From Limosilactobacillus caviae (GTDB taxonomy: Bacteria; Bacillota; Bacilli; Lactobacillales; Lactobacillaceae), in contig NZ_BMDS01000006.1 of the NCBI RefSeq assembly GCF_014635905.1, forward strand, positions 1 to 64,000: DNA of 64,000 nt, in the 5' to 3' direction. The translations under genes and the position numbers were made by a program. How positions within the stretch are numbered: position 1 is the first letter of the stretch; each line of letters begins with the position of its first letter. Below, piece by piece: positions 1 to 64,000 of the stretch. The notes below the pieces were generated by a model. That model was not told the origin of the DNA. It saw only the letters and a program-made list of their open reading frames with translations, and did no database searches.

Positions 1-68
1 AAGTTAAGCTTCAACACGCCGAAAGTAGTTGGGGGATCGCTCCCTGCGAGGATAGGACGTTGCCACGC
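1..68 (+). rRNA. rrf: 5S ribosomal RNA, 3' part
   Basis: The window opens inside a 5S rRNA gene. The sequence carries the conserved 3' half: the GCCGAAAGTAGTTGGGGGATC loop E/helix region, then GCGAGGATAGGACGTTGCC, ending about 68 where the molecule would close its terminal helix. The 5' part lies outside the window. An rRNA operon therefore ends just before this point on the + strand, with a tRNA gene 80 bases later. Confidence 0.9.
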
Positions 69-151
69 AAACTAGAACGTGGACCGGTTAACGATTCGCG
101 TCTTTTATTTAATGACAGTTTCTGTTATAATTAACAAGGAATTGTTATTAT

Positions 152-224
152 GCTGACTTAGCTCAGTTGGCAGAGCACGTCACTAGTAATGATGAGGTCG
201 GAGGTTCGAATCCTCTAGTCAGCA
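152..224 (+). tRNA. tRNA-Thr, anticodon AGT
   Basis: A full cloverleaf can be drawn. The acceptor GCTGACT (152-158) pairs with AGTCAGC (217-223) and the discriminator is A224. The D arm is GCTC/GAGC. The anticodon stem CGTCA/TGATG encloses the loop CTAGTAA, giving anticodon AGT at 185-187. The T arm is GGAGG-TTCGAAT-CCTCT. CCA is not encoded. An extended -10 (TGTTATAAT, 123-131) sits just upstream, so the tRNA may have its own promoter after the 5S gene. A34 in a Thr tRNA is unusual, since bacteria normally use GGU, UGU and CGU; a second Thr tRNA with GGT lies at 59433-59506. Confidence 0.93.
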
Positions 225-234
225 TAATTTAAGA

Positions 235-268
235 AAAGAACCACTATCTAATTGGTAGTGGTTCTTTT
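235..268 (+). terminator. Rho-independent terminator after tRNA-Thr
   Basis: A ten-pair stem AGAACCACTA/TAGTGGTTCT (237-246 with 256-265) closes a nine-base loop and is followed by TTTT. It ends the tRNA transcript and lies tail to tail with the small reverse-strand gene at 275-352. Confidence 0.85.
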
Positions 269-274
269 GCTTTT

Positions 275-352
275 CTAAATTAGTGCGATAAGGTAAATTA
301 AAATAGCAATTACCAACATTCCCCACCAGGTTAAGTGGATTTTTATGTTCAC
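275..352 (-). CDS. 25-residue hydrophobic membrane peptide
   Basis: This short reading frame starts with GTG at 352, with AAGGAG (363-368) ten bases upstream, and stops at 275. The product starts MNIKIHLTWW and continues as one hydrophobic stretch (LVIAILIYLIALI) to its C-terminus. It is a single predicted membrane helix with a short, weakly basic N-terminus. I do not recognise the family. The well-placed ribosome site and the clean one-helix composition support a real gene. It could be a regulatory membrane peptide or a small toxin; nothing here decides between them. Confidence 0.55.
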   Translation of the reverse strand: MNIKIHLTWWGMLVIAILIYLIALI

Positions 353-462
353 AATCTTATTTCTCCTTGGTTATTAAAATATTAACTTTTCCATTTTAAT
401 AAATTATTGTAGTTTTGTAAAATTATCGTAAGCAGTCAATAACAGTACGTATTGAAAAAAAT

Positions 463-499
463 AGGGTCATGAGCTACCAACATGGTAATTCATGACCCT
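463..499. terminator. Hairpin, possible bidirectional terminator
   Basis: The perfect ten-pair inverted repeat AGGGTCATGA/TCATGACCCT (463-472 with 490-499) encloses a 17-base loop. It is followed by a weak T-rich tract on the + strand and preceded by an A run, so it may stop transcription from either side. No gene ends directly at it. Confidence 0.55.
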
Positions 500-707
500 G
501 TCATTATTTATGGCATTCTGCTTGAACTTCTTTTGACCATGGTAAATAAGTAAGCAGTCATATTGATACGTCTAGCCCTGGCTACTCCAAATCTCCTATA
601 CTGAGACTATCATCAGTTTGATATATCAAACTTGGTCGCGTGTTAAAACGTATTAAGATACCTTAGATTTGAGTAGTTTTGCTCAGCTTAGGAGAGTATA
701 AATTGCT

Positions 708-765
708 CTTTGATACCGGTCTTTTTTGTTACCTTGAATTTTAGTACTTGTTTAAAAACAATCAG
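708..765 (+). repeat. Copy 1 of a ~60-bp dispersed repeat
   Basis: The sequence beginning CTTTGATACCGGTCTTTTTT recurs, diverged, at 8173-8230. Both copies contain a GATACC-GTC-T6 core followed by GTTAC-TTGAA and TTAGTAC. The second copy lies just upstream of the decayed recombinase. No coding potential is seen. Confidence 0.6.
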
Positions 766-816
766 GCACTGTATCAGTTAAATGGTAATTATAAGAATTT
801 GATAACCAAATTAAAA

Positions 817-929
817 CTCTATACGGATCAAACTGGACGAGAAATGGGGAGCACTTCTGTTTAGCACCTGGCCCAAAGTTATTTAAGCTCGATATTAACG
901 GTAATAAAAAGTATCAGTTCACCCAATAA
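817..929 (+). pseudogene. Frameshifted fragment of an unidentified gene
   Basis: Two abutting frames read as one protein end. The first gives LYTDQTGREMG up to about 848. The second gives EHFCLAPGPKLFKLDINGN and ends KKYQFTQ with a stop at 927-929. The continuous protein-like text across the frame change suggests a decayed C-terminus. There is no start or ribosome site. The family is not recognised. Confidence 0.35.
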
Positions 930-956
930 GGTAAGCTGGTACTAATTAATTTATAA

Positions 957-2315
957 TTATTTTGGGAAGCGCAGAGTTTGCTCAAACCAGTGATTTTTAG
1001 AGGAAACATAGTGCTGAATCTCTGGATAACGGCTTAGGATCATTCGTAAATTCTTTAAGCTCAATCCATGTTGGGATTCTAACTTAGTCGAACTTTCAAG
1101 GCTTGCCAGGTTGACCGTCGTTGGGAGCGTGGAATTACCAATAATTAAATATTGATAATCGCCTTTTTCAAATAAGCTAACATTTACTCGCTTAGCTTGC
1201 GACTTTGCGGCGGCATGGATAGCATTATCCAGTAAAATTGAAAGGATCCGAATCAAATCTAGTGAGTTAATGCTACTATGAAACTTAAACGGTTTTTCTA
1301 CTTCAATCTGCATTTGAACGTCATCTTCTTGAGCTTCAGCATACTTACTAAAGAGCAGGCTCTTGATGTCCGCATCTTGGACGTTTGCTAGATGACTAAT
1401 TGTACTGTGTTTTTCGGTAATGCTGAGCTTTGATGAATTAAGCATTTCATCAAGTAAGGATTGGGCATATTGAAGGTCATTCAGCTTGAATGATTCGGCT
1501 AAAGTATATAGAATATTTTTGTAATCGTGCCGAAATCTTCGCAAATCGTCATAGAGAGTTTCAACATAGCTGGTATACGTTTGCAGGTTCGTTAGCTCAC
1601 TAGTCAACAGTTGGTTATCCTGCTGGTAAGAGTAGTATTTACCGGTAATCCACATGGTAAATAGTAATAATACAATGTAACTGACAAAAACTCCGGTGAT
1701 CACTGGTGAAGGTAAGATAAATTGGTGATACAGAACGACCGAATAATCAAAGAAATTAATTATGAAAATACTAAGGGCCACTCCCCAGGTCCAGATATAG
1801 TGATAGGGAACAACAGTTGCAAAGTACCGCTTTGTTAACTTCTGACATCCATTGATGAACCACCAGCTAATGCCAAAGATAAGCAGCTCTTCAAAAAAGT
1901 CAAAATTATTAGCAATCCAGGAGTGCATAGATGGGTCCCAATGGTGGATTATGTGCATGATGATGTTGGAAATGAGGACAGTTAAAATCGTAAAAATAGC
2001 GTAAGGGTAAAGGTAGAAAGCGGTAATTTTAGTTAATGAATAATGATATTCCACTATTGTTGTCAAATAAATGAGCGCAATAGCAATTCCACAAGTGATA
2101 ATGTCATTAATAACTGCGGTGGAATCGATAAACATTGTCATAATGGACATTATTACATAAATGAAAACTGGCACCCGAATCTTACTAACGTGTTGAAAAA
2201 GCAATAATTTTGCACTTGCAAGGGTGATGGAATACAGCAGGATATTCATAATCCAATAGGCAATTGGATACTGTTGAAACTGCTGAAATGGGTTAGCCAA
2301 AGCAAAATAAGTCAT
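957..2315 (-). CDS. AgrC-like sensor histidine kinase (HPK10/GHKL type)
   Basis: This 452-residue kinase has about seven hydrophobic segments in residues 17-225, a short coiled coil (226-258), the H-box RRFRHDYKNILYTL with phospho-acceptor His263, and a GHKL ATPase with an N-box LLDNAIHAAA near residue 364. That layout matches AgrC/ComD/PlnB peptide-pheromone receptors of Gram-positives. GGAGG lies five bases before the ATG. The likely partner regulator is at 2945-3694 on the same strand, but an opposite-strand gene occupies the 629 bases between them. No AgrB, AgrD or bacteriocin gene is near, so the stimulus is unknown. Confidence 0.85.
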   Translation of the reverse strand: MTYFALANPFQQFQQYPIAYWIMNILLYSITLASAKLLLFQHVSKIRVPVFIYVIMSIMTMFIDSTAVINDIITCGIAIALIYLTTIVEYHYSLTKITAFYLYPYAIFTILTVLISNIIMHIIHHWDPSMHSWIANNFDFFEELLIFGISWWFINGCQKLTKRYFATVVPYHYIWTWGVALSIFIINFFDYSVVLYHQFILPSPVITGVFVSYIVLLLFTMWITGKYYSYQQDNQLLTSELTNLQTYTSYVETLYDDLRRFRHDYKNILYTLAESFKLNDLQYAQSLLDEMLNSSKLSITEKHSTISHLANVQDADIKSLLFSKYAEAQEDDVQMQIEVEKPFKFHSSINSLDLIRILSILLDNAIHAAAKSQAKRVNVSLFEKGDYQYLIIGNSTLPTTVNLASLESSTKLESQHGLSLKNLRMILSRYPEIQHYVSSKNHWFEQTLRFPK

Positions 2316-2320
2316 GTTAA

Positions 2321-2330
2321 CCTCCGGAGG
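2321..2330. promoter_or_regulatory. Palindromic Shine-Dalgarno shared by two divergent genes
   Basis: CCTCCGGAGG is a perfect ten-base palindrome. Read on the - strand its GGAGG is five bases before the kinase ATG (2315). Read on the + strand its GGAGG is eleven bases before the GTG of the zinc-ribbon gene (2342). One duplex element thus serves as ribosome site for both genes. The start codons are only 26 bases apart, which leaves no room for promoters between them. Confidence 0.75.
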
Positions 2331-2341
2331 TGAAATAGATA

Positions 2342-2935
2342 GTGAAATACAGCAAAACCTGTCCTTACTGTGGGATAGATAATTTTAGAGACGCCCAGTT
2401 TTGTCGGAACTGTGGACAACAATTGCCGAATCCCGATAACTACTTTATCAAAAAATCAAGTTTGCTATTTAAGCAAAAATGGCCACTAGGCTTGGCATTA
2501 ATGTTGATTATTTGTGGCATGATTTGTGTTACATATCTCTTTAAAAAGAATGATCGAGTTAATATCGTGGCATCGCAATACCAGCCATATGAATTACAAC
2601 TTTTTGATCAGCGTGGCAGTGAAGTAGATAAAGTTTATCTTACCTTCAAAATCACTAAGAAGAAGGAAAATGTGTACCACGGTAAAGTAATCTTCCTTAC
2701 GCAATCACAGGCATCGAATGCTACTGGGCCCAATATTAGTAAGTATTTTCAAAGAAATACCAATTATGCAATGGTTTTTGATAGTAACAAGTATCAACTA
2801 CGATTGCAGATGCCAACTGGACAGATTATATTAAAAGATTTTTATGGCGCTAAAAAAACCACAAACGAACGAGTGGTTGAGAAAAAACAGAACTATCATA
2901 AGTATACGTTAAGGATGCTCGAGACATCTCCTTAA
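2342..2935 (+). CDS. Zinc-ribbon, single-pass membrane protein
   Basis: This 197-residue protein starts with GTG. Residues 8-27 form a zinc ribbon with two paired cysteines (CPYCG and CRNCG). One transmembrane helix follows at about residues 48-66 (LGLALMLIICGMICVTYLF), then a ~130-residue outer domain rich in Lys and aromatic residues. The layout resembles TcaA/YvbJ-type proteins with a cytoplasmic zinc ribbon and an exposed domain, but I see no specific match. It lies wholly between and antisense to the response regulator and kinase genes, so it probably belongs to the same sensory unit or controls it by antisense transcription. Confidence 0.75.
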   Translation: MKYSKTCPYCGIDNFRDAQFCRNCGQQLPNPDNYFIKKSSLLFKQKWPLGLALMLIICGMICVTYLFKKNDRVNIVASQYQPYELQLFDQRGSEVDKVYLTFKITKKKENVYHGKVIFLTQSQASNATGPNISKYFQRNTNYAMVFDSNKYQLRLQMPTGQIILKDFYGAKKTTNERVVEKKQNYHKYTLRMLETSP

Positions 2936-2944
2936 AAAGATCCA

Positions 2945-3694
2945 CTACCAATTGACTTGGTTAGCTCGAAGCCGACTGATAATGGCCCTAGTTTTAAGCC
3001 GCGAGATGGGGATAGTATCTAGAGTGTTTTTGAAATGGATTAAATGGGTTTTAATATCGATGGTGGTGATGTTCTGTAAATTTACCACAAAACTACGATG
3101 CGCCCTAAAGAAAAAGTGACTTTGTTCTTCAATGCTTTTTAGACTGACTTTAATAAGCTGTTGGCTATCTTGAGTGTGAAGGATCGAATGTCGAGTATTA
3201 CTGGGTGCGCTTTGAAAGAACAAAATAGTTTCTAACGGAACATTAATAAAGCCAATACTAGTAGGAAGTGTCAGTGATTCGGAGGGATCCTGACGCTTCT
3301 TTTCTAATATCCTGGTAAAATCCCGCTTTAAATCAGCTTCAATACTATTATGACCTTTTTCAATAAAATCAAGCGCTTCTACTTGATACTTGTACGTTGT
3401 TAGGAGAAATTCATCATGAACAGTGAGAAAGATAATGGTAGCGAAATGATCATGCTTCCGGATGATTTTGCTTAAAGCTAAGCCAGCTTTTTTGTTGCCA
3501 TGAATCTCTAAATCTAAAATGTAGACATTATCAATACTCGGTTCTGGCAAGTGAAGTTTTAATTCGTGATCATCGCTAAAAGGATGAATGGTGGTTTGGG
3601 TATTAATATCTAGTTCATTACTGATATTGATGATGAGCTTATGAAGTAAGTGCTGTTCTTCAACTTGATCTTCAAGAATATATACATTGATCAT
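2945..3694 (-). CDS. AgrA/ComE-like LytTR response regulator
   Basis: This 249-residue protein has an N-terminal receiver (acidic ILEDQ at 6-10, phospho-acceptor Asp61 in VYILDLEIHG) and a C-terminal LytTR DNA-binding domain (about 145-245; ETILFFQSAP and FFFRAHRSFVVNL are typical). Such regulators bind paired direct repeats upstream of pheromone-controlled genes. Its natural partner is the kinase at 957-2315, reached only by transcribing through the antisense gene 2342-2935. A GGAG lies 15 bases before the ATG, an unusually long spacing. The surface-protein gene at 3888 diverges from it and is a plausible target. Confidence 0.87.
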   Translation of the reverse strand: MINVYILEDQVEEQHLLHKLIINISNELDINTQTTIHPFSDDHELKLHLPEPSIDNVYILDLEIHGNKKAGLALSKIIRKHDHFATIIFLTVHDEFLLTTYKYQVEALDFIEKGHNSIEADLKRDFTRILEKKRQDPSESLTLPTSIGFINVPLETILFFQSAPSNTRHSILHTQDSQQLIKVSLKSIEEQSHFFFRAHRSFVVNLQNITTIDIKTHLIHFKNTLDTIPISRLKTRAIISRLRANQVNW

Positions 3695-3837
3695 GAGGCA
3701 GTATAAGTGCTCCTTTTGTCCTTAGTCTTTATTAACATTTTAAGGTACTACAGTAACCATTTACTAAAAATAATTTAAAATTTTCATTTGAGTGCAATAT
3801 ATGACCATTCAGTACGACGTCCCAATTTGTGAATTTG

Positions 3838-3843
3838 TATAAT
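3838..3843 (+). promoter_or_regulatory. -10 element of the surface-protein promoter
   Basis: TATAAT lies 45 bases before the ATG at 3888. No good -35 is present at the right distance (3815-3820 reads CGACGT). Two ACCATT(T/C)A copies (3756-3763, 3804-3811) lie upstream. A strong -10 with a poor -35 suggests dependence on an activator, possibly the divergent LytTR regulator. Confidence 0.5.
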
Positions 3844-3887
3844 GTGTTCTGTAAATATAAAATTCGCTTGAGGGGGATTAATTAGAA

Positions 3888-6542
3888 ATGAAAGAACATA
3901 AGAAGCTCTACAAATCTGGTAAGTTATGGATGACCGCTACTGTAATGGCCTTAGCTGCTGGTACAACTATGGCTACGACCACTGCTCACGCTGACGCTAC
4001 ACCTGCTGCTAATACTACCAGTGAAACACAAACCGCTGATCAAGTTGCGCAACAGGAGCAAAAGGTTAATGCAGATCACGACGCTGTCAATAAAGCGCAA
4101 AATGCAGTTGATGCCAGCAAGAAGGAAATTGATCAAGCTAGCCAAGATCTGCAAAAGGCTCAACAGGATCAACAGAATGCGCAATCACAAGTTGATGCTC
4201 TAAAGAATTCTTCGATGTCATCTGATCAGGCGCAATCAACAATTGATTACCTGACTAAGAAGGCTAACTATTATCAACAAGCTGATCTTCAACGCAAGGA
4301 GGAACAGGCTCAAGGTAAGATTACTAATCTACAAGACCAAATTAATGATTTAAATTCACAAACTGAGACTGCAGAAGTGCCTAATGGTCGGATTGATAAG
4401 AGTAAGTCATTATTAGAAAACGTTGCAAGAAACAACCTTTGGGATAACTACTATGATTCTAATATGAATGCTTCAACCTGGAATAAAAATGTCGTTCCTA
4501 ATAACATTTATGTTAGTCCAGACAATAATAAGGCTCAAGACTATGGAACAATTAGCCCTAATGGTCGTTTAACAAGTCAAATTGGTAGTGAATACCAGCC
4601 ATACTTAGAGATTGATAAAATTGATAAATCTACAGGAATGACTGAGGACCAAGCACGGGAATTATCAATTCTGCTAATCAATGAATTAAACCATGCCCGG
4701 GCGCAACGTGGGTTAGCACCTTTTGTGATGACTGAAGAGCAGTTTAAACGAGCAATGGCCCGCGCTGCTCAACCATCAGCTGCTAATTTAGAACATAATG
4801 AAAATGATATGGATAATGTCCTTGGCAATTGGCATTCAGAAAACCTATCAGGACTTTTTTCTGAGAGTGACATGATTAGTCAGTTTGAATGGGCGAATGA
4901 TGCGGTTTTATCAATGCTAAATCGGGACGATGATTCTAATTGGGGGCATCGAGACAATTTCCTAGAAGATGGTAACTATAATGTTGCATTTGGTTTTAAA
5001 CGGTTAGCAGACAGTAGCGACGGAGACTATGTCTTAACGTTCGATACTACTTATGCTACAGATGCCGATAAAGCCAATGATTTAGTAACTAATACGATCA
5101 ATAATTACGCTGCTATGGGTCCGACTAAGGATGCTACAGCCAATGATCAAAAATTAAATAGTCAAATCAGTGACTTGAAGCAACAAATTAGCACTCTTCA
5201 AGATACCATTAAGCAATTATCAAATAAGGAAGATAATTTACAATTTGACGCTAGTTACTTGAGTAAGGCTGAACAAGACCAGTACAACGAAGCTAAGGCG
5301 CAATTAAATTCTTCCCAATCATTGGCAGATGCGCAAGCCAAATTACAACAGGCCGCTGAAACTGTTAAGAAGGCTCAATTAACTAAGGATAGCTTAGAAG
5401 GTCAATCTGCAACCTTACAAAATCAACTAGATAATGCTAAAGCTACCTTGGCTAAGGACCAAGAACTCCTTGATAAAATTAAGACAGCTCAACAGGGAAC
5501 AGACCTACAACAAAAAGATAATGAAAAGTACACTAACTTGGAGCCTAGTTTAATTATGAAGGTTAACGTTACGGCTTGTGATACTAACATTCCAGCTCCA
5601 AAGCTGTCTAATGATGCCTTTATTAAGGATACTAATGCTAACACGGCTTCAGCGGCAACGTTTATGGTACTTGCAACTAATGGTACTTACCCAGAAGGCA
5701 CTAAGGTTGAATGGACCAATCTAGCAAATGTTCAAAAGAATGCCCAAAATGCTGGAACTTATGATGAAGAGGTTATCTTAGACTTCCCAGATGGTACTAA
5801 GTCAAAGGCCTTTACTGTACCGGGTGTCTTAGTGGTTGCGGCTAAGCAAACGCCATCAACGGATCCAACGAAACCAGACAATCCTTCAACTGATCCAACT
5901 AAGCCAAGCACGGGTGATGGTACGCACACTACTGACCCAACTACACCAACTGAAACTAACCATACTTTGATGGTTCACTATATTGAAACCACTGGTTATA
6001 CAGCCAATGGTACGCCAATTACAAAGGTAGTAGGAACTCAAACCTTTACTGGTAAAAAGGGTGATACTTTCAGTGGCAGTCAACTGAATATTCCAGCTGG
6101 TTATAAGTTGGCGATGGATGGCGTTAGCTACACCATTGGTGATCAGGATGAAACTAACAACACCCCAGTGGTTAGTGTTAACACGCCATCTGACAATACT
6201 AATCAACCATCAACGAATTCAACCACGCCAACCGATAACAAGACAAATGACCGCAACGCTGATACTCAATTACCAGCTGGCGCTAAGGTTGTGAATAACC
6301 AAGTTGTTGACGCTAATGACAACGTACTTGCTAGTTGGAAGGTAGTTAATGGCCTAGCAGTAAAGAACACTGACCAACCAATCATGACCCGTGAAGCTTA
6401 CAAGGCTCAACAACAATCTAAGAACAACGCTAAAGTATTACCACAAACTGGTAACAACGATAACTTAGCTGTGATGGGCTTAGGCACCGCAACCTTGTTA
6501 GGAATGTTTGGCCTTGCTGGCGTAAATAAGAAGCGGAACTAA
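3888..6542 (+). CDS. LPQTG-anchored surface protein with CAP domain and coiled coils
   Basis: This 884-residue wall protein has a KxYKxGKxW signal peptide (KLYKSGKLWM, cleavage after AHA about residue 36) and a Gln/Lys-rich coiled coil (about 48-150). A CAP/SCP-like domain follows (about 255-390; LLINELNHARAQRGL, then NWGHRDNF and YNVAFGFKR). Next come a second coiled coil (about 418-545), a Rib/YPDG-like domain (about 594-650), a PSTDPTKP linker, a MucBP-like beta domain (about 690-764) and a sortase signal LPQTG (about 851) with hydrophobic tail and NKKRN. GAGGGGGAT precedes the ATG. It is exported and covalently bound to peptidoglycan. Adhesion or aggregation is the likely role; CAP activity is unknown. 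A terminator follows. Confidence 0.88.
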   Translation: MKEHKKLYKSGKLWMTATVMALAAGTTMATTTAHADATPAANTTSETQTADQVAQQEQKVNADHDAVNKAQNAVDASKKEIDQASQDLQKAQQDQQNAQSQVDALKNSSMSSDQAQSTIDYLTKKANYYQQADLQRKEEQAQGKITNLQDQINDLNSQTETAEVPNGRIDKSKSLLENVARNNLWDNYYDSNMNASTWNKNVVPNNIYVSPDNNKAQDYGTISPNGRLTSQIGSEYQPYLEIDKIDKSTGMTEDQARELSILLINELNHARAQRGLAPFVMTEEQFKRAMARAAQPSAANLEHNENDMDNVLGNWHSENLSGLFSESDMISQFEWANDAVLSMLNRDDDSNWGHRDNFLEDGNYNVAFGFKRLADSSDGDYVLTFDTTYATDADKANDLVTNTINNYAAMGPTKDATANDQKLNSQISDLKQQISTLQDTIKQLSNKEDNLQFDASYLSKAEQDQYNEAKAQLNSSQSLADAQAKLQQAAETVKKAQLTKDSLEGQSATLQNQLDNAKATLAKDQELLDKIKTAQQGTDLQQKDNEKYTNLEPSLIMKVNVTACDTNIPAPKLSNDAFIKDTNANTASAATFMVLATNGTYPEGTKVEWTNLANVQKNAQNAGTYDEEVILDFPDGTKSKAFTVPGVLVVAAKQTPSTDPTKPDNPSTDPTKPSTGDGTHTTDPTTPTETNHTLMVHYIETTGYTANGTPITKVVGTQTFTGKKGDTFSGSQLNIPAGYKLAMDGVSYTIGDQDETNNTPVVSVNTPSDNTNQPSTNSTTPTDNKTNDRNADTQLPAGAKVVNNQVVDANDNVLASWKVVNGLAVKNTDQPIMTREAYKAQQQSKNNAKVLPQTGNNDNLAVMGLGTATLLGMFGLAGVNKKRN

Positions 6543-6629
6543 TTAAGATTTAGAAACTTGGGTTGCTTGCGTTAAAGAGGCTTTTATGTTTTACTTCGCC
6601 CAATGCATTTCTCCCAATCGGAGTATCTA

Positions 6630-6666
6630 GGTAGAAGAGTTACTGTCTTACTCTTCTGCCTTTTTT
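6630..6666 (+). terminator. Terminator of the surface-protein gene
   Basis: The 11-pair stem GGTAGAAGAGT/ACTCTTCTGCC (6630-6640 with 6650-6660) has a nine-base loop and is followed by TTTTTT. Confidence 0.88.
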
Positions 6667-6685
6667 AGTAGAAAGGATTTTGAAA

Positions 6686-7134
6686 ATGAAATCGGTTGAT
6701 GGAACAATGATTAGTGCAGTAATGGCATTTATTGCTTCACTAATCGCATGTAATTTGGCATTTAAGGGCAAGATTCATGAAGAGAGTGGTTGGCGAGAAA
6801 AACTACTGAAACTTTCCCATGCTGAGCTGATTAATAAAAGAGAATTGATCCAATTACAATCTTTTGTTAATCCTTTAGCTCAGTTTGATGGCCTTAAAAA
6901 CCTAGATGGTTTGATCAATAAATTTTGTCAAGACGAACAAGCTGTTGTTAAAAAACAGGTGGTTATTTGCCGGATAAAGCAGCGGAGCAATTTCGACTTC
7001 TATGTAGGGCGTTATTGAAACATGACTGGATTAATCAAACAAAAGTTTTCGGATTCAAATGGTATAAGCAACATAAATTAACTAAACAATTAACTCAAAA
7101 ATTTTTTAAGGATTGGATAGTTATTACAAAATAG
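6686..7134 (+). pseudogene. Frameshifted small membrane protein
   Basis: The ATG at 6686 follows AAAGGA by nine bases. The first frame gives an N-terminal helix (MISAVMAFIASLIACNLAF) and a charged helical region, then runs to a stop at 7018. After the A6 run at 6950-6955 the next frame reads TGGYLPDKAAEQFRLLCRALL and continues sensibly to a stop at 7132-7134. Loss of one A from an A7 run would explain the break. The unbroken protein would be about 149 residues with one anchor and a soluble tail. Family not recognised. Programmed slippage or a sequencing error are alternatives to decay. Confidence 0.6.
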
Positions 7135-7138
7135 CTAA

Positions 7139-7181
7139 AATACCAGTACAGACTCAAAACAGCTGTACTGGTATTATTTTT
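7139..7181 (+). terminator. Rho-independent terminator
   Basis: The 13-pair stem AATACCAGTACAG/CTGTACTGGTATT (7139-7151 with 7163-7175) is followed by ATTTTTA. It ends the frameshifted gene and overlaps the stop codon of the small reverse-strand gene. Confidence 0.85.
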
Positions 7182-7293
7182 AATCTAAATTGTTGAATAC
7201 TTCCTCCATCGTATATAGCCCCGGTTCATTAACTGCTTGTTGCAGCTCTTCTAATAACTTCATACCATCATTGTACTTCTTAGTGTTTGACAC
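7180..7293 (-). CDS. Small acidic protein, 37 residues
   Basis: GTG at 7293 is preceded six bases upstream by GAGGTG. The product starts MSNTKKYNDGMKLLEELQQA and ends TMEEVFNNLD; it is helical, soluble and acidic. The size and composition recall a small antitoxin or regulatory peptide, but there is no partner gene next to it and I do not recognise a family. It lies among broken genes and may itself be a remnant. Confidence 0.5.
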   Translation of the reverse strand: MSNTKKYNDGMKLLEELQQAVNEPGLYTMEEVFNNLD

Positions 7294-7378
7294 AATCATC
7301 ACCTCTCTATTTAGTATGAACGCTGCTAAGCGAGATGAACAGCAAAATATATTTTAAAATCTTTTCCTTAGAATAATG

Positions 7379-8041
7379 ATGAAAACAATAATCTACAGTT
7401 ATTTATTATCGAAAAATCTGCCAGCAAGTTTACCAAGATACTGGATTGCTTCCTCCTTTAAGTATCGAATTGTTAAGTGTCTACAAGGTTTTGCATTTTA
7501 GTGGTAAGCATGAATTTAACCAGTTGGTAGACTATTTGGCTCGTGGAGTAAATAATTTTGAAAAGAGCGGTGCAGATTTTGCTGCTTTAACAGGGATTAC
7601 ACCGCATGTGGTGTTTGATCAACTTCAGGCCAAAGTAAATTTACCGTTGGTTTCAATACCAGTTGCCCTTTGTGATTATGCTAAGGAACAGCATCATGAG
7701 CGACTAGCTCTTTTAGGAACGGCACCAACAATGTCTCAACATTTTGTCCAAGACGCCTTTAAGAATAGTGGAATCATCATTACTGTCCCACAAAAAAGTG
7801 AACAGGCTTATATTGGCGAAAAATCGAAAACGAACTAGAAAAAGGAATTGTTAAAGAAGAAACTCAGCAGCGTTTAAAACAAATCGTTGGTAGGATGGTT
7901 AATGATGACAAGATTGGTGGTGTCATCCTAAGCTGTACTGAACTACCGCTGGCCTTTAATGGTTTACAGCTGCCAGTAGAAACTTTAGATGCGATGGAAA
8001 TCCATATCCAAAAATTGGTTAAAATGATTGAGTGTAAGTAG
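7379..8041 (+). pseudogene. Aspartate/glutamate racemase, broken
   Basis: The text matches the Asp/Glu racemase family but is damaged twice. The start MKTI (7379) runs out of frame at once. The right text (STVIYYRKICQQVYQDTG) resumes from about 7391 in another frame, so the glycine-rich N-terminal segment (normally like GxxGGxGP) is missing. The middle is intact (LTGITPHVVFDQL). A second shift near 7820 breaks the frame, after which IENELEKGIVKEE continues to the C-terminal signature SCTEL, carrying the second catalytic Cys, and a stop at 8039-8041. It cannot make a full enzyme. Confidence 0.82.
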
Positions 8042-8172
8042 AAAAAAAGATGATTTAAATGGTTTGCCCAAACGGATTAAACGCTAATCATTGTTTCCTA
8101 AATACTTGGCTTAATGCCTCGAATCTGTGGATAAAGAAACAGATTGGAACCTATATAAGAGTGTAGACTAGT

Positions 8173-8230
8173 CTTTGATACCAGTCTTTTTTGTTACTTG
8201 AAATCTTAGTACATGGTCAAAAAATAATTA
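8173..8230 (+). repeat. Copy 2 of a ~60-bp dispersed repeat
   Basis: CTTTGATACCAGTCTTTTTT and the following ~40 bases align with 708-765 with scattered differences. Together with decayed sequence at 8042-8172 it forms a non-coding gap between the broken racemase and the broken recombinase. Nothing else is visible in that gap. Confidence 0.6.
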
Positions 8231-8379
8231 GGCCCGAGACCAACAAACGTTAGCCATATGAGAAACTAATTCTCAACAATTTAAGAGATATGGTGTTATA
8301 TAGGTAGAGATAACCCAAAATAGTTTTAGTACGGGAATTCACAGTTTTTAGGCTAGGTACTAATCCATTATCAATTTAA

Positions 8380-8703
8380 TTTGGTACCGGGCAAACCACT
8401 AGTGACTTACTATTTTTGAATTTGACGGATTACTGGCTAGCTAGGTTGGGTTATCCAGTCACCCAACGGTCAATGAATGACATGTTAAAGGAACTTTGTC
8501 GTCGGATTGGCGTTAATAATGGGGATCTGCCATTGAGTTGCTATACCCTTAGGACAACTTGCGGAACCAGATTGGCAAGGCTTGGTGATTACAGTTACGC
8601 CTGCAATCGCTTGGGTAATTCGCTAGCTGTCTATATGCGGTATTATGTGAAAACTTTTAACACTGGTTATAGTGGATTGATGGATCGCTACTTATCAATG
8701 TAA
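8380..8703 (+). pseudogene. Tyrosine recombinase (integrase), C-terminal remnant
   Basis: About 107 codons encode the end of a phage-type integrase catalytic domain: MNDMLKELCRRIGV, then CYTLRTTCGTRLARLGD and SLAVYMRYYVK. The HxxRH box is changed to YTLRTT, so the arginine remains but both histidines are lost; the nucleophile Tyr of the MRYYV motif remains. The N-terminal arm-binding and core-binding parts and the first catalytic Arg are absent. This marks an old integration event beside the AlbA_2/SEFIR operon. Confidence 0.75.
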
Positions 8704-8704
8704 A

Positions 8705-8740
8705 AAAATAGCCGTGCAATTAGTTGCATGGCTATTTTTA
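8705..8740 (+). terminator. Terminator after the integrase remnant
   Basis: The stem AAAATAGCCGTGCAA/TTGCATGGCTATTTT (8705-8719 with 8724-8738) has one G-T pair and a four-base loop, with T-rich sequence following. Confidence 0.85.
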
Positions 8741-8780
8741 GTAGGTGAGCTTGTTACCTTAATTAATGATATAATTACAA

Positions 8781-8854
8781 AATATTTAATTGAGAAAAAA
8801 GGGAACCCTTGATATTATTGAGTTTAGAGAAAAAATATTTAAATTGAGAAAAAG
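8781..8854 (+). repeat. Direct repeat pair upstream of the AlbA_2/SEFIR operon
   Basis: AATATTTAATTGAGAAAAA (8781-8799) and AATATTTAAATTGAGAAAAA (8834-8853) are near-identical copies 53 bases apart in the leader of the operon starting at 8873. They lie where a promoter or operator would be. No regulator gene is encoded in the operon. Confidence 0.5.
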
Positions 8855-8872
8855 AAAATGTGGAGAAATAAA

Positions 8873-10399
8873 ATGGAGAATTTCACTTCTGATGTCTTAT
8901 TAGAACTTATTCAAAATGATAATGAATCCGAAACAATCGAATATAAATCTAATTTGAATGATACCGGTCAAATTTGTAAATATATTTCTGCATTAGGGAA
9001 TGCTGCCATCGCTTCATTGAATCCGCGTGCTTATTTAATCTGGGGAGTCGAAGATATTACTAAAAAGATAATTGGAACAAAATTTGATCCATATACATCA
9101 AAAGCTCGTATTTTGCCTAAAGATGGTAATAAAAAGCGAATGAAAAATTCGAATTATCCATTTATTACTTATATTGAGGAAAATATAAATCCTAAAATTC
9201 AACTGGAGTGGAAAGAATTTAAGAATGTTCAAGGAAGAAGACTGGTTGTTTTGATTATTGATGTGACTCATATAAATCAGCCAATTAAGTATAAGGGTGT
9301 TGAGTATGTTCGCTCTGGTACATCACTAAAGCCGTTAAATGAGTTTCCGGAAAAAGAAAGACAAATTTGGAAATCGTTTGAATCTTCTAAGTTTGAAATG
9401 GAATTTGCCAAAACTAATGTATCATATCCGGACATAGAAAATTTGCTAGATATTAATTTTTACAAAAGAACTATAAATATGGATATTATTCATGAAAGTG
9501 ATATTATTCAAAGTTTAATTGAAGATAATATTATTGTTAGTTCTGGAAATTCATTTGATATCACTAATTTAGGTGCCTATACCTTAGCAAAGGATATGAA
9601 TAGTTTTCCTCACTTAAAGCGAAGGACAGTTAGAATTACTAAATATGAAGGTAACTATAAGACTGACAATGCAGTATACGATGCTATTGGTAATATGGGT
9701 ATCATAGTTGGATTCCATAATATGATTGTTAATATAATGCGACATATTCCTTATGTTGAAGACTACACTGGTGGTATTCGAAATGATATTCCACAATTTC
9801 CGGAATTAGTTGTTCGGGAATTATTAGCGAATACGATTGCTCATCAAGACTTTACTATTAGTGGAATGAGACCAATGGTAGAAATCTTTAATAACAGAAT
9901 TATTTTTAGTAATCCGGGTGTTCCATTGATTGATCCAATGAGGTTCTTAGATTTTCCTCCAAGGTCAAGAAATACAGAACTGGCTGACTTGTTGGGAAAA
10001 TTTAAAATAGTTGAATCTCGAGGAACCGGTATTGATAAAGTTGTAGCTTCTTTAGAAGAGCATGAATTACCAGCTCTGGAAATACTTACGAAAGGAACAG
10101 ATGCAACACAGGTTACAATCCACAGTAAAAAGCTTTTCAAAGATATGTCTCCAACTGAAAAGAATGAATCGATATATTGGAATGCCTGTTTGCATTATGT
10201 TAACGATGAACAAATAAATAATGCATCATTAAGGAAAAGGTTTAACTTAACTAGTAACGACAGTTCACTAATCTCTAAAGCTATTTCTAATGCAATAGAG
10301 GCTAATTTAATCAAGCTTTATGACGAAAAAGCAGGTAGAAAGTTTGTATCTTATATACCTTTTTGGGGTGTTAGTGTTCAAAATAGATATAAAATTTAA
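8873..10399 (+). CDS. AlbA_2 (Schlafen-like) and GHKL-ATPase protein, putative defence sensor
   Basis: I chose the ATG at 8873 because GGAG lies seven bases before it, giving 508 residues. Residues about 1-140 are an AlbA_2/Schlafen-type domain (ETIEYKSNL, then PRAYLIWGVED). The centre to C-terminus holds a GHKL-like ATP-binding fold (VVRELLANTIAHQDF, SNPG, and ESRGTGIDKVV). A winged-helix-like tail follows (LRKRFNLTSN...). The family (COG2865-like) is often called transcriptional regulator or putative ATP-binding protein. It is followed 12 bases later by a SEFIR/TIR gene, and the pair is probably one operon. The AT-rich sequence with many ATA and AGA codons suggests transfer. The sensor role is inferred. 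Confidence 0.8.
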   Translation: MENFTSDVLLELIQNDNESETIEYKSNLNDTGQICKYISALGNAAIASLNPRAYLIWGVEDITKKIIGTKFDPYTSKARILPKDGNKKRMKNSNYPFITYIEENINPKIQLEWKEFKNVQGRRLVVLIIDVTHINQPIKYKGVEYVRSGTSLKPLNEFPEKERQIWKSFESSKFEMEFAKTNVSYPDIENLLDINFYKRTINMDIIHESDIIQSLIEDNIIVSSGNSFDITNLGAYTLAKDMNSFPHLKRRTVRITKYEGNYKTDNAVYDAIGNMGIIVGFHNMIVNIMRHIPYVEDYTGGIRNDIPQFPELVVRELLANTIAHQDFTISGMRPMVEIFNNRIIFSNPGVPLIDPMRFLDFPPRSRNTELADLLGKFKIVESRGTGIDKVVASLEEHELPALEILTKGTDATQVTIHSKKLFKDMSPTEKNESIYWNACLHYVNDEQINNASLRKRFNLTSNDSSLISKAISNAIEANLIKLYDEKAGRKFVSYIPFWGVSVQNRYKI

Positions 10400-10411
10400 G
10401 GGAGATGGATC

Positions 10412-11290
10412 ATGACTGATAAGTGTCGAGCTGATATTTTTATTTCTTACTCTTGGGGTGAGGGAAATGGTGAAAATTTTGCAACATGGTTAAACCAATT
10501 TTTGATAGAAAACTATGATGTTAATGTATTCTTCGACAAGACATCTACCCATCCGGGGTCCAATTTAAAAAGTTTTATGTCCGAAGCTACAAATGTAAAG
10601 TATATAATTTGCGTTTGCACAAATGAGTACCTTAAACGGATGGAGGTTGAAAGTAGTGGAGTAAAATACGAAGTGGATAGGATCAAAGTTAATCATGATT
10701 CTCATATAATTCCGCTGGTTGAAGCTTCAAAAGAGTTGCCAGAACCATTTGAAGATTTAAAATATATTAAGTTAGATATGAGTAATCCAACTAATCCAAA
10801 AAACATAAAAGCTTACTATGAACTACTAAATTATATATTTCCTGATGAAGTTAATCATGTATCAACAGAATATAAACGACAAGTGAGAAAAGTAAAAAAC
10901 ATAGATAAAATCAAGCATAGTTTAGCTTTTAATCCTAATGATAAAGGAGTAGTTACTCTTAGCTTAGATGTTAATGATGGTAAGGTTGATATTGGTAGAG
11001 GTAAACAGAAGTTCACCATAAGTTGGTCTAAGGGTGGCAATGATAGTGTATATATTTACAATGACTATATTGGTAATTGTTTGCATGTTTCTCATAATGC
11101 AAATAGCTTTAAGCTAACAAAAATGCCCATTGATTTAATTAGTTACTTTACCAGTTATAAGAGAGCACAATTAATATATAAAGGCGATAGTTTTGCTTTT
11201 ATTAATAAGGATGATTTTATTTTAGTTGGTGAAGTTTTAAATATTGCATCTTCTAATATCAAATTTAAATACAAAATATTGCAACAGTAA
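10412..11290 (+). CDS. SEFIR/TIR-domain protein, putative defence effector
   Basis: This 292-residue protein starts ATG after GGGAG. Residues about 5-125 form a SEFIR/TIR-like fold: ADIFISYSW, a VNVFFDKTSTHPGSNL strand and loop, YIICVCTNEYLKR, then SSGVKYEVDRI, which matches the bacterial SEFIR pattern TPxYAxKA...GVGYE. Residues about 170-290 form a beta-rich C-terminal domain I do not recognise. Bacterial TIR-like domains often cleave NAD or signal in antiphage defence; Glu in GVKYE could be the catalytic acid, but this is inference. It is co-transcribed with the AlbA_2/GHKL gene, suggesting sensor plus effector. Confidence 0.78.
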   Translation: MTDKCRADIFISYSWGEGNGENFATWLNQFLIENYDVNVFFDKTSTHPGSNLKSFMSEATNVKYIICVCTNEYLKRMEVESSGVKYEVDRIKVNHDSHIIPLVEASKELPEPFEDLKYIKLDMSNPTNPKNIKAYYELLNYIFPDEVNHVSTEYKRQVRKVKNIDKIKHSLAFNPNDKGVVTLSLDVNDGKVDIGRGKQKFTISWSKGGNDSVYIYNDYIGNCLHVSHNANSFKLTKMPIDLISYFTSYKRAQLIYKGDSFAFINKDDFILVGEVLNIASSNIKFKYKILQQ

Positions 11291-11336
11291 TGCCATTTTG
11301 AATTGGTTGAGTACCATAACGACGCTATTTGAACAA

Positions 11337-11440
11337 AGTTTCTGACCATGCATTTAACACATAATCTTAACACGTTTAGGATGAAATCCTTTTACACCAA
11401 GGGTTGAACTACTCTAAAAAAGCGACTTTAGTGAGCACTA
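11337..11440 (+). repeat. 104-bp repeat, copy A
   Basis: This block aligns without gaps with 12955-13058; by hand about 79 of 104 positions match. It starts AGTTTCTGAC(C/T)ATGC, contains two TTAACAC heptamers and ends AGCGAC-T-TAGT-AGCACTA. Each copy is followed about a dozen bases later by a different strong hairpin. Copy A sits between the SEFIR gene and the convergent membrane-protein gene. The 340-base gap 11291-11629 holds only this repeat, its hairpin, and further TTAACAC motifs (about 11519-11537, 11609-11624). Confidence 0.75.
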
Positions 11441-11452
11441 CAAAGAACACAT

Positions 11453-11496
11453 AAGCCTGTAATACCAGCGATTATCGTTGGCGTTACAGGCTTTTT
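11453..11496 (+). terminator. Terminator of the AlbA_2/SEFIR operon
   Basis: AAGCCTGTAA/TTACAGGCTT (11453-11462 with 11484-11493) encloses a further paired CCAGCGAT/ATCGTTGG and is followed by a T6 run. Confidence 0.88.
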
Positions 11497-11629
11497 TCGT
11501 CGCTTAAATGGCTCTGCTTTAACACGTCTGTTAACACAGGCGGATGTTGGTAAGTGATTTTTGAGTGGCTGAAGTGGTGGGATTGCTGATATGGCAAGGA
11601 TAGTCGCGTGTTAAAATGTGTTAAGAATA

Positions 11630-12478
11630 TTATTTTTTAACTTCATTATTGGATTTGATGGAGTACGCATCTGCCAGTGCTTGATGAATAACATCTACAT
11701 ATCTTAGGTGTTTTTCATTATAAAATGCTAGTGCCACAAAGAAAATTGTAATCATTATTAAAATAATTAATCCGAACATAATAAAATATGTGGGTAATTT
11801 GGAAATGGCGCTAGTTATAGTGCCAATATGGACATTTTTAAAATGGATAAAGCTAACTGTAATATCTTCAGTAGCCCCAGCTACAGTGAAAATGAAAGCA
11901 ATTGTGCTAACTAGAAGAATTGCCTTACCAACATTACTAAGTGTTACATTCCTTTGATATACATTCCTTGAAGATTTTACTTCCGTATAATGTTTGAGTG
12001 TAAGTAATTCGTTCATAGATAATCTTTGTAAACGACCTACTAATACTTCATATAGTGAAATAGTATTTATAGTGCCATTAGATCCATTTTCTTTTAAGTA
12101 GGAATCAATCTGGTTCTTGGGTGGGAGCACTTTTTTCTTATCAAGATATTTCAATAGGTCACTTAGGTAATCATCTTTCCAACCGATGTTATAAAATCTA
12201 TCAGTATTATTTAAATTAGTATCTTCCCAACTATGCATTCTGTACTTATCTTGTAGTTTAGAAGTCCATTTATCTAATAAATCACTAAGAACATTGATAA
12301 GTTTAATTTCTAAGGAACTCAAAATATAAGAGCTAGACACTACGTAAAGAATGGAGAGCCAGGAGGAATTAGTTTTTAAAAGTGATAGTCCATATAATAC
12401 TGTTAATATGAAGAATGATGAAATACCCCAAATCCAATGATTATAAAACCAACAAACTGTCTGTGTAACTTTTTCCAT
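11630..12478 (-). CDS. Orphan four-helix membrane protein
   Basis: I start at the ATG at 12478, eleven bases after GGAAAG; an upstream GTG (12490) abuts that site and is less likely. The 282-residue product has two N-terminal helices (WGISSFFILTVLYGLSL, then SILYVVSSSYILS), a ~130-residue charged cytoplasmic middle and two C-terminal helices (AILLVSTIAFIFTVAG and YFIMFGLIILIMITIFFVAL), then a Lys-rich tail. I do not recognise the family. Its position between two copies of a 104-bp repeat, next to the SEFIR operon, and its AT-rich sequence suggest an accessory, possibly defence-related, gene. Confidence 0.7.
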   Translation of the reverse strand: MEKVTQTVCWFYNHWIWGISSFFILTVLYGLSLLKTNSSWLSILYVVSSSYILSSLEIKLINVLSDLLDKWTSKLQDKYRMHSWEDTNLNNTDRFYNIGWKDDYLSDLLKYLDKKKVLPPKNQIDSYLKENGSNGTINTISLYEVLVGRLQRLSMNELLTLKHYTEVKSSRNVYQRNVTLSNVGKAILLVSTIAFIFTVAGATEDITVSFIHFKNVHIGTITSAISKLPTYFIMFGLIILIMITIFFVALAFYNEKHLRYVDVIHQALADAYSIKSNNEVKK

Positions 12479-12954
12479 AGTAGCAATCACTTTCCTAACA
12501 TTGTAATTTATTGTTAAGTATACAACTTAAGAAATGACATGGTTTTATTATTTAGTATCGAATATCGTTACTCTAATACTTAAATTAATTCATTGGTAAT
12601 GATGGTGCTTGGAATGTTGATGTGTCAAAATATGTTAAAATTCGTTTGTTAATTAGTTATGTAGTTATTTTTTTAATTGGGTCTTGCTTTACACTTTATA
12701 ATTTGATAAACTAATTTTCGTTGATTTAATGATGCTCATTTAACCCAGTCTCTAGAGTATGTCATTAAAAAATTCGAACCACACTCCTTTTAAACAAAGA
12801 AGAAATATATAACGGTCAGTTAATGATTAACGATATAAGCAAATTGCTTAATAAACTTTGACAAAGCAGAAGTTTATTACCTAGCTGAAAGGTAATCGTT
12901 TAGATGAAATAATTCAAAATACTTTAGATTGCCGTCACATCAGCTTTTGACCAT
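12479..12954. other. AT-rich non-coding gap
   Basis: No open frame with a ribosome site is visible on either strand. A TGTCAAAATATGTTAAAATT motif (12620-12639) resembles the GTGTTAAAATGTGTTAAG sequence at 11608-11625. CTTTTGACCAT (12944-12954) matches 530-540 and leads into repeat copy B. The remainder shows only stop-ridden coding-like text. Confidence 0.55.
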
Positions 12955-13058
12955 AGTTTCTGACTATGCTTTTAACACAAAACCTTAACACGTTTAGAGT
13001 TGAATGTTGTCGTACCAATACCTTAGCTACTACAAAACAGCGACTCTAGTCAGCACTA
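12955..13058 (+). repeat. 104-bp repeat, copy B
   Basis: This block pairs with 11337-11440 in the same orientation. The best conserved parts are the first 22 bases, the segment CTTAACACGTTTAG, and the last 25 bases (AGCGACTCTAGTCAGCACTA). It is followed by a hairpin at 13068-13110, as copy A is by its own hairpin. The two copies are 1.6 kb apart and bracket the orphan membrane protein. Confidence 0.75.
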
Positions 13059-13067
13059 GGCAAGATG

Positions 13068-13114
13068 ATAGCCCGTTATAACGGCGTTTATGGTCGTTAT
13101 AACGGGCTATTTTA
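13068..13114 (+). terminator. Perfect 16-pair hairpin after repeat copy B
   Basis: ATAGCCCGTTATAACG (13068-13083) pairs perfectly with CGTTATAACGGGCTAT (13095-13110) around an 11-base loop and is followed by TTTT. No gene ends here, so it belongs to the repeat unit rather than to a visible transcript. Confidence 0.75.
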
Positions 13115-13148
13115 GGCTTTTCATGAACATATATAAAGAATAATTAAA

Positions 13149-13192
13149 GAAACGCTGTAAGATAACTAAAATTAGTTTTACGGTGTTTCCTT
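13149..13192 (-). terminator. Terminator of the HxlR gene
   Basis: GAAACGCTGTAA/TTACGGTGTTTC (13149-13160 with 13178-13189) forms a 12-pair stem with G-T pairs. On the - strand it follows the regulator gene and is trailed by T-rich sequence. Confidence 0.7.
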
Positions 13193-13205
13193 TTTAATCA
13201 ATATT

Positions 13206-13559
13206 TTATGAATTTATAGAATTATACATTTGTCCCCATTTTTCCATTTCAAGAATAACTGGTATTAAAGTCTTTCCAAAGCTAGTTAATCGGTATTCTG
13301 TTTTTGGTGGAATTACTGGATATATCTTTTTTTCTATAATTTTATCTGTTTCTAATTCATTGAGTTGTAAAGATAACATTCTTCGGGAACAATGAGGCAT
13401 TTTCTTTTGTAATTCACTAAATCTACATACTTCATCTTTTATAAGGTGATATAGAATAACACTCTTCCACTTGCCGGAAATTATTTGTAACGTGCTTTCT
13501 ACTGGACAGCCTTTACTACAATTGAAAATATGCCTTTGCAAGGCTAGCACCCCTTTCAA
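13206..13559 (-). CDS. HxlR (DUF24) family regulator, YodB/CatR-like
   Basis: This 117-residue winged-helix protein has the HxlR hallmark text CPVESTLQIISGKWKSVIL (from residue 18), then RFSELQKKMPHCSRRMLSLQL and the wing EYRLTSFGKTL. Cys14 and Cys18 lie near the N-terminus; in YodB/CatR an N-terminal Cys senses quinones and diamide. It diverges from a quinone-oxidoreductase-like gene at 13718, and a match to the known YodB operator lies between them. It probably represses both genes and is released by electrophile stress; the family and operator are seen, the signal is inferred. Confidence 0.88.
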   Translation of the reverse strand: MKGVLALQRHIFNCSKGCPVESTLQIISGKWKSVILYHLIKDEVCRFSELQKKMPHCSRRMLSLQLNELETDKIIEKKIYPVIPPKTEYRLTSFGKTLIPVILEMEKWGQMYNSINS

Positions 13560-13667
13560 AGAATTAACTTATTTTATAATACATTATTCCCGGTTGTGTT
13601 GCTATTAGGGAAATAATTGTTACATAGAAAATTTAAATTCTCCTCTTTTTAATTTATTAAATCGAGT

Positions 13668-13682
13668 TACTATTTGTTAGTA
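13668..13682. promoter_or_regulatory. HxlR/YodB-type operator
   Basis: TACTATTTGTTAGTA is a perfect TACTA-N5-TAGTA inverted repeat. It closely matches the B. subtilis YodB/CatR box (TACT-WTTTGW-AGTA) as I recall it. It lies 36 bases before the oxidoreductase start, overlapping the likely promoter. An overlapping wider inverted repeat (CTATTT...AAATAG, 13670-13690) may extend the site. Confidence 0.7.
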
Positions 13683-13717
13683 CAAAATAGAAAACAAAAT
13701 AGAAAAGAGGATACGAT

Positions 13718-14740
13718 ATGAAAGCTATTGGTTTCACACGACATTTAGACATAAATGACTCTCAAAGTTTATTTGATTTTGAGAAGGATATTCCTTCTCC
13801 TAAAGGACATGATCTACTAGTAAAAATTAATGCTGTATCTGTTAATCCAGTTGACACTAGTGTACGACATAACGGACGAGGAACTTTAACAACACCGAAA
13901 ATTATTGGTTGGGACGCTTGTGGAATTGTGAAAGAAGTAGGGGCACAAGTATCTCTTTTTAAACCTGGTGATAGAGTATTCTACGCTGGATCTTTTAAGC
14001 GTCCTGGGAGTAACAGTGAGTATCAATTAGTCGATGAACGAATTGTGGGACACGCGCCAAAGACATTAAGTGATGATGAAACGGCTGCAATGCCTCTGAC
14101 ATCATTAACTGCATATGAAGCATTATTTGAACAGTTATCATTACCAACTACTAGTTCAGAAAATAAAGGTAAAACTATCCTTATTATTAATGGCGCTGGA
14201 GGAGTAGGTTCGGTTGCAACTCAATTAGCGGCCAATGCAGGCTTAACTGTTATCGCTTCGGCCTCACGTCCTGAAAGTATTAAGTGGGTTAAAGAACATG
14301 GCGCTAAGTATACTGTAAACCACAGGAATAACTTAGTTGATGAAGTACGAAAGTTAGGCTACAAATATGTAGACTATATTTTAGAACTCAAAGATATCGA
14401 TAGTCACTGGAAAGAAATGTGTGAGTTAATTAAACCAGAAGGGACTATTGCTTCAATCACTGAAAATAAGCGGCCAATTAACCTACGTCTTTTGACTCCG
14501 AAAAAGGCTACTTTTACATGGGAATGGATGTATACCAAATCTTACTATCATACGAGCAATATGCAAACTCAACATACTATTTTAGATACAATCGCACAAC
14601 TACTTGATGAAGGTAAGTTGAAATGCACGTTAACACGATCATTATCTCCTTTGAATGCAGCTAATCTACGTAAGGCACATAGTTTAGTAGAAAGTGGTCA
14701 TATGATTGGTAAAGTAGCCGTTTCGGGATGGGAGAAGTAA
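13718..14740 (+). CDS. Zinc-type alcohol dehydrogenase family / quinone oxidoreductase
   Basis: This 340-residue medium-chain dehydrogenase/reductase has an N-terminal GroES-like half (VNPVDTSVRHNGRG, IGWDACGIVKEVG, FKPGDRVFYAGSFKRPGSN). The Rossmann half carries the NADPH motif INGAGGVGSVATQLA. It lacks the structural and catalytic zinc cysteines, as quinone oxidoreductase relatives do. The FYAG-RPGSN and DERIVGHAP text fits the adh_fam_1 (TIGR02817) group. The substrate is not known; with a YodB-like regulator and operator next to it, reduction of quinones or reactive aldehydes is likely. GAGG precedes the ATG. Confidence 0.88.
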   Translation: MKAIGFTRHLDINDSQSLFDFEKDIPSPKGHDLLVKINAVSVNPVDTSVRHNGRGTLTTPKIIGWDACGIVKEVGAQVSLFKPGDRVFYAGSFKRPGSNSEYQLVDERIVGHAPKTLSDDETAAMPLTSLTAYEALFEQLSLPTTSSENKGKTILIINGAGGVGSVATQLAANAGLTVIASASRPESIKWVKEHGAKYTVNHRNNLVDEVRKLGYKYVDYILELKDIDSHWKEMCELIKPEGTIASITENKRPINLRLLTPKKATFTWEWMYTKSYYHTSNMQTQHTILDTIAQLLDEGKLKCTLTRSLSPLNAANLRKAHSLVESGHMIGKVAVSGWEK

Positions 14741-14890
14741 ACTTATGATTGAAAATGATAGATATTATCGTCGTTATGTCGTTCTATATTTAAAGAAGTA
14801 GTTACCTTATTCTTTCTTGGCAATTGCTGTCATTCCACAATTATCGCTAATCGGCACGTTCTTGAACAGTTGTATACAATTTGTGACAAA

Positions 14891-15982
14891 TTAGAGGCCC
14901 AAATATTTCTCTTTAATCATTTCTGCTTTCTTGGCATGATCTTCTGGATAAATAAAACTGTAGTCAATGCCGAGTTTTGACAATTCATCTAGAATGGGAC
15001 GCTTATATTGGGCGGGAATAATATACTTTTCTTTTTCATTAGGCTTCTCAGAATTATAAAGACTAAGGATATCGATTGCCGATTGTGCTTGGTGTTCAAC
15101 CTCAGAGTAATTAATGTTTACGGATTGATCATACTCATCGCCGATAAAGGGAACGAAAAGGAAAAGACCTTGCTGATTTTCCATTCGACGACTCATTCGT
15201 TTGACGGTTACAATTTTGGGGACAATTAATTCGAGGGGATTTAATTTGTTTTCAAAGCTTGGAATGTCACGCTTGGCTTCCTCAAATAAACGAAGGAAAG
15301 GCAATGTATGTAAGTCATGTTTGAATTCAGCAAAGTAGTTTGAGGTATTATCATCAAAATAATTAAGATAGTCATTACTCCATAGCCGATGCTGCTGACT
15401 AATATAATTATCATCTAACTGGTAGAAGTTTTTAATTGTCTGGAAAAAGGCACTTTTATCGGCCATCGACTGCCTTGCCAACGAGGACTCAAGCTGCATT
15501 TCGTTGCTAAAGGCGTTTTTCTTGAAATAATTGTGATTAGTTAAGCCACTCTTAAAATCATATTCAGCAATAAGTTCGTGCCATCCTCGTTCATCAAGCA
15601 TTTTAGCTAATTTATCGCGGTTAGGTTGGTCCTTATAAATATATACTTCCCCATTACCCTGACCACCCTTAACTGCAAAAAAGAGGGCGATGAGCGGATT
15701 ACTACTAACATCTAGTAGCCTAGTCGGCAGGTGGTAGTGTTCCATTAATGCCATGCGTTCAAAATTAGTCCGGCATTTTTCAAAAAGCTGTGGATCAGTC
15801 ATTAAAAAATCATTAAACATATTATCCTCATTATCGAGAAGTTTTCGACTGCGGAATACAGAGGGTAAGGTGTTTGAAAAAGCATCATCTTGTCCGCGAA
15901 AATAATAATTTTGTTTCTTATCGTTAATTAATTTTTCGATTTCTTCAATGTAACCAGAGACAGTTTGGATATTATGAATCAC
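14891..15982 (-). CDS. FRG-domain protein
   Basis: The FRG domain is clear: YYFRGQDDAFSNTLPSVFRS near the N-terminus, then MALMEHYHLPTRLLDVSSNP and LIALFFAVKG. The ~360-residue protein has a C-terminal part I cannot classify. I prefer the GTG at 15982 because GAAGGG lies 11 bases before it; the GTG at 15994 touches that site. FRG domains are widespread in bacteria, of unproven activity, and often found in defence or toxin settings. Here the gene stands alone between a detox gene and the MarR unit, at the end of the accessory region. Function remains open. Confidence 0.8.
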   Translation of the reverse strand: MIHNIQTVSGYIEEIEKLINDKKQNYYFRGQDDAFSNTLPSVFRSRKLLDNEDNMFNDFLMTDPQLFEKCRTNFERMALMEHYHLPTRLLDVSSNPLIALFFAVKGGQGNGEVYIYKDQPNRDKLAKMLDERGWHELIAEYDFKSGLTNHNYFKKNAFSNEMQLESSLARQSMADKSAFFQTIKNFYQLDDNYISQQHRLWSNDYLNYFDDNTSNYFAEFKHDLHTLPFLRLFEEAKRDIPSFENKLNPLELIVPKIVTVKRMSRRMENQQGLFLFVPFIGDEYDQSVNINYSEVEHQAQSAIDILSLYNSEKPNEKEKYIIPAQYKRPILDELSKLGIDYSFIYPEDHAKKAEMIKEKYLGL

Positions 15983-16106
15983 TGTATTAGCCACCCTTCG
16001 ATATACCTTTAAGCAAATTCTAAAATAGATAAATTAGAAATACTAGTAAAGCGGAGTATTAATTTTCCACAAAAACACTTTTAAATTAATTTGGTACCGA
16101 AATATA

Positions 16107-16135
16107 TCGACAATAAAATACAAAGGTATTATATT
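16107..16135 (+). promoter_or_regulatory. Promoter of the MarR unit
   Basis: TCGACA (16107-16112), a 17-base spacer and TATATT (16130-16135) form a good sigma-A promoter. Repeats of GGTACCGAA(A/G)TATAT flank it at 16093-16107 and 16145-16159. Confidence 0.65.
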
Positions 16136-16137
16136 AT

Positions 16138-16157
16138 ATACATCGGTACCGAAGTAT
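16138..16157. promoter_or_regulatory. Candidate MarR operator
   Basis: ATACATCGGTACCGAAGTAT is a 20-base palindrome broken only at one symmetric pair of positions. It lies directly after the -10 element, at the expected transcription start. A second copy of the core GGTACCGAA-TATAT overlaps the -35 (16093-16107). The arrangement fits autorepression by the MarR protein encoded at 16348. Confidence 0.65.
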
Positions 16158-16177
16158 ATTGTTAAACGATAAAATTA

Positions 16178-16303
16178 GTGGAGGATAATGATACGCTTAC
16201 AAATCAATTAATCGCTTTAGGAACGATGGTTGTACTTCTTGTTTTTCTAGTATCAGGCAATCCATTAAAGACTGCTGAAGTAAGAAGTAAAGTTCGAAAG
16301 TAA
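16178..16303 (+). CDS. 41-residue membrane peptide in the MarR transcript
   Basis: The frame from GTG at 16178 to TAA at 16301 encodes a short acidic N-terminus, one hydrophobic helix (LIALGTMVVLLVFLVSG) and a basic tail (AEVRSKVRK). The start is uncertain: GGAGG at 16180-16184 overlaps the GTG and better fits an out-of-frame ATG at 16189 that stops after seven codons. It lies downstream of the MarR promoter and operator and 45 bases before the MarR gene. It could be a membrane partner or a decayed leader. Family not recognised. Confidence 0.4.
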   Translation: MEDNDTLTNQLIALGTMVVLLVFLVSGNPLKTAEVRSKVRK

Positions 16304-16347
16304 ATTCTTAATCAAACTAAAATAATATAATTTAAGGAGAGATAATC

Positions 16348-16995
16348 ATGGCAGAGATCAGTGATATGGAATTAATTCAAAAAATGTTAAAGAGTTTATC
16401 AGTATTACGGGGCAATACTTTATGGGGAAGCAACCAAGGCTTTGCACGACAACAAATGGGGAAATTCGGCTTTGGCGGTCGTGAATTTCAACAAGCAGAT
16501 ATGAATAATGATAATATGTTTGGGCGTGGTGGTTTTTCACCGATGAATGGTCCAATGGCGGGGAGACAGTCAATGAATGGCTGGTCAGACATGATGAACC
16601 AGCGCCCAGAATTTGACCGTTCAGCAATGATGAATGGCCGACCTAGTTTTATGAACCGGCAGGGATTAATTCGGGAAAATCTTTTGACAATTATTGCGGA
16701 TGCTTCTGAAGGAATTCGTGCGAAAAAGATTGCTGAAAAGGCGGGAATTAATCAATCATCAGTTTCCGAATCGCTCAGTAAGCTTGAGGATGATGGTTAT
16801 ATTAAGCGGACTGTGGACCCAACTGATAAACGTGCCACTTTAATTTTCTTGACTGATTTAGGAGAAGCCCGAGCTAATGAAATTAAGGATCAGCAGCAAA
16901 AAATGTTTGGTCACCTTTTTGATAATCTAACAGCAAGTGAAAAGGAAGAATTATCGCGGTTGTTAGATAAGATTATTGGTGGTGAAGATAAATAA
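16348..16995 (+). CDS. MarR-family regulator with low-complexity N-terminus
   Basis: The 215-residue protein starts ATG after AAGGAGAG. Residues about 20-100 are an unusual disordered stretch rich in Met, Gly, Asn, Phe and Arg (FGRGGFSPMNGPMAGRQSMN). Residues about 105-205 are a MarR winged helix (IAEKAGINQSSVSESLSKL recognition helix, then RTVDPTDKRATLIFLTDLG wing). Typical MarR proteins are about 140-160 residues, so the N-terminal part is an addition. A palindrome at its promoter suggests autoregulation. The ligand is unknown. Confidence 0.85.
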   Translation: MAEISDMELIQKMLKSLSVLRGNTLWGSNQGFARQQMGKFGFGGREFQQADMNNDNMFGRGGFSPMNGPMAGRQSMNGWSDMMNQRPEFDRSAMMNGRPSFMNRQGLIRENLLTIIADASEGIRAKKIAEKAGINQSSVSESLSKLEDDGYIKRTVDPTDKRATLIFLTDLGEARANEIKDQQQKMFGHLFDNLTASEKEELSRLLDKIIGGEDK

Positions 16996-17013
16996 AGTAA
17001 ACCTAATGATATT

Positions 17014-17057
17014 AAAAAGGCATTAGCAGCAGATAGATACTACTAATGCTTTTTTTA
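17014..17057. terminator. Bidirectional terminator between MarR and SDR genes
   Basis: GCATTAG (17020-17026) pairs with CTAATGC (17043-17049), flanked by A5 on the left and T7 on the right. It serves the + strand MarR gene and may serve the - strand SDR gene, whose stop codon lies within the T run. Confidence 0.8.
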
Positions 17058-17804
17058 CATTGGCTGGCCAGTTGAAATTTCAAATCCTGCCGTTACAGGA
17101 ATTGTTTCGCCAGTAATCGCACTAGCAGCAGGGCTAGTAACAAAATAGATTGCAGCCGCAACCTCTTCTGGTTCAACAATACGGTTTAAGGGACTATTTT
17201 GAGCAAATTTTTGTTTATCCTGGTGAAAAAGCGGAGTGTCAGTCGGTCCTGGAGCAACGACATTTACTCGAATATTATTCTTACCATAATCGATAGCCAT
17301 TGCCCGAGTCATATTAATGATTGCGCCCTTGGCAGCATTATAAGCAACCATTGCCCGATCACCAGCCATACCAGAAACCGAAGAAATATTAACGATACTA
17401 CCATGATTATTCTTAATCATTATCGGAAGAAATGCTTTGCTAACCAAGTAGGTTCCCTTAACATCAACTGCAAAGATTTTGTCCCAATCTTGTTCACTTG
17501 TTTCGTGCAATTCACCATGAATGACGATTCCTGCATTATTAACCAATGCATCTACCGTTTGAAATTTATTAATCGTTGCTTGATAAAGCTTTTTAACATC
17601 AGCTGCCTTACTGATATCAGCTTGCTGAAATGCAACATGATTTTGCGAGTACTTTTCGCTTAATTGCTTAGCAACGTCGTGTCCTTTTTGATGATCACGA
17701 CCAACAAGCATTGTATTCCAACCTTTTTCAAGGAATAATTTTGCGGTTGCAAGGCCAATACCAGATGTTCCACCAGTAATAACCACCGTTTGCATATTAA
17801 TCAC
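17055..17804 (-). CDS. Short-chain dehydrogenase/reductase (SDR)
   Basis: This 249-residue classical SDR has the cofactor motif TGGTSGIGLATA (residues 11-22), NNAG (about 89-92), the catalytic Ser of IVNISSVSG and YNAAK (about 156-160). C-terminal PGPTDTPLF and SAITGETIPVTAGF match FabG-like glucose or 3-oxoacyl reductase relatives. The GRD near residue 37 suggests NADP(H) use. It stands alone, convergent to the MarR gene. Substrate unknown. Confidence 0.87.
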   Translation of the reverse strand: MINMQTVVITGGTSGIGLATAKLFLEKGWNTMLVGRDHQKGHDVAKQLSEKYSQNHVAFQQADISKAADVKKLYQATINKFQTVDALVNNAGIVIHGELHETSEQDWDKIFAVDVKGTYLVSKAFLPIMIKNNHGSIVNISSVSGMAGDRAMVAYNAAKGAIINMTRAMAIDYGKNNIRVNVVAPGPTDTPLFHQDKQKFAQNSPLNRIVEPEEVAAAIYFVTSPAASAITGETIPVTAGFEISTGQPM

Positions 17805-17906
17805 TCTTCTTTCGATATATTGAATTTATTATGCCATCTTTATTTGTCTTTAGCCAATAGTTGATATTTTATTTATAATAAAAATAACATTAGGAGGTAA
17901 GGGCAT

Positions 17907-18140
17907 ATGGATATAACTTCTTTTCAAGAATTAAGAGATTGGCTAGCAGGACGCCATTATACGCTTGAGAAGCTTAAATCGCATCTTATTCTTAAGCATC
18001 AAGGACAAGAATTAGCGATTATTACACCGCCAGACAAGTATCAAGTCAAAAATGTTGAAATGACATTTAATGAATGGGTGGAATTTAATAAATGCATTCG
18101 TAATATTCGTCATTATTTAATAGCACAGGAGAAATCATAA
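17907..18140 (+). CDS. Hypothetical protein, 77 residues
   Basis: ATG at 17907 is preceded by TTAGGAGGTAAGG, a strong ribosome site. The soluble protein starts MDITSFQELRDWLAGRHYTL and has a mixed helix-strand pattern. No motif or family is recognised. A terminator follows at 18150, so it is transcribed alone. Confidence 0.75.
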   Translation: MDITSFQELRDWLAGRHYTLEKLKSHLILKHQGQELAIITPPDKYQVKNVEMTFNEWVEFNKCIRNIRHYLIAQEKS

Positions 18141-18149
18141 TAAATTGGT

Positions 18150-18192
18150 AAGTGAAGTTATTGTTTAAGCTAACTTCGCTTATTTTATTTGT
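18150..18192 (+). terminator. Rho-independent terminator
   Basis: AAGTGAAGTTA/TAACTTCGCTT (18150-18160 with 18171-18181) is an 11-base stem with one C-A mismatch and a ten-base loop, followed by ATTTTATTT. Confidence 0.8.
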
Positions 18193-18274
18193 AATATTTA
18201 AAATTTATTCTTGCATTCGAATCAAACAGTACTGCTATAATATCTTTACCATAAAATGTGTTAAGGAGAAATAA

Positions 18275-19474
18275 ATGAGCACGAATAAGATGAACAGCCA
18301 AAATAGTAGTATTATCCAGAAGCTAAGTTCCCAAACTATTAAACTCCGAGTAGTTCAGCCGCCAATCAATATAAAAAGATTGCTCATTGGGTATATTGAT
18401 AAGTATAAGGGGCAGGCTGGCATTATATGTGTTCGCTCAGCCGAAGAAGGCAATGCATTGGCGACATATTTAAGAGCTCGGCATGTTAATGTAGCAGTGT
18501 CTTGTGCCCCAGATCAAATGAAAGATCAGATATTTATAACCACGAATTTAGCCAATTTTCGTAAATGCCCTGTGAATGTTCGATTTATGATCCATATAAG
18601 TAGTCCGAAAAGTTTAGGCGAGTACTTATTAGACATAAGGAGTGTGAAAAATGATCTGCCTTGTGAGGTTATCCTTTATTTCAAACAGGCTAATACTAAA
18701 AAACAATGGTGGACAATTAATAAGAGAATCGATATTGATAATGAAGAAAAAATTCGGCAATACAACGGTCTTCAGTCAGTAGCACAGTACGCTAATACGT
18801 CGAGATGCTTACGGAAAGAAATCGCAAGGTACTTAGGCGGGGATTGTCACCCTTGCCACCAATGCAGTAATTGTTTATATAAAGGCGAATTAGACGATAT
18901 TACACTGGAGTCACAGACCTTGATTGCATTAGTAAAGCTAACTCATGGACAATATAACAAAATTAGCATTGCTAAGATAGTTACGGGATCTCAAAATCAA
19001 AGGATACTGGAAAATGGAGCTAAAATATACGAGTAATATGGAGCATTACAACATTATTCACAAGAGAAAGTTTTAAATTTAATAGATTATTTAATAGCAA
19101 CTGATTATCTAGAAATAAGGCAAGGAAGGTATCTCTTTATAACAACGGCAGGGTTGGAGGTATTGGAAGATAAGGTAGTAGTTAAAAGAAAAAGGTTCGG
19201 CGATTATCCAATAAGATTTACTTCTTGTGATAAAGAGCTATTTGAGAAACTGCGCTTAAAACGTTTAGAGCTCGCAAAGAAAACTAAAGTCGCTCCATTT
19301 ATTGTTTTCACTAATACGAGTCTCAATGACATGGTACGTGTTCTTCCCCAAACATCGGCGGAATTTTTAACAGTAGAGGGAGTAGGTAAGTACCGTCTTG
19401 AACATTATGGAGATGCGATGATGGCGACAATTAAAGATTACCTAAATGAAAAAAATTTAAAAGCAGTTAGTTAA
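18275..19474 (+). pseudogene. RecQ-like protein without a working helicase core, broken by a stop
   Basis: One continuous frame of 400 codons is interrupted by TAA at 19034-19036; text on both sides is in the same frame (NGAKIYE-stop-YGALQHYSQEKVLN). The product matches the C-terminal two thirds of RecQ: a degraded second helicase lobe (AGIICVRSAEEGNALATYL), the zinc-binding region (RKEIARYLGGDCHPCHQCSNC), the winged-helix RQC domain and an HRDC domain (FIVFTNTSLNDMVRVLPQT). The first lobe with Walker A and DEAH is absent, and motif VI (normally QxxGRxGR) reads DIRSVKND. It cannot be a helicase even if read through. AAGGAG precedes the ATG. Confidence 0.8.
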
Positions 19475-19576
19475 TGGTGAATTTTATTATGAAGTCCTTT
19501 CTTTTTGGAATTGCACTTTTTCATGATAAGGTAATCGTAAAAGTAACTTTGGACAAACATTGAGGAGTGATTACCA

Positions 19577-20227
19577 ATGATCAGAGTCGGAATAATTGGT
19601 GCATCTGGAATGGCCGGTAGTGCAATATATAAATTAGCAACCACAAAACCCGAATTAGATGTAACTGGAATTGTACGGCATGAAAACAAAGCACGAGAAA
19701 TCCTTGGTAATGATGCAAAATTATTAAGCGGTGATATTTTTGCTTTGAATGAGAGTTTGTTGTCGCGGTTTGACGTGATTGTGGACGCGTATGGAACCAG
19801 TCCTGAAAATGCGGATCGTCAAACGCGCTTAGCTGAAAGGTTAGTAAGCATAGCACGGAAAAATAAGATTAGATTAATTTTTATTTTAGGGGCCGGCAGC
19901 CTCAAGACTGGTGCTGATGAGCACTTATTTGTTGAAGACATTGCTAAAATGCCAGGTGCTGAAAAGTGGATTAATACACCACGACAACAGTTAAAAGAGT
20001 TGCAATACTTAGAAACGATTACAGATATTGACTGGGTTGGAATCTCGCCATCAGCAATGTTTGAGGCGGGCCCAGCAACAGGTTATATTGTGGGTAAAGA
20101 TCAACTATTGTTTAATGAACAAAAAGAATCAAAGGTTTCAACGGGAACAGTTGCAGAAGTAGTTGTAGATGAGATTTTAGCTCCTCGTCATCATCGCGAA
20201 CGGATTACTGTTGTTAATGAAGAATAA
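19577..20227 (+). CDS. NAD(P)-binding epimerase/reductase-like protein
   Basis: This 216-residue atypical SDR starts with the dinucleotide-binding motif GIIGASGMAGSAIYKLA and contains GDIFAL, VIVDAYG and the strand RLIFILGAGSLKTG, typical of the NAD(P)H-binding family near YwnB/COG2910. It lacks a classical YxxxK. GAGGAG lies ten bases before the ATG. Role unknown; redox housekeeping is likely. Confidence 0.8.
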   Translation: MIRVGIIGASGMAGSAIYKLATTKPELDVTGIVRHENKAREILGNDAKLLSGDIFALNESLLSRFDVIVDAYGTSPENADRQTRLAERLVSIARKNKIRLIFILGAGSLKTGADEHLFVEDIAKMPGAEKWINTPRQQLKELQYLETITDIDWVGISPSAMFEAGPATGYIVGKDQLLFNEQKESKVSTGTVAEVVVDEILAPRHHRERITVVNEE

Positions 20228-20238
20228 GCAAAAATAAA

Positions 20239-20276
20239 GACTCTCCAAATCAATAATCGATTTAGGGAGCCTTTGT
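20239..20276 (+). terminator. Rho-independent terminator
   Basis: CTCTCCAAATC (20241-20251) pairs with GATTTAGGGAG (20259-20269), with one mismatch and one G-T pair, followed by a T-rich stretch. Confidence 0.6.
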
Positions 20277-20316
20277 TTAGACATTTAGGATAATCGCCAG
20301 GCTATTATTAATTATT

Positions 20317-20550
20317 TTAATCAACTAATTTTCCGATTAATGGCAGCTTTGAAACGGGAGAATACTTCTGGGCTGCTTCTTGGTAAGTGACGTCTGATAA
20401 ATCATGACCAACGACACTACCATGGACTTCAGCACCCTCCCATTCTGGAACTTCTGAGACATCATAAACATTTCCATTGACGCCAATATAACCAGGACGG
20501 CCTTCTCGACCATCATATTTTGCTAATTCACTGTGAGTAAAGGCTCGCAT
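20317..20550 (-). CDS. Cytochrome b5-like heme-binding domain protein
   Basis: I use the ATG at 20550, eight bases after AAGGAG; a GTG nine bases upstream touches that site. The 77-residue product is a single cytochrome-b5-like domain: FTHSELAKYDGREGRPGYIG, VNGNVYDVSEVPEW, then HGSVVGHDLSDV. The canonical HPGG is not conserved, though two histidines remain as candidate ligands. Such stand-alone domains are common in lactobacilli; electron transfer or steroid-like ligand binding are both possible. Confidence 0.78.
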   Translation of the reverse strand: MRAFTHSELAKYDGREGRPGYIGVNGNVYDVSEVPEWEGAEVHGSVVGHDLSDVTYQEAAQKYSPVSKLPLIGKLVD

Positions 20551-20626
20551 AGGTATCACTCCTTAATGGAATCAACATCTTAACATTGCCTTTACTATAA
20601 CATGAAAATTTTGATAAGAAATAAAT

Positions 20627-22054
20627 TTAGGCTTGGTCTGTTGCTAAATTGGCGACGGTAGATTGTTTAGCCGGTACTTTAACGAGCATCCCAGCTACAA
20701 CACAGATGATCGTAACTAAGAATGGGAAGAAAGCCCATGGAATAAAGTTAAGCGGATTAATTTGCAAGGTGCTGGCAATAAATACGCCGGATACACTCCA
20801 AGGAACAATTGCATTAACCGCGGCTCCCGCATCGTTTAGGATTCGGGTTAAGTATGCTCGTTTTAAGCCAAGTTTTTCAAATGCTGGCAAGAATGATTGA
20901 CCGGGAAGAATAATTGCTAAGTAGTGCTCCCCGACCATTAAGTTAACACCCACACAAGTAACAGCGGTGGCCATTGTAAGTCGGCCCGGGGTTTTTACAA
21001 TACCAGCAAGGTGGTCAATAATTGCTTTGATAATATTAAACTTGATTAAAAGACCGCCTAGAGCCAAAGCAAAGATAATAAGGGCAAGTGAAGTTAGCAT
21101 ACTTGCAATTCCACCCTTAGAAAGTAAAGTATCAATTGTCTTATCACCGGTATGAGAGACGTAACCAGTCATGATGGTATTAGTAATGGTTGAGATGCTT
21201 GTACTTGGTGCATGAATCCATCCTAACAAAGCAGCAAACAATGATCCGAGACCAAGAGAGGGAATAGCGGGTACCTGTAAGAATGCAAGAATTATTAAGA
21301 GCAAAACCGGTAAAAGTGCCCACCCGGAAATCCAGAAACCATTTGCAAGACCATTCATCATTTTATGAACCGCACTTAGACTAACATTCTTAGAGTTGAG
21401 TCCGAGGAAGGTGTATAGGATAATACAGATCGCCCATGCAGGAATATCAGTGACTAGAAGTGATTTAATATGTTTGTAAATACTGATTTCACCAACGCTG
21501 GCGGCAAGATTAGTTGTTCCAGAAAGCGGCGAAATATTTGATCCACAAAATGCACCAGAAACAATAACACCAGCAGTAAGACCAGGATTAATTTTTAATG
21601 TTGCGCCAATTCCAATAAAGGCAATTCCCATTGTTGAAACAGTGGTAAATGAACTTCCACATGCAACACCGACAAGGGTACAAACGATAAAGACGGTTGG
21701 TAGAAAGAATTTAACAGAAATAATTTCAAATCCAAAGTACATGATAGTGGGGATGGTTCCTGAAAAAATCCACGTAGCGATGAGAACCCCGATAGAGAGG
21801 AAAATAATTAAAGGATCAACGCCAGCCCGAAGACCGCTTCGCATACCGTCCATTACTGTATCCCACTTAAATCCACGAATCCGACCGTAAACTGCAAGCA
21901 GGACAAAAGAAATGAATAGTGGAGCTTGCGGTTCTTGGTGCTTAAAAATAATCAAGTATCCGAGAATACATAGGATGCCGGCAAGAATAAGTAAACTTTC
22001 GCCGAACCCAAAAGTAGGTTCAGATTGATTTAATGACTTTTTAGTAGCTTTCAT
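20627..22054 (-). CDS. NhaC-family Na+-coupled transporter, likely tyrosine transporter
   Basis: This 475-residue protein has about twelve membrane helices and NhaC-family signatures (GVACGSSFTTVSTMG, SGAFCGSNISPLSGTTNLAAS, NDAGAAVNAIVPWSVSG). AAGGAG precedes the ATG. NhaC members include Na+/H+ antiporters, malate/lactate antiporters and amino-acid carriers. The leader upstream encodes a short peptide with four Tyr codons and an attenuator (22080-22334), which points to tyrosine as the regulated, and probably transported, substrate. The family is seen; the substrate is inferred from regulation only. Confidence 0.85.
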   Translation of the reverse strand: MKATKKSLNQSEPTFGFGESLLILAGILCILGYLIIFKHQEPQAPLFISFVLLAVYGRIRGFKWDTVMDGMRSGLRAGVDPLIIFLSIGVLIATWIFSGTIPTIMYFGFEIISVKFFLPTVFIVCTLVGVACGSSFTTVSTMGIAFIGIGATLKINPGLTAGVIVSGAFCGSNISPLSGTTNLAASVGEISIYKHIKSLLVTDIPAWAICIILYTFLGLNSKNVSLSAVHKMMNGLANGFWISGWALLPVLLLIILAFLQVPAIPSLGLGSLFAALLGWIHAPSTSISTITNTIMTGYVSHTGDKTIDTLLSKGGIASMLTSLALIIFALALGGLLIKFNIIKAIIDHLAGIVKTPGRLTMATAVTCVGVNLMVGEHYLAIILPGQSFLPAFEKLGLKRAYLTRILNDAGAAVNAIVPWSVSGVFIASTLQINPLNFIPWAFFPFLVTIICVVAGMLVKVPAKQSTVANLATDQA

Positions 22055-22079
22055 TATTTGATTCTCCTTAAATTCTAAT

Positions 22080-22125
22080 AAAAAACACTAACTAGATCAG
22101 CGGTGATTGCACAATCCAGTTAGTG
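22080..22125 (-). terminator. Attenuator terminator of the NhaC leader
   Basis: On the - strand CACTAACTGGAT (22125-22114) pairs with ATCTAGTTAGTG (22097-22086), 12 pairs with one G-T, followed by six T (22085-22080). It ends 26 bases before the transporter ATG. Its 5' arm overlaps the antiterminator partner, so the two structures exclude each other. Confidence 0.88.
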
Positions 22126-22187
22126 GGCTTGGTAGTATAAATAATGGAAGAACGCTACCCTTTACTAGATTGTGTACCTAGCAAAGG
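22110..22187 (-). promoter_or_regulatory. Antiterminator and anti-antiterminator helices
   Basis: CACAATCTAGT (RNA of 22174-22164) can pair with ACTGGATTGTG (22120-22110) over 11 positions with one G-T, which blocks the terminator. The same segment also lies in a competing hairpin, CCTTTGCTAG/CTAGTAAAGG (22187-22178 with 22168-22159). This is the layout of a transcription attenuator with three alternative folds. Confidence 0.8.
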
Positions 22188-22188
22188 A

Positions 22189-22297
22189 CTCATTAAAACA
22201 ACCCTGCTTAGGTACGAACACCGTTGTCCGTACCTAAAGTACAGACACTTATGCGCGATAAGCATAGTTGTTATAGTACTTAGCTGTATTTAATGAG
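22189..22297 (-). ncRNA. Structured leader RNA of the NhaC transporter gene
   Basis: The leader folds into a closed multi-helix element. P1 is CTCATTAAA/TTTAATGAG (22297-22289 with 22197-22189). P2 is AAGTAC/GTACTT (22281-22276 with 22242-22237), containing CTTAT/ATAAG (22262-22258 with 22252-22248). P3 is TTAGGTACG/CGTACCTAA (22237-22229 with 22216-22208). The 3' arm of P3 can instead pair with TGCTAGGTAC (22183-22174), linking it to the antiterminator region. It does not match the lysine, SAM, TPP, purine, Mg or T-box consensus that I can recall. Confidence 0.7.
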
Positions 22298-22308
22298 CAG
22301 GTAGTCAT
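22249..22308 (-). CDS. Leader peptide rich in tyrosine codons
   Basis: The ATG at 22308 has AAAGGA nine bases upstream. The 19-residue peptide reads MTTCSLNTAKYYNNYAYRA and stops at 22249-22251. Four of its last nine residues are Tyr (codons at 22278-22276, 22275-22273, 22266-22264, 22260-22258). The codons AAG-TAC form the 5' arm of helix P2 and the first codons overlap P1. A ribosome stalled for lack of charged tRNA-Tyr would therefore alter the leader fold. This is the classical plan of an amino-acid operon leader peptide. Confidence 0.75.
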   Translation of the reverse strand: MTTCSLNTAKYYNNYAYRA

Positions 22309-22340
22309 AATTGTCGTTCCTTTCATTTGATGTTGTGTTT

Positions 22341-22369
22341 ATTAAAACATTCTCATTTTAGTTTGTCAA
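22341..22369 (-). promoter_or_regulatory. Promoter of the NhaC transcript
   Basis: On the - strand TTGACA (22369-22364), a 17-base spacer and TTTAAT (22346-22341) form a strong promoter. The start would be near 22334, about 26 bases before the leader-peptide ATG and 280 bases before the transporter ATG. Confidence 0.8.
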
Positions 22370-22387
22370 TCTCTAATTTAAATAAAA

Positions 22388-23413
22388 TTAAAAATCTCCT
22401 GAAATATCTTTGTCTAAAAATGAATGCGGGTCAGGGATAAATGAAATATCGGTATCAATAATGCCGAATTTTTCGCGAAGCATATTTTCAATATGTTCTG
22501 ATAGCTGGAAGCTTTGTAAGATTGTCATTTTAGCATTCACCATAACAGATGCGTCGAGGGTAACTACATTGCCATTATAGTGGGCTTTTAATTCGACAAC
22601 CTTAATAATCGGTTTAACTTGCATAATAGCTTGGCGGTATTCTTGTTCCGCACGGGGGTCAAAGTAATCGGTTAAGTTAAGGCTGCTCTCGAAAAAGATT
22701 TTTAATCCAGAGTAAAGAATAAAGAAACCGACAACGATACTTGTTGCACCATCAAGCCAGCGGAGGTTAAAAAGGAGAGCTCCGCCAATTGAAATTAGGG
22801 TACCGATACTTGTAAAGGCATCGCTTAAACTATCTTGAGCCGATGCAAGTAATGCCGCATTTTTTAGCTTAAGCCCTGTTTGACGATTCATGTACCAGAC
22901 AACCAGCATAATGATTGAAGCAATTCCCGCCCCGATTAGGGCAACTGGCTGGGGGACAACTCGGCTTGCTGGCGTAAGGAGACTCTTAATTCCATCGATA
23001 ATTACGCTTAACGCAATGGCAACCATGACAACCGCTGTTACAAGTGAAAAAATTGTTTCATACCGCCAGCGGACAAATTGTACTCGTTGGTCAGATCCTA
23101 TGTGAGCTTGATAGTTTCCGTCAGGAAGTTTAGCACCAATAATATCGTCGTCATCGACATCTTGTGCAATGTGCAAACCCATCATGAGTAAAAAGGTTGA
23201 AATGATTCCAGAAAGGTTGTTAAATGCATCGGCACGCAATGTTTGCGATTTACTAATTTCAGCCAACCAATATTCAATAATTGAAATTACAACATAAGCA
23301 ACGAGGTTATAAATTAAATGGTGTTGGGATGCTCGGATTTTAGATAGTTCGTTTGCTTGTGTTTTTTCCCAATAATCCATTTCCTCGGTTGTGTGCTTCT
23401 TAAATTTTGTCAT
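22388..23413 (-). CDS. Cation diffusion facilitator (CDF) transporter
   Basis: This 341-residue protein has about six helices and the CDF pattern: EYWLAEISKSQTLRADAFNNLSG in TM2 (metal-site Asp and Asn), AQDSLSDAFTSIG in TM5 (Asp pair) and a cytoplasmic C-terminal domain (from about 245; YDFDPRAEQEYRQA-like region, then VELKAHYNGNVVTLDASVMV). A charged N-terminus precedes TM1. Such proteins export divalent cations such as Mn, Zn or Fe in exchange for protons. The metal cannot be read from the sequence. It is the gene upstream of the NhaC promoter, same strand, separate transcript. Confidence 0.87.
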   Translation of the reverse strand: MTKFKKHTTEEMDYWEKTQANELSKIRASQHHLIYNLVAYVVISIIEYWLAEISKSQTLRADAFNNLSGIISTFLLMMGLHIAQDVDDDDIIGAKLPDGNYQAHIGSDQRVQFVRWRYETIFSLVTAVVMVAIALSVIIDGIKSLLTPASRVVPQPVALIGAGIASIIMLVVWYMNRQTGLKLKNAALLASAQDSLSDAFTSIGTLISIGGALLFNLRWLDGATSIVVGFFILYSGLKIFFESSLNLTDYFDPRAEQEYRQAIMQVKPIIKVVELKAHYNGNVVTLDASVMVNAKMTILQSFQLSEHIENMLREKFGIIDTDISFIPDPHSFLDKDISGDF

Positions 23414-23499
23414 TAATTACCGGCTTCCTTAACAGTGTAAATTACTTTAATTGTAACGCAAAAATAAAAGATGAGTGAGCAGAACATGACGGCGTTAAA

Positions 23500-23536
23500 T
23501 AAAAATAAGAGCTGAGAAAATTAATTCTCAACTCTT
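23500..23536 (-). terminator. Terminator of the small peptide gene
   Basis: AAGAGCTGAGAA/TTCTCAACTCTT (23507-23518 with 23525-23536) is a 12-base stem with one mismatch; on the - strand it is followed by a T-rich tract (23506-23500). Confidence 0.8.
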
Positions 23537-23561
23537 ACCAGTATAAATAATAAAATAATTG

Positions 23562-23654
23562 CTAGGCCCGGTTATTAATTACGTGGGCGCATGTTGCAAT
23601 AATCAGTGCAACAAAGCTAACCAAGGCGATCATATTACTCATAATTGACATCAT
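23562..23654 (-). CDS. 30-residue membrane peptide, family with 47574-47684
   Basis: ATG at 23654 has AGGAG nine bases upstream, and a terminator follows the stop. The peptide starts MMSIMSNMIALVSFVALIIA and ends THVINNRA-like (ATCAHVINNRA). It shares 12 of its first 20 residues with the peptide at 47574-47684, so these two unlinked genes form a family. One membrane helix is predicted with little else. Fst/Ldr-type small toxins have this size and topology, but no antisense RNA is evident here. Confidence 0.65.
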   Translation of the reverse strand: MMSIMSNMIALVSFVALIIATCAHVINNRA

Positions 23655-23929
23655 ATTGAACAACTCCTTTACATAATTAAGACATTTTTTACAGCACAAC
23701 TAATTATAGTTGCCTTTTTGGAAAACAAATTAAAATCTTTGTTTTCCCCTCTCCACCAAGTATTGTAACAGGTCTTAGCAACAGTGGCGATAATAATTAG
23801 CTAAGCTTTTAATGAGCTTTTTTATGCGAAAAGAGCGCATTTATAAGGAAAATATTATAAGTAACTGTTATGTGAATAAATTAATTTTAATTGTGAATGT
23901 ATTTGGCTATTTATCTTTAAAAAATTAAG
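23655..23929. other. Non-coding gap
   Basis: An AT-rich gap between the small peptide gene and the hydrolase gene. A weak + strand hairpin (TAGCTAAGC...GAGCTTTTTTA near 23797-23824) resembles a terminator. A 34-codon frame from 23823 lacks a ribosome site. Nothing else is supported. Confidence 0.5.
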
Positions 23930-24472
23930 TTATTTAGCCAATTTGTTTAACTCTTTTAAGGCTAGAGGAAACTTTGTGAAACCATCGCTACTTAAAAAGT
24001 GGCCGCCGGTTTCTTGTACTATGAGTTTTGCTCTAATCTTATTAGCGACTTCAATGCTATTTTTGTATGGCGCAATCGGATCATCCTTCGCGGTAATTAC
24101 CGTTGCTTTAGATATTTTAGGATTGATTTGCTGATAATTGGGTGTCGGTACCATAAATTTATCAAGTTGCGGATAGTTAGGTAAATTTTTATCGAACGCC
24201 CCAACCAGTAATAAACGTGCATTCTTAATTTGATGGTGCTCAAGATAACGCAGGGCAGTAATACAACCGAGACTATGAGCGATGAGAATAAGGTTATCAT
24301 GAGGTTCGATTTGATCATCAATTGCTTGACTCCATTCACTCTGAATTGGACGATAAGGGTTAGGGAGCCAAAGCCGGTCAATTTCAATAGCCGGTTTAGC
24401 TGCTTCCTCTAGCCATGGAAACCAGTCGTCATCACGAGTTGAGGTTCCGTGAATTAAGTATGCTTTTATCAT
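23930..24472 (-). CDS. RBBP9/YdeN-family alpha/beta hydrolase
   Basis: This 180-residue protein starts AYLIHGTSTRDDDWFPWLE, carries the nucleophile elbow LIAHSLGCITALRYLE (Ser in HSLG), an acid region near TAKDDPIAPY and the catalytic His in ETGGHFLSSDGFTKFP. This is the complete triad of the small serine-hydrolase family DUF1749/RBBP9. Substrate unknown. GGAG lies before the ATG. The next gene upstream (PsiE-like) ends only 12 bases away, so the two are likely one transcript. Confidence 0.85.
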   Translation of the reverse strand: MIKAYLIHGTSTRDDDWFPWLEEAAKPAIEIDRLWLPNPYRPIQSEWSQAIDDQIEPHDNLILIAHSLGCITALRYLEHHQIKNARLLLVGAFDKNLPNYPQLDKFMVPTPNYQQINPKISKATVITAKDDPIAPYKNSIEVANKIRAKLIVQETGGHFLSSDGFTKFPLALKELNKLAK

Positions 24473-24484
24473 TTGTAAGACTCC

Positions 24485-24886
24485 TCATTTCATAAAGTGT
24501 TTCAATGTTACCATACCGATAATTAACAATAAAATAGCAATAGAACTTGTGAGGATTTCATAAGGCTGTCCGTGAGCAGCGATAAGTCCTCGAATTAGGG
24601 CCATGATACCTAAGCTAAGCAGAAAATCAACTGCAATATGTCCATGATGTTTTAAGGCAGCAATAATCATCGTGATAAATGAAAAGAAAAGGAAAAAGAC
24701 AATTACTCGATCTAAAATTTTGAAAATAACATGGTCGGTATTTCCGGCTATCATTAATGGTATAAGTGAGAAAATTTCAGTAAATAAGAGAACTGTCAAT
24801 ACGGTTCCTAAAATTGCTAAGGCTAAGATCGTGAACAGGCGTAAAGCGTGACTAAACTTAGTAGCTAGTTCATAAATTCGTTTCAT
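24485..24886 (-). CDS. PsiE-like membrane protein
   Basis: I take the ATG at 24886 with GGGAGG upstream rather than the TTG at 24889. The 133-residue protein has four hydrophobic helices (TILALAILGTVLTVLLF, VIFKILDRVIVFFLFF, AVDFLLSLGIMALIRGLI, SIAILLLIIGMVTL) with the helix-loop pattern and HGHIAVDF text of phosphate-starvation-inducible PsiE proteins. Function of the family is poorly known. Likely co-transcribed with the hydrolase downstream. Confidence 0.78.
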   Translation of the reverse strand: MKRIYELATKFSHALRLFTILALAILGTVLTVLLFTEIFSLIPLMIAGNTDHVIFKILDRVIVFFLFFSFITMIIAALKHHGHIAVDFLLSLGIMALIRGLIAAHGQPYEILTSSIAILLLIIGMVTLKHFMK

Positions 24887-25051
24887 CAATGTCCCTCCCG
24901 TTAAGAATCCTCTTAGCTAAAGAATAGCAAGAATTTGTTAACTTATAAAAGAAAACGGAATCAGTATGGGACAAAATTTAGCGAATATTTAATGAAAAAT
25001 TTGTGGGAAATATGCGACACTTAAAACTGATAGTTAAAGGAGGAGCGAAAA

Positions 25052-25822
25052 ATGCGAAAACCTTTTATTGCAGCTAATTGGAAGATGCATAAAAACGTTC
25101 AAGAGTCTGTAGAATTTGTTAACGCGATAAAAAATAAGTTGCCGGATCCGCAAAAGCTTGAAGTTGGAATTGCAGCACAGGCATTTTCACTGCCAAGCAT
25201 GATTCAAGCAGCAGATGATTCGGGGTTAAAAATTATTGCCCAAAATGCATCGGCCGAGTATTCAGGTCCATATACTGGTGAAATTAGTTTGCGGGGGCTG
25301 GCAGATTCTGGAGTGTCCTATGTTATGTTAGGGCATATTGAACGTCGCCGCTTGTTTAATGAAGATAATGACACAGTCAATCGAAAAGTTCTAGCAGCGC
25401 TTGAGATGGGCGTGACACCAATTATTTGTACTGATGAGACAATGGTCCAAAAAGAAGTTAATGGAGAAATTCATTACGTCTTTCAGCAGTTAATGAGCGT
25501 GCTTCGTGGAGTTTCGCTTGACCAAATTAAAAATGTAGTTGTTTCCTATGAGCCAAGTTGGGCAGTAGGATATGGTCAACACGCAAACCCGGTTTTAGCC
25601 GAGGAAGGATGTCGACAGATTCGCCGAACGATTGCTGATAATTATACGTATGAGATTGCTGATAAGATTCGTATTTTATATGGTGGTAGTGTTAATCCTG
25701 ACAATGTTGGACAGATTATGAATAAGCCTAATGTAGACGGCGTATTGATCGGTCGAGCTAGTTTAGATGTTGATAATTTCTTACGAATGGTTAATTATTC
25801 CAAAAATGATCAAGAAAAATAA
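25052..25822 (+). CDS. Divergent triosephosphate isomerase paralogue
   Basis: This 256-residue TIM barrel keeps the catalytic triad: Lys in AANWKMHK, His in LGHIERRRLF and Glu in VSYEPSWA, and the phosphate-binding LYGGSVNP and GVLIGRAS. It departs from standard TpiA in invariant places: GHSERR is GHIERR, the VGE motif of loop 4 is TDET, and flexible loop 6 (normally WAIGTGKTA) reads WAVGYGQHA. The substrate may therefore differ from triose phosphates, for example a tetrulose or other sugar phosphate. AAAGGAGGAG precedes the ATG. It stands alone before tRNA-His, not in a gap-pgk operon. Confidence 0.85.
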   Translation: MRKPFIAANWKMHKNVQESVEFVNAIKNKLPDPQKLEVGIAAQAFSLPSMIQAADDSGLKIIAQNASAEYSGPYTGEISLRGLADSGVSYVMLGHIERRRLFNEDNDTVNRKVLAALEMGVTPIICTDETMVQKEVNGEIHYVFQQLMSVLRGVSLDQIKNVVVSYEPSWAVGYGQHANPVLAEEGCRQIRRTIADNYTYEIADKIRILYGGSVNPDNVGQIMNKPNVDGVLIGRASLDVDNFLRMVNYSKNDQEK

Positions 25823-25876
25823 AAAAAGTCTTTTTATTTACCGTTATTTTGTGTTATAGTTATTAACAGTTGTTAT

Positions 25877-25952
25877 GGCGGTATTGGTGAAGTTTGGTTA
25901 ACACACCGGTTTGTGGGTCCGGCACGCGTGGGTTCGAATCCCACATACCGCC
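25877..25952 (+). tRNA. tRNA-His, anticodon GTG, with a stem mismatch
   Basis: G-1 is encoded at 25877 and pairs with C73 (25952). The acceptor GCGGTAT pairs with ATACCGC, and the T arm is GTGGG-TTCGAAT-CCCAC. The anticodon GTG is at 25913-25915. The anticodon stem CCGGT (25906-25910) meets TCCGG (25918-25922), so the loop-closing 31-39 pair is T-T, and position 38 is G. The usual bacterial sequence here is CCGGA-TTGTGGC-TCCGG. The D loop also has one extra base. CCA is not encoded. Confidence 0.88.
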
Positions 25953-25959
25953 CTGACCT

Positions 25960-25997
25960 AAAAAGACAGCTCAGATTAATCTGAGCTGTCTTTTTTT
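25960..25997 (+). terminator. Terminator after tRNA-His
   Basis: AAAGACAGCTCAGATT/AATCTGAGCTGTCTTT is a near-perfect hairpin centred near 25978, with A-run before and T7 after. Confidence 0.92.
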
Positions 25998-26048
25998 GAA
26001 CGATTTTGAAAACGCTATCGTTATTTTGTATAAGGGGAGCAAAAAATA

Positions 26049-26873
26049 ATGGAAAAAGCAATTTCACGTGATTATGCTGTTTCGTCAAACATAGAACTAG
26101 GATTAACATCAGTTGGTCGTTCAGATACGATGTCAGGACACAGGTATGGGCCAGCAGTCCGTCCATATTACCTAATCCATTATATTTTATCCGGGTCTGG
26201 CATATTCAAGGTTAATAATGTTGCCTACCACCTTCATGCAGGGCAAGGGTTTTTAATCGAACCTAATTATAGAACTACATATATTGCGGATACAGAAACA
26301 CCGTGGTCCTATGTGTGGCTGGGCTTTACCGGTAAAAGTGCAGCTGTGTGGATTGATCAGCTCAATCTTTCAGAAACAAGTCCGGTATTCAATAGTGATG
26401 AATCATATGGACTTGCCAACTGTGTTAATGAGATCCTAGCCCTTGATTCTATGATCCCTGAGAATAATTTACGCGCTTTAAGCTGCCTTTTTCGTTTTCT
26501 AAGCTATATTGCTACCGGAACAATTGCGGATGTCCAACAAATTAAACCGAAGCAAAATCCTTATGTAACAGCGGCAATTCACCATGTAAGTCATCATCTA
26601 ACGACAGTGACGGTCGATAGTCTTGCGCAGTCAGTTAACGTTAATCGAAGTTACCTTACTGATTTGTTTAAACAAAATCTTGATTTAACGCCCAGTGAAT
26701 ATATTCGCAATTTTCGGATTACCAAAGCACGGCACCTGTTAGAGTCATCGGAGCTTAGTATTGATCAGGTAGCAGAACACTGTGGCTATCAACGGACAAA
26801 CTCGTTTACCCGGGTATTTAAAAGGACTTATGGAATTAGTCCGCGCCAATACCGACAGCAGAGTAAAATCTAG
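26049..26873 (+). CDS. AraC-family regulator (sugar utilisation type)
   Basis: The 274-residue protein has an N-terminal cupin sensor (IHYILSGSGIFKVNNVAYHLHAGQGFLI) and a C-terminal double helix-turn-helix (DSLAQSVNVNRSYLTDLFKQ; then ARHLLESSELSIDQVAEHCGY ending SPRQYRQQ). It resembles MsmR/RafR activators of alpha-galactoside genes. GGGGAG precedes the ATG. The alpha-galactosidase and a membrane protein lie just downstream on the other strand, so it is the likely activator of that operon. Confidence 0.87.
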   Translation: MEKAISRDYAVSSNIELGLTSVGRSDTMSGHRYGPAVRPYYLIHYILSGSGIFKVNNVAYHLHAGQGFLIEPNYRTTYIADTETPWSYVWLGFTGKSAAVWIDQLNLSETSPVFNSDESYGLANCVNEILALDSMIPENNLRALSCLFRFLSYIATGTIADVQQIKPKQNPYVTAAIHHVSHHLTTVTVDSLAQSVNVNRSYLTDLFKQNLDLTPSEYIRNFRITKARHLLESSELSIDQVAEHCGYQRTNSFTRVFKRTYGISPRQYRQQSKI

Positions 26874-26904
26874 AATACGTACTTAGAAGAATTCGTTAGC
26901 CTTA

Positions 26905-27531
26905 TTACATTACCGTTTTTATTTGTCCATGAGTAAGGATCGGTTCGGCCAAATGACTCCTGAACCATTGCGTTAATGGTCCCATAAATAGGGCGGTAAT
27001 TATTGTGCCAACGCCGAGAGTTACGTTGAAAGCAAAACCGACTAGGACACAAATGCTATCCGTAATTATTCGACAGTATTTAAAGGGGAGAAGACGATAC
27101 TTATAAGCGGCAATGAGCGCAATTGCATCGTAGGCGGATACTCCAAGGTCGGCAGTAAAGTAAAGAGCTGCTGCTAGACAAGTGAAAACAATTGCGACTA
27201 GCATTAGGCTCCAGCGAATTGCGAGACTAGGATGGGGAAATACCGTATCTAACAGCGCGTGCATTACATCAGCTGCTATGCCGGTAAAAAATAGGTTGAT
27301 TATTGTCGCAATTCCAATATAATGCCGTCGTAGGATTAGGACGAGCAGTAGTAGCGCCCCTGTTAAAATTAAATAGAAGGTTGAATAGGTTGAACTAAAA
27401 ATATTAGCAATTCCAGTTACAAAGCAGGTGAACGGGTCAACGCCAAGATTAGCTTTTTGGAGCATACCAACACAAAAACCACAGAGCGTTACGCCAATAA
27501 AAGCCATAATTATCCGTTTAATTCGATACAT
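26905..27531 (-). CDS. YczE/YitT-like membrane protein
   Basis: This 208-residue integral membrane protein has about five helices. It starts IMAFIGVTLCGFCVGMLQKANLG and contains GVDPFTCFVTGIANIF and ADLGVSAYDAIALIAAYK, the repeated text of the YczE/DUF6198 family. Function unknown; roles in export or vitamin uptake have been suggested for relatives. It follows alpha-galactosidase by 15 bases and is probably co-transcribed. Confidence 0.78.
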   Translation of the reverse strand: MYRIKRIIMAFIGVTLCGFCVGMLQKANLGVDPFTCFVTGIANIFSSTYSTFYLILTGALLLLVLILRRHYIGIATIINLFFTGIAADVMHALLDTVFPHPSLAIRWSLMLVAIVFTCLAAALYFTADLGVSAYDAIALIAAYKYRLLPFKYCRIITDSICVLVGFAFNVTLGVGTIITALFMGPLTQWFRSHLAEPILTHGQIKTVM

Positions 27532-27546
27532 AAAACCACCTCACCG

Positions 27547-29769
27547 TTATTCTGCGTCAAGGATAAATAGTCTGCTGTAAAAATCAGTAGTTTCTTTATT
27601 TTCTCCTGCAGATGCATCGGTAGTAACAAGGCCAATATTAGCTAGTTCACTACCGCTAAACGAGCCAAGATAGTTTCCGGCTTCTTCTGTAATCCGGTAA
27701 TTAGCAGTTGAATTAAGCCCTGGAATCCGTTGTAACCGATATTCTGCATTAACATCATTAAGGATTTTAAAATATCCCATGATGGCATGTTTTTTATTAG
27801 GAGAAACGACAAGCCAGGCGACGATATTGCTTTCAAAAGGAGTTTTTAACCGGTAGAAGGTTCCAAACTGGAAGAGCTGCCGATGCTTTTTCATAAAAAT
27901 AATCTGTTGTTTGATTTTCGCTAATTCATCTGGTGAAAGGGCATTGAGGTCTAGTTCATAGCCGAATGCACCAAAGTAGGCTACGTCAGCACGAGTCTTA
28001 AGAGGTGTTTGGCGTTGTAACTGTTCATTTGGGGAAACAGAAACATGTGCGCCCATTGAACTAGTCGGGTAGCAATACGATGTTCCAGTTTGAATCTTTA
28101 AGCGTTCAATTGCGTCTGAATCATCGCTTGTCCATGCTTGGGGAGCGTAGTAAAGCATACCGGCATCAAACCGTCCGCCACCACTAGCGCAAGATTCAAA
28201 TAGGATCTTAGGGAAATCATGAATTAACTGGTCATAGAGCCGATAAACTCCCAAAATATAGCGGTGGAAGATTTCACCTTGTTGATCAGCAGGATATGCG
28301 GTTGAGAAACATTCTGTGATATTACGATTCATATCCCATTTAACGTAATCCACGTTTCCTTCACGTAAGACTTTTGCCATTAATTGATATACGTAATCTA
28401 CTACTTCTGGCCGTGAAAAGTCGAGGACATATTGTTTTCTTCCCTGCGATGCATGGCGATTAGGGGTCTCAATAATGTAATCAGGATGTTGCCGGTAAAG
28501 TTCGCTGTCTTTATTTGTCATTTCAGGTTCAAACCATAGACCAAACATCATTCCTAAATCGTGAATCTTAGCTGATAGACCGCTAATACCATCTGGAAGG
28601 CGATCACGATTAACCCACCAATCACCCAGGCCGGCCGTTTCTGTTGTCCGCTTGCCAAACCAGCCGTCATCAAGAACGAATAGCTCGATTCCTAGGGATT
28701 TAGCTGTTTTAGCAAGAGAGAGGAGTTTGTCTTCTGTGAAATCAAAGTAAGTAGCTTCCCAATTATTAATAAGGATTGGGCGCTGCCGGTCACGCCAATA
28801 TCCGCGTGCTAATCGTTGCTGGTAAAGATGGTGGAAGTTTTGACTAAGGTCATTAAGCCCGTTATTGGTATAAACCATTACTGCTTCTGGCGTTTGAAAT
28901 GATTCCTGGGGATTAAGTTTCCATGAAAAGTGGAATGGATTAATTCCCATTTGAACCCGTGTCACCTTGTAAGGGTCAACTTCAGCCTGGGCAAGAAAGT
29001 TACCGCTATAAACTAATGAAAAACCATATGCTTCTCCTTGAAAATCATCAGTATGTGGCCGCTTGAGGATAACAAAGGGATTTTCCATATGGCTGGAAGC
29101 CCCGCGAGTACTGCCGACTGATTGGATTCCGGGACGCAGGTGAGCGGATTTTAGCTGACGTTCACGACCCCACGCACCGGAGAACTGCAACCAATCATAA
29201 TCGTCATCTGGTAAGTCAAGGTTCATACTCATTGCAGTAGTTAATTGGTAAGAATGCTCACCGCGGTTAATAAATTTAACACTGCGGGCAATTGCATTAT
29301 AGTGGTTGAAAATGGTGTATGTTAAAACGAGATCAACATCAATCAGCGAATCATGAAGTAAGATTTCGAGTGTTGTTGCTTCGCTATCATCTTCAGTATA
29401 GGTTGCAGGCAGGTTATTAAGTTTAGGTTTACCAGGAAAAATTTTGTGTGATATATATTTAAAATTAGTAATTGTACTACCATCCGGCTGTTTGACTTCA
29501 AAAGCCGGCATCCGGTAATCGGTTGTTCCGTAGGTTGGATACTCTTGTTTTAAATTGCCTAATGAAAAGGAATAATCGTTATCATATACGTATGAAGTAA
29601 CCGGACGGTAGGTGTTTTCGATTAAATAGTCATGATTAGCACGGTCAGGAACTCGTTGACCAAAGAAGAGCTGCCCTAATTGGTCGTTACGAAGGACCTT
29701 GATAATATAGCTTATGTGATCATTATAGAGGTGGAATTCACGGCTTTGTTCATGGTATTTAATAGGCAT
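27547..29769 (-). CDS. aga: Alpha-galactosidase, GH36
   Basis: This 740-residue cytoplasmic enzyme, the full length for family GH36, hydrolyses alpha-1,6-galactosides (melibiose, raffinose, stachyose). Seen are FVLDDGWFGKR, LWFEPEM, the nucleophile Asp in VKWDMNRNITE, SCASGGGRFD and the acid/base Asp in WTSDDSDAIERLKIQ. The N-terminal half is the expected beta-sandwich. A cre-like site lies upstream (29813-29826), suggesting glucose repression, and an AraC regulator is nearby. No dedicated transporter gene is in the window. Confidence 0.95.
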   Translation of the reverse strand: MPIKYHEQSREFHLYNDHISYIIKVLRNDQLGQLFFGQRVPDRANHDYLIENTYRPVTSYVYDNDYSFSLGNLKQEYPTYGTTDYRMPAFEVKQPDGSTITNFKYISHKIFPGKPKLNNLPATYTEDDSEATTLEILLHDSLIDVDLVLTYTIFNHYNAIARSVKFINRGEHSYQLTTAMSMNLDLPDDDYDWLQFSGAWGRERQLKSAHLRPGIQSVGSTRGASSHMENPFVILKRPHTDDFQGEAYGFSLVYSGNFLAQAEVDPYKVTRVQMGINPFHFSWKLNPQESFQTPEAVMVYTNNGLNDLSQNFHHLYQQRLARGYWRDRQRPILINNWEATYFDFTEDKLLSLAKTAKSLGIELFVLDDGWFGKRTTETAGLGDWWVNRDRLPDGISGLSAKIHDLGMMFGLWFEPEMTNKDSELYRQHPDYIIETPNRHASQGRKQYVLDFSRPEVVDYVYQLMAKVLREGNVDYVKWDMNRNITECFSTAYPADQQGEIFHRYILGVYRLYDQLIHDFPKILFESCASGGGRFDAGMLYYAPQAWTSDDSDAIERLKIQTGTSYCYPTSSMGAHVSVSPNEQLQRQTPLKTRADVAYFGAFGYELDLNALSPDELAKIKQQIIFMKKHRQLFQFGTFYRLKTPFESNIVAWLVVSPNKKHAIMGYFKILNDVNAEYRLQRIPGLNSTANYRITEEAGNYLGSFSGSELANIGLVTTDASAGENKETTDFYSRLFILDAE

Positions 29770-29812
29770 AAATGGTAGCTTCCTTTCAGATAAGTATTTT
29801 TAATCACCTTTA

Positions 29813-29826
29813 GTTTAGCGCTTACA
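29813..29826 (-). promoter_or_regulatory. Candidate cre (CcpA) site for alpha-galactosidase
   Basis: TGTAAGCGCTAAAC on the - strand is 44 bases before the start and fits the cre consensus TGWAANCGNTNWCA except at the last two positions. Confidence 0.6.
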
Positions 29827-29881
29827 TTAATGAGATACCGTGAATTTTGTTGTTAAAATAGTGCTAAATGTTAGATTATAG

Positions 29882-29928
29882 AAAAAAGCATGATAGAAGT
29901 CATAATGACTTTGCTATCATGCTTTTTT
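29882..29928. terminator. Bidirectional terminator, overlaps a stop codon
   Basis: AAAAAAGCATGATAG pairs with CTATCATGCTTTTTT (arms 29882-29896 and 29914-29928), with an inner AAGTCA/TGACTT. The stop codon of the - strand transporter gene (29917-29919) lies inside the stem, so its last codons are part of the terminator. Confidence 0.88.
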
Positions 29929-30840
29929 CTTTGTTTTGCTTAAAACTTTCACCATCCGATCAACGGGGACGGCTTGTAAAAAGGTGGTTAAAAGAATTAA
30001 TAACGAACCAATTACAGCAGCAATTGTTAAACGCGTTCCAAGAAGAGTAACAGCCAGCAATGTTGCGATTAAGGGTTCAAAGGCACTCAAGATTCCTGTA
30101 GCAGCAGGCGAAATATAGCGGATACTCTGTAAGAACATGGTATAAGAAAACATTGTCCCGCCAATAACGATATAAATAACAAGCAACCACTGCCAACTTG
30201 TTAGGGTGGGGAATGGGCCTGTTAATAAGATCGGAATCAAGATAATACCGCTAACTAACATTGCTAAACCACATACTGTTAGGGCATCAAACTTTTGTAA
30301 TAACGGCCGGGGAAGCATGGTGTAAAAGGCTGCTGCAAAGGCACACCAAATTCCCCAAAATAGGGCTAGCGGTGTCAAAGTTAAAGTATTAATATGACCG
30401 CCAGTGACAAGAAAGAAAGTCCCAATCAAGGCAATCGTAATCGAAATATTATCAATCCGCCGCGGCCATTTATGCTGAGCAAGCGCTAGCCAAATAATTA
30501 TAATTACTGGTTGCAAATATTGAATAACGGTTGCGGTCGGAGCGTTGCTATACTTGACTGCTAAGAAATACGTTAATTGCGAATTCATCATCCCTAATAT
30601 AGAAAACATAAGAAGTATAACGATATTAAATCGATTGGTAATAATATCATGAATTTGTTGCGGCTTCTTATAAATGCTCCAAATAGTTAGAAGAATGCCA
30701 GCGATCAATAACCGAATGGTAACTAGCCAACTAGTAGTTATATTGCTTGTACTAAATAAATATTGTGCTGCCGCTCCTGAGCCGCCCCATAATGAGGCAC
30801 CACCGGCAGCAAGTAATATTCCTTTGGTTTGTACTTTCAA
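29917..30840 (-). CDS. EamA-family (DMT) transporter
   Basis: This 307-residue protein has ten helices in two EamA repeats (first: GGASLWGGSGAAAQYLF...; second: PLALFWGIWCAFAAAFYTMLPRPL...). The family exports amino acids, nucleotides or other metabolites. The repeat ends SPAATGILSAFEPLIATLLAV, typical of RhaT/YdcZ-like exporters. Substrate unknown. GGGTGATG-type ribosome site precedes the start. Stand-alone gene. Confidence 0.85.
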   Translation of the reverse strand: MKVQTKGILLAAGGASLWGGSGAAAQYLFSTSNITTSWLVTIRLLIAGILLTIWSIYKKPQQIHDIITNRFNIVILLMFSILGMMNSQLTYFLAVKYSNAPTATVIQYLQPVIIIIWLALAQHKWPRRIDNISITIALIGTFFLVTGGHINTLTLTPLALFWGIWCAFAAAFYTMLPRPLLQKFDALTVCGLAMLVSGIILIPILLTGPFPTLTSWQWLLVIYIVIGGTMFSYTMFLQSIRYISPAATGILSAFEPLIATLLAVTLLGTRLTIAAVIGSLLILLTTFLQAVPVDRMVKVLSKTKKKA

Positions 30841-30969
30841 TTGTCATCACCCCTAATTTGAATTTTCTTAAATGTAACATGAATTTAACTCAGAATGAAT
30901 GGCAAATAAAAAAAGGATAACTTAAAATTAAAATAGCATAAGACCAGGAGAAAAAAGGGAGACGTTGAC

Positions 30970-31923
30970 ATGAGAAACGTTAAAATTGGTGCAACAAGTT
31001 GGGAAGTATCGAATATTGCTTTAGGTATCATGCGAATGGGAACATTACCGGTACCCAAAGCGGTCGATGCCTTAGAAGCGGCGCATGATGTTGGGATAAA
31101 CTTTATTGATTCGGCTGATATTTACGGCAATGATCCACAATTAGGCCGTGGTTCTTCAGAAATTCACTTTGGCAAGGCACTCAGCAGAAGCAGTCTTACC
31201 CGTGATGACTTTTATATTCAGTCTAAAGGAGGACTTTTTGCAAATGCAGACAATAAGATAACAAGGTACGATTCATCAAAAAAACATTTAATAGCTGCTG
31301 TAGATGGCATTTTACAACGGATGGGCATTGACTACCTTGATTCATTCTTAATTCATCGCCCTGACCCGTTAATGGATCCTGCAGAAGTAGCGGCGGCATT
31401 TGATCAGCTCCATGCAGCAGGAAAAGTACGGCATTTTGGGGTATCGAATTTCAATCCGCAACAAATTGCCCTTCTTCAGTCTGCAACCAATCAGCGAATA
31501 TTAATTGACCAGGTTCAATTTGGCTTAAAGCATACAGGGATGATTGATTTTGGCCTTCATACAAATATGACTGACAATGCGGCGAATGATCATGACGGCG
31601 GCTTATTAGAATATACGCGTCGTAAACATATGACTATTCAAACCTGGTCGCCTTTCCAATATGGGACATTTGCAGGAACGTTTATTAATAATGATCAATT
31701 TCCCGAGCTAAATGAAATGTTGGCATCGCTTGCCCGCAAGTATGAGGTAAGCAAAAATGCAATTGCTGTTGCGTGGATCTTGCGGCACCCTGCCCACATG
31801 CAGGTATTATTAGGCACTATGACGCCAGCACATATAATCGATAGTGCAAAAGGGAGCGACATTACCCTGACTAGCCAAGAATGGTATGATTTATACCTTG
31901 CTGCGGGGAATGATTTGCCCTAA
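30970..31923 (+). CDS. Aldo/keto reductase
   Basis: This 317-residue NADPH-dependent reductase has the family residues GINFIDSADIYG (Asp, Tyr), the Lys of FYIQSKGG, the His of LDSFLIHRPDP and GKVRHFGVSNF. It is nearest to the YdhF/YtbE-type oxidoreductases. GGGAGACG precedes the ATG. The stop overlaps the start of the PAP2 gene by one base (TAATG), so the two are translationally coupled. Confidence 0.87.
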   Translation: MRNVKIGATSWEVSNIALGIMRMGTLPVPKAVDALEAAHDVGINFIDSADIYGNDPQLGRGSSEIHFGKALSRSSLTRDDFYIQSKGGLFANADNKITRYDSSKKHLIAAVDGILQRMGIDYLDSFLIHRPDPLMDPAEVAAAFDQLHAAGKVRHFGVSNFNPQQIALLQSATNQRILIDQVQFGLKHTGMIDFGLHTNMTDNAANDHDGGLLEYTRRKHMTIQTWSPFQYGTFAGTFINNDQFPELNEMLASLARKYEVSKNAIAVAWILRHPAHMQVLLGTMTPAHIIDSAKGSDITLTSQEWYDLYLAAGNDLP

Positions 31924-32423
31924 TGAAGGAAAATTATCAAAAAACTTATCAACGAATCACGGCTCCCTTTCGTCGGCACCCATGGGCTGTTTCTTTATTA
32001 CGGATTGCTAATAAGTTTGTAGTATGGGTAATGTATGTTGCTTACTGTGCAATTTTGATATGGGTAGGAAAAAATGATTGCTCAGCACTATGGTCTTTTC
32101 TCCTCATCCCTGGCATTGGCTTTCTCATGCTTTCATTTGTCCGCCAACGAATTAATGCCCCTCGTCCATATGAAAAATTCGCAATTGATCCGTTGATTTT
32201 TCGTAATAAAACGGGTGATTCGCTACCAAGCCGGCATGTTTTTTCAGCAACTGTTATTGCCATGTGCGGACTAAAGTTAAGCCTTTTTTTGGGAATAACT
32301 TTATTCATATTAACTATTATTTCTGCGATTACCCGTGTGATTGGCGGCGTACATTTTCCGCGAGATGTAATTGCTGGGTTTATCTGTGGCCTTATTTGTG
32401 GCTTGTTTTTATTTCTTGTCTAA
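31923..32423 (+). CDS. PAP2-family membrane phosphatase
   Basis: This 166-residue protein has four or five helices and the three PAP2 signatures: RQRINAPRP, SLPSRHVFS and TRVIGGVHFPRDVIAG, with catalytic His in the last two. Relatives dephosphorylate phosphatidic acid, phosphatidylglycerol phosphate or undecaprenyl pyrophosphate on the outer membrane face. It is coupled to the reductase upstream. It is somewhat shorter than the usual BcrC-type enzyme. Confidence 0.87.
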   Translation: MKENYQKTYQRITAPFRRHPWAVSLLRIANKFVVWVMYVAYCAILIWVGKNDCSALWSFLLIPGIGFLMLSFVRQRINAPRPYEKFAIDPLIFRNKTGDSLPSRHVFSATVIAMCGLKLSLFLGITLFILTIISAITRVIGGVHFPRDVIAGFICGLICGLFLFLV

Positions 32424-32444
32424 CTTTTAAGAAAGGTGCGTTTC

Positions 32445-35294
32445 ATGGATAGTTTGGTATTGCAAGATGCAATTTTGAATGGACTTATCAGCAATCAATA
32501 TCAGGGCAATACGCTTTTAGGTCCACAATTATTAACTAATAATCAATCAGCTACGATTTGGCAAATGTTGCGCCAAGAACTACTATCATGCAAAAGTTTT
32601 ACATGGTCGGTTGCTTTTATCACATTGGATATGTTGGTACCATTCAAAGCGGTAATGGCTGATTTAGCAAAAACAGGAATTAATGGAACGATAATTACAA
32701 GTGATTATTTGAATTTTAACCAACCTGCTGTATTTGAGGAATTACAAAAAATACCAAACTTAACTGTTGAAATTGCTGATATTAGCGGCTTTCATACTAA
32801 AGGATATTTGTTTGATCATGGTGAATATCAAACGATGATTATAGGCAGTGCTAATTTTACTCGTTCTGCTTTGCTGGTTAATAAAGAATGGAATTTAAAA
32901 TTAAGTTCACGCCAAGAGGGAAGCCTTTTTCAACAACTAACAACCGAATTGAACACTGTTAAGCGGGAAAGTAATCCTTTAACTTCAGAATGGCTTGCAA
33001 AATACCGCATGAACTGGCAACCGCCGGAAACTAACCTGCCTCGTCCAAAACGATTAGGGACGGTTCAGCCGAATGCGATGCAAAAAGCTGCATTAGAACA
33101 ATTGGATGACCTTGTCACAAGGGGAGTTAACAAGGGCTTAGTTGTTTCAGCAACGGGAACAGGGAAAACTTATCTTGGTGCATTTGCGGTGAAAAAATAT
33201 CAGCCGCGTCGCTTTTTATATATTGTTCACCGAGAACAGATTGCCCGCAAATCATTAGCTAGTTTTCAGCGGGTTATCGGTGGCAGCCGAGCAGATTATG
33301 GTCTGTTAACCGGGAATTGCCATGACTGGAATGCTAAGTATTTATTTGCTACCGTCCAAACACTTAGTCAGCAGTCGATTCTTGATAGCCTTAAACCGAC
33401 TGAATTTGATTATATTTTAATTGATGAGGCCCACCGCGCGGCTGCCCCTAGTTACCAGCGAGTATTAAACCACTTTACACCCCGTTTTTGGTTGGGGATG
33501 ACAGCAACACCCGAGCGAATGGATAGCCAGGATGTGTTTAAATTATTTGATTACCATTTAGCTTATGAAATTCGCTTGAAGGATGCGTTAGCTGCTAAAA
33601 TGCTGGCTCCTTTCCATTATGTCGGCGTAACTGATTATGAGGTTGATGGCGAAGTTATTACTGAAACTGCTAAATTAAGTCAATTAGTTGCTTCTAAAAG
33701 GGTTAAGTATATCCTTGACCAATTAGATTACTATGGTTATTGCGGTAATCAAGCACGAGGACTGGTCTTTTGCAGTCGTCAGGCAGAAGCAAAAGAATTA
33801 GCAGCCTTATTTAGTGCTTCCCATCATCCGGCAATTGCGTTAACTAATCAAAGCAGTAATCAAGAACGGTTAAATGCCGTTGAGCAGCTTGAGGCGGGGA
33901 AAATTGAGTATATTATCACTGTTGATCTTTTTAATGAAGGTGTCGATATTCCTTCGTTAAATCAAATTGTGATGATGCGTAATACGCAGTCACCAATCGT
34001 TTTTACACAACAACTAGGCCGCGGCTTAAGAAAATATCCGGGGAAAGAGTTTGTAACAGTAATTGATTTTATTGGAAATTATCAGCATAACTATATGATC
34101 CCCATGGCACTGAATCAAGATAATAGCCGAAGTAAAGATCGCGCTCGTCGCGAAGTTAAGTTGCCAGCAAATCTTGATGTGTCAACAATTAACTTTACGA
34201 AAGTTGCTGAAGAACGAATTTTAGCATCGCTTGATAAGGTTAAGTTAGATTCAATGAAAGAATTGCGTCAAGCCTATCATGAATTAGCCGCTCAACTAGG
34301 AAGACCGCCATTACTTAATGATTTTTACCATTATGGTTCGGTTGATCCGTTAGTATTTGCGCAAAATACGCAACTTAAGCATTATGGTGAATTCCTAGAA
34401 AAAATGGGTGTTGATCTCAAATTAACCAATTATGAACGTCAAATATTAAATTTCTTGACTAAAGAAATTCTTAACGGGAAACGGCCGCATGAACTTATCC
34501 TCCTTCAGCACTTGCTTCACGGTCCATATTCAATTGACACTTTTAAAGTAGAATTAATGCGCCAAAATATCCGCGTTTCGCCTGAGGTTTTACAATCGGT
34601 TGATGATATTTTAAGCTTGCGGTTCTTTAATGTGAAAGCCGGTAAAAAATTAAGAAAAGACCAATATGGCGGTGAACCGTTAGTTGATCATCAGGATTTG
34701 TTAACTTATCGGTTTAATTCAAGAATTAGCGAAGGTCTAAAAATTCATGATGATTTTAAGCGATTAGTTACCGATATATTGACGACGGGTCGTGAAATAG
34801 CTGCGCGGTATGACTTCAAGCAGGCGTTTACACTTTATCAGCAGTATGATCGAAAAGATGTCTGTCGATTATTAAATTGGCCGTTAGATGTGAGTGCCCC
34901 CTTATATGGATACCGGGTGGCAGAAGATGTGTGCCCAATTTTTATTACTTATCAAAAGGATTCGGCAGAAAAGAGAAATGCCATCTATAATAACCAGTTC
35001 CAAGACGGCCGATCGCTGCGGTGGTATACACGAACCCCGCGGCATCTCTCGTCTGATGAAGTACAGCGACTTCTGGCAGGGGTTAAAGCAGGTAAGCCGC
35101 AAGTAAAACTGCACTTGTTTGTAAAGCAGAGTGACGCGGTTGGTAAGGAGTTCTATTATTTAGGTCCTGCTCATATTCAAGCAGAAACGGTAAAAGAAGA
35201 ATTAGTTGGACCAAAGAAAAAGCCGACAGTGGGGATGAACTTGGTATTAGAGCATCCTTTAACGACAGCGATGATGAATTTACTGGAGATGTAA
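32445..35294 (+). CDS. PLD-nuclease and SF2 helicase fusion with DUF3427
   Basis: I use the ATG at 32445, with AAAGG nine bases upstream. The 949-residue protein starts with a phospholipase-D-type domain carrying one HKD motif (HTKGYLFD, then IIGSANFTRSAL; about residues 120-150). A complete SF2 helicase follows: Walker A SATGTGKTYLGA, DEAH in LIDEAHRAA, MTATPERMD, and motif VI QQLGRGLRK. The C-terminal ~300 residues form the DUF3427 region. Such fusions are thought to act in DNA repair or defence; PLD needs two HKD copies, so it probably dimerises. It sits among household genes. Confidence 0.88.
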   Translation: MDSLVLQDAILNGLISNQYQGNTLLGPQLLTNNQSATIWQMLRQELLSCKSFTWSVAFITLDMLVPFKAVMADLAKTGINGTIITSDYLNFNQPAVFEELQKIPNLTVEIADISGFHTKGYLFDHGEYQTMIIGSANFTRSALLVNKEWNLKLSSRQEGSLFQQLTTELNTVKRESNPLTSEWLAKYRMNWQPPETNLPRPKRLGTVQPNAMQKAALEQLDDLVTRGVNKGLVVSATGTGKTYLGAFAVKKYQPRRFLYIVHREQIARKSLASFQRVIGGSRADYGLLTGNCHDWNAKYLFATVQTLSQQSILDSLKPTEFDYILIDEAHRAAAPSYQRVLNHFTPRFWLGMTATPERMDSQDVFKLFDYHLAYEIRLKDALAAKMLAPFHYVGVTDYEVDGEVITETAKLSQLVASKRVKYILDQLDYYGYCGNQARGLVFCSRQAEAKELAALFSASHHPAIALTNQSSNQERLNAVEQLEAGKIEYIITVDLFNEGVDIPSLNQIVMMRNTQSPIVFTQQLGRGLRKYPGKEFVTVIDFIGNYQHNYMIPMALNQDNSRSKDRARREVKLPANLDVSTINFTKVAEERILASLDKVKLDSMKELRQAYHELAAQLGRPPLLNDFYHYGSVDPLVFAQNTQLKHYGEFLEKMGVDLKLTNYERQILNFLTKEILNGKRPHELILLQHLLHGPYSIDTFKVELMRQNIRVSPEVLQSVDDILSLRFFNVKAGKKLRKDQYGGEPLVDHQDLLTYRFNSRISEGLKIHDDFKRLVTDILTTGREIAARYDFKQAFTLYQQYDRKDVCRLLNWPLDVSAPLYGYRVAEDVCPIFITYQKDSAEKRNAIYNNQFQDGRSLRWYTRTPRHLSSDEVQRLLAGVKAGKPQVKLHLFVKQSDAVGKEFYYLGPAHIQAETVKEELVGPKKKPTVGMNLVLEHPLTTAMMNLLEM

Positions 35295-35365
35295 GCGGTG
35301 ACCATATTGCTTTTGTTTTTTGCTGAATCATCTATAATTAAAGTGGTAGAAAGAAGATGAATATT

Positions 35366-35644
35366 ATGGCAAAAGGAAAGGTAAAAACTAATGATAAGCG
35401 TTCAATTCAAGATGTTAAGTTAGATGAATTAGCTGGCTTATTGAATGAATATGATGTCAATACGATGGGAGCATTAGTGAAGTCCCTAAAGAAGAGTCAA
35501 AAGAAGAATAAGCAAAGCAAAAAAGATGAGTTACGCGATACAATTGAGCGCCAACAAGAACATATTGATGAACAAAAGGATATGATTGATCAGCTTAATA
35601 ATCATATTTCAAAGCTAATTGATCGACTTGATAATAAATTATAA
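35366..35644 (+). CDS. Small coiled-coil protein
   Basis: The 92-residue product from ATG at 35366 (AAGAAG eight bases before; an ATG at 35357 is possible) is Lys-rich. It has a helical N-terminal part (DVKLDELAGLLNEYDVNTMG), a KKSQKKNKQSKKDE linker and a C-terminal heptad-type coiled coil (QQEHIDEQKDMIDQLNNH). No family is recognised. A role as a scaffold or nucleic-acid-binding helper is conceivable, not shown. Confidence 0.7.
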   Translation: MAKGKVKTNDKRSIQDVKLDELAGLLNEYDVNTMGALVKSLKKSQKKNKQSKKDELRDTIERQQEHIDEQKDMIDQLNNHISKLIDRLDNKL

Positions 35645-35647
35645 ATA

Positions 35648-35700
35648 AAATAACGGCTTCGGATGCTTAGACAGAACTAAACATTCGAGGCCGTTATTAT
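35648..35700. terminator. Bidirectional terminator
   Basis: AATAACGGC (35649-35657) pairs with GCCGTTATT (35690-35698), extended by TTCGGATG/ACATTCGAG with wobble. It separates two convergent genes. Confidence 0.8.
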
Positions 35701-37049
35701 TAATTATTTACCGGTTTCTTAAATAAGTCGTTAAAAGCTTCACTGATTGTTGGGTGAGTGTAGATTTGATCACGCAGCATTTGGTATGGAAGTTTTGCGC
35801 GCATTGCTAAGACGACCATATTGATGATTTCCTGGGCTTCTTGAATATATAATGTTGCACCGATAATTAAGTTTGTTTGTGGATCAACTAAAACCTTAAG
35901 CAGTCCCCGTGTATCTTTTAATACCTTGGCTTTTGGAATAGCGGCAGCAGGCATTTTGAAGAGCAGGTAGTCTTTTCCTTGTTTTTGGGCTTCTTTTTCT
36001 GTGAGTCCAACTTGGGCAAGTGATGGTTCAATAAATACATTGGTGGGAACAATTAAACGATCACTAACTCGCCGTTCTTTATTACCGAACAATTCATCTT
36101 TAATAATGCGGAAGTCGTCAAGTGAAATGTAGGTAAATTGAGGACCGCCTTTTACATCCCCAATCGCCCAAACATTTGAGACGTTGGTCTGCAATAAGTC
36201 ATTGACAACAATAGCGCCTTTCTTATCAACCTTAATATCAGTATTTTGAAGGTCAAGGCTTGCCGTTTCTGGTTGTCGTCCAGTAGCTGCTAAAATTTTA
36301 TCGGCAAAAATAGTTGTTTCACGATTGTCGCCCCTGGTAAAGGTAATCGCTGCCTGTTCATCTTGTTCGCTAATATCTTTAATGTTAACGCCAACTTCAA
36401 ATTTTACACCGTTATCCTTAAAGTTTTGGATCACCATTTCAGCAACATCGTCGTCTTCACGAGGAAGCAATGACTTATGGTGGTCAAGGATAGTGACACG
36501 CGAACCAAAAGAAGCAAACATATTTGCAAATTCAAGCCCAATATAACCGCCACCAATAATAACAAGTTCGCGGGGGAGCTTATCTTGGTTCATTGCATCA
36601 GTTGAATTTAATAAGAATGGACTGTTTTTTAACCCCGGAATGTCAGGAATACTTGGAGTTGCGCCGGTGTTGATAAAGATTCGCTCACCCTTGTAGGTCA
36701 GTTCCTTACCATCGGGCGTTTGAACGTTAATTGTATGGTTGCCAGTGAAATGAGCAGTTCCATCTAGGACAGTAATGTTATCTTCACTAGCTAGCATTTG
36801 ATAATTTTTTTGACGTAATTGAGCAGTCATTACATTTTTGCCGTCTACTGCGTCTTCAAATGATGTTCCATGTGCGGCTTCAATAATCAAACGCTTGGAA
36901 GGGAGACAGGCAATATTAATGCAGGTTCCGCCATACATTTGTTTTGATTTTTCAACAACAAGAACCTGTTCGCCGTGTTGAGCAAGAAACTTGGCAAGCG
37001 TTTTTCCACCCTTACCAAAGCCGATGATAATATTTTTGATAGTTTCCAT
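35700..37049 (-). CDS. RclA-like flavoprotein disulfide reductase
   Basis: This 449-residue enzyme has the FAD motif IIGFGKGGKTLAKFLA, the redox disulfide in GGTCINIACLPSK, the NAD(P)H motif IIGGGYIGLEFA and FTYISLDDFRI, a stretch shared with E. coli RclA. RclA and its lactobacillus relatives reduce hypothiocyanous acid or act as copper-linked reductases under HOCl stress. It most likely protects against hypothiocyanite in the mouth or gut. The family is seen; the substrate is from relatives. It stands alone. AGGA lies before the ATG. Confidence 0.85.
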   Translation of the reverse strand: METIKNIIIGFGKGGKTLAKFLAQHGEQVLVVEKSKQMYGGTCINIACLPSKRLIIEAAHGTSFEDAVDGKNVMTAQLRQKNYQMLASEDNITVLDGTAHFTGNHTINVQTPDGKELTYKGERIFINTGATPSIPDIPGLKNSPFLLNSTDAMNQDKLPRELVIIGGGYIGLEFANMFASFGSRVTILDHHKSLLPREDDDVAEMVIQNFKDNGVKFEVGVNIKDISEQDEQAAITFTRGDNRETTIFADKILAATGRQPETASLDLQNTDIKVDKKGAIVVNDLLQTNVSNVWAIGDVKGGPQFTYISLDDFRIIKDELFGNKERRVSDRLIVPTNVFIEPSLAQVGLTEKEAQKQGKDYLLFKMPAAAIPKAKVLKDTRGLLKVLVDPQTNLIIGATLYIQEAQEIINMVVLAMRAKLPYQMLRDQIYTHPTISEAFNDLFKKPVNN

Positions 37050-37323
37050 TGAAAATCCTCCAATTTTAATTCTTCTATATATTTAGAAATTATACTAATA
37101 ATAAACGCCCTGTCACTTAAAACGCTTAAATAAGACGATTGTTTAGTTTGAATTTTATTGAACAAAGTGATAGGATAATAACGTGAATATATTAGTCCCA
37201 ACTGCAGTCAGAGCTTTTATATTAAAGAAAAACGTAAAATATTAATATTGTATATTAGTGATCATAGATGCTATACCATCGATATAAAACGTTTTACTAA
37301 AAAGTTTTGATTGAGGAGAGACG

Positions 37324-37647
37324 ATGATGAAAGCAGCACATTTAGTTGAAAAATCCAAGGATGTAAAAGGAGCAAAGCCGGCTGCTCAAGAAACAAAATT
37401 TATTGATATCTTGAGTAAGGTTGCGACTGTTGTAGCTATTTTGATGTACGTATCCTACATTTCGCAGATTAAGAATAATCTCGCGGGTAATTATGGCGCT
37501 CCCTTACAGCCGTTGGTAGCAGCACTTAACTGCACGTTATGGTGTATATATGCTTATTTCAAACAACAACGTGATTGGCCTGTTTTCTGGGCAAACTTTC
37601 CGGGAATTATCTTTGGCTTAATTACCTTTATTACATGTTTACATTAA
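37324..37647 (+). CDS. SemiSWEET-family sugar transporter
   Basis: This 107-residue protein has three helices after a ~25-residue soluble start: a PQ-loop repeat (FIDILSKVATVVAILMYVSYISQI, GAPLQPLVAALNCTLWCIYAYF, WPVFWANFPGIIFGLITFI). The Trp-Asn pair (NCTLW) and dimer-size match SemiSWEETs, which form homodimers and pass mono- or disaccharides. GAGGAG lies before the ATG. A terminator follows. Confidence 0.82.
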   Translation: MMKAAHLVEKSKDVKGAKPAAQETKFIDILSKVATVVAILMYVSYISQIKNNLAGNYGAPLQPLVAALNCTLWCIYAYFKQQRDWPVFWANFPGIIFGLITFITCLH

Positions 37648-37655
37648 TCGTGAAT

Positions 37656-37706
37656 AAGAGAGTGGAAATAACTACTTACTATTGAAGTTATTTTCGCTCT
37701 TTTTAG
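37656..37706 (+). terminator. Rho-independent terminator
   Basis: AAGAGAGTGGAAATAACT pairs with AGTTATTTTCGCTCTT (a few mismatches) around the region 37674-37685, followed by TTTT. Confidence 0.75.
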
Positions 37707-37789
37707 CTCTAAAATTTATTTACTTTGGTTTCGCCCGCTATTGGTTATATGATATAATTAACCGAACATATGTTTAGGGGGCATATACA

Positions 37790-38497
37790 ATGCAGGATAC
37801 AACGCCGATTATTCATTTCGGCTCCTTTTTGCCAATAACTACAATGATATTACAGTCATTACCAATGAAGGAAAAATCAAGCAGTGTGGGTGGGAAGGCT
37901 TCAAAGATTGAAGATTTCAATCAATTGCGACAGGTCTTAAATGGTGACGCGCGTCTTTTAATTCTAGACCTGGAATTTTATCAGGATCAAAAGAAACATA
38001 AGAATTGTGTTGCTCAGATTGCGGGACGTATGTTTGAAGGTCATAGTAGTTTTAATTACCATTTATATGCCAACAATATGCCAGCGGACCGTCAATTATC
38101 ATTTTTACAACAGTATGATTTACGATTTTCTGAGGCAGCTACATACAGTATTGAACAGATTTTTCAACGAATCTTTAACTTTATTGATATCGAGCAGCCG
38201 GATTATATTGTTAGCTGGGACAATAGTACCGATTTTGAATTACTAAATCGGGAGGCTAACCGTTTGAAACTTGCTAAGGACGAACGACCATGGCGCACTA
38301 TTCAATCCCTTGATTTAGAAAGATTAGTTGCTAAGGAAGTATGGAAAAACAAAAGCGGCATTAGTCTTGAAAAAATGTGCCGGTTGCTACACTTTCCACC
38401 GGTAAAGTATCATCAAGCACAGAACGATGTTGTGGCAATTGAACAAATTTTAAAGTTTTATGCTCGTGATTTATGGCGAGAATTAAATTGTTATTGA
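37790..38497 (+). CDS. DEDD-type 3'-5' exonuclease domain protein
   Basis: This 235-residue protein has Exo I (LLILDLEFYQ with Asp and Glu), Exo II (YIVSWDNSTDFELL) and Exo III (KYHQAQNDVVAIEQIL, DEDDh type with His before the last Asp). It resembles the DnaQ/KapD RNase or proofreading exonuclease family. GGGGGC precedes the ATG. The first ~55 residues carry no known motif. Confidence 0.82.
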   Translation: MQDTTPIIHFGSFLPITTMILQSLPMKEKSSSVGGKASKIEDFNQLRQVLNGDARLLILDLEFYQDQKKHKNCVAQIAGRMFEGHSSFNYHLYANNMPADRQLSFLQQYDLRFSEAATYSIEQIFQRIFNFIDIEQPDYIVSWDNSTDFELLNREANRLKLAKDERPWRTIQSLDLERLVAKEVWKNKSGISLEKMCRLLHFPPVKYHQAQNDVVAIEQILKFYARDLWRELNCY

Positions 38498-38572
38498 TCG
38501 TTACCAAAATTTAAAATTTAGTTCACGATTTATCCCGATTAGCTTTTTATAATTGTTAGTAATTGAAAGAAG

Positions 38573-39307
38573 GTGAACGAGATAAATTTCATTTTTCGAC
38601 TGCTTAAGCGGATAATTATTTTAGGACTTGTAGTAGGTGGAGGATGGCTTTATTTCAATGATGCAGAGGTTCAAGCAACGACAAACCAAACTGCATGGAA
38701 CGTTCGTAATCGAATTGCTGAGCTGATTGGCAGAGGTGATGCAAATTCAAACGATAATTCTAACCTCCACTTAAGTGACGCAAATAATAGTTCTTCTAAG
38801 AATCAACAGGAACCAACGACTGAGCAGCAAACAAGTACACAAACTTCGATCCCCTCTACTGGGCGCTGGGCAACTAATCAGGCAACAATCTATGTGAATA
38901 CAAATAATGCGCAACTCGATGCTGCGGCAAATACTGCAATTCAAAACTGGAATCAAACTGGTACATTTACATTTAAACCAGTGAATAATCAAAGCAAAGC
39001 CGATATTGTTGTCACAACGATGAATCGTTCTGATTCAAATGCGGCGGGATTAACGAAGACCTCATCTAATTCGTTAACCAGAAAGTTTATGCATGCAACT
39101 GTTTATCTCAATACATACTACTTAACCGACCCAAGTTACGGTTATAGTCAAGAAAGAATTGTAAATACGGCAGAACATGAACTAGGCCATGCGATTGGTC
39201 TTGATCATACAAATGCTGTTTCAGTGATGCAACCAGCTGGCTCGTTCTACACAATTCAGCCAACTGATATTCAAGCAGTACAAAAGTTGTATTCAGAAAA
39301 TAAATAA
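38573..39307 (+). CDS. Secreted matrixin-like zinc metalloprotease
   Basis: The N-terminus has one hydrophobic segment (IIILGLVVGGGWLYF) acting as signal anchor, then a Ser/Thr/Gln/Asn-rich linker (about 60-100). The catalytic domain carries NTAEHELGHAIGLDH (HExxHxxGxxH zinc site) and the Met-turn SVMQPAG, which is the metzincin/matrixin pattern. The GTG start at 38573 overlaps its possible ribosome site, so the start is uncertain. It would act outside the cell, with substrate unknown. A terminator follows. Confidence 0.85.
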   Translation: MNEINFIFRLLKRIIILGLVVGGGWLYFNDAEVQATTNQTAWNVRNRIAELIGRGDANSNDNSNLHLSDANNSSSKNQQEPTTEQQTSTQTSIPSTGRWATNQATIYVNTNNAQLDAAANTAIQNWNQTGTFTFKPVNNQSKADIVVTTMNRSDSNAAGLTKTSSNSLTRKFMHATVYLNTYYLTDPSYGYSQERIVNTAEHELGHAIGLDHTNAVSVMQPAGSFYTIQPTDIQAVQKLYSENK

Positions 39308-39311
39308 AGAG

Positions 39312-39354
39312 AAAGCAGAGAAATAAGGCGTAATAACCTCTTTCTCTGCTTTTT
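39312..39354. terminator. Bidirectional terminator
   Basis: AAAGCAGAGAAA/TTTCTCTGCTTT (39312-39323 with 39341-39352) is a perfect 12-pair stem followed by TT and preceded by A-rich sequence, between convergent genes. Confidence 0.85.
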
Positions 39355-39358
39355 AGCG

Positions 39359-41167
39359 TTAATTTGTCATTTTTCGCGCTTTTAGTGCCCACAAAATTGA
39401 AACAGTGTCGATTACTTCTTGTAACATTGCCCCTAAGAATGCCGGAATAATTCCTGTGCTGGCAATAAGCATTAGGATAGTACAAATGGCAATACCGATT
39501 AAAACGGCTTGCTTTGCAATTTTCAGGGTTTCTTGGGAAATTGTAACTGCTTTTGCAACTCGTGAAAGATCATCTTTGAGGATAACAACGGCAGCGGATT
39601 CACTAGCGGCTGTTGATCCATGAGCGCCCATTGCAATGCCAACATCAGCTGTTACTAAGGAAGGCGCGTCATTGACCCCATCGCCAACCATGAAAACAGG
39701 ATGTTCAGTAGTAGGGATAGCTTTTAATGCTTCGATTTTATCTTGAGGAAGCAAGTCGGCTTTTACTTGGGTGATGCCGACTTGTTGCGCAACCTTATCT
39801 GCAATAACTGCTTGATCTCCAGTAAGCATTAATAAGTTGGTAACGCCGAGTTCTTTTAACCGTTGCATTGTTTGCTTTGCTTCTGGACGAATGTGGTCTG
39901 TAAAAGTAATAGCACCGTAGTATTGACCGTCAACACTAATATAGATAGCCGTTGATGCGACCATTCGATCAATGTTTTTCGGCGATACAAATTTTAATTT
40001 ACCAACCTTAACATCATGGCCGTCAACGGTTGCTACAATTCCCTTCCCGGTTATCTCTTCAAGCTGGTCTACCGGAGATAAGGAGATATTATCAGCTGTT
40101 GCATAGGAAAGCAGGGACCGTGCTAAGATGTGCGATGATTGTTGTTCTGCACTTGCGGCGTAATGTAGGAGCTGTGTTGGATCGATTTGTTCTGCTGCTA
40201 AAATTTTATCGACGGTTAACTGCCCGCTGGTAATAGTCCCCGTTTTATCAAAGGCTCCCGTTTTTGCAGCGGCAAGTTTTTCAAGGACACTTCCTGTTTT
40301 TACAACAATTCCGTTCCGTGATGCCCTGCTCATACCGGATACCATTGCCACAGGTGCCGCTAAGATTAATGGACACGGAGAAGCAACAACTAAGACTTCC
40401 GCAAAACGCTCTGGTCGACCAGATAATGCCCAGGCAACCAAAGAGATAATAATCGCAATAATTGTAAATGGGACAGCATAACGATCAGCAAGCCGAACAA
40501 AATGCGCAGGGGTTGATTCTGCTTCCTTAACAAGTTTAACAAGCTGCTGGTATTGACTATCTTTTGCCAGCTTAGTTACTTGCAAGGTAATGGCGTGGTC
40601 GCCGTTAACTGATCCTGACATTACTTCATCGCCGGTTGCTTTTGAAACTGGCCGTGACTCACCGGTTAACGAGGACTCATCAAATAATCCGCTCCCCTTT
40701 TTAATAAATCCATCGACTGGAACTAGTTCACCCGGCTTGACGGTTATTAGGTCATTAACCTTAACATCGTTGACAGGGATATCCTTGGTTTCGTTATTAC
40801 ATATTAAGTGTGCTGTATGAGGAGAATTATCAAGGAGGGCTTTAAGCTCAGTATTTGCTTTTTTAGCTGCATAGTCCTCAAGTGCATCTCCGCCAGTAAG
40901 CATTACTAAGATGACCATTGCTGCCCAGTATTCACTGACAGAAAGGGTTGCAACAACTGCCAAAATAGCGAGTAGGTCAACCCCGTATTTGCCGCTACGG
41001 AGAGTTTTAATCATCCCAATAAACATTGAGAATGCAACAATTGCCCCGACGATTGTTACCAAAATTTGTGCTAGTAATTGCTGGTGAAAGGCGAATTGCA
41101 GTATAACCGCAATTGCAGCAATGACTAAAATAGTTATTAACTTTTGCTTATTGGAAAATTTTTTCAT
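39359..41167 (-). CDS. P1B-type heavy-metal ATPase
   Basis: This 602-residue P-type ATPase lacks an N-terminal metal-binding domain. It has the membrane metal motif SPCP (VASPCPLILAAPVAM), phosphorylation DKTGTIT, actuator SGESRPV-like TGESRPVSK and hinge MVGDGVNDAPSL. The SPC motif and the short N-terminus suggest the P1B-4 group (Co, Fe or Zn exporters). The invariant HP dipeptide of the nucleotide site is HI here (SSHILARSL), and the last helix reads LQEVIDTVSILWAL instead of HEGxT. It exports a transition metal; which one is not clear. Confidence 0.85.
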   Translation of the reverse strand: MKKFSNKQKLITILVIAAIAVILQFAFHQQLLAQILVTIVGAIVAFSMFIGMIKTLRSGKYGVDLLAILAVVATLSVSEYWAAMVILVMLTGGDALEDYAAKKANTELKALLDNSPHTAHLICNNETKDIPVNDVKVNDLITVKPGELVPVDGFIKKGSGLFDESSLTGESRPVSKATGDEVMSGSVNGDHAITLQVTKLAKDSQYQQLVKLVKEAESTPAHFVRLADRYAVPFTIIAIIISLVAWALSGRPERFAEVLVVASPCPLILAAPVAMVSGMSRASRNGIVVKTGSVLEKLAAAKTGAFDKTGTITSGQLTVDKILAAEQIDPTQLLHYAASAEQQSSHILARSLLSYATADNISLSPVDQLEEITGKGIVATVDGHDVKVGKLKFVSPKNIDRMVASTAIYISVDGQYYGAITFTDHIRPEAKQTMQRLKELGVTNLLMLTGDQAVIADKVAQQVGITQVKADLLPQDKIEALKAIPTTEHPVFMVGDGVNDAPSLVTADVGIAMGAHGSTAASESAAVVILKDDLSRVAKAVTISQETLKIAKQAVLIGIAICTILMLIASTGIIPAFLGAMLQEVIDTVSILWALKARKMTN

Positions 41168-41285
41168 GGCAACCTCCCGAAACTTAATTGGTTATCTTTA
41201 TTATAAGGTTTTTGTTAGAAGAAGGTGAACTATTATAAGAAAAAAGGGAACTTCTAGTATCAAAATATTTAATCTTTAATGATAC

Positions 41286-41312
41286 ATAAAGAGGCTAGGA
41301 AATATCCCAGCC
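41286..41312 (-). terminator. Terminator of the small gene at 41397
   Basis: On the - strand GGCTGGGATATTTCCTAGCC forms an eight-pair stem (41312-41293) followed by TCTTTATG. Confidence 0.65.
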
Positions 41313-41396
41313 CCGTTACTATTTTAAGGATTAAAATACTACAGTACGGTCGCCATTTAGTCATTCTTGAGATAGTTATAGCCCATGTATCGCTTG

Positions 41397-41528
41397 TTAA
41401 CGATGATACCGAGAATAAATTGCAATTCCCATAATTAAAATTAATACCAGCGCGGCTACTTGAGGATTAGTCTTAAATAGTTCATGCATTGCGTGAATCT
41501 GTCCGATACCAAGAGGCGGAATAAACAT
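41397..41528 (-). CDS. 43-residue membrane protein
   Basis: ATG at 41528 is preceded seven bases upstream by AAAGGGGA. The product starts MFIPPLGIGQIHAMHELFKT, has one helix (VAALVLILIMGIAIY) and ends in a basic tail (SRYHR). It is followed by its own terminator and lies 24 bases after the stop of the NmrA-like gene, on the same strand, so it may be the last gene of that operon. Family not recognised. Confidence 0.6.
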   Translation of the reverse strand: MFIPPLGIGQIHAMHELFKTNPQVAALVLILIMGIAIYSRYHR

Positions 41529-41552
41529 CTGAATGTCCCCTTTCGCGAATAA

Positions 41553-42407
41553 TTAGTAGTTTTTATTTAGGAATTCTTCCATATCCGTTGGCTCGTGTCC
41601 AGTGATATGCGCAAAATCATTAGTGACTTTATCCATTAGTCCCATGGCACCAGCTTGATACATTGAGGCAAGCTCTTTACCATCGCCTTCAGCAGCATAA
41701 ATTTCAGCAAATCGCTTGACGGTAACCGGTGAGTAGCCGATCTCTTTTCCAGTAACATTAGTCATAATATAACTAAGCTCGGGCATCGTGTAATTTTGGC
41801 TCATGGTAAGGAGATAGTTTTGTCCTTTATCTCTTAAGTACGGTTTGACTGCAACGTTAGCAATTGCCTCAGCACTATCTTGCCGGGAAATAAAACTCAT
41901 TGCTTGATCGCCGACAGGGTAAATAATGTTGTGCCGCTCGATTAGTTCAGGGAGATAAGGAACTAGCGGGTCAGCATATAGTGAATTTTTAACAACCGCA
42001 TACTTAAGTCCGGAACTAGCAAGCCGTGCAGGCAAGTAAGCGTAGTAACCAGCCATTTGAAATGGATTATTGTACTGGTCAGCGATGAAACTAACGTCAA
42101 CAAGATTATGAACGCCAGCTTTAAGCATTGCAGTTAATGAATTTTCAAATTCGTCAATTCGGTCCTTAACTAAGTAGGTAATGCTTGGGATATAAATAAC
42201 TACATCAATTCCGGTGAATGCGGTTGTCATCATATCAACATCATGGTAGTCAATTGCGGCGATTTCGTATCCTGCGTCTTTAAATTGAGCAGCTTTTGCC
42301 GGATTGTGAACACCAACGCGGATACTTTCTGGGGCGGTAAGTTTACTTAATTGCTTAACAACGTGTTGACCAAGATGTCCTGTTGCACCGGTAACCATAT
42401 ATTTCAT
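41553..42407 (-). CDS. NmrA-like NAD(P)-dependent oxidoreductase
   Basis: This 284-residue atypical SDR starts YMVTGATGHLGQHVVKQL and contains VRVGVHNPAKA and GIDVVIYIPS, the pattern of the NmrA/QorB quinone-reductase branch. It is encoded two bases after the Rrf2 regulator gene, same strand, and is therefore its probable target. The substrate is likely a quinone or similar electrophile, by analogy only. Confidence 0.83.
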   Translation of the reverse strand: MKYMVTGATGHLGQHVVKQLSKLTAPESIRVGVHNPAKAAQFKDAGYEIAAIDYHDVDMMTTAFTGIDVVIYIPSITYLVKDRIDEFENSLTAMLKAGVHNLVDVSFIADQYNNPFQMAGYYAYLPARLASSGLKYAVVKNSLYADPLVPYLPELIERHNIIYPVGDQAMSFISRQDSAEAIANVAVKPYLRDKGQNYLLTMSQNYTMPELSYIMTNVTGKEIGYSPVTVKRFAEIYAAEGDGKELASMYQAGAMGLMDKVTNDFAHITGHEPTDMEEFLNKNY

Positions 42408-42409
42408 TC

Positions 42410-42853
42410 TTAATTCCTTCTTTCTTTTTCCGCTTGCTTGACGCGAATCGTGTTGATTACATCTTGCAAACTAGTAGTTGCGAGTTTAGCTTTAGCGGCT
42501 ATTTCTGCTTGCTGGTAGAATCCTTCAAGTGCCTCTTGAATATTACCGCCAACAATGCATTGCGGATTAGTTCGTTCATCAATTGTAAAGAGGTGGGCAT
42601 CTCCTTCAATCGCAAGAAAAACATCATAAAGCGAGATATCTTTAGGTGATTTTGCAAGCTCTGGATCTGCTGTACCGTGGACAGTATTGATTAATCCGGC
42701 TTTATGTAACGCGCTCATCAATCGGCGAACAACGACTGGCGAAGTCTCGATACTGCTAGCGATGTTGCTGCTTGTTAATGGGATAAGGCCGTGATAAATG
42801 TCGATAAAAGCAAGAATATGAATACTGTCACTAAAGCGAGTTGAAATTTTCAT
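42410..42853 (-). CDS. Rrf2-family regulator
   Basis: The 147-residue protein has the Rrf2 winged helix (SDSIHILAFIDIY, LTSSNIASSIETSPVVVRRLMSALHKAGLINTVHG) and the typical SLYDVFLAIEG. It has a single Cys (NPQCIVGG) in place of the three used by IscR/NsrR for a cluster, so iron-sulfur binding is unlikely. It is the first gene of an operon with the NmrA-like enzyme and diverges from the OpuC operon; shared inverted promoter elements lie between. Confidence 0.85.
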   Translation of the reverse strand: MKISTRFSDSIHILAFIDIYHGLIPLTSSNIASSIETSPVVVRRLMSALHKAGLINTVHGTADPELAKSPKDISLYDVFLAIEGDAHLFTIDERTNPQCIVGGNIQEALEGFYQQAEIAAKAKLATTSLQDVINTIRVKQAEKERRN

Positions 42854-42875
42854 ATTATCATTCCTTTAATAGTGA

Positions 42876-42954
42876 TTGTAATTTAATCAGTTACATGATG
42901 TCAAGGGGATTAAATTGTTGTTACCTTGACAATAACACTTTTCAATTATAGTAT
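42876..42954. promoter_or_regulatory. Back-to-back promoters with an inverted repeat
   Basis: Minus strand: TTGACA (42904-42899), 17-base spacer, TTACAA (42881-42876). Plus strand: TTGACA (42926-42931), 17-base spacer, TAGTAT (42949-42954). The two -35 boxes form the arms of GTCAAGG/CCTTGAC, separated by 17 bases. The Rrf2 protein could control both directions from here. Confidence 0.7.
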
Positions 42955-43002
42955 TAATTTATTGATTGGAACTATTTTAGTTACAAGTTAGGAGAAAAGC
43001 AA

Positions 43003-43902
43003 ATGAAAATGAAAAAAGTTATTGCTCTTTCACTGTTAAGTCTTGCGGGTTTATTAGCAGGTACTACCATACCGTCAATCGCAAGTGCTGCCAGCAGTCG
43101 ACCGATTATTGTTGGTTCAAAAAATGTTTCAGAAAGTAAAACGGTTAGTGAGATCTATGCTCTTGCCTTAGAGCATGAAGGTTATAAGGTTACTCGGAAA
43201 CCAAATATTTCGAATAATGTGATTTTTAGTGCTACTCAAAAGGGTGAAGTTGATGTTTATCCTGATTATACTGGCACAATCGTTGAGGCATATCTTAAAA
43301 AGAAAGGAACCGGAAAAAGTGCTAGTCAGATGGCTAAATTAGCACATGACGGAATTCAAAAAGATGGGTTAACAACGTTCAAATATGCGCCAGGTGATAA
43401 TCGTCAAGGGGTAGCGATGCCGACTAAGGATGCGAAGAAATACCACATTACTAATTTAAGCGAATTGCAAAAAAACGCGAAGAAGATTAACTTTGCTTCC
43501 CAAGGTGAATTTGAAAAACGGGCTGATGCTTTACCAGAAATGAATAAGGTCTATGGCAAATTTGATTTTAAGTCAATTAAAGACTATGATGTCAACTTGC
43601 TTTACAAGATTATGGAACAAGGAAAAGCGCAGGCAGCTCCTGTTTCAACTACCGATGGGCAACTAGCAACCGGTAAATTTACCTTGTTAAAAGATAATAA
43701 GAATATTTGGCCGCCATATAATTTGGTTCCAGTAGTAAATAAAAAGGCTGCTAAAAGTCACCCTAAAATGGAACGGGCATTAAATAAAGTCGATGCTAAG
43801 TTAACAACGAAGCAACTGACCAATCTAAATAAAAAAGTTAATGTTAACGGGCAAAATTACAAGACGGTTGCTAAAAATTGGTATAATCAAAATATAAAAT
43901 AA
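43003..43902 (+). CDS. opuCC: Osmoprotectant ABC transporter, binding protein
   Basis: This 299-residue protein has a Sec signal (KVIALSLLSLAGLLAGTTIPSI-type, cleavage near SAASS) and the glycine betaine/carnitine/choline binding fold (PIIVGSKNVSESKTVSEIYA, DVYPDYTGTIVEAY, then NIWPPYNLVPVV). There is no lipobox Cys, unusual for a Gram-positive binding protein, so retention may depend on contact with the permease. It is the first of four co-directional transporter genes. AGGAG precedes the ATG. Confidence 0.87.
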   Translation: MKMKKVIALSLLSLAGLLAGTTIPSIASAASSRPIIVGSKNVSESKTVSEIYALALEHEGYKVTRKPNISNNVIFSATQKGEVDVYPDYTGTIVEAYLKKKGTGKSASQMAKLAHDGIQKDGLTTFKYAPGDNRQGVAMPTKDAKKYHITNLSELQKNAKKINFASQGEFEKRADALPEMNKVYGKFDFKSIKDYDVNLLYKIMEQGKAQAAPVSTTDGQLATGKFTLLKDNKNIWPPYNLVPVVNKKAAKSHPKMERALNKVDAKLTTKQLTNLNKKVNVNGQNYKTVAKNWYNQNIK

Positions 43903-43981
43903 GGTTAACAAGGGGCGGATAGCTAGTGTTCGTAACTAGGTATTTGCTCCTTCATTATAGGCATGAATAGGGAGTGGTAGA

Positions 43982-44632
43982 TTGCTAGATCAGATTATTC
44001 AATACTTTCAGACGAATAGCGGGCAGTACTGGCAATATGTTGGTCAGCATATTTTCCTTACCGTTGTAACATTGGTGATTTCGATGGTTATTGCTCTGCC
44101 ATTAGGGTATATCGGATCACGGATTAAACCTGTCGCCCGTTTTTGCGTGATGTTTGCGCAGGTGTTACGGATTATTCCTAGCTTGGCGTTGTTATTCTTG
44201 CTGATTCCATTTATTGGAACAGGGATTGTCCCCGCCTTAATTGCGCTGATTGTCCTGGCTCTTCCGCCGTTATTAATCAATACAATCCTCGGGTTCAATG
44301 AAGTTAGTCCGCTTTATAAGGAAGTTGGGACAGCACTTGGAATGAATCGGCAACAGTTACGACGTCAGATTGAAGTTCCGCTTGCATTACCGTATATTCT
44401 AAACGGGATAAAGTTAGCATTGGTTGAGATTATTGCTAGCGCGACTTTGGCAACTTATATCGGTGCTGGCGGATTAGGGACATTAATCTTTACGGGTTTG
44501 GGATTGTATGACATGAGCTACGTTGTGATTGGTGCGGCAAGTGTTGCAATTCTATCCTTATTTGCAATGATTAGTTTCGATTTTTTAATCAGAAAGGTAC
44601 AAATGCATGACAGAACCAATTATTCAATTTAA
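43982..44632 (+). CDS. opuCB: Osmoprotectant ABC transporter, permease 1
   Basis: The start is TTG at 43982 after GGGAG. The 216-residue permease has about six helices, with the ABC-contact loop EVGTALGMNRQQLRRQIEVPLALP (EAA motif). It follows the binding protein by 79 bases and overlaps the ATPase gene by 26 bases. Works with the second permease (45370) to form the membrane channel of an OpuC/ProU-type importer. Confidence 0.87.
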   Translation: MLDQIIQYFQTNSGQYWQYVGQHIFLTVVTLVISMVIALPLGYIGSRIKPVARFCVMFAQVLRIIPSLALLFLLIPFIGTGIVPALIALIVLALPPLLINTILGFNEVSPLYKEVGTALGMNRQQLRRQIEVPLALPYILNGIKLALVEIIASATLATYIGAGGLGTLIFTGLGLYDMSYVVIGAASVAILSLFAMISFDFLIRKVQMHDRTNYSI

Positions 44633-45377
44633 GCACGTTGAGAAATGTTTTAACGATAAAGTCGTGATTCCTGATCTCAGCTTTACGGTTAATAAGGGTG
44701 AATTTGTTACAATCCTCGGTTCCTCTGGTTCGGGGAAGACCACTACCTTGAAAATGGTTAACGGCCTAACAAAACCGAATGCTGGTGAAATATTGATTGA
44801 TGGACAAAACATTAATGAGCTTGATCTTGTAAAGTTGCGTCGGCATATGGGCTACGTTGTTCAACAAATTGGTTTATTTCCGCATATGACAATTGGTCAA
44901 AATATTTCAGTTGTTCCTAAGATGCTTCAATGGGGTAAGAAACAAATCAATGACCGGGTTAAAGAATTGCTAAAACTTGTCCAGCTGGCGCCCAATGAAT
45001 ATTTTGATCGTTACCCACAGCAACTATCAGGCGGACAGCAACAACGAGTGGGTGTAGCAAGAGCACTAGCAACTAATCCGCCCTATGTACTGTTTGATGA
45101 ACCATTTGGCGCACTGGATGCCTTAACTAGGCTAGAACTGCAACGTGAAGTAAAAAGAATTCACGCGTCATTAGCGGATAAAACGTTTATGTTTGTGACC
45201 CATGATATTAACGAAGCCCTATTTTTAGGTCAACGAGTAATGATTATGCATGAAGGACAAATTGCCCAGTTTGCGACCCCTGAGGAAATCGTTCGTCACC
45301 CAGCAACAGAATTTGTTGAACAGCTTTTGGGAACGGTGCGGCAAAATCAGCGGCTATGGAGGCAGCAATATGATTGA
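44607..45377 (+). CDS. opuCA: Osmoprotectant ABC transporter, ATPase
   Basis: The 256-residue ATPase has Walker A GSSGSGKTTTLK, signature LSGGQQQRVGVARALA, Walker B VLFDEPFGALD and the switch His in FVTHDINEAL. The C-terminal CBS domains of larger OpuCA proteins are missing, so osmotic sensing by CBS is unlikely here. AGAAAGG precedes the ATG inside the permease gene. Its stop overlaps the start of the second permease (TATGATTGA). Confidence 0.9.
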   Translation: MTEPIIQFKHVEKCFNDKVVIPDLSFTVNKGEFVTILGSSGSGKTTTLKMVNGLTKPNAGEILIDGQNINELDLVKLRRHMGYVVQQIGLFPHMTIGQNISVVPKMLQWGKKQINDRVKELLKLVQLAPNEYFDRYPQQLSGGQQQRVGVARALATNPPYVLFDEPFGALDALTRLELQREVKRIHASLADKTFMFVTHDINEALFLGQRVMIMHEGQIAQFATPEEIVRHPATEFVEQLLGTVRQNQRLWRQQYD

Positions 45378-46008
45378 GTATTGGAATGAAAATTGGTCAA
45401 CGATGCTTGATGATGTACAGCAACATGCCATAATGGTTCTTTCTTCATTAGTAATTGCATTGATTATTGCAGTTGTAATAATATTAGTATTTCTACGTCG
45501 AAAAACGTGGCTTGATAGTTTAATCTACTTCTTTTCACTTCTGTACTCAATTCCGAGCTTTGCGTTTTTTGCCTTATTATTACCGATTTCCGGATTAGGG
45601 ATGAAAACAGCGGTCATTGTTTTAACAATTTATTCTGAATATGTCCTGTTACGCTCTTTTATCACGGGTATTCGTGGTGTCGATCCGCAACTGATTGAGG
45701 TTGGTATTGGTATGGGGATGACTCCGCGGCAGGTTTTTCGTCAGATTCAGCTACCATTAGCATTACCGGCGATTTTTAGCGGGATTCAGGTAGCTTTAGC
45801 CTCGACCATGGCAATGGCAACGATTGCGGCAACCATTAACGCTGGTGGATTAGGGCAATTATTATTTGAAGGATTACAAGGCCAACAAGTAGTGCCAATT
45901 TTATGGGGAACAGTTTTAACAATGGCCTTAACATTGATTTGTGCAGGTTTTGTTCAGCTGATTTCGTGGCTATTATTACATCGGTGGAAAGGAGTGCTGG
46001 ATAAATGA
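45370..46008 (+). CDS. opuCD: Osmoprotectant ABC transporter, permease 2
   Basis: I start at ATG 45370 (IEYWNENWSTMLDDV), which overlaps the ATPase stop by eight bases and has GGAGG just upstream; this gives 212 residues. It has about five or six helices and the EAA loop VGIGMGMTPRQVFRQIQLPLALP. It pairs with permease 1. Its stop overlaps the next start (AAATGA). Confidence 0.87.
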   Translation: MIEYWNENWSTMLDDVQQHAIMVLSSLVIALIIAVVIILVFLRRKTWLDSLIYFFSLLYSIPSFAFFALLLPISGLGMKTAVIVLTIYSEYVLLRSFITGIRGVDPQLIEVGIGMGMTPRQVFRQIQLPLALPAIFSGIQVALASTMAMATIAATINAGGLGQLLFEGLQGQQVVPILWGTVLTMALTLICAGFVQLISWLLLHRWKGVLDK

Positions 46009-46961
46009 AAGCAGTAGTGATTGAAAAAGCGGGTGGCCCTGATCAATTGATTTACCGGGATGTACCACGGCCAGTAGTAAAGCCGGGTTGGTCCTTAGTA
46101 AAGGTAATGGGATTTGGAATAAACCATTCAGAAATCTTCACTCGGAAGGGTTTATCACCATCTGTTAAGTTTCCGCGGATATTAGGAATCGAATGTGTAG
46201 GAATAATTGAAGATACTACTGATCCTAAACGACTGCCTCACGGACAAAAAGTTGTTTCTATTATGGGCGAAATGGGACGTGCCTTTGATGGTTCCTATGC
46301 CGAATATGTATTATTGCCTAATGAGCAAATCTATCCGGTGCGAACGAGCCTTAGTTGGGAAAAATTAGCAGCTGTACCCGAAACTTACTATACAGCTTAT
46401 GGTTCTCTTTTAAACTTACAACTAAATGAAAAAGATACTGTTTTAGTTCGAGGAGCAAGCAGTGGTGTAGGGATTGCTTTTCTTAAACTTGTCAACGCTC
46501 TTTATCCAAACATTCCAGTAGCTGGTTCTTCGCGTCATGAAGAGAAAAAGCAACAGCTTATGGATGCCGGGTATGACCAGATAGTGATTGAAAAAAACGG
46601 TAAGTTAGCAACAAACCGGGTTTTTAGTAAAATATTTGAGCTGGTAGGCCCAGCAACGATAAAAGACAGTTTTAACCACTTGCAGGAAAGAGGAATTATC
46701 TGTAGTAGCGGTCAGCTGGGTAATCAATGGTATCTTGAAAAGTTTGATCCGATAATTGACCTTGCTCCTAATTCGTATCTAACAAGTTTTTACTCAGATA
46801 ATGTTGATGAAGAAAAGTTAAACCAGCTTTTAGCGTTAATCACTGACAAAAAGATTGATGTAACACCAAATAAAGTCTTTCATCTTGACCAGCTTCCTCA
46901 GGCTCATAAGTATCTTGAAAGTACGGACTCCCTTGGGAAAGTTGTCGTATTAAATAGTTGA
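46005..46961 (+). CDS. Zinc-independent alcohol dehydrogenase / quinone oxidoreductase
   Basis: The 318-residue MDR-family protein starts KAVVIEKAGGPDQLIYRDVP. It carries GINHSEIFTRKGLSP, GIECVGIIEDT and the NADPH motif VRGASSGVGIAFLKLVNAL. No zinc-binding cysteines are present. It overlaps the last osmolyte permease by four bases, so it is part of that operon, an odd partner for a transporter. It may act on an imported compound or simply share stress control. Confidence 0.83.
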   Translation: MKAVVIEKAGGPDQLIYRDVPRPVVKPGWSLVKVMGFGINHSEIFTRKGLSPSVKFPRILGIECVGIIEDTTDPKRLPHGQKVVSIMGEMGRAFDGSYAEYVLLPNEQIYPVRTSLSWEKLAAVPETYYTAYGSLLNLQLNEKDTVLVRGASSGVGIAFLKLVNALYPNIPVAGSSRHEEKKQQLMDAGYDQIVIEKNGKLATNRVFSKIFELVGPATIKDSFNHLQERGIICSSGQLGNQWYLEKFDPIIDLAPNSYLTSFYSDNVDEEKLNQLLALITDKKIDVTPNKVFHLDQLPQAHKYLESTDSLGKVVVLNS

Positions 46962-47031
46962 GCAAGAAATTAGGATATCCGCTGAATCTTCGTATAATTT
47001 AATTAGATAACGAAAATGAGGAGGCTGTTAA

Positions 47032-47463
47032 ATGGCTAAGGAAGATGACTTAAAACACTTGACGCCAATGCAATATGCCGTGACGCAAACAGGAGCGACT
47101 GAAGAGCCTTATAGTGGTAAATATGATCAATTTGATGAACCGGGGATTTACGTTGATGTGGTTAGCGGGGAACCATTATTTTCATCGCTGGATAAATACG
47201 ATGCTGGTTGCGGGTGGCCGGCATTTACTAAGCCGATTAAGAAACGCGTCTTAAAGGAAAAACGCGACCAATCGTTTGGAATGGAGCGAACAGAAGTAAG
47301 GAGCAAAGAAGCTGATTCGCATTTAGGTCATGTTTTTACGGATGGGCCAGCTGATCGGGGCGGTCTGCGCTACTGTATTAATTCCGCTGCCTTACGATTT
47401 ATCCCGGTTAATAAATTGCAAGAAGCAGGTTATGGTGAATACTTAAGTTTATTTGATAAATAA
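47032..47463 (+). CDS. msrB: Peptide-methionine (R)-S-oxide reductase
   Basis: This 143-residue enzyme repairs oxidised methionine. It has [20 protein letters not shown], the core [26 protein letters not shown] and the catalytic Cys in [12 protein letters not shown]. The two zinc-binding CxxC pairs found in some MsrB are absent. GAGGAGG-like site before the ATG; terminator follows. Confidence 0.95.
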
Positions 47464-47464
47464 T

Positions 47465-47512
47465 AAAAATGGAGAATCGATAAAGTTAGCTTTACCAATT
47501 CTCCATTTTTTA
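47465..47512 (+). terminator. Terminator of msrB
   Basis: AAAAATGGAGAAT pairs with ATTCTCCATTTTT around a ~22-base loop, followed by further T. Confidence 0.88.
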
Positions 47513-47573
47513 ATGTTAGGATAATCCAAGTAATTACCCGAATATTTTAGCCGCTTACCATTCCGAAAAGCTT

Positions 47574-47684
47574 TTAGTTGAACTTATGTTGGTGTTTACC
47601 ACCAATGAAGAGACTAGCAATTGAAGCTAAAAGAATGGCCGAGAAACTAACAACAGCGATTACATTACTTAATAATGACATCAT
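47574..47684 (-). CDS. 36-residue membrane peptide, family with 23562-23654
   Basis: ATG at 47684 follows AAGGGTG by about six to eight bases. The peptide starts MMSLLSNVIAVVSFSAILLA, continues as a membrane helix (SIASLFIGG) and ends KHQHKFN. The first 20 residues share 12 identities with the peptide at 23562-23654. Conservation of MMS-xx-SN-x-IA-x-VSF between unlinked copies supports both as genes. Function unknown; size and topology fit type I toxins or membrane-acting regulators. Confidence 0.68.
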   Translation of the reverse strand: MMSLLSNVIAVVSFSAILLASIASLFIGGKHQHKFN

Positions 47685-47815
47685 GGTAAACACCCTTTCT
47701 TAACTAATTAACTGTTATCGCTCTCAACACCTATATTATAACATTTACGACCAAAAATTGTTGAAAGGAAAGCTAATAATTTGGTAAGACTTTAGGTGAA
47801 AAACCTTAGCGAAAA

Positions 47816-48958
47816 TTAAGCAAAAAAGTCACGAACAATTTGCTTATAAGCTTTAATTGTTGCAAGGTAACTCGAAATAGTAGTAAATTCATCGGTTTGG
47901 TGCGCCACGTTCCATGAATCGCAACCAAGAACAACTACTGGTAAGTCTGGCCGATGTAAGGTAAACACGCTTGCATCGGTTGCCCCGTTAATGATATCTA
48001 GTTTAACGTCATTCGGGTAATTGCGTTGTGCAGCTTCTAAAGCGACCTGAACGAAATGATTGTCAGGAGCCGTTGCGATTGGATAAAAGTCTTGGATGAT
48101 TTTTAATTCAAGCTGGAAGGGAGTTGTGTGATTAATATATTCGAGAGCGTCCTGAAGCCGGTCAATAACCTTTTCATTATTAAAGACAGCAGTAGGGCGA
48201 ACGTTGCCGTGAAGAGTAGCGCTATCAGGAATAGTATTTACTTGGTCACCGCCGTTAATGACAGTGATACTATGCTGAACCTTTCCTAAATACGGGTCAT
48301 CTTTAGCATCATCGAAAAGATGCTTTTCTTCTTCAACGAACTTTAAGAGACCTTCGATAGCATTGATTCCCTGTTCTGGATGCGAGCTATGGCATGACTT
48401 GCCAAAGCTGGTAATACGGTAATTCATACTTCCAGAGTGGGCATAAATAATATTACCGCCTGTGGGTTCACCAACTACTAACGCATCTAAGTCGGTAGCT
48501 GTTCCTTGCTTTTCAAGACGATAGGCGCCGGGAGTCCCTAATTCTTCACCGGCAGTCGCAATAAACCGTACTTTACCAGTCGGCAGCTGATTTGCTTCTT
48601 TTAATTCGATGAGTGCCAGTGCCTGAGCAGCCAAACCGCTCTTCATATCTGCAGCACCACGACCGTAAATGCGGTCTCCGACAACTTCACCGCTAAAAGG
48701 AGGATATTGCCAGCGATCCGGATTAGGTACCGCAACAGTATCTTGATGACCGGTGAAGCCAAGCACCCGTGAATCTTCGCCTGTCCCGATTTCAGCGGTT
48801 AAATTAGCGCGACGGTCACCAAATTCATCAACTTTTGGCTCAATCCCGTGAGCTGCTAACAGTTTTTGTAAATAGTGAGCAACTTCAACTTCATTGCCAT
48901 TAACAGAGTGAATTTTTATTAAATCTTGCAGTACTTTTACTTTTTCGCTGGGTTCCAT
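47816..48958 (-). CDS. M20-family metallopeptidase (ArgE/DapE type)
   Basis: This 380-residue di-zinc enzyme has metal motifs LGFTGHQDTV (His, Asp) and GRGAADMKSGLAA (bridging Asp), the catalytic Glu-Glu in TAGEELGTPG and the C-terminal metal His (DSWNAHQ-like, SWNVAHQTDE). The lid domain starts HSSHPEQGINAIEG. It follows metI by 16 bases in the metQNI operon, so it probably releases methionine, or a related amino acid, from an imported N-acyl or peptide form. DapE-like annotation is an alternative. Confidence 0.85.
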   Translation of the reverse strand: MEPSEKVKVLQDLIKIHSVNGNEVEVAHYLQKLLAAHGIEPKVDEFGDRRANLTAEIGTGEDSRVLGFTGHQDTVAVPNPDRWQYPPFSGEVVGDRIYGRGAADMKSGLAAQALALIELKEANQLPTGKVRFIATAGEELGTPGAYRLEKQGTATDLDALVVGEPTGGNIIYAHSGSMNYRITSFGKSCHSSHPEQGINAIEGLLKFVEEEKHLFDDAKDDPYLGKVQHSITVINGGDQVNTIPDSATLHGNVRPTAVFNNEKVIDRLQDALEYINHTTPFQLELKIIQDFYPIATAPDNHFVQVALEAAQRNYPNDVKLDIINGATDASVFTLHRPDLPVVVLGCDSWNVAHQTDEFTTISSYLATIKAYKQIVRDFFA

Positions 48959-48974
48959 ATTAATTCTCCTAACT

Positions 48975-49664
48975 TTAACGGTCTTGGTGGTTGAGCTTCT
49001 TGGCTAAAAAGTCCCCAATGACTTGAATGATTAAAACGAATAAAAGAACAAGAATAGTTGCGACGAGGGTAACATCATTATTAAATCGATCATAACCGTA
49101 TGAAATAGCAGTATTACCTAAACCGCCGGCACCGATTGCACCAGCCATTGCAGTAAGGCTGACTAAGCTAATCAATGTAACAGTGGAGACACGAACAAGT
49201 TCAGAACGTGCTTCACGGAGATAAACATTTGTGATGATATCCCAGTTGGTAGCGCCAATTGCTTGGGCTGCTTCAATTTTACCATGGTCAACACTTTCAA
49301 GTGCAACTTGGACTTGACGAGCATAAAAGGCAAACACTCCTAATGAAAGAGGGACTAATGCCGCGGTAGTTCCAATTTGTGTTCCTACGATTAATTGGGT
49401 AAAGGGGGCAATGAACGCTAATAAGATAATAAATGGAATTGCCCGAAAGACAGATACGACTTTATCAACAATACTAAAAACAATTCGATTTTCTAGAATT
49501 CCGCCTGGTTCAGTAACGACGAGGGCTACCCCAAAAATTAATCCGAGAATGCCGCCGAAAATAGCGGGCCAAAAAGTCATGTAGATAGTTTGAACGATTG
49601 AGGTTCCCCAACCATTGTCGCCACCCCAGCCAAGCTGAATTACATTTGGTATTAGATTATTCAT
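48975..49664 (-). CDS. metI: Methionine ABC transporter, permease
   Basis: The ATG at 49664 has GGAGG seven bases before it and overlaps the end of metN. The 229-residue permease has about five helices and the EAA loop [25 protein letters not shown], typical of MetI, ending in a cytoplasmic KKLNHQD tail. It forms the channel of the MetQNI importer of D/L-methionine. Confidence 0.9.
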
Positions 49665-50721
49665 TCCAAATCCTCCGATCATCAATCTTTGTTACAGTAA
49701 CATCATTTTTCTTTAAGAAGTCAATTGCTTGCTGACGTTTATCTGCATCACCCTTGATAACAACAAAGAGTGTACCGACCGGCGAACCGGCTAAGACTTC
49801 AATGTTACCGTAGAGCATACTTGCTTCAACTTGTAGCTGTTTATATAACTCGATAATAATTGATTTAGTGACATTATTTGCATCGTAAACCAATTGGAGT
49901 AATTCTTCATCATCATCAAGGTGCCCAAGATTAAAGGCTTTTAGTGTATCAACTGCTGCTAGTGAGCCACCAACAAATTGTCGTGTTAAGTCTTGTTGCG
50001 GTTGCAAGAAGACTTTTTGAAGTGCTCCTCGTTCTATGATTTGACCATATTCCATGACTGCAATTTTATTAGCAACCCGCTTAACGGCGTCCATTTCGTG
50101 AGTAATTAAAACGATTGTTAGATTTAGCTTATCATTTAGCCGCTTTAAGAGATCTAAGATTTGATTAGTATTTTGCGGATCAAGAGCAGAGGTGGCTTCA
50201 TCTGAGATAAGGATTTCCGGATCGTTAGCTAGTGCCCGGGCAATTGATACTCGTTGTTGTTCACCACCGGATAATTGGACGGGATAAAATTCAGCTTTAT
50301 CTTTTAAGCCGACTAGGTCTAGAAGTTCAAGGGCTTTCTTTTCCTTGGCGTCATCGTCTAAGTCGGTATGCTTAAGGGCAAAAAGGACGTTTTCAATTAT
50401 GGAAGTTTCATTTAATAAATTGAAATGTTGGAAAATCATCCCAATTTTTCGCCGTTTTTCCTGCAATTCTTTATTGCTGATTTGTTGCTGATGATCTTTG
50501 AAAAACACATTTCCATTAATGGTAACTGTTCCAGCAGTGGGAAGCTGTAAGAGGTTAATTGTCCGCACTAAGGTAGATTTTCCGGCTCCAGAATAACCGA
50601 CAATCCCGTAAATATCACCTTTTTCTACTTTTAAGGTAACATCTTTTACCGCGTGAACAGTTTGCTTTCGCTGTTTAAAAGTTACGCTAATATTATCTAA
50701 GTCAATAATTGGGTTCGCCAT
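49657..50721 (-). CDS. metN: Methionine ABC transporter, ATPase
   Basis: The 354-residue ATPase has Walker [13 protein letters not shown], signature [16 protein letters not shown], Walker [13 protein letters not shown] and [14 protein letters not shown]-terminal NIL/ACT-like regulatory domain (about 265-350) is present, which in MetN binds methionine and causes trans-inhibition. It lies between metQ and metI in the same operon. Confidence 0.92.
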
Positions 50722-50732
50722 ATTAATCCTCC

Positions 50733-51584
50733 TTATTTATTGAAGTTAAGATCCCATGCTGGAATTTCAGCAGTACCGTAAAGCTTCTTGATTTCTTGCT
50801 TTGTCTTTTCTGTTTGGTAAGCTTTTACGACATCTTTGTAGATTTTATTGTTCTTTTGGCTATCCTTTGCGGCAATGACGTTAACCCATTGTTTAGAGTC
50901 TTTATTAATTGGTTCGACAAAGATAGCACTCTTGTAGTTAAGGCCGGCTGCTTGAGCGTAATTAGTATTAACTACTGCTGCATCTACATTATCTAAAGAA
51001 CGTGCAGTTTGGTCGGCTGCTAATTCTTTAATCTTGAGGTCATGTGGATTCTTAGAAATTGAACTAACAGTGGCAAGCTTAGTACCCTTCTTTAATTCAA
51101 TTAAACCAGCGTTCTTCAATGCGAATAATGCCCGTGATTCGTTTGAAGCATCATTTGGAACAGCGATTGTTCCGCCATCAGGAATTTCCTTAACGCTCTT
51201 GTATTGCTTAGAATAAAGACGGATTGGTGTAATGTAGGTGTCACCGATAGAAACAAGGTCTGTCTTATGTGCTTTATTCCATGTTTGTAAGAATAGCTTG
51301 TGTTGGAATGAGTTTAGGTCAACATCGCCATTTTCTAAGGCCTTGTTTGGCTGGTTGTAATCAGTGAACCGCTTGAACTTCAAGGTAACATTATACTTAT
51401 CCTTAGCAGTCTTACTTACAGTTTTCCAGATTTCATCATCTTGCTTTGATCCGGCCATGATCCCGATTGTAACAGTCCGCTTTGCCTGTTCTTGAGGACG
51501 GATAAAACTAAAGTAACCTGCAATAACAACAACTAAAGCGACAACGATCCAAATAATAGTATTTCTCTTCTTCTTACTCTTCAT
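50733..51584 (-). CDS. metQ: Methionine-binding protein of the MetQNI transporter
   Basis: This 283-residue NLPA-family protein starts with a membrane anchor ([18 protein letters not shown]) instead of a lipobox. The ligand domain has [31 protein letters not shown] and [16 protein letters not shown]. It heads the operon metQ-metN-metI-M20, which is controlled by a T-box leader with a Met-type specifier candidate (51650-51934). Confidence 0.9.
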
Positions 51585-51649
51585 AATAAAAACTCCCTTT
51601 CAAGTTATATCTTTTTCTCTTTGATAATTAAACGTTAATGTTGGGAAAC

Positions 51650-51934
51650 AAAAAAGCACTCATCCCTTAATTAAAGGACGAGTGCTCCGCGTTACCACCT
51701 TTATTCGCCAAATCCTCACAGATTCAGCCTCAGTAGGTTACTCTAATAAAATAATTAGAATTACCTAGCACTAGTAACGTGTGCTAACCCGTTATCGACT
51801 AACAATCATCGATACCATTCCAAGCCCATCTTCAGTAGTTAGCCTTACTTCTTTTCACCACCCAGAAGCTCTCTTGAAAGATTCGCTACTTACTCTGCTT
51901 TTCGATATGTTTTAACGTTCAATTAATTATTATG
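51650..51934 (-). ncRNA. T-box leader, probably methionine-specific
   Basis: On the - strand the leader contains the T-box sequence AAAGGTGGTAACGCGG (51702-51687), an AGTAAGTAGC-type AGTA box, the stem-I text GAGAGC...GGGTGGTGAAAAGAAG and a terminator AGCACTCGTCC...GGGATGAGTGCTTTTTT (51686-51650). Two ATG triplets are candidate specifier codons (51818-51816 in GGAATGGTA, and 51829-51827 in GAAGATGGG). Both read Met, as expected for a methionine transporter operon. Uncharged tRNA-Met would stabilise the antiterminator. Confidence 0.9.
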
Positions 51935-51940
51935 CATTTT

Positions 51941-51968
51941 ATTATAATGATTCTCTCATTTTTGTCAA
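51941..51968 (-). promoter_or_regulatory. Promoter of the met operon
   Basis: TTGACA (51968-51963), a 16-base spacer and TATAAT (51946-51941) on the - strand. Confidence 0.85.
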
Positions 51969-52128
51969 CACTTTTTTAATTTAAAATTAGCAAATGAATT
52001 ATACATGCTTTTTTATTTAATGTAGAAATAAATTACTAAGTTTTTTAGGCATTGATTCAAAGTAGCAATTAAAATGGTCTTGTGATATCATTAAAAAATA
52101 ATTAGAACATCGAAAGGAGTCTTAGTAA

Positions 52129-53061
52129 ATGGCACGTAAGGTTGGAGTTATCGGAATGGGAAATGTTGGGTCGACAGTTGCCCATTATATTGTTGCAATG
52201 GGCTTTGCGGATGATCTGGTATTAATTGATAAAAATGAAGCAAAGGTTAAAGCTGATGCATTGGACTTTGAAGATGCAATGGCAAACTTGCCTTTCCATA
52301 CTAATATTACCGTTAATGATTACGGTGCATTGAAAGATGCGGATGTAATTGTTTCTGCTTTAGGAAATATTAAACTGCAAGATAATCCAAACGCGGATCG
52401 TTTTGCGGAATTACCATTTACTCGTCAGGCAGTTAAAGAAGTTGCGCAAAAGATTAAGGATAGTGGATTCTCTGGTAAAATTGTGGCAATTACCAACCCT
52501 GTTGATGTTATTACATCACTTTACCAAAAGATTACCGGCTTACCGAAGAACCATGTGTTAGGTACAGGAACCCTGCTTGATTCTGCACGGATGAAACGGG
52601 CGGTTGCTGATCGTCTCCACCTCGACCCGCGTTCAGTTGATGGATATAATCTTGGTGAACACGGTAATTCACAATTCACTGCCTGGTCTACAGTACGGGT
52701 ATTAGGGAAGCCGTTAACCGAAATTGCCGACAAACGTGGTCTTGACTTAGATCAACTGGATAAAGAAGCTCGGATGGGAGGCTGGACAGTCTTCCAAGGT
52801 AAAAAGTACACTAATTACGGTGTTGCAACAGCAGCGGTTAAATTAGTTAACGCAATTTTAAGTAATTCATTATCAGAATTACCAGTATCAAATTACCGTG
52901 AAGAATATGGCGTTTACTTATCATATCCGGCTGTTGTTGGTCGTGATGGGGTCGTTGAACAGGCCCAATTGGATTTAACAGATGAAGAGTTACAAAAATT
53001 ACAAACATCTGCGGACTTCATCAAGGAGAAGTATCAAGAGAGCCTTGAAGCTAAAGATTAA
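52129..53061 (+). CDS. hicD: L-2-hydroxyisocaproate dehydrogenase
   Basis: This 310-residue L-LDH/MDH-fold enzyme starts ARKVGVIGMGNVGSTVAHYI (NAD motif) and has LGNIKLQDNP, ITNPVDVITSLYQ, the catalytic His in NLGEHGNSQF and GTGTLLDSARMKRAV. NIKLQ-NP in the substrate loop and the overall text match L-HicDH of Lactobacillus confusus (Weissella) rather than true lactate dehydrogenase. It reduces branched-chain 2-oxo acids to hydroxy acids, regenerating NAD+. GAAAGGAG precedes the ATG; a terminator follows. Confidence 0.9.
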   Translation: MARKVGVIGMGNVGSTVAHYIVAMGFADDLVLIDKNEAKVKADALDFEDAMANLPFHTNITVNDYGALKDADVIVSALGNIKLQDNPNADRFAELPFTRQAVKEVAQKIKDSGFSGKIVAITNPVDVITSLYQKITGLPKNHVLGTGTLLDSARMKRAVADRLHLDPRSVDGYNLGEHGNSQFTAWSTVRVLGKPLTEIADKRGLDLDQLDKEARMGGWTVFQGKKYTNYGVATAAVKLVNAILSNSLSELPVSNYREEYGVYLSYPAVVGRDGVVEQAQLDLTDEELQKLQTSADFIKEKYQESLEAKD

Positions 53062-53131
53062 GGAAAAGTTAAATACTTAATCAGTGCTGGCATTAAAAAT
53101 TTAATCATGGTATAGTTGTCGATAGCTTACA

Positions 53132-53174
53132 AAATAAAAGTGGTGTCGTTGTTTCAATGGCACCACTTTTATTC
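53132..53174 (+). terminator. Terminator of hicD
   Basis: AATAAAAGTGGTGTC pairs with GGCACCACTTTTATT (arms ending at 53132 and 53172), with a ~12-base loop. Confidence 0.85.
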
Positions 53175-53202
53175 TGAATAAATTTAAGAAAGGAATTATA
53201 TC

Positions 53203-54399
53203 ATGACAAAAGAAGTAAAGCGTATTATAATCGTAATTCTTTTTTGTGAATTTTTAATCTGCCTTGGGATGAGTCTTATCTTCCCAGTTGAACCATTCAT
53301 CAAGAATGAATATCACTTTACTGCCTTTGACATGGGAGTAATGTCCTCATTATTTGCTTTTGTTCAATTCATTGCCTCACCTATTGTTGGTCGAATTTCG
53401 GATAAGCTTGGACGAAAGCCGATGCTGGTTTGGGGGCTGTTGATTTTTGCAATTGCCGAGTTTGTTTTTGCATTAGCACAGCATCTGTGGGTATTTGATT
53501 TATCACGGGCAGTTGATGGCTTATCAGCAGCGATGTTTGTGCCTACCTCTATGGCATTAGCAGCTGATATTACTAGTGAAAAAGATCGAGCCAAAGTTAT
53601 TGGTTGGCTATCAGCTGCATTTAGCGGCGGCTTGATTTTAGGACCTGGACTTGGTGGAATGCTTGCTCATGTTAACTATAAGTTTCCATTTTGGATTGCG
53701 GGGATATTGGGCTTGATTAGTACGGTTATTGCTTGGCGGTTTTTACCTCGTGATGAGGACATCCTGATTAAGAGCGAGACGAAAAATCCCGAAAATGAAT
53801 TGTTATCCAGTGGCTGGAATCAAATTAAACAGATAATGACACCAATGCTAATAACTCTTTTCGGAATGATCTTTGTTGCAGCATTTGGGCTTGCGGGTTT
53901 TGAAAGTATTTATAGCCTATACGTTAATGAAGTCCATAACTTTGATTTGAGCGCAATTGCCCTTGTCCTGACGTTAAATGGGATTATTTCGTTGATTTTA
54001 CAAGTATTCTTCTTTGACCGTCTTGTGCGTTGGCTTGGCGAGGTGCGCTTAATGCGTTATAGCTTTTTCCTTAGTGTTATCGGAACTATTTTAGTGATTT
54101 ATGACCATTCGCATTGGCATATTATTGTGGCAACATTGTTTGTCTTTGAAGCTTTTGACTTGCTGCGTCCTACGATTACAACACTGTTGACGAAGATGAG
54201 TACGGCTAATCAAGGTTTGCTCAACGGGATAAATATGTCATTAACGAGCGTGGGAAATATTATTGGGCCGCTGATTAGTGGATACTTATTAGATGTAAAT
54301 TATCAATATCCTTATTGGTTTGTAACAGCCTTTTTAATTATTTCCTGGGTAATAACATTTGTTTTGGGAAGAGAAAGAAAATCAATGGTTAATAATTAG
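53203..54399 (+). CDS. MFS multidrug-type transporter
   Basis: This 398-residue protein has twelve helices in two halves. Motif A is seen in GRISDKLGRKPM after TM2, and GLSAAMFVPTSMALAADIT in TM4-5. It resembles the drug/proton antiporters of the 12-TM group (NorA/LmrP-like). AGAAAGGAA precedes the ATG. Substrate unknown; a TSUP gene follows by 20 bases and may be in the same transcript. Confidence 0.85.
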   Translation: MTKEVKRIIIVILFCEFLICLGMSLIFPVEPFIKNEYHFTAFDMGVMSSLFAFVQFIASPIVGRISDKLGRKPMLVWGLLIFAIAEFVFALAQHLWVFDLSRAVDGLSAAMFVPTSMALAADITSEKDRAKVIGWLSAAFSGGLILGPGLGGMLAHVNYKFPFWIAGILGLISTVIAWRFLPRDEDILIKSETKNPENELLSSGWNQIKQIMTPMLITLFGMIFVAAFGLAGFESIYSLYVNEVHNFDLSAIALVLTLNGIISLILQVFFFDRLVRWLGEVRLMRYSFFLSVIGTILVIYDHSHWHIIVATLFVFEAFDLLRPTITTLLTKMSTANQGLLNGINMSLTSVGNIIGPLISGYLLDVNYQYPYWFVTAFLIISWVITFVLGRERKSMVNN

Positions 54400-54419
54400 A
54401 ATATTTTAGGGAGGTGTCA

Positions 54420-55172
54420 ATGACGGGTTCATTGTTATTTTTAATTTTAATTGGTCTCGCAGTTGGGGTTTTTGTTATTTCGCTTGGTGGTGGCGGAGGA
54501 GCCATCTATCTTGGTGTTTTGACGGCAATTTTTCAATTACCGCCAGCAACTGCGGCCGCCACATCAATCGTGACAGCTTTGCCAGCCCTCATTTTAGGGT
54601 CTCTTGCGTATTATCGGCAGGGACTGATTAACTTTCAACTCGGTAATCGAATGATGCTTTCAGCAATACCGAGCATTATTGTTGGGTACTTAATATCACC
54701 GTTTATTCCGACTAAGCTTTATAAGGTTGTTATTGGCGCTATTTTAATCTTTTTAGGAGCGCAAATTATTTATAAGTTATATCACAATGCTCCTAAAAAG
54801 CAATCAACCGTTTCTCCACAAACTGCTAGTATTATTTATGGAGTTTTAGGAGGGCTGATGGTTGGAATTGCAGGGCTGAGTGGCGGCGGACCGATCACCG
54901 CAGGATTATTAATCTTAGGCGCCTCAATGGCAAATGCATCTGCCACATCGGCTTACGTTTTAGTGGGGATGTCAATCGTTGGGGCCTCACTGCATTTAAT
55001 GGGTGGCTCAGTTGACTGGCATGCCGCTGGCGGTTTAATTATCGGGTCGCTGGCAGGATCTGTGCTTGCACCGCCAATTATTATTTGGTTAACTAAGAAA
55101 CCGCAACGAGCATTTTATATCAAGTTATTTATGGGAATCTTCATTATTTTAATGGGGATCAAAACATTGTAA
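54420..55172 (+). CDS. TSUP (TauE/SafE) family permease
   Basis: The ATG at 54420 follows GGGAGG by five bases. The 250-residue protein has about eight helices with the duplicated TauE motif (FVISLGGGGGAIYLGVL and GLMVGIAGLSGGGPITAGLL). Relatives export sulfite, sulfoacetate or other small anions. The substrate cannot be told from sequence. Confidence 0.85.
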   Translation: MTGSLLFLILIGLAVGVFVISLGGGGGAIYLGVLTAIFQLPPATAAATSIVTALPALILGSLAYYRQGLINFQLGNRMMLSAIPSIIVGYLISPFIPTKLYKVVIGAILIFLGAQIIYKLYHNAPKKQSTVSPQTASIIYGVLGGLMVGIAGLSGGGPITAGLLILGASMANASATSAYVLVGMSIVGASLHLMGGSVDWHAAGGLIIGSLAGSVLAPPIIIWLTKKPQRAFYIKLFMGIFIILMGIKTL

Positions 55173-55272
55173 AGAAGGTAGGAAAAGACCAATTTATATG
55201 GTTTATTGTCCTATCTTCGTCGACGCGCGGTCAGCAGGTAAATAGCCACTGTGCTGAAACTTTAAAACAATT

Positions 55273-55302
55273 AAGAGGTTGGGAAGTCCCAACCTCTTTT
55301 TT
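55273..55302. terminator. Strong terminator
   Basis: AAGAGGTTGGGA/TCCCAACCTCTT with a very short loop and T6. It ends the transporter transcript and may also act on the convergent FMN-binding gene. Confidence 0.92.
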
Positions 55303-55309
55303 ATGAATC

Positions 55310-55597
55310 TTATTTATTATCTTTTAATTGCGCCTTTTTTAATGCATCTATAGTTGCGTCTTTAATTGCTCGACTAGTCGCAGATGCGCCCGTGACACCA
55401 TCAACTTCTGCGCTGTTAGCAGCAATAATCTTACCGGGCAGCTCATTTAAAGCCCATTGTCCCATTTCGGATTCGTGGTGTTTAGTTACTTGTAGGTCTT
55501 GAATCTTATTGTCTTGATAGGTTAACAGGACTTCTAATTCACCGCCGTATGCACTAAAGCCGTTTCCAATATATTGATTTGCTTGCAATTTACTCAT
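55310..55597 (-). CDS. FMN-binding domain protein
   Basis: The ~95-residue protein is one FMN_bind domain: GNGFSAYGGELEVLLTYQDN, then DGVTGASATSRAIKDATIDA, whose SGAT-like segment is the site of covalent flavin in relatives. No signal peptide or anchor is present, so it is cytoplasmic or incomplete. The start is uncertain: ATG at 55597 is 15 bases from GGGAG, while a TTG at 55612 touches that site. It lies ten to 25 bases after nth and may be coupled to it. Confidence 0.75.
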   Translation of the reverse strand: MSKLQANQYIGNGFSAYGGELEVLLTYQDNKIQDLQVTKHHESEMGQWALNELPGKIIAANSAEVDGVTGASATSRAIKDATIDALKKAQLKDNK

Positions 55598-55621
55598 TTT
55601 ACTTACTAACAACTCCCATTA

Positions 55622-56263
55622 TTAAATTACATTACTTTGCCCGGTCTCACAAATAGCAAGTAGTGGGCATTTTTCGCATTTCGGCTTTCGTGAAGTACAC
55701 ATATACCGACCCCAGAATATCATACTATGATGAGCATCGAGCCAATGTTCAGGTGGAATAACTTCCATTAACTTCTTTTCAATTGTAAGAACGGTTGCTT
55801 TGGGTTCTACCATTCGTAAGCGGCGTGCAACCCGGCTGACATGCGTGTCGACCGGAAAGGCAGGAATATTAAAGCATTCAGCGAGCACCACATCTGCGAC
55901 CTTACGACCAACGCCAGATAAACTCATCAGTTCTTTTAAGGTCTGTGGAACTTTGCCGTTAAAATCAGTAACAATTTGTTGTGAAGTTTTAACTAGAAAG
56001 CGGGCTTTATTACGATAAAGGCCCAGTTTCTTGATATAAGGCTCAACATCTTCCGGCTCAACGGCAGCTAAGTCAGCCGGTGATGGAAACCTTGCGAATA
56101 ATGCTGGTGTTACTTCGTTGACAGACTGATCTGTTGATTGTGCGCTTAAAATTGTTGCAAGCAAAAAGTGGTAATTAGTGTCGGCGATTAGGGTTGTTCC
56201 GGCATCGGGATAAGTTTGGCGCATTATTGTTATGGCATAACGAATTTCTTCTGGTGAAAGCAT
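55622..56263 (-). CDS. nth: Endonuclease III
   Basis: This 213-residue DNA glycosylase/AP lyase of base excision repair has the helix-hairpin-helix with catalytic Lys (LMSLSGVGRKVADVVL), the catalytic Asp in FPVDTHVSRVARRL and the [4Fe-4S] cluster ligands C-x6-C-x2-C-x5-C (CTSRKPKCEKCPLLAIC). Full length for the family. Confidence 0.95.
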   Translation of the reverse strand: MLSPEEIRYAITIMRQTYPDAGTTLIADTNYHFLLATILSAQSTDQSVNEVTPALFARFPSPADLAAVEPEDVEPYIKKLGLYRNKARFLVKTSQQIVTDFNGKVPQTLKELMSLSGVGRKVADVVLAECFNIPAFPVDTHVSRVARRLRMVEPKATVLTIEKKLMEVIPPEHWLDAHHSMIFWGRYMCTSRKPKCEKCPLLAICETGQSNVI

Positions 56264-56560
56264 GTAAAATCACTCTTTCGTATGTATTTATAATTATTTT
56301 AACTCTTATAACTGGATTAAGCGAAAAGGAATTACCTCATTTTTTTATCATAAAAGGATTATTTGCCAAGTTATAATCTAAAAAGCGACGAAAATAAAAG
56401 TTAAGGAAAGTAGGCAGCGTGTTTGTTTAAATAACGAAATCGCTTTCTTAAATTAATTTAAATAAACGATTGACCTCTTAATAGCACCTTGGTAAAATGT
56501 ATTAAAGATTTTCTTATAATTCTAATCAAATTTTAATTATAAAACCAAAGGAGGATGATT
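56264..56560. other. Promoter region of the permease gene
   Basis: A 297-base divergent gap. It holds a promoter (56470-56498), a 14-base perfect palindrome TTAAATTAATTTAA (56448-56461) directly before the -35, and nothing else that I can identify. Confidence 0.6.
56470..56498 (+). promoter_or_regulatory. Promoter of the permease/epimerase operon
   Basis: TTGACC (56470-56475), a 17-base spacer and TAAAAT (56493-56498). The palindrome TTAAATTAATTTAA just upstream could bind a regulator. Confidence 0.65.
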
Positions 56561-58021
56561 ATGAGTTTTTGGAAAACAATTACACGTAAAGAAGACCCGC
56601 GTGTTTATGACAGTAAAGACGGTCACCTAGTACGGTCTTTGAAGGTACGGGACTTTTTAGCTTTAGGTGTTGGAACGATTGTGTCCACTTCTATTTTCAC
56701 TCTTCCTGGTGAAGTAGCTGCGATGCACACCGGCCCTTCTGTTGTTATCTCATTCTTGTTAGCAGCAATTGTTGCGGGTCTGGTTGCCTTTGCTTATGCT
56801 GAAATGGCAGCAGCAATGCCTTTCGCCGGTTCGGCATACTCATGGATTAACGTTGTGTTTGGCGAATTCTTTGGCTGGGTTGCTGGTTGGGCACTACTAG
56901 CTGAGTATTTCATCGCGCTTGCCTTCGTTGGATCAGGACTTTCGGCAAACTTCCGGGCATTATTTGCTCCGCTCGGTTGGAAACTACCAGCCTCGTTATC
57001 AAATGCCTTTGGAACAGAAGGCGGGGTTGTTGACCTGGTTTCAGTTGTAGTTATTGTTCTGGTTGCCTTGCTAATTTCTCGCGGGGTATCACGGGCAGCA
57101 CGAGTTGAAAATCTACTTGTTGTTCTAAAAGTTTTTGCAATTTTACTATTTATTGTTGTTGGTTTAACGGCTTTGAAAGCAAGTAACTTTACACCATTCA
57201 TTCCTGCTTACCGTGAAACAGCTAACGGGGCCTTTGGTGGCTGGCAAGGAATTTATGCTGGGGTCTCAATGATTTTCCTTTCATACATCGGTTTTGACTC
57301 AATTGCGGCTAACTCTGCTGAAGCAATCAATCCGCAAAAAACGATGCCACGAGGAATTCTTGGATCATTGGTAATCGCCGTAGTATTATTTGTTGCAGTT
57401 AGTCTTGTTCTTGTCGGGGTATTGCCATACCAAGAATATGCTAACAGCGCTGAACCAGTTGGTCTTGCTTTACGTGCAGCTCATCATGGTGGCGTTGCGA
57501 CTGTTGTGCAAACGATTGCGGTTGTTGGTATGTTTACAGCTTTGATCGGAATGAGTATGGCTGGGTCACGGTTGATCTACTCGTTCGGTCGTGACGGTAT
57601 GTTGCCAAAATGGCTTGGAAAGCTTGATGAAAGTAACCGACCAAACCGTGCATTATGGACGTTGACAATCGGGGCAGTGCTTATCGGAGCATTCTTCCCA
57701 TTTGCATTCCTTTCTCAATTGATTTCTGCTGGTACCTTAATCGCCTTTATGTTTGTGTCACTCGGTGTATATGCCCTGCGTCGTCGTGAAGGTAAAGATA
57801 TTCCAGAACCTTCATTTAAGATGCCATTCTACCCTGTATTGCCAGCACTTGGTTTCATTGCTTCATTCCTTGTTTTCATGGGACTTGATTACCAAGCAAA
57901 ACTTTACGCTGGTATTTGGTTCATCTTCGGCTTAATTATTTACTTTGCTTATGGAATGCGTCACTCGACTATGGCAAAGAAAGAAGATGGACAAGATGAA
58001 AATGTTGAAGAAAACAAATAA
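56561..58021 (+). CDS. APC-family amino-acid permease
   Basis: I start at ATG 56561, six bases after AAAGGAGG; the ATG at 56555 touches the site. The 486-residue protein has twelve or more helices and the CAT/YfnA-type pattern (FLALGVGTIVSTSIFTLPGEVAA in TM1, GFDSIAANSAEAINPQKTMPRGI in TM6). These take up cationic or branched-chain amino acids. Its 3' end overlaps the epimerase-like gene, so the pair is one operon. Confidence 0.87.
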   Translation: MSFWKTITRKEDPRVYDSKDGHLVRSLKVRDFLALGVGTIVSTSIFTLPGEVAAMHTGPSVVISFLLAAIVAGLVAFAYAEMAAAMPFAGSAYSWINVVFGEFFGWVAGWALLAEYFIALAFVGSGLSANFRALFAPLGWKLPASLSNAFGTEGGVVDLVSVVVIVLVALLISRGVSRAARVENLLVVLKVFAILLFIVVGLTALKASNFTPFIPAYRETANGAFGGWQGIYAGVSMIFLSYIGFDSIAANSAEAINPQKTMPRGILGSLVIAVVLFVAVSLVLVGVLPYQEYANSAEPVGLALRAAHHGGVATVVQTIAVVGMFTALIGMSMAGSRLIYSFGRDGMLPKWLGKLDESNRPNRALWTLTIGAVLIGAFFPFAFLSQLISAGTLIAFMFVSLGVYALRRREGKDIPEPSFKMPFYPVLPALGFIASFLVFMGLDYQAKLYAGIWFIFGLIIYFAYGMRHSTMAKKEDGQDENVEENK

Positions 58022-59345
58022 AGAAGTTTTACAAAAAGAAGAGGCTGCATTTGCGACAGCAGCCCGGATTAAGTATTATGATATCGTTTTGGATCATGGT
58101 CAGGGGGCAACTGTTACTGACATTGAAGGCCATGATTATATTGACTTGCTTGCTAGTGCTAGTTCTACTAATACAGGGCATGCACATCCTCAAATTGTAA
58201 AAGCAATTCAAGAACAGGCAGCTAAGATGATTCAATACACGCCTGCTTACTTTGCTAATTCACAGGCAGCGCGCTTGGCTCCGCGATTAGCAGAACTAGC
58301 ACCAATGAGTGGTCCTGTTGAGATGGTGTGGGGAAATTCCGGATCTGATGCCAATGATGCAATTATTAAATTTGCGCGGGCATATACAGGACGTCAATAT
58401 ATCGTTTCGTTTACAGGGGCTTACCATGGTTCAACGTATGGCTCCATGACGCTTTCGAGAGTTTCGTTAAATATGACCCGCAAGATGGGCCCAATGTTAC
58501 CAGGGGTGGTAAAAGTACCATTTCCAAGTCCATGGGAGCGGCTTGTAGGTGAAACTGAAGAAGACTTTGTTGACCGGATGTTTGCTCAATTTATGTTACC
58601 TTTTGAAACTTATCTTCCGGCTGATGAAGTTGCGGCAATTCTGATTGAACCAATCCAAGGAGACGGCGGAATTGTCAAGACACCACCGGCTTATATGCGA
58701 AAGGTATACGAATTTGCAAAAGCTAATGGGATTGTTTTTGCGGTTGATGAAGTTAATCAAGGAATGGGTCGTACAGGAAACTGGTGGTCAATTCAACACT
58801 TTGGAATTGAACCTGACTTAATGTCTGTCGGGAAGTCCCTGGCTTCGGGAATGCCCCTCAGTGCGATGATTGGACGCAAAGAGATCCTTGAATCACTTGG
58901 CGCACCGGCTAATGTTTATACGACAGCTGGTAATCCAGTTACAACCGCAGCAGCCAATGCAACTTTGGATGTTATTCAAAATGAGCACCTGTTGGAACGT
59001 TCCCAACGCTTAGGAGCAAAAGCTGAAGAATTCTTCAAGCAAGAACAAGCAAAGTATTCTTTCGTTGGTGATGTAAGGATGTATGGCCTCGATGGCGGAA
59101 TTGATATTGTTGATCCGGTAACTGGTGAAGGTGATTCAGACGCAACTACAAAATTAATGTATCGTATTTTTGAATTAGGAGCGATTATCATTAGTTTGCG
59201 GGGAAATATTCTGCGTTTCCAGCCACCACTGGTAATTACTGAAGAAGAACTAGATCGGGCGTTTGCAATGATCGACCAGGCTTTCTCAGAATTAGCTGCT
59301 GGTAAATTATCTGCACCAGCTAATGCAGAAGAACTTGGCTGGTAA
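57996..59345 (+). CDS. Isoleucine 2-epimerase-like PLP enzyme (class III aminotransferase fold)
   Basis: The ~449-residue enzyme matches, as I recall it, the isoleucine 2-epimerase of Lactobacillus buchneri: IDLLASASSTNTGHAHPQ, GNSGSDANDAIIKFARAYTG, AILIEPIQGDGG, VFAVDEVNQGMGRTG and the PLP Lys in SVGKSLASGMPLSA. That enzyme racemises branched-chain amino acids at C2, giving D-allo-isoleucine. The start is ambiguous (57987, 57996 or 58002), all inside the end of the permease gene. GABA-type aminotransferase is the usual automatic name. Coupling with a permease suggests one task, uptake or release of branched-chain amino acids. Confidence 0.85.
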   Translation: MKMLKKTNKEVLQKEEAAFATAARIKYYDIVLDHGQGATVTDIEGHDYIDLLASASSTNTGHAHPQIVKAIQEQAAKMIQYTPAYFANSQAARLAPRLAELAPMSGPVEMVWGNSGSDANDAIIKFARAYTGRQYIVSFTGAYHGSTYGSMTLSRVSLNMTRKMGPMLPGVVKVPFPSPWERLVGETEEDFVDRMFAQFMLPFETYLPADEVAAILIEPIQGDGGIVKTPPAYMRKVYEFAKANGIVFAVDEVNQGMGRTGNWWSIQHFGIEPDLMSVGKSLASGMPLSAMIGRKEILESLGAPANVYTTAGNPVTTAAANATLDVIQNEHLLERSQRLGAKAEEFFKQEQAKYSFVGDVRMYGLDGGIDIVDPVTGEGDSDATTKLMYRIFELGAIIISLRGNILRFQPPLVITEEELDRAFAMIDQAFSELAAGKLSAPANAEELGW

Positions 59346-59346
59346 A

Positions 59347-59398
59347 AAAGAGTAGGAAATAACAATCTTGTTGAGAAAGTTATTTTCTACTCTTTCTT
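59347..59398 (+). terminator. Terminator of the permease/epimerase operon
   Basis: AAAGAGTAGGAAATAAC pairs with GTTATTTTCTACTCTTT around a ~17-base loop, with T-rich sequence after. Confidence 0.85.
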
Positions 59399-59432
59399 GA
59401 TTTAAATATCCTTTTTTCGATATACTACAAGT

Positions 59433-59506
59433 GCCATCTTAGCTCAGTTAGGTAGAGCACATCCATGGTAAGGATGAGGTCGGCGGTTCGAACCCGCTAG
59501 ATGGCT
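59433..59506 (+). tRNA. tRNA-Thr, anticodon GGT
   Basis: The acceptor GCCATCT (59433-59439) pairs with AGATGGC (59499-59505), with discriminator T59506. The anticodon stem CATCC/GGATG encloses ATGGTAA, giving GGT. The T arm is GGCGG-TTCGAAC-CCGCT with a G-T end pair. CCA is not encoded. Confidence 0.93.
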
Positions 59507-59735
59507 TTATTGACGATCCTATTTTATAATTGTATTATTCTTATAGAATGTAAATGTGCAAAAAGATAAAGTGTGGTAACTTTATCAATTGCCATTAAAG
59601 AAGACCTTCCCTAACTTGGGAGGCCTTTTTTAGTTTGTCAAATGTTATAAGAGATATTTATCTGAAGTTTCAGCGTGAGTGTTATGGAAATTAGCTTCCC
59701 AATAACGCAGGAACATGAGAGCTTCCGGTTTCTTT
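59507..59735. other. Intergenic region with a hairpin
   Basis: An imperfect hairpin (GACCTTCCC...GGGAGGCC-T6, about 59599-59631) lies between tRNA-Thr and the ClC gene and may end the tRNA transcript. A 23-codon - strand frame just past the ClC stop (MFLRYWEANFHNTH...) has only a weak ribosome site and is not called. Confidence 0.5.
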
Positions 59736-61070
59736 TTATTTTGGAAACATTTCTTTTCGCAGCGAGGCATAGATTGGTTGACCCCCAAGTAAATTGCTAG
59801 TGATATAAGCAATAAACGTTAAAATTGTCATTGGTAAAATTTGGTCGACGGATCCGACCATCTCTGTTAATAAAGTAATTGCAGTAAAAGGTGCTTCTTC
59901 AATTGCGCCGAAGTAAGCTGCCATTGAGATAACTACAAAATTAAGGTAACATGCTGCAGGAATAATATTCTGGTGAATCATAACTACACCTACAATAGCG
60001 CCGATTAATGCTCCTAGAACAAGAATTGGCATGAAAATACCGCCGGGAACAGAAGCACCATAACTGATCATTGAAAAGCAAAACCGAATGATGAAGAAAG
60101 TGACGAAAAGACCTAAGAGGCTTGTGAGGTTGCTATTCTGGTCAAGGCCAGCGATATAAGCGATGAAGTCATGACTTCCGCCTAAGATTCGGGCATTCCA
60201 CAATCCAATTGGAATTACGAGTAGTAACGGAATCGCGCTATGGTAAATCCGTGGTAACTTGATTTTACTGTACCACCATCGCAGGTTTAAGAGAGTATAT
60301 TGGTAGCCAAAAGCAAGAAAACCAATTAAAATACCAAGGAAAATTAACCAGCTATAGCTATCTTTTGGCATGTTCGCGTGAACCGGAATATAGAGACAGG
60401 GGCGAACACCAAAAAATAGGATTGTTACAAAATCTGATGCAATTGCTGCAGCAAGAGCGGTGATGCAGCCTTGGGGATGAAAATCAAAGGTAATTTCTTC
60501 TAGAAGGAAGATAACCCCCGCCAACGGAGCACTGAATGCGGCTGAAAGACCTGCAGCGACACCGCATTCGAGGAGAAAACGTTTTTCTTCTTTACTTATC
60601 TTAAGTTTTTCTCCAAACAATTGACCAATACAAGCACCCATTTGGATACAGGGGCCTTCACGACCAAGGAAGAGACCAGGACAAATTGCTAATAGTCCCC
60701 CGACGAATTTACGCCATAAAACACTCCAGGCATTCATTTGGTGTTCATTTAACAACACTGCCTCGATTTGCGGTACCCCAGAACCAACTAAGTCTAATAA
60801 AGAGGACTTAAGGATTCTGCTAAGAATTAAAATAATTAAGACTGTAACTGCAATATAAGGAATGAGTAATTGGGGGTGCTGGGCCATCATCGGATAAATG
60901 ACCATTAAAAATTTTAGTGTATGGTCAATAATCCAGCGAAAGATACTTACGAGGAAGCCGGTTAAAGCACCGACAACGATTGCTTTTCCAATTAATGAAA
61001 TGAAAGCCATGGACATCGGTTTTGATAACACATCGCGGGCACGTTTGATGTTAGACTTACTGGTTGGCAC
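59736..61070 (-). CDS. ClC-family chloride channel/antiporter
   Basis: The GTG at 61070 follows AAAGGAGG by seven bases and is preferred over an upstream TTG. The ~444-residue protein has the selectivity motifs GSGVPQIEAVL, GREGPCIQMG (external gating Glu) and GGIFMPILVLG. The internal proton Glu position should be checked by alignment. It exchanges Cl- (or fluoride) for H+ across the membrane and may help acid resistance. Confidence 0.9.
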   Translation of the reverse strand: MPTSKSNIKRARDVLSKPMSMAFISLIGKAIVVGALTGFLVSIFRWIIDHTLKFLMVIYPMMAQHPQLLIPYIAVTVLIILILSRILKSSLLDLVGSGVPQIEAVLLNEHQMNAWSVLWRKFVGGLLAICPGLFLGREGPCIQMGACIGQLFGEKLKISKEEKRFLLECGVAAGLSAAFSAPLAGVIFLLEEITFDFHPQGCITALAAAIASDFVTILFFGVRPCLYIPVHANMPKDSYSWLIFLGILIGFLAFGYQYTLLNLRWWYSKIKLPRIYHSAIPLLLVIPIGLWNARILGGSHDFIAYIAGLDQNSNLTSLLGLFVTFFIIRFCFSMISYGASVPGGIFMPILVLGALIGAIVGVVMIHQNIIPAACYLNFVVISMAAYFGAIEEAPFTAITLLTEMVGSVDQILPMTILTFIAYITSNLLGGQPIYASLRKEMFPK

Positions 61071-61204
61071 GGCAATTCCTCCTTTCAAAAATTTGAGAAT
61101 TATTTATCTTGTATTATACACGCCCCTCAATAATATTTCGTGTTGGTATGGTAAAATCAGAACTATATACATATTGCACAGTAATTAAAATTGGAGGAAA
61201 AGAA

Positions 61205-62374
61205 ATGGAATTTATAGCAGTGCTAGCAGGGTTGCTGCTGGCTACACAAGTGGTAGCGCACCTATGTCGTCGAGTTGAGATACCCGAAGTAATTGGGCAG
61301 ATTTTAGTGGGGATTATCGCAGGACCAGCTGTTCTTAATTGGGTTCATTTAAATTCGATGATGAATGAATTTCAGGAAATCGGGGTTATTATCTTGATGT
61401 TCATTGCTGGGTTGGAAAGTGATCTTTCCTTATTGAAAAAGTATTTAAAGCCAGCAGTTGTTGTGGCAGTCCTTGGGGTGATCATTCCAATCGTAATTAT
61501 GGGACCGGTAAGCTATATGTTTGGCTTTACTAAGCTTGAATCACTCTTTATCGGTGTTATTTTTGCTACAACGTCTGTTAGTATCTCTGTTGCCGTTTTG
61601 CGTGAATTTAAGCGCCTGGATAGCAGGGAAGGGGCGACAGTTCTTGGAGCAGCGGTTGCTGATGATATTATTGGTGTTATTTTATTGAGTGTGATGATCA
61701 GTGTCATCAATGGTAGCAACAATAGTGGTCATGGTAGTGGTCAGCCATTAGGAATTGTTTTATTAATGCAGTTAGTATTCTTTGGCGGAACTTATTTACT
61801 GATTCGTTGGTTAGCTCCTTACCTTATCCACATGAGCGACCGACTACTAACAGTTGCTTCAACGTCCGTAATGGCTATGATTATCTGTTTAGGAATGGCA
61901 GCAATTGCTGATTACGTTGGTTTAAGCGGGGCGGTTGGTTCATTCTTTGCCGGAATCGCGGTTGCTAATACAAAACATAAAGAAGTTGTAGACCGGAGCT
62001 TTATTCCGATTGGATATGCAATGTTTATTCCACTGTTTTTCGTGAGCGTGGGGCTAAATATGCGTTTTGATAATATTAAAGAATCGATTGTCTTTGTAAT
62101 TGTGATGACCATTCTTGCATGTTTAACAAAATTAATTGGCTGTGGCGCCGGGGCAAAGTTATCTGGTTTTAGTATGCCAAGCTCTTATGTTGTCGGTAGC
62201 GGAATGGTTGCCCGCGGTGAAATGGGATTAATCACGGCACAAATAGGTTATGAAGCGCATCTCCTGTCGTCGATGTACTATTCTGATGTTATTACTGTAA
62301 TTATTGTTGCGACCGTCTTAGCACCGTTTATTCTAAAACATGCGTTAAAACGATCAGCAAATGAACTTGAATAA
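61205..62374 (+). CDS. CPA2-family cation:proton antiporter
   Basis: The ATG at 61205 has GGAGG nine bases upstream. The 389-residue protein has about twelve helices of the KefB/NapA fold (VEIPEVIGQILVGIIAGPAVL, GVIILMFIAGLESDLSLLKK, AVADDIIGVILLSVMIS with the ion-binding Asp pair). No RCK/TrkA domain is attached. It swaps Na+ or K+ for H+. It diverges from the ClC gene with about 130 bases between, a pairing that suits pH and ion homeostasis. Confidence 0.88.
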   Translation: MEFIAVLAGLLLATQVVAHLCRRVEIPEVIGQILVGIIAGPAVLNWVHLNSMMNEFQEIGVIILMFIAGLESDLSLLKKYLKPAVVVAVLGVIIPIVIMGPVSYMFGFTKLESLFIGVIFATTSVSISVAVLREFKRLDSREGATVLGAAVADDIIGVILLSVMISVINGSNNSGHGSGQPLGIVLLMQLVFFGGTYLLIRWLAPYLIHMSDRLLTVASTSVMAMIICLGMAAIADYVGLSGAVGSFFAGIAVANTKHKEVVDRSFIPIGYAMFIPLFFVSVGLNMRFDNIKESIVFVIVMTILACLTKLIGCGAGAKLSGFSMPSSYVVGSGMVARGEMGLITAQIGYEAHLLSSMYYSDVITVIIVATVLAPFILKHALKRSANELE

Positions 62375-62386
62375 AGGGGACTTTTG

Positions 62387-64000
62387 ATGGAAAATCATGA
62401 GCGAGAAATGGAGCAGGCACGAGTTGACAATGTTGAAAAACAAATCGATCAACAAGTTGCTGCGACTACTAAAGCGGTTGAAGATGCTCATCGTGAAACA
62501 CGAGCAGTTGAACGTAACTATAGCGAAAATGCGTCCATTAACCGTTATGAAGTTGATGATATTGCCGAATCGCGGTCAATGATTGAACAGCAGCGACAAT
62601 TGGTTTCACGGGCAGCGGAAAGTGAGTCAATTCTAAAACATCAATTAAGGACTTTAAAGAACTTGAAAGGCTCACCATATTTTGGACGAATTGATATTCA
62701 AGATCCTGGAGAAAAGCAGAGTGAGACTTTGTATATTGGGACCTCGTCACTGATGAACGATGATAAAACTGAATTCTTAATTTATGATTGGCGGGCCCCT
62801 ATTTCAGGTGTTTACTACAATGGAACGCTTGGTAAGGTGAATTATGAGACGCCAGCGGGGACGCAAACGACTGAACTAAAAAAGAAGCGACAATTCACTA
62901 TTAAAGACGGAAGAATTACTAACATGTTTGATACTAATGAAACGGTTGGCGATGAGGTGTTGCAAGCAGCGCTCGGTAAACAAAACGACCAGTACATGCA
63001 TAATATTGTTGCAACAATCCAGAAAGAACAAAACGACATTATTCGTGATACGCGTAGTGATCTTCTGCTTGTACAAGGAGTAGCCGGTTCAGGAAAAACA
63101 TCAGCGATCCTGCAAAGAATTGCATATTTGCTTTATCATAGCCGAACAGAATTGAACGCGGATCAAATTGTCCTTTTTAGTCCGAATAACTTATTTAGTC
63201 ACTATATATCTGAAGTTTTACCAAGCCTTGGGGAACGAAACATGCGACAAGTGACGTTAGAAGGATTTATTAGGCGCCGCTTTGAAGGGTTGCAAGTTGA
63301 AACGTTATTTGAGCGGTATGAAGAACGGCAAAAACCTGATAATACGTCTCATGTTGTTGCTGATTTTATTGAGAGCGAATCCTTTATGCAAGCAATCGCA
63401 CATTATGTTGAAAAAATGACAATTGATGACTTGCAGTTTGCTGATATTCATTTTAATGGCCAAGTATTCTTTTCTGCAGAGCACATTAAAGAACTTTATA
63501 AGGAATTGCCAAAAACAATGCCTTCAGCTGATAAGTTAGTCCAACTAAAAAATAAGCTAATTCGTGAATTGCAACGGCGCGTTAAAGATGAAGCTAAAAA
63601 AGATTGGGTAGCTAAAGAATTAGATTCGCTTGACCTGCAACAATTGCATAATTTGTATGGAAAGAAATCAATTGATGATTTTAAAAACGAAGATGAGCAG
63701 TATGCTTACTTGACACGCCGACTGGCTAAACGTCGCTTACGTGTTATTGCCGATGCTGTTTATAATAATTATTTCCTTGATTTCTATAATCAGTACAATA
63801 AATTTTTACATACTGTTGAAGTACCTGAGACTATCAGTCAGCGTGAATGGGCGACGATGATTCTTACCTTCCAAGACGAAATCGAATACCATCGTTTGGA
63901 ACTGATGCACGCAGCCCCGTTGATGTATCTCCGTGATTTGATTTCTGGTTCAGGTCAGAATCGTTCTTTCCAGTATGTATTCATTGATGAGATGCAGGAT
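62387..64000 (+). CDS. helD: HelD-type RNA polymerase recycling ATPase, 5' part
   Basis: The gene starts ATG at 62387 (GGGG before) and runs off the window after 538 codons; about 750-780 residues are usual. It begins with a long coiled coil (about 1-90) that in HelD enters the polymerase secondary channel. Then come SETLYIGTSSLMNDD, FLIYDWRAPISGVYY, Walker A QGVAGSGKTSAIL and Walker B YVFIDEMQD at the very edge. HelD frees stalled RNA polymerase from DNA or RNA. Older names are UvrD-like or DNA helicase IV. Confidence 0.9.
   Translation, partial: MENHEREMEQARVDNVEKQIDQQVAATTKAVEDAHRETRAVERNYSENASINRYEVDDIAESRSMIEQQRQLVSRAAESESILKHQLRTLKNLKGSPYFGRIDIQDPGEKQSETLYIGTSSLMNDDKTEFLIYDWRAPISGVYYNGTLGKVNYETPAGTQTTELKKKRQFTIKDGRITNMFDTNETVGDEVLQAALGKQNDQYMHNIVATIQKEQNDIIRDTRSDLLLVQGVAGSGKTSAILQRIAYLLYHSRTELNADQIVLFSPNNLFSHYISEVLPSLGERNMRQVTLEGFIRRRFEGLQVETLFERYEERQKPDNTSHVVADFIESESFMQAIAHYVEKMTIDDLQFADIHFNGQVFFSAEHIKELYKELPKTMPSADKLVQLKNKLIRELQRRVKDEAKKDWVAKELDSLDLQQLHNLYGKKSIDDFKNEDEQYAYLTRRLAKRRLRVIADAVYNNYFLDFYNQYNKFLHTVEVPETISQREWATMILTFQDEIEYHRLELMHAAPLMYLRDLISGSGQNRSFQYVFIDEMQD

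Follow-up and report, generated by a model that had tools for sequence, protein, structure and literature searches.

The window (the whole 64,000-nt stretch of Limosilactobacillus caviae DNA analysed here) encodes an NhaC-family transporter on its minus strand, preceded by a leader in which a short open reading frame with its own ribosome site lies between a sigma-70-type promoter and an intrinsic terminator (Table 1). The frame, whose translation is predicted, specifies a peptide with Tyr at four of its last nine codons, and orthologous peptides are likewise preceded by purine-rich ribosome sites; a sequence-only reading of this DNA had described the peptide, its good ribosome site, and its Tyr codons, all of which were confirmed. 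The T6 tract of the terminator is separated from nhaC by 25 nt. The segment from 22330 to 22075 has a folding energy of -84.6 kcal/mol, as compared to a mean of -55.1 for shuffled sequences (z = -6.5; 0 of 200 shuffles equally low). A search of Rfam 15 with the window leader (E up to 10) returned only a plant microRNA on the opposite strand (E = 7.9). In leader numbering (p), the window coordinate equals 22323 - p.

Table 1. Features of nhaC and its leader in the window; percentages refer to paired cells in the alignment of nhaC leaders.
Feature	Coordinates	Strand	Parts	Basis
NhaC-family transporter, 475 aa	20627..22054	-		PF03553, 159 bits; TIGR00931, 355 bits, below its cut-off of 370
Sigma-70-type promoter, TTGACA-17-TTTAAT	22341..22369	-	-35 TTGACA 22369-22364; spacer 17 nt; -10 TTTAAT 22346-22341	sequence
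Leader-peptide ribosome site AAAGGA	22318..22323	-	9 nt 5′ of ATG	sequence
Leader peptide MTTCSLNTAKYYNNYAYRA, 19 codons	22249..22308	-	ATG 22308 to TAA 22249; Tyr codons 22278-22276, 22275-22273, 22266-22264, 22260-22258	sequence, orthologue conservation
P1, peptide codons with distal arm	22189..22297	-	22297-22284 with 22201-22189	84%; 9 of 13 pairs changed on both sides
Hairpin A (2a:2b), just past stop codon, readthrough state	22225..22247	-	22246-22239 with 22233-22226	97%, 32 leaders
Hairpin B (2b:3), rival of A, termination state	22208..22237	-	22237-22225 with 22220-22208	89%; 6 of 13 pairs changed on both sides
Pairing F (3:4), readthrough state	22174..22215	-	22215-22205 with 22183-22174	96%
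Hairpin C (4:5), termination state	22159..22187	-	22187-22178 with 22168-22159	95%; 5 of 10 pairs changed on both sides
Antiterminator D (5:6), 11 positions	22110..22174	-	22174-22164 with 22120-22110	conserved pairing; 88% across all eleven positions, 94% across nine
Terminator E (6:7), 12 pairs and T6	22080..22125	-	22125-22114 with 22097-22086; T6 22085-22080	94%; 7 of 12 pairs changed on both sides

The pairings downstream of the stop codon form a chain from A through B, F, C, and D to E, in which each pairing excludes the next, with F as the link that would pass a signal onward. Because F also crosses P1, P1 opposes the readthrough state; the exclusions and this crossing together define two coherent states, one with A, F, and D (readthrough) and one with B, C, and E along with P1 (termination). 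Covariation was scored on an alignment (A1) of 32 distinct nhaC leaders. In the termination state, 90.2% of cells are paired and 27 of 48 pairs are changed on both sides, a count matched by none of 500 shuffles; for the readthrough state the values are 93.8% of cells and 9 of 29 pairs, matched by one of 500 shuffles. For control structures slid along the alignment, pairing dropped to 22–46%. Antiterminator and terminator are thus mutually exclusive and both conserved. These two elements had been proposed by the sequence-only reading and were found as claimed, while the third hairpin that it had described as competing with the antiterminator is hairpin C. It had also placed the AAG-TAC codons of the peptide in one arm of a leader helix; this helix (22280-22276 with 22242-22238) is present in the window, but with 78% of cells paired across the 32 leaders it ranks last in conservation among the eight helices counted, and a conserved role for it was therefore rejected as weak. 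The conserved pairings A, B, and F and the long-range helix P1 are additional to those that had been described before.

A protein search of 50 genomes of the genus gave matches in 48, many of them paralogues, and 33 loci with at least 77% identity (L001, L003–L031, and L053–L055) were taken as the orthologue set. The leader is present upstream of nhaC in 32 of these 33 orthologues, comprising 31 extracted leaders and one (L009) for which the peptide was read from the sequence and the RNA was matched by the model. One leader is strongly diverged (L054; 20 bits, E = 0.011), two loci (L009 and L014) contain additional DNA between the terminator and nhaC, and one locus (L007) has lost the entire leader, with nothing between nhaC and the preceding gene. 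Two further loci, from L. portuensis (L038) and L. viscerum (L045), were added to the leader set; the remaining 19 of 21 named loci coincide with loci already in the orthologue search. YY is found in all 33 extracted leader peptides, which contain two to five Tyr each; the tandem pair opens with TAT in 29, TAC in three, and TTC in one, and synonymous TAT/TAC exchanges occur at the tandem Tyr codons among nhaC leaders. The comparison of orthologous leaders, which had been put forward earlier as a check on the sequence-only reading, therefore shows that the peptide, the tandem Tyr codons, and both folds are kept, with compensatory changes.

The effect of ribosome position was modeled by folding each leader as far as the 5′ arm of the terminator, with the ribosome footprint kept unpaired, under an equilibrium model. 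D exceeded 0.5 in one of 32 nhaC leaders with no ribosome, in 15 with the A site on the first tandem Tyr codon (Tyr-1), in 11 with the A site on the second (Tyr-2), and again in one with the ribosome on the stop codon. Since one leader (L016) presented D >0.5 in every ribosome state, 14 leaders respond at Tyr-1; 17 of the 32 remain <0.5 even with the ribosome there, and in the window's own leader a stalled ribosome shifted D weakly, from 0.01 to 0.24. When the ribosome was moved along the codons with three different footprints, mean D (maximum 0.53) peaked at Tyr-1 or one codon earlier, depending on the footprint, and was down to 0.03 or 0.04 close to the stop codon; a lower shoulder extended up to six codons 5′ of Tyr-1, which is the edge of the scan. 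Among 50 non-nhaC members of the family described below, the shift was modest (D >0.5 in 13 with no ribosome, 20 with a stalled ribosome, and 11 with the ribosome at the stop codon). Equilibrium folding supports, and does not prove, an effect of ribosome position on the fold.

A covariance model (R1) built from 25 nhaC leaders and spanning only the region from just past the stop codon to hairpin C, with no peptide codon, matched 38 of the 50 genus genomes and identified 14 places besides nhaC. The window genome itself has a second match (G000:C1:316968-317057, E = 3e-12), with the leader peptide MTSLSLTTKKYYFGFAYFM, at the head of an operon in the order MFS transporter, aroE, aroD, chorismate mutase, aroC, prephenate-dehydratase-like gene, and aroA; here the mutase and aroA were recognised by tblastn only, and the dehydratase-like gene, which has no NCBIfam match, was named by reading. 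A wider model with 45 members (R2), likewise lacking peptide codons, matched 69 of 301 genomes of the family Lactobacillaceae, in 17 of 40 genera. Across the order, R2 matched 10 of 295 genomes; three of these matches come from other families, and among the three, L169 (in G486, E = 0.0097) lacks a peptide and was taken to be false. Because the search filters were strict, members may have been missed, and the E-values are rough. A tighter cut, together with a reduced source list, removed three opposite-strand matches. An Rfam search of 12 other family loci (E up to 1) gave only mir-5879 (E = 0.0016) and sRNA_2410 (E = 0.72), both far below the gathering score. The window leader is therefore a single representative of a device spread through the family and not an isolated case, a point beyond the reach of the sequence-only reading.

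Sixty non-nhaC loci were read, comprising all 14 R1 places, 48 of 62 non-nhaC matches of R2 (five shared with R1), and the three loci outside the family; 14 weaker R2 matches (E = 0.0016 to 0.0094; of 71 matches) were left out. The first downstream gene encodes an MFS transporter at 41 of these loci, AroE at eight, chorismate mutase at two, AroA at one, and a dehydratase-like protein, with tyrA behind, at one, so that at 53 of 60 the first gene is either the MFS gene of aro operons or an aro gene. At 28 of the 41 loci that begin with MFS, the MFS gene is followed by, or has at its end, an aro gene or a mutase; the other 13 show no aro gene in the available DNA, which mostly ends there, and for one of them (L121) a longer stretch (L132) also lacks an aro gene. 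An enzyme of the aromatic pathway was seen at 40 of the 60 loci. The other seven loci include two with APC permeases, two from outside the family that precede amino acid ABC transporters, two with Cys-codon leaders (one before a DAACS transporter and one at a contig end), and the false match.

The chain of pairings is also retained across these loci. After exclusion of four of 65 members without a terminator found by the script, the cognate pairing was at least as stable as the median non-cognate pairing in most of the 50 non-nhaC members (48 for D, 50 for F, 49 for C, and 47 each for B and A). In a family alignment of 66 rows (A5, which keeps one opposite-strand row of L162), the A and F state is paired in 87.0% of cells, with 114 cells changed on both sides as compared to 46 in shuffled alignments; two of five covariation measures are not clear of the shuffles, which were as high in 25 of 500 cases for the number of pairs with changes on both sides and in 426 of 500 for pair types. 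For pairing F, both sides are changed in 20 to 22 of the 66 rows at three pairs. The peptide, its codons, both fold states, the terminators, and the gene context are conserved.

The peptide codons track the downstream gene. Of the 60 non-nhaC matches, 57 have an aromatic-rich frame that stops where expected, and two have Cys-rich frames (MTKLNFKIQLACCCTCYML and MTNEKNLLKAAYCTCTR); because frames were picked by a script favoring aromatic content and a good ribosome site, or by eye from candidates, this count leans towards an aromatic-rich result. The last ten residues of the 33 nhaC peptides contain 128 Tyr, 3 Phe, and no Trp among 330 positions, those of 53 aro-group peptides contain 179 Tyr, 115 Phe, and 4 Trp among 530, and those of the Cys-rich pair contain 6 Cys among 20; some of the peptides counted are near-copies from related species. 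The putative regulatory codons are thus conserved and match the amino acid of the gene, which for nhaC is a predicted one. This pattern bears on the way in which the ribosome would be stopped. In TnaC and SpeFL, a ligand and the nascent peptide in the exit tunnel stall the ribosome together, and free tyrosine or another ligand might act likewise here; the peptide is short and conserved and its end repeatedly reads (Y/F)(Y/F)xxFAYF, which would suit such arrest, but the non-aromatic residues vary widely, and Tyr, Phe, Trp, and even Cys interchange according to the gene. Mainly the aromatic positions are kept while their identities swap, rather than a fixed sequence as expected for a TnaC-type arrest peptide; codon reading suits these gene-wise swaps better, and arrest by the nascent peptide appears unlikely. 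A general sensor of translation speed, of the type found in erm and other antibiotic leaders, would share the RNA logic, and stalls at several codons do free the antiterminator in folding; its aromatic codons would be incidental, though, while here the preponderance of Tyr in the nhaC peptide ends, the fit between codon identity and gene, and the aro-operon context of most other loci make it very unlikely that such a sensor is at work.

The relatives of this transporter also bear on the signal. When 53 NhaC proteins were placed in a tree, one branch (100/97) set apart the 32 attenuator rows together with the leaderless L007, and another (100/98) the five T-box rows, the two groups being sisters. 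These five sister-clade loci (L056–L059 and, from another genus, L070) match the Rfam T-box with E = 1e-15 to 2e-9; their scores of 55 to 79 bits fall short of the gathering score (93), and at that threshold no T-box was called for any of them. A specifier rule (GAA-N-XXX) that reads AUG in the T-box found at 51671-51914 of the window gives UAC (Tyr) for all five. In addition, a NhaC paralogue with 64% identity, in genome G007, is encoded in a cluster with the order tyrosine decarboxylase, TyrP tyrosine/tyramine antiporter, nhaC, and tyrS, whose proteins each score above their NCBIfam cut-offs. That the transporter moves tyrosine, as the sequence-only reading had predicted, is supported by the UAC T-boxes and by this tyrosine cluster, and we infer tyrosine as its likely substrate; NhaC transporters were earlier predicted to carry tyrosine on the basis of T-boxes (PMC2494555).

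A Tyr-rich frame is also present 3′ of the T-box at the five sister-clade loci, with tandem Tyr in four of five (shuffled chance of 0.008 to 0.07 each, from a crude shuffle and lineages that are not independent). Nucleotide homology with the nhaC leader peptides is not claimed for these frames, whose best local alignments scored lower than the top one among 60 shuffles; the frames hint at double control of these loci by T-box and Tyr codons.

T-boxes sense tRNA directly and are not known to use a peptide. A remnant or variant T-box binding tRNA-Tyr without translation would be in keeping with the UAC T-boxes of the sister clade, but the window leader gave zero matches (E up to 10) to the T-box model RF00230, which is marked by a Stem I with specifier and a GGGUGG-ACC antiterminator core, and it lacks that core (GGGTGG-ACC in DNA), no T-box was detected in L001, L006, or L024 (E up to 0.1) in a search that found eight T-boxes, and the ribosome site and reading frame are conserved, all of which renders this explanation extremely unlikely. 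No supporting point was found for an unregulated leader with a chance reading frame and a leaky terminator, which has practically no chance given that both fold states covary, that the device recurs in 17 of 40 sampled genera, and that related genes follow at the loci read.

Taken together, the conserved peptide, the tandem Tyr codons, and the covariation of both fold states favor ribosome-mediated attenuation, as the sequence-only reading had proposed: with a probability of about 0.87, the leader would be a transcription attenuator that reads the charging of tRNA-Tyr and controls a tyrosine-transporting NhaC, as one copy of a Lactobacillaceae-wide family whose signal is set by codons. The switch is probably worked by a stalled ribosome; translation of the peptide, stalling, and the direction of the response are inferred. 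When Tyr is scarce, the ribosome would stall on the tandem Tyr codons, holding P1 open and leaving the segment past the stop codon free; A, F, and D would then form, the terminator would be blocked, and nhaC would be transcribed. When Tyr is plentiful, a ribosome reaching the stop codon would cover the 5′ arm of A, so that transcription terminates through formation of B, C, and E; in the absence of translation, P1, B, C, and E would likewise cause termination. On this common pairing chain the peptide codons would set the signal, Tyr for nhaC and Phe, Tyr, and Trp for the aro operons.

The origin of the nhaC attenuator was addressed with a phylogeny of the core RNA (93 columns and 64 rows, with L123 omitted beforehand), in which 11 nhaC leaders group with eight of nine Limosilactobacillus aro leaders (96/88); L113 falls outside this group, and two APC and two ABC leaders fall inside it. 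With few columns and little resolution, the tree leaves it undecided whether the nhaC leaders form a single clade (AU p = 0.39). Three of four Limosilactobacillus species with the T-box retain an aro copy (L109, L113, and L123). The grouping of nhaC with aro leaders in the tree suggests that an aro leader may have been copied to nhaC. Somewhat better than even, in our view, are the chances of a broader scenario, in which one Lactobacillaceae scaffold was copied from gene to gene and retargeted by its peptide codons alone (aro operons with Phe, Tyr, and Trp codons, nhaC with Tyr, an APC permease with a Phe-rich set, and a DAACS transporter with Cys), with the scaffold also at two loci in other Lactobacillales families; in Limosilactobacillus, an aro copy would have displaced the Tyr T-box of nhaC, while sister lineages retain the T-box plus a second, Tyr-rich reading frame behind it. 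The gene-tracking codons of this aromatic leader device would offer a ready route to predicting transporter substrates, the nhaC leaders would represent a natural case of one sensor class replacing another at the same gene, and the RNA would be modular, with a specificity that may be addressed by recoding a few codons.

Enterobacterial attenuators of His, Trp, and Phe operons combine a leader peptide carrying cognate codons with alternative hairpins and an intrinsic terminator. The leader described here shares these three elements but differs in that seven segments past the stop codon give six successive pairings (A, B, F, C, D, and E) in addition to P1, in that Tyr would be sensed before nhaC, and in the phylum of the host. 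With the next four systems, the comparison is one of published descriptions rather than of the RNA. In Corynebacterium glutamicum, an actinobacterium, the aroR leader (Phe-Tyr-Phe) before aroF likewise places aromatic codons before a gene of the aromatic pathway, and ribosome stalling there is described as responding to limitation of Phe, not Tyr (PMC11802643). Histidine leader-peptide attenuators have been described in Firmicutes, in some cases where relatives use T-boxes (PMC2965389, PMC9413887), with histidine as the signal and in other lineages. Leader attenuation of branched-chain amino acid genes, reported in Staphylococcus aureus and Listeria and proposed by bioinformatics for Lactococcus and Streptococcus (PMC6123439), is similarly ribosome-mediated and found in Bacilli, including Lactobacillales, but involves branched-chain codons and genes. 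Tandem Cys codons, as in the Cys-rich leaders, also characterise the uORFC-8-2 motif, for which ribosome-mediated attenuation was proposed before cysS in Rhodobacterales, which are Alphaproteobacteria (PMC8632094). T-boxes have been described as regulators of many amino acid transporters in lactobacilli, and the Tyr T-box of nhaC shares both gene family and signal with the present leader (PMC2494555); the window leader itself gave no T-box match. Among the papers listed by full-text searches of the open-access literature, judged by title, abstract, or excerpt, none was recognised as reporting an aromatic leader-peptide attenuator for Lactobacillales. Given the known histidine, branched-chain, Cys, and aromatic leaders, the principle is an established one; what seems to be new is the family itself, the tyrosine signal at nhaC, the retargeting of one scaffold by its codons, and the longer chain of pairings.

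Five sister-clade loci (L056, L057, L058, L059, and L070) carry a T-box with a UAC specifier upstream of nhaC, the gene for the NhaC-family transporter with tyrosine as its predicted substrate, in place of the predicted ribosome-mediated leader-peptide attenuator. In each of them, a short frame with a good ribosome binding site lies between the T-box terminator and nhaC, and in four of the five this frame contains tandem Tyr codons (e.g., MDYYYQYFFSDD). The frames of L058 and L059 extend beyond the nhaC start, while the end of the L057 frame coincides with it; these post-T-box frames may represent a second tyrosine sensor, acting at the level of translation. The genome from which the window is taken also encodes a second nhaC paralogue (41% identity), which is preceded by a T-box (E 3.5e-10) with a UAU (Tyr) specifier. 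Among the Limosilactobacillus nhaC orthologues, L007 has lost the promoter, leader, and terminator, with the preceding gene directly adjoining nhaC; L009 and L014 have additional DNA between the terminator and nhaC, which is long in L009.

Coordinates of the additional features
Feature	Locus	Position	Strand	Remark
T-box, AUG specifier	window	51671-51914	minus	assigned to metQNI by the sequence-only reading
Second attenuator copy, Tyr/Phe peptide	L104/L124	G000:C1:316600-322600		heads aro operon; window's own genome (G000)
Second nhaC paralogue	L066	G000:C1:328418-330340		window's own genome
MFS gene with apparent chorismate mutase-like domain	L128	2179-3633		aro operon

The attenuator is also found at aromatic-pathway (aro) genes, and one genome (G250; loci L156 and L158) carries it twice, ahead of aroA and ahead of the aro-operon MFS gene. 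As read from its sequence, the aro-operon MFS gene of L128 appears to continue into a chorismate mutase-like domain; tblastn gave no match at that place. The same continuation seems to be present in L137, L139, L144, L146, L157, L159, L160, and L163, where tblastn placed the match within the MFS frame or at its end.

Outside the Lactobacillaceae, two copies were found in other families of the Lactobacillales (L168 and L170), with leader peptides ending in FYYYAFYR and NYYYAFYR, respectively. The L170 gene encodes an ABC transporter for amino acids whose binding and permease domains are fused in a single protein, and the L168 gene looks similar at its start. Two loci of one genus, g26 (L141 and L166), share the RNA scaffold of the attenuator, with Cys-rich peptides; in L141 the scaffold sits ahead of a gene encoding a transporter of the DAACS type, a family that has cystine carriers among its members. 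The NCBIfam model that this transporter matches best is GltP, with a score far below the cut-off.
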